Source: Stramenopiles sp. TOSAG23-2 (lineage: Eukaryota > Sar). From it: a DNA stretch of 23,540 nucleotides. Within the stretch, counting starts at the first letter, position 1; the number at the start of each line of letters is the position of its first letter. Under the pieces are notes generated by a model. The model was given only the letters and a program-made list of their open reading frames with translations, did no database searches and had not been told where the DNA came from. The translations under genes were made by a program, and so were the position numbers. Below, one piece after another: positions 1 to 23,540 of the stretch. The stretch spans positions 1 through 23,540 of the forward strand of contig LT649485.1 in NCBI GenBank assembly GCA_900128395.1, in the 5' to 3' direction.

Positions 1-55
1 TCCTGGATCCAACTTGAAAGCCATTCCTTTTCTTTTCGAAGATAATAGGTGTTTC
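1..55 (-). repeat. 55-bp inverted copy of part of the 416-aa gene, left arm
   Basis: Bases 1-55, read on the minus strand, are identical over all 55 bases to 2560-2614 on the plus strand. Identity stops at 56 inward and may continue beyond the left edge. Both arms are read in the same codon frame, so two divergent genes share this peptide segment. Confidence 0.95.
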
Positions 56-1008
56 GAATGAGCCGGCATGACCAGGACACAACGCATTTCGATAGACTGC
101 CTGGGCGGAGCATCCGCCGGGGTGTTCACATCCTCAAAGGCAGAGTGCGCACAGGGCGCGTGCTCCTTGGCGTCCGAGTCGTAGCCAATGAAGACCAACA
201 GCTCCTCTCTGGTCAGCCCAGGGTAATAATAGAATTGCTGCCCCTCGCGCCGCGTCAAGCCAAGCCTCCCGACAACGCCGCCGCAACCGTCGCCGCTTTT
301 GATGGTGCGCTTGTCAGCGACGGCGAGAGGGCAGCGTCTCACCGGCTCATCGCTGGTGTTTCTCCAAGTGTTCAGTACTACCATACGACGCTCAGCGAGC
401 CGTTCGGCCGTTAGACCAGCCGCCTTCATCTGTGCGGGCACGTCGCTGCTATTGACAAACGACATCGCGAGCTTCTCCTCCATTGTCCACGACTGGTTGG
501 GTTCCTCCCCACTCAGGGCACACATATATGCCTCTTTCATGTTGCCGGTATAATCGTTGTGTACGTGGTAGAGCGGCTTGGACTCCTGCTTTTGCGAGCC
601 CTCGAGTCGGCTGACGTGAGGCCCACCCAGGAATATGTGTTCCGCACCCGTCAACTCCCTCAACACAGCGAACACCTCATCGTAATAGGTCGACGCCAGT
701 AACTCCTCGTTCAACCAGTCCGTGATGGAGCTTACATGCGACACCACCGTTAAGCCCGCGGAGCTAGGCAGCAAAATGTCGGCGTCCTGCGGCAGCAACC
801 GGGCGTTGTGAACCTCCAAGGTGTACGTGTCCTGCTCGTAGCACTCGAAAACGTTGGCCGGGTCGCAGCCCACCTTCAGCCGCCTGAAATTGAAGACGCC
901 AGTGGTTGCCATTGGATACGTTACAGGTTTTTTTTTTGATGCTTCATTTGTTTTTTGTTCGTTTAATACTGACGCCATTTTTAAAACTTCGTGTTCGCTG
1001 CTGGACAT
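1..1008 (-). CDS. CmcJ/AsaB/NvfI-like non-heme Fe(II) oxygenase, partial (3' end off the window)
   Basis: The minus strand is open for 336 codons from ATG at 1008 to the window edge with no stop, so the 3' end is missing. Sequence blocks match the CmcJ/AsaB/NvfI family (cephalosporin methoxylation and fungal secondary-metabolite oxygenases): HVHND at residues 148-152, giving the HxD pair H150/D152; VLNTWR at 211-216; CPLAVADKRT at 226-235; FYYYPGLTREELLVFIGYDS at 259-278; CAHSAF with H288 as third iron ligand; RQSIEMR at 303-309. Family knowledge makes it a 2-oxoglutarate/iron oxygenase or a relative that has lost that use; the substrate is unknown. Codons 1-34 are AT-rich like the neighbours, then composition turns sharply GC-rich (121-180 is 38/60 G+C). 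The final 18 codons copy residues 293-310 of the 416-aa neighbour in the same reading frame. It is divergent from that gene across 676 bp. Family assignment is fairly sure. Confidence 0.8.
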   Translation of the reverse strand, partial: MSSSEHEVLKMASVLNEQKTNEASKKKPVTYPMATTGVFNFRRLKVGCDPANVFECYEQDTYTLEVHNARLLPQDADILLPSSAGLTVVSHVSSITDWLNEELLASTYYDEVFAVLRELTGAEHIFLGGPHVSRLEGSQKQESKPLYHVHNDYTGNMKEAYMCALSGEEPNQSWTMEEKLAMSFVNSSDVPAQMKAAGLTAERLAERRMVVLNTWRNTSDEPVRRCPLAVADKRTIKSGDGCGGVVGRLGLTRREGQQFYYYPGLTREELLVFIGYDSDAKEHAPCAHSAFEDVNTPADAPPRQSIEMRCVLVMPAHSKHLLSSKRKGMAFKLDPG

Positions 1009-1209
1009 ATTGTCAATTTAAAAAAAAGAAGTTGGTTTTGAATATGCGTTTGTGATTTTTGTTAATATTTATTTATAACTTTTTAAAAAAGATTGTTTTA
1101 AAAATAGTTTTCGTATTTATTATGTTTCAAAAATATTATTTATTATGTGTGTAAATTGTAAATATAGAATAATACAAATAATACTGTGCTGGTGTGCTGA
1201 GTGTTCTAC

Positions 1210-1272
1210 GACACTATTTTCACCATTTCGTAGCGTGAACACAGCAGGAAAACGATAATTTTTTTGACACCC
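1210..1272. repeat. 63-bp dispersed direct repeat, copy 1
   Basis: It matches 1440-1502 with three mismatches (60/63). The AAGCTTCT word also occurs near both copies (about 1278 and 1431), so the duplicated unit may once have been longer. It may be a degraded mobile-element or gene fragment; it has no terminal inverted repeats that I can see. Confidence 0.85.
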
Positions 1273-1439
1273 ACTTTAAGCTTCTATAATAAAAATAATA
1301 AAGTATCTTTTTTGATTTTTTGTTGACTATGATTATGATGAGTTAGCTGGTTAGATTGATAATGATGATTGTTGATGATAGGCACATAGTAAAAAAAAGA
1401 ATAATAAGAACTATCACATGCTGTGCGTAAAAGCTTCTT

Positions 1440-1502
1440 GACACTATTTTCACCATTTCGTAGCATGAACACAGCAGCAAAACCATAATTTTTTTGACAC
1501 CC
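1440..1502. repeat. 63-bp dispersed direct repeat, copy 2
   Basis: Second copy of the 1210-1272 element in direct orientation, 230 bp away, with three substitutions. Minus-strand reading is open across this copy but the peptide resembles nothing I know. Confidence 0.85.
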
Positions 1503-1684
1503 GTAAAAGATAGCTGCCAATTAGCACTAAATCTATCCATCTATCCATAATAAAATAAAGTAAATGTAATGATGAGTAGGTCAATTTGTAATTATTATTA
1601 TTAATATAAGTTCAATAGCAGCTGCAACATCAAACAGTTCACAGCACATCATCATTCCATTTAACAACAGAGGAAACTAGAAGG

Positions 1685-2935
1685 ATGTCGTCTTTAAAAG
1701 AAGGTCAACTCTTTCAAGTAAGGAAAACAAAGTCATCAAAATTTTTTAGCCGTGCAGAGCTCGCAGACGCAGTGGAAAAATGGAACTTGTTGGCATATGA
1801 CTCCGACGAACTAATTGTTTTGTGTAAAAGGTCCACTTGCAGGAACCTAAGGTTTGTAAATAGATACCAAGGATGTTTCAAAGCACCCCATACTCGATGT
1901 AAAGGCGTCAAATATGTTAAAACAATTACTGAACGCTCATTGCTACGTCGCCTCCGTAGTTTTGACCATACAGTGAAAAAGACTGCGGAAATAGGAAAAC
2001 AAATTAGCTTTACGGACACCGTTATGGACGAAACCAACAAAAAGGAAAATGACTTTGGTTTGAAAGATCCCAAGGGAGATACAATTTACTTCAACAACTT
2101 AGATAATGTTGAGCAGCGAGAGCCGCAAGATGCAAAAACGAAAATAGTAGCTTTTTCATTTCTCCCGGCGTTTGTGTTTCTTTTTTATTATCATACACCT
2201 AGTAAGACCAGTAACGTTAACACCAGGTATCTTAAAGCTTGGAATCACACTGGTGTTTTGAAGGAGCGTGCTAGCGTGTCGTTTGATTGTTTGGTTCAAT
2301 TTGCATTTGGATTTTGTCTTTTGTTTTGTATTATGAAAATTAGATGGAAAAGATTACAACGTTGCTACTTCAAAACCATAAAGCGCCACTTTTATCGGTC
2401 GGCTGCGCAAAAGGCGGGTCATGTGCCCGTTTTCAAAAATAGAAAGGAAGAATTGGGATGTGTGCATCACAATACTAAACACAGTCAACAAGAGATTGTT
2501 CATATCAAAAACGCATATGCAGCTCTCGCTAGGCCAAATTTGACATACAGAACTGCCAAGAAACACCTATTATCTTCGAAAAGAAAAGGAATGGCTTTCA
2601 AGTTGGATCCAGGAGCCCTCTCGAGTGCTCGCTTGAAAAAAATTGAGGTCAACGAGTCTAATGGTGCAGCTCAGAAAACAGATATTAGTGTGTATGCTGA
2701 GATATATGATAAATGCGATGGTGACTTTGACAAAATTGCAGAAATGTTATCTAGTGGTAGAGATCATGTTGTGTGGAAAGATGGTATTAATAGTAGCTCT
2801 GCCACAGACGCGGAAGATTTTGCGATAAAAATATTGACCGGTGCCCTTTTGGCTTCCGATCGTAAAGGTGGTTCCCAAGCTGGCATTTTGACATTGGGCG
2901 CTAGCAAAGTATCCGAAGGTAAAAGCAAAAAGTAA
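1685..2935 (+). CDS. Unrecognised 416-aa protein with a Cys/His cluster and two hydrophobic segments
   Basis: I do not recognise this family. The N-terminal ~110 residues are basic, with a Cys/His cluster (CKRSTC near residue 48, then GCFKAPHTRC near 62-72) that could bind zinc. Two hydrophobic stretches follow: IVAFSFLPAFVFLFYYH near 154-170 and FAFGFCLLFCIMKI near 207-220. A basic segment comes next, then an acidic C-terminal part (ISVYAEIYDKCDGDFDKIAE). ATG 1685 is the first in a long open frame. The peptide KHLLSSKRKGMAFKLDPG (residues 293-310) is shared exactly with the end of the divergent oxygenase frame. The stop used here is at 2933-2935. Alternatively a 93-nt GT-AG intron (2919-3011, GAAG|GTAAAA...GATTAG) would replace the last five residues with an 18-residue tail ending KTNVYT at 3067. 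It could be a mobile-element or membrane protein; neither is shown. Confidence 0.7.
   Translation: MSSLKEGQLFQVRKTKSSKFFSRAELADAVEKWNLLAYDSDELIVLCKRSTCRNLRFVNRYQGCFKAPHTRCKGVKYVKTITERSLLRRLRSFDHTVKKTAEIGKQISFTDTVMDETNKKENDFGLKDPKGDTIYFNNLDNVEQREPQDAKTKIVAFSFLPAFVFLFYYHTPSKTSNVNTRYLKAWNHTGVLKERASVSFDCLVQFAFGFCLLFCIMKIRWKRLQRCYFKTIKRHFYRSAAQKAGHVPVFKNRKEELGCVHHNTKHSQQEIVHIKNAYAALARPNLTYRTAKKHLLSSKRKGMAFKLDPGALSSARLKKIEVNESNGAAQKTDISVYAEIYDKCDGDFDKIAEMLSSGRDHVVWKDGINSSSATDAEDFAIKILTGALLASDRKGGSQAGILTLGASKVSEGKSKK
2560..2614 (+). repeat. 55-bp inverted copy, right arm
   Basis: Exact reverse complement of 1-55, lying inside the 416-aa coding sequence. The intact, unfused context here suggests this is the source and the left-edge copy the derivative, but the sequence left of the window is needed to tell. 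Confidence 0.95.
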
Positions 2936-3119
2936 TGTTTATATCGCATTATCTCGTCATCATGTTTTGGTTTGCTATATTTTGATATTTGATTTTTCTG
3001 TGCTCGATTAGGTTCCTCCAACTGGGGCACTGACTGGCGAGTGAGCAAAACTAATGTTTATACTTAAATCGAGCATTAATATTGTGAACGTCCCAAATCC
3101 TATGATATTACTGTTGCTC

Positions 3120-3343
3120 TCGTGATATGAATTTGACCTATGAATTATTGAGTAAAACGAGTCAATGATGTAGAGCAACGCCTTAAGATGAAAGCTATGA
3201 AACAAAATGCTGTTGTAAATAATAATAATAATCGTGATATGAATTTGACCTATGAATTATTGAGTAAAACGAGTCAATGATGTAGAGCAACGCCTTAAGA
3301 TGAAAGCTATGAAACAAAATGCTGTTGTAAATAATAATAATAA
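3120..3343. repeat. 112-bp tandem duplication (3120-3231 and 3232-3343)
   Basis: Two head-to-tail copies of 112 bp, identical as far as I can read, ending in AAT triplets. The second copy contains the start codon and first codons of the small LRR gene. The first copy contains the same ATG (3189), but there the frame runs only 30 codons to a stop. The duplication therefore gives a decoy start upstream of the real one. Confidence 0.9.
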
Positions 3344-3770
3344 TAATAATAATAATAGTAAGAAGAAAAGTGCTGCATGTATGAAATGGGAAAAAGAATT
3401 TGAAGGAAAGACTGAGATTAACTTGTATAATAATAATATCACCGATGACGGAGCGAAACACATTGCCGAGGCGTTGAAAGAGAATAGGAGTTTGACTGTG
3501 ATTAACTTGTATGGAAATAATATCACCGATGACGGAGCGAAACATATTGCCGAGGCGTTGAAAGTGAATACTAGTTTGACATATATTAGCTTGAGGAATA
3601 ATAACATCACCGATGACGGAGCGAAACATATTGCCGAGGCGTTGAAAGTGAATACTAGTTTGACTATGATTAGCTTAGGTGAAAATAATATCACCGATGA
3701 CACAAAAAAATGGCTGAAAAAAGAATGCAAACGTGATGGATTAACAATTTATATATATAAATACGAATAG
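3300..3770 (+). CDS. Small ribonuclease-inhibitor-type LRR protein, 156 aa
   Basis: After an Asn run (residues 11-19) and a basic linker, 28-residue leucine-rich repeats of the NLRC3/RNI type begin at residue 45: NNITDDGAKHIAEALK..SLT.I.L is repeated at 45-72, 73-100 and 101-128, then a truncated fourth repeat passes into a lysine-rich tail. At DNA level the units are 84 bp (starts at 3432, 3516, 3600, 3684) and nearly identical, so expansion is recent. No signal peptide or membrane segment is visible. Four repeats make a very short solenoid, so this may be a fragment of a larger repeat gene. The frame is open upstream of 3300 for 13 codons (VKRVNDVEQRLK just before the Met), so an upstream exon is possible. 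Function is probably protein binding; nothing more can be said. Confidence 0.75.
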   Translation: MKAMKQNAVVNNNNNNNNNSKKKSAACMKWEKEFEGKTEINLYNNNITDDGAKHIAEALKENRSLTVINLYGNNITDDGAKHIAEALKVNTSLTYISLRNNNITDDGAKHIAEALKVNTSLTMISLGENNITDDTKKWLKKECKRDGLTIYIYKYE

Positions 3771-3871
3771 TTAATTCTAATATTTGTTGAACGTATTAAT
3801 CGTCCGCTGTTGCTAAAAGCTTTTTTGAAATGTTTAAATAAAAATATTAAAATACGTAAAAAAAGTAATTA

Positions 3872-3990
3872 TTAATAGTCTAATTCGGCATCGCTCCAAA
3901 ATCGTTCTAACGTAGGTTGTTTGTAAATTTCTCCATCTTTTTCTATATATCTTCTTTGTTATCGTTATTGAAAAAGACATAAAAATCTTC
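3872..3990 (-). pseudogene. Frameshifted coding relic
   Basis: On the minus strand one frame reads KFVEDFYVFFNNDNKEDI then stop. The overlapping next frame reads YIEKDGEIYKQPTLERFW followed by SDAELDY and TAA at 3872-3874. The two pieces join smoothly in composition and sense if one base is lost or gained near 3945. I do not recognise the protein, and no further coding sequence is visible upstream toward 4276. It is either the decayed 3' end of a lost gene or a 3' exon with a sequencing error. Confidence 0.4.
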
Positions 3991-4276
3991 CACAAACTTA
4001 TTTATTTATTTTTAGTCCTGACTGAAATATGATATTATAACTATAATGATGGCAGGATGCTAACTGGCTAATGCAGAGATACAATCTAAATCTGGCTAGA
4101 TCAAGAATTAAAAATTTGCAAAATTGAATACCCTATAGCCGCTAGATAAAGAATATTATACGGAAAATTATATATAAGTCTAAAAATAAGTGGAAATCAA
4201 TATATAATAATAGAATTTAAAAAAATCTGTTTTTCTTCTTCTTTCTTTTTTTTTTGTAACTGTTTATAGTTTACTT

Positions 4277-4404
4277 TTACTTAACTTGATCACCTCCATT
4301 ATTATTGCCATTTGCTCGTAAACTTTGTACTAATGTATCCATCCCTTTCTTTAAATCAAGAATTGCTTTATCTCTTTTCTCAAATTCTACTGTTAATCTT
4401 TTAA
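4277..4404 (-). CDS. Probable missed 3' coding exon of the propeller-cyclophilin gene
   Basis: The minus strand here encodes a charged, coiled-coil-like tail (VKRLTVEFEKRDKAILDLKK, then GMDTLVQSLR, then an Asn/Gly stretch) ending at TAA 4277-4279. It has no plausible start of its own. A donor CTTG|GTAATT at 4531/4530 and an acceptor TTTAG|TT at 4405/4404 define a 126-nt intron that joins the cyclophilin end (SIIEL) to this tail in frame. With the 91-bp duplication counted once, the full frame is 826 codons including stop. If the tail is not used, the frame ends at TAA 4524-4526 after SIIELGN. Confidence 0.55.
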
Positions 4405-4532
4405 CTAAACTGGTAAAATACGAATCCAAAAATAATGCGTATTTTAAAAGCAGAAATGTATACGGTCATACAAATTTGGTCGTACAAATTTGTATATATT
4501 CATAAATTTGTTATATTTTGCCTTAATTACCA

Positions 4533-4714
4533 AGCTCTATTATCGACATTTTAATTATATAATCCAATTTTGGATAATTCATTTTCAAAAAAGAATTACC
4601 TTCCTGAAAAATTCTACCTTGATAGCTCTATTATCGACATTTTAATTATATAATCCAATTTTGGATAATTCATTTTCAAAAAAGAATTACCTTCCTGAAA
4701 AATTCTACCTTGAT
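4533..4714. repeat. 91-bp perfect tandem duplication (4533-4623 and 4624-4714)
   Basis: Two identical 91-bp copies lie directly head to tail over the end of the cyclophilin coding region. Because 91 is not a multiple of three, the second copy encountered shifts the frame and the protein stops at 4614 (ending IIELSR). On the coding strand the unit contains GAAG|GTAATT, so a GT-AG intron of exactly 91 nt (4600-4690) could remove one copy and restore the frame. Confidence 0.95.
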
Positions 4715-6971
4715 TTATGGTTTCCCCATATTGTCCGTAAAAAGAAGTGATAATATCAAATGATTTACGTGGCACGACTGCAAATGGTTGGAAATTCATT
4801 GCATCCAAACGTGCATTGTCCATTATATTGAAAAATACCTGTGTGCTTCTTGAATTTGGGCCATGCGCGGCAAAAGAAACCGTTCCTAATGAGTTTGATA
4901 TATGTGCTGGCGGATCATCAGAAATTGTTGAACCATATTGCTTTTGTATCTTTGGATCACCATTAATACCAAATTGAGCAACAAACCCTGGTAAGACGCG
5001 AAAAATAGCTACATTTTCGTAAAATCCAGCAGCAACTAAAGATAGAAATTGCGCAGCGCCTTGTGGACTCCATTTGGGTTTAACAGTCATTTGAAACGAA
5101 CCTTTTGTTGTTTCAACATGAACTGTAACATCACGAACAGCCATCTTATCAATGCTTGAATCTTCAGATTTTTTTACTGTACCTGTTGTAGTATCTTTGT
5201 TATCACTATTATTGTTGTTGTTGTTGTTGTCACTACTAGTATTATCATTCTTATTACCAATGTTATTATTATCATTATTTTCGTTGGCATTTTTATTGTT
5301 GTTGTTGTTGGCATTGTTATTATCTTGTTGCTTTTGCTTGTTTTTAGATGAATGACATAGTAATGTAACTATACCACCTTTATCTTTACAATCATTAGTA
5401 TCTTCTCCATCATGTGAATTCATTCCACTTATTCCTAACGCTATTTCTGATGGAGACACAGCATTACTATGACTTGGACCAGCAGCACCGCTTGCCGAAA
5501 TCGATGGTGGTTTATTGCCCCCATTGTTGTTGTTATTGCTGTTGCTGTTCCCGCTAGCGCCATCAGCATTACTTTTTACACTCTTGGCATCATTAGAAGA
5601 GGTTTTGTGATGAAACTTAGCTGGCAATATGCCCATTTCTGCTGCTACGCTATCACGAACTGGTGCCAGCAGCTGACGCCGTCTTTTAAATATATTTTGT
5701 GAAGAAAATTTATTTTTCTCCATCTCAAATTCATCATATTTCATTAAATCAACTTGTATAAAATGTGGATGATATACATCATTCAAACTGTCCAGCGCTT
5801 TTATACCATTCAATGTATTTGTATTAAATGAAAATACAATATAGCGATCATCACCACCAGGTGCATATTCTGGATGCGATTTGGAGGCGTAGCTGATTAA
5901 TCCCTCGGTTTTGTTCAAATACTTCTTCGATATGTTGTAGAACGTACTAACTTTCCAGTTGTTTTTATAAATTGATTTAGAGTTTGATAATGCAATATGT
6001 ACAATAGGATCCAATGCTTGACAAAGCAAAATGTACCATGAGTTTAAAAATGTATTGTAAACTAAATTTCCTTCTGAAAAATCAGATGGAAATAACATTT
6101 TCAAATTTACAATTTCAAAATCGGTAGTCCATGTATCATTAACAGAAAAATATTCAAACAAGTTACTATTATTAAACGATGAAAAATGCAATAAATCTTT
6201 CTTATGAATTCTTGATAAAGCAGCCCCGCTACGTGTAGTAGACCAGGTACATTTGCCAAAGATATATACATATTGATTCTTATCACTACTTCTATTTGGT
6301 ACGATTGCTTCGCCATCTTCATTTGCAAGTGCGATACCTTCGTTCCAAGTGCAATTGCTATCTTCCTTGCTGTTCGGTATACTTTGTGAACGATACAACC
6401 ACTCTGTAGGTGGGGGTATAAAGGAGTGTTGAAAATTATCGACAATAATAACATCTGTACTAACTTGCTTAAATCCAATTGACGAATTGGATGCTTCAAT
6501 TTTCATACTAAGGAAAAATAGTTTCTCAATGAACAACCCTGCTACTACCCAGTAGTAAGCTGATGAAGGCGTGGATGTTGTATTAGGTGGCTTTAAAAAT
6601 CCATTTGTTTTTTTTGGAATAAAATTATTGATTGTATTACGTTCAACGTTTACAATAGAAAATGAATCATGCATCATTTTTTGGATATTTCTATGTCCAT
6701 TAGGTGTGATATTACCGACTAAAGTATCGCCCCATACCCAGAGAAAATTATGATTAAGTAATGGAATAGATAGCGCTACATCTCCACCAAGCCATGGTGT
6801 ACGTGGTTGAAAAAATACATTTAAATCCTCCCTTTCAATAATTCCGTTATCATACTTATCTGCAATTGATATTACAACATCATATTTTAAAAAAATGATG
6901 AGTAAAATAGTATAAAAACCAGCTTGCATAGTCATCATCGATATAAACGCGCCTGCCTTTTTATATTTCAA
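4614..6971 (-). CDS. Secreted beta-propeller-like domain fused to a cyclophilin peptidyl-prolyl isomerase
   Basis: As assembled this is 785 aa. Residues 14-38 form a signal peptide or anchor (MTMQAGFYTILLIIFLKY). Residues ~50-420 resemble five-bladed propellers of the DUF4185/DUF5005 kind, with WLGGD at 60-64 and WVWGDT at 78-83; this assignment is tentative. A dibasic stretch FKRRRQLL precedes an Asn/Ser-rich linker of ~150 residues coded by AAT/AAC runs. Residues ~612-785 are a cyclophilin domain with FRVLPGFVAQFGINGDP (catalytic-type Arg in FR) and STQVFFNI, of the form common in algal secretory cyclophilins. It should catalyse proline isomerisation in the secretory pathway or outside the cell. 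The last codons are changed by the 91-bp duplication; the native end probably continues to 4277 through one or two small introns. The upstream neighbour on this strand is the HTTM gene, 415 bp away. Confidence 0.85.
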   Translation of the reverse strand: MKYKKAGAFISMMTMQAGFYTILLIIFLKYDVVISIADKYDNGIIEREDLNVFFQPRTPWLGGDVALSIPLLNHNFLWVWGDTLVGNITPNGHRNIQKMMHDSFSIVNVERNTINNFIPKKTNGFLKPPNTTSTPSSAYYWVVAGLFIEKLFFLSMKIEASNSSIGFKQVSTDVIIVDNFQHSFIPPPTEWLYRSQSIPNSKEDSNCTWNEGIALANEDGEAIVPNRSSDKNQYVYIFGKCTWSTTRSGAALSRIHKKDLLHFSSFNNSNLFEYFSVNDTWTTDFEIVNLKMLFPSDFSEGNLVYNTFLNSWYILLCQALDPIVHIALSNSKSIYKNNWKVSTFYNISKKYLNKTEGLISYASKSHPEYAPGGDDRYIVFSFNTNTLNGIKALDSLNDVYHPHFIQVDLMKYDEFEMEKNKFSSQNIFKRRRQLLAPVRDSVAAEMGILPAKFHHKTSSNDAKSVKSNADGASGNSNSNNNNNGGNKPPSISASGAAGPSHSNAVSPSEIALGISGMNSHDGEDTNDCKDKGGIVTLLCHSSKNKQKQQDNNNANNNNNKNANENNDNNNIGNKNDNTSSDNNNNNNNSDNKDTTTGTVKKSEDSSIDKMAVRDVTVHVETTKGSFQMTVKPKWSPQGAAQFLSLVAAGFYENVAIFRVLPGFVAQFGINGDPKIQKQYGSTISDDPPAHISNSLGTVSFAAHGPNSRSTQVFFNIMDNARLDAMNFQPFAVVPRKSFDIITSFYGQYGETINQGRIFQEGNSFLKMNYPKLDYIIKMSIIELSR

Positions 6972-23540: not shown

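What the first reader, a model, noticed from the sequence alone, without database searches (positions are those of the whole stretch)
1..1008. GC-rich oxygenase with an AT-rich native start and a borrowed tail: a chimeric, possibly transferred gene
The frame has three parts. Codons 1-34 are AT-rich like the host, codons 35-318 are GC-rich and carry an intact CmcJ/AsaB-type HxD...H iron site, and codons 319-336 are identical in DNA and frame to part of the neighbouring 416-aa gene. The composition step at about 905 and the exact 55-bp tail suggest a foreign catalytic domain captured between host sequences. CmcJ/AsaB relatives are best known from fungi and bacteria, which fits transfer but does not prove it.
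Basis: partly seen in the sequence, partly recalled or inferred. Interest (0 to 1): 0.75.

Follow-up and report, generated by a model that had tools for sequence, protein, structure and literature searches.

The report
Foreign-looking oxygenase gene at contig end
The three-part gene at the left edge of this plankton DNA fragment is most likely not a real hybrid gene: its tail looks like a copying or assembly error at the fragment's end, and its GC-rich middle is a nearly complete, ordinary oxygenase gene that looks as if it came from another marine eukaryote, either joined on by mistake or, less likely, recently acquired.

Summary
In detail: codons 1-32 are AT-rich (GC3 0.28), codons 33-317 GC-rich (GC3 0.75; next of 94 ORFs 0.37), and bases 1-55 are an exact inverted copy of 2560-2614 in the 416-aa gene. 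The window is a whole contig, so the 55-bp "tail" is its physical end and the ORF has no stop. The segment is native to the 416-aa gene and in 0 of 45 oxygenase homologues. An exact inverted match 2.5 kb away fits an inverted amplification chimera or a k-mer overlap at a contig end; a weak test at 77 other ends showed none of 55 bp. The GC-rich block is nearly the whole CDS of a CmcJ/NvfI-family Fe(II)/2-oxoglutarate oxygenase, triad H150/D152/H288 kept. Its closest relatives (up to 91%) include marine-eukaryote entries. Of nine other family matches in the assembly, the six measured are AT-rich (GC3 0.14-0.19) and the four put in a tree fall outside its clade. The block is foreign by composition and tree; most likely misjoined DNA. 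Recent transfer is not excluded, because the composition step sits at the native start codon. Interest is low.

The parts
1..55 (-). Contig-terminal 55 bp, exact inverted copy of 2560-2614; read in frame it gives the 'borrowed tail' (codons 319-336 plus the last base of codon 318)
   Evidence: absent from 45 of 45 homologues
56..912 (-). GC-rich block: nearly complete CDS (M33 to S318, stop not seen) of a CmcJ/NvfI-family Fe(II)/2-oxoglutarate oxygenase; H150, D152 and H288 are the metal ligands by alignment
   Evidence: NF041278 159 bits, cut-off 80; alignment; NvfI E 4.7e-22; GC3 0.751
913..1008 (-). AT-rich in-frame extension, codons 1-32, upstream of the family's start; probably flanking sequence rather than protein
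   Evidence: GC3 0.28; start column
1009..1684 (.). AT-rich intergenic stretch holding two copies (95%) of a 63-bp repeat at 1210-1272 and 1440-1502
   Evidence: 1278-1330 has a 91% match at C248
1685..2935 (+). 416-aa gene, owner of the 55-bp segment (2560-2614); closest named relative is a EukProt MAST-4 stramenopile protein, 83-85% identity
2560..2614 (+). Interior copy of the 55-bp segment, residues about 292-310 of the 416-aa protein; present in four close relatives

Best explanation
There is no three-part hybrid gene. (1) The tail is an artefact at the contig's left end. A growing strand copied leftwards through the oxygenase gene re-primed in inverted orientation on the nearby 416-aa gene (or the assembler met an equivalent junction), and the contig stops after an overlap of exactly 55 bases, a common assembly k-mer length (recalled). 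(2) The GC-rich block is real DNA: a nearly complete, open CmcJ/NvfI-family Fe(II)/2-oxoglutarate oxygenase CDS from another marine eukaryote (prey, associated or contaminating DNA), most likely joined to this AT-rich stramenopile-like sequence at about 935-910 during amplification or assembly. (3) Codons 1-32 are AT-rich flanking sequence that happens to be open. Shown: the exact inverted match at the contig end, the composition step, the family membership, the distance from host paralogues in the tree. Inferred: amplification by MDA, the k-mer, the misjoin at the step, the oxygenase reaction.
For: The inverted match begins at base 1 of the contig and is exactly 55 bp; the only other place found in the assembly lies 2.5 kb away, inverted. 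In one MDA study 406 of 475 mapped chimeras were inverted, with partners tending to lie under 10 kb apart (PMC1855051, Results read). The segment is native to the 416-aa gene: four close relatives have it, while it is in 0 of 45 oxygenase homologues (best local score 31 against 93 for itself). The assembly resembles MAST-4A single-cell data: 20 contig starts are 30-35% GC, the neighbouring gene has a MAST-4 relative, and published MAST-4A SAGs averaged 33.9% GC, were assembled with SPAdes, and the foreign DNA suspected in one SAG was left in (PMC5269757, passages). The contig has other oddities: five head-to-tail duplications of 91-170 bp, 99-100% identical. The block's GC3 is 0.75 against 0.14-0.19 at six host loci of the family, and it nests among outside proteins.
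Against: The composition step falls within about 10-25 bp of the family's start codon, and the other end at the last codon, which random breakpoints would rarely give. The tail joins in frame. No other contig end tested showed a 55-bp overlap: 0 of 77 (weak, since each scored only 40 candidates and one search was filled by the ends' own places), and in 18 usable contig starts of up to 10 kb no inverted terminal match was over 16 bp; so k = 55 is not corroborated. Inverted MDA chimeras are mostly intramolecular, which would mean that the block was already linked to the 416-aa gene when the tail junction formed. That this is a single-cell assembly is inferred; no tool says so.
Confidence: 0.6

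Rival explanations
1. Recent eukaryote-to-eukaryote gene transfer: the stramenopile carries the GC-rich oxygenase CDS next to the 416-aa gene, read from an AT-rich host promoter (perhaps with a 32-codon host extension), and only the 55-bp tail is artefact.
For: The switch in composition sits at the family's start codon, as expected if selection kept an insertion that gained a host promoter. The frame is open and the end branch short (0.032). An intramolecular chimera at the tail implies linkage to the 416-aa gene (logic). The host already has this enzyme family: 10 matches, 8 over the NF041278 cut-off, the window's included.
Against: GC3 of 0.75 shows no adjustment to the host; the block sits at a contig end beside an anomalous junction; no MAST-named protein among the 45 homologues, though only a few of these bear names; no second copy in the assembly.
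Confidence: 0.25
2. Genuine chimeric gene: host N-terminus, foreign oxygenase and a C-terminal piece copied by inverted duplication from the 416-aa gene.
For: All three parts are in one open frame; an assembler would also stop about k bases into a longer true inverted duplication.
Against: The tail ends with the contig; it is in 0 of 45 homologues; inverted, nearby joins are the commonest amplification artefact; residues 318-336 are modelled with pLDDT under 50.
Confidence: 0.08
3. The left part of the contig (1 to about 3231, up to the 112-bp exact duplication) comes from a different organism than the rest, one with more GC-rich genes, and was scaffolded on.
For: After the oxygenase, the two ORFs with the highest GC3 of the 94 are the next two in the window, 0.372 at 3300-3767 and 0.368 at 1685-2932; the 416-aa gene has no paralogue found in the assembly; an exact duplication lies at 3120-3343.
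Against: The 3300-3770 LRR protein, which begins inside the second copy of the duplication, has 154 matches in this assembly, its own included; tetranucleotides of three 1.5-kb windows within 1001-3500 are within the host range (62nd-81st percentile); it does not explain a GC3 of 0.75 beside 0.37.
Confidence: 0.07

Closest known systems
NvfI (Fe(II)/2-oxoglutarate endoperoxidase; PDB 7de2, 7emz, 7enb; fungal, recalled)
   Same: Profile match E 4.7e-22 to 7emz; HxD and distal His align (NvfI H155/D157/H270 with H150/D152/H288); best Foldseek hits
   Different: Only 22-23% identity in the structural alignment; substrate of the window's enzyme unknown
CTB9 (Cercospora 2-oxoglutarate-dependent dioxygenase; PDB 7eus, 7eut, 7euu)
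   Same: Similar fold by Foldseek; profile match E 1.2e-11
   Different: 19% identity; the best sequence stretch covers only profile positions 28-102
NCBIfam NF041278 CmcJ/NvfI family oxidoreductase
   Same: 159 bits over a cut-off of 80, residues 57-313
   Different: Subfamily-level name; no reaction is implied
Inverted MDA chimeras (Lasken and Stockwell 2007, PMC1855051)
   Same: Inverted join of two places less than 10 kb apart
   Different: Complementarity at the join cannot be measured, because the contig does not continue past it

Membership tests
CmcJ/NvfI oxidoreductases (NF041278) | Score over the curated cut-off across the domain | tested here: met
   159.1 bits, cut-off 80, profile 30-262 of 263
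CmcJ/NvfI oxidoreductases (NF041278) | HxD...H iron site | tested here: met
   H150 and D152 in 19 of 19 rows, H288 in 18 of 18 rows with that part; aligned with NvfI
CmcJ/NvfI oxidoreductases (NF041278) | Double-stranded beta-helix fold | tested here: inconclusive
   All 10 Foldseek hits with E up to 0.001 are NvfI or CTB9, but mean pLDDT is 66 and 130-154, with two ligands, is under 50
CmcJ/NvfI oxidoreductases (NF041278) | Fe(II)/2-oxoglutarate-dependent oxidation | not testable with these tools
   needs an enzyme assay
Inverted amplification (MDA) chimera | Join in inverted orientation to a place under 10 kb away | tested here: met
   1-55 against 2560-2614, inverted, 2504 nt between the arms
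Inverted amplification (MDA) chimera | Short complementarity at the join | tested here: inconclusive
   sequence beyond the join is unknown; upstream of the 55-mer 5 of 30 bases agree
De Bruijn k-mer overlap at a contig end | Overlaps of one fixed length at other contig ends | tested here: inconclusive
   0 of 77 ends showed a 55-bp terminal overlap, but only 40 candidates were scored per search, most of them the ends' own places or repeats; even one own place (end of C790) is missing
Horizontally transferred gene | Foreign composition and a tree position outside host copies | tested here: met
   equally expected of contaminant DNA
Horizontally transferred gene | Confirmed joins to host DNA on both sides | tested here: not met
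   left side is the contig end; right side rests on one contig

The most novel reading that the evidence does not exclude
A MAST-4-like stramenopile has very recently acquired, from another marine eukaryote, just the coding sequence of a CmcJ/NvfI oxygenase, placed start codon to last codon between host sequences and read from a host promoter; the CDS-exact boundaries would then point to a cassette-like or retroposed capture.
Probability: 0.15. Interest if true: 0.55.

Novelty: not a real feature. Interest (0 to 1): 0.17.

Why it matters
Left unexamined, this contig would enter databases as a stramenopile fusion gene and as a case of transfer. The check shows that the fusion rests on the last 55 bases of a contig, and that the oxygenase belongs to a clade of close relatives seen in marine-eukaryote data, which is ordinary. 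If the CDS were truly resident, it would be a very fresh eukaryote-to-eukaryote transfer, whose composition has not yet changed.

Tried and rejected
Fungal or bacterial source of the block: rejected as the closest source. Of 45 homologues, 38 are 44-91% identical and include one MMETSP and two EukProt entries; the other seven are 24-29%. Scans of viral contigs and of bacterial/archaeal genome contigs gave 10 pattern matches each and no relative.

Pfam on six window proteins gave nothing for the oxygenase at E up to 0.01, although most of its homologues carry PF27522. No RNA family at gathering score and no tRNA in the window.

Fixed k-mer overlaps at other contig ends: sought at 77 ends, none of 55 bp seen. 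This is weak: each search scored 40 candidates (of 475, 99 and 447), and the own places of 39 ends nearly filled the list. Four fetched starts were left out because they hold withheld letters (L011, L022; L067, L089). In one search, of 20 contig starts (two begin with N), none of the 18 usable had an inverted terminal match over 16 bp.

One search was made with the frame cut at base 56, so it did not itself test the tail; one search did, on all 45 sequences.

Tree: left out six fragmentary or fused homologues (P0030, P0031, P0032, P0035, P0036, P0038), host locus L006 (619-aa ORF), L005 (twin of L004) and the host loci found later (C147, C63, C191); L003 and L007 are under half filled and several long branches meet, so only the broad separation is used. 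GC3 of C147, C63 and C191 was not measured.

Literature: PMC1855051, abstract and Results read; PMC5269757, passages only; all others, search listings only. The SPAdes paper is not held; that 55 is a common SPAdes k is recalled.

Full report
What is there. The window is the complete contig C252 (23,540 bp) of an unnamed 17.45-Mb assembly in 793 contigs. Its first 1,008 bases on the minus strand are an open frame of 336 codons that runs off the contig end without a stop. The three-part make-up is real. Codons 1-32 have GC 0.34 and GC3 0.28; codons 33-317 have GC 0.589 and GC3 0.751. In 94 ORFs from the window and 20 other contig starts GC3 averages 0.241, sd 0.066, and the next value below the block is 0.372. 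GC over 300 bp reaches 0.623 in the block and at most 0.553 in the 20 other contig starts. In 40-base steps the change runs from 0.35 (940-901) to 0.62 (900-861).

The tail. Bases 1-55 are 100% complementary to 2560-2614, the match begins at base 1, and a search with 1-110 found no third place in the assembly. Upstream of it the two contexts share 5 of 30 bases. The segment belongs to the 416-aa gene at 1685-2935: four close relatives, 85-91% identical, have it, one of them a EukProt MAST-4 stramenopile protein. It is in none of the 45 oxygenase homologues (best local score 31, against 93 for itself and 80-93 in the four relatives of the 416-aa protein). An inverted join to a nearby place is the commonest product of multiple displacement amplification in the study read: 406 of 475 mapped chimeras were inverted, with the two places tending to lie less than 10 kb apart (PMC1855051). 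The exact length of 55 is a common k of SPAdes (recalled), and a contig may stop after one k-mer at such a junction. A search for the same at 77 other contig ends found none, but with 40 candidates scored per search, largely the ends' own places and repeats, this is a weak test; in 18 usable contig starts of up to 10 kb no inverted terminal match was over 16 bp. The k-mer reading is thus not corroborated. A genuine inverted duplication longer than 55 bp would look the same and is not excluded.

The block. The protein scores 159 bits against NCBIfam NF041278 (cut-off 80). In an alignment of 19 sequences H150 and D152 are in all 19 and H288 in the 18 with that part; they align with H155, D157 and H270 of NvfI. 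A model of modest quality (mean pLDDT 66, poor at 130-154) finds only NvfI and CTB9 at E up to 0.001. Most likely function, inferred: Fe(II)/2-oxoglutarate-dependent oxidation of a small molecule. Eleven of 18 aligned homologues start at the column of M33, and 8 of the 17 with a C-terminus end at that of S318, so the block is nearly the whole CDS. The 32 codons before M33 lie outside the family; 8,234 of 30,092 comparable 32-codon stretches in this assembly are open (coding stretches included), so an open frame there means little.

Where it comes from. The closest protein is 91% identical; 38 of 45 hits are 44-91% identical, mostly about 290 aa, and include one MMETSP and two EukProt entries, which are collections of eukaryote sequences (recalled). 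The source organism could not be named. The host assembly holds ten NF041278 matches, eight over the cut-off, the window's included. Of the nine others, the family ORFs at six loci (C458, C268, two on C715, C251, C651) have GC3 0.14-0.19; three were not measured. In a 44-row tree the window's protein lies within a supported set of 19 rows (95/87), and the four host paralogues used lie outside the 34-row group that holds it (94/98), with long branches that forbid finer claims. By composition and by tree the block is foreign to this assembly.

Misjoin or transfer. Foreign DNA fits both. For a misjoin: the contig end, the anomalous junction at 55, five head-to-tail duplications of 91-170 bp (99-100% identical) on this contig, exact ones of 50 bp and more being seen in only 3 of 20 other contig starts, no second copy of the gene, and the fact that in one published MAST-4A study the foreign DNA suspected in a single-cell assembly was left in (PMC5269757, passages); this assembly resembles those in GC. 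For transfer: the step falls at the family's start codon, within about 10-25 bp, and the other boundary at the last codon; two random breakpoints would seldom do this. P0002 shares the residues YP just before M33, so homology may begin a few bases upstream. I cannot explain the two boundaries under a misjoin and leave this as the main open point. I put misjoined foreign DNA at 0.6 and resident transfer at 0.25.

Verdict. The chimeric three-part gene is not supported; the oxygenase itself is an ordinary member of a known family. Interest is low, with a modest reserve for a very recent eukaryote-to-eukaryote transfer.

Noticed in passing
3120-3343, 4533-4714, 16915-17162, 17553-17892, 17926-18189: Five head-to-tail duplications of 112, 91, 124, 170 and 132 bp, 99-100% identical; exact ones also in 3 of 20 other contig starts (C250 five, C350 one, C450 three), so perhaps uncollapsed overlaps at joins of a subset of contigs.
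   Followed up: partly
15394-17605: An LRR-like frame stops just inside the second copy of the 124-bp duplication, and the same residues recur at the start of the next ORF.
   Followed up: no
1210-1272 and 1440-1502: Two 95% identical copies of a 63-bp element between the oxygenase and the 416-aa gene.
   Followed up: no
1685-2935: The first 90 or so residues of the 416-aa protein are 62-74% identical to three otherwise different proteins, one with a WW domain: an unnamed conserved N-terminal domain.
   Followed up: partly
1685-2932 and 3300-3767: These two ORFs have the highest GC3 (0.368, 0.372) of the 94 after the oxygenase, hinting that the whole left end differs in origin.
   Followed up: partly
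L004 and L005 (C715): A 322-aa CmcJ-family ORF occurs twice on one 11-kb contig with equal match scores about 8 kb apart; the contig's first 100 bases also recur at 8006.
   Followed up: no
L006 (C251:2528-3268): CmcJ-family domain inside a 619-aa ORF, with a further part not identified.
   Followed up: no
3300-3770: LRR protein of a very large family in this assembly: 154 matches, its own included.
   Followed up: no
7387-9210: 607-aa protein 99% identical to an ENA protein cluster of 49 members, with only two remote relatives (26-27%) otherwise.
   Followed up: no
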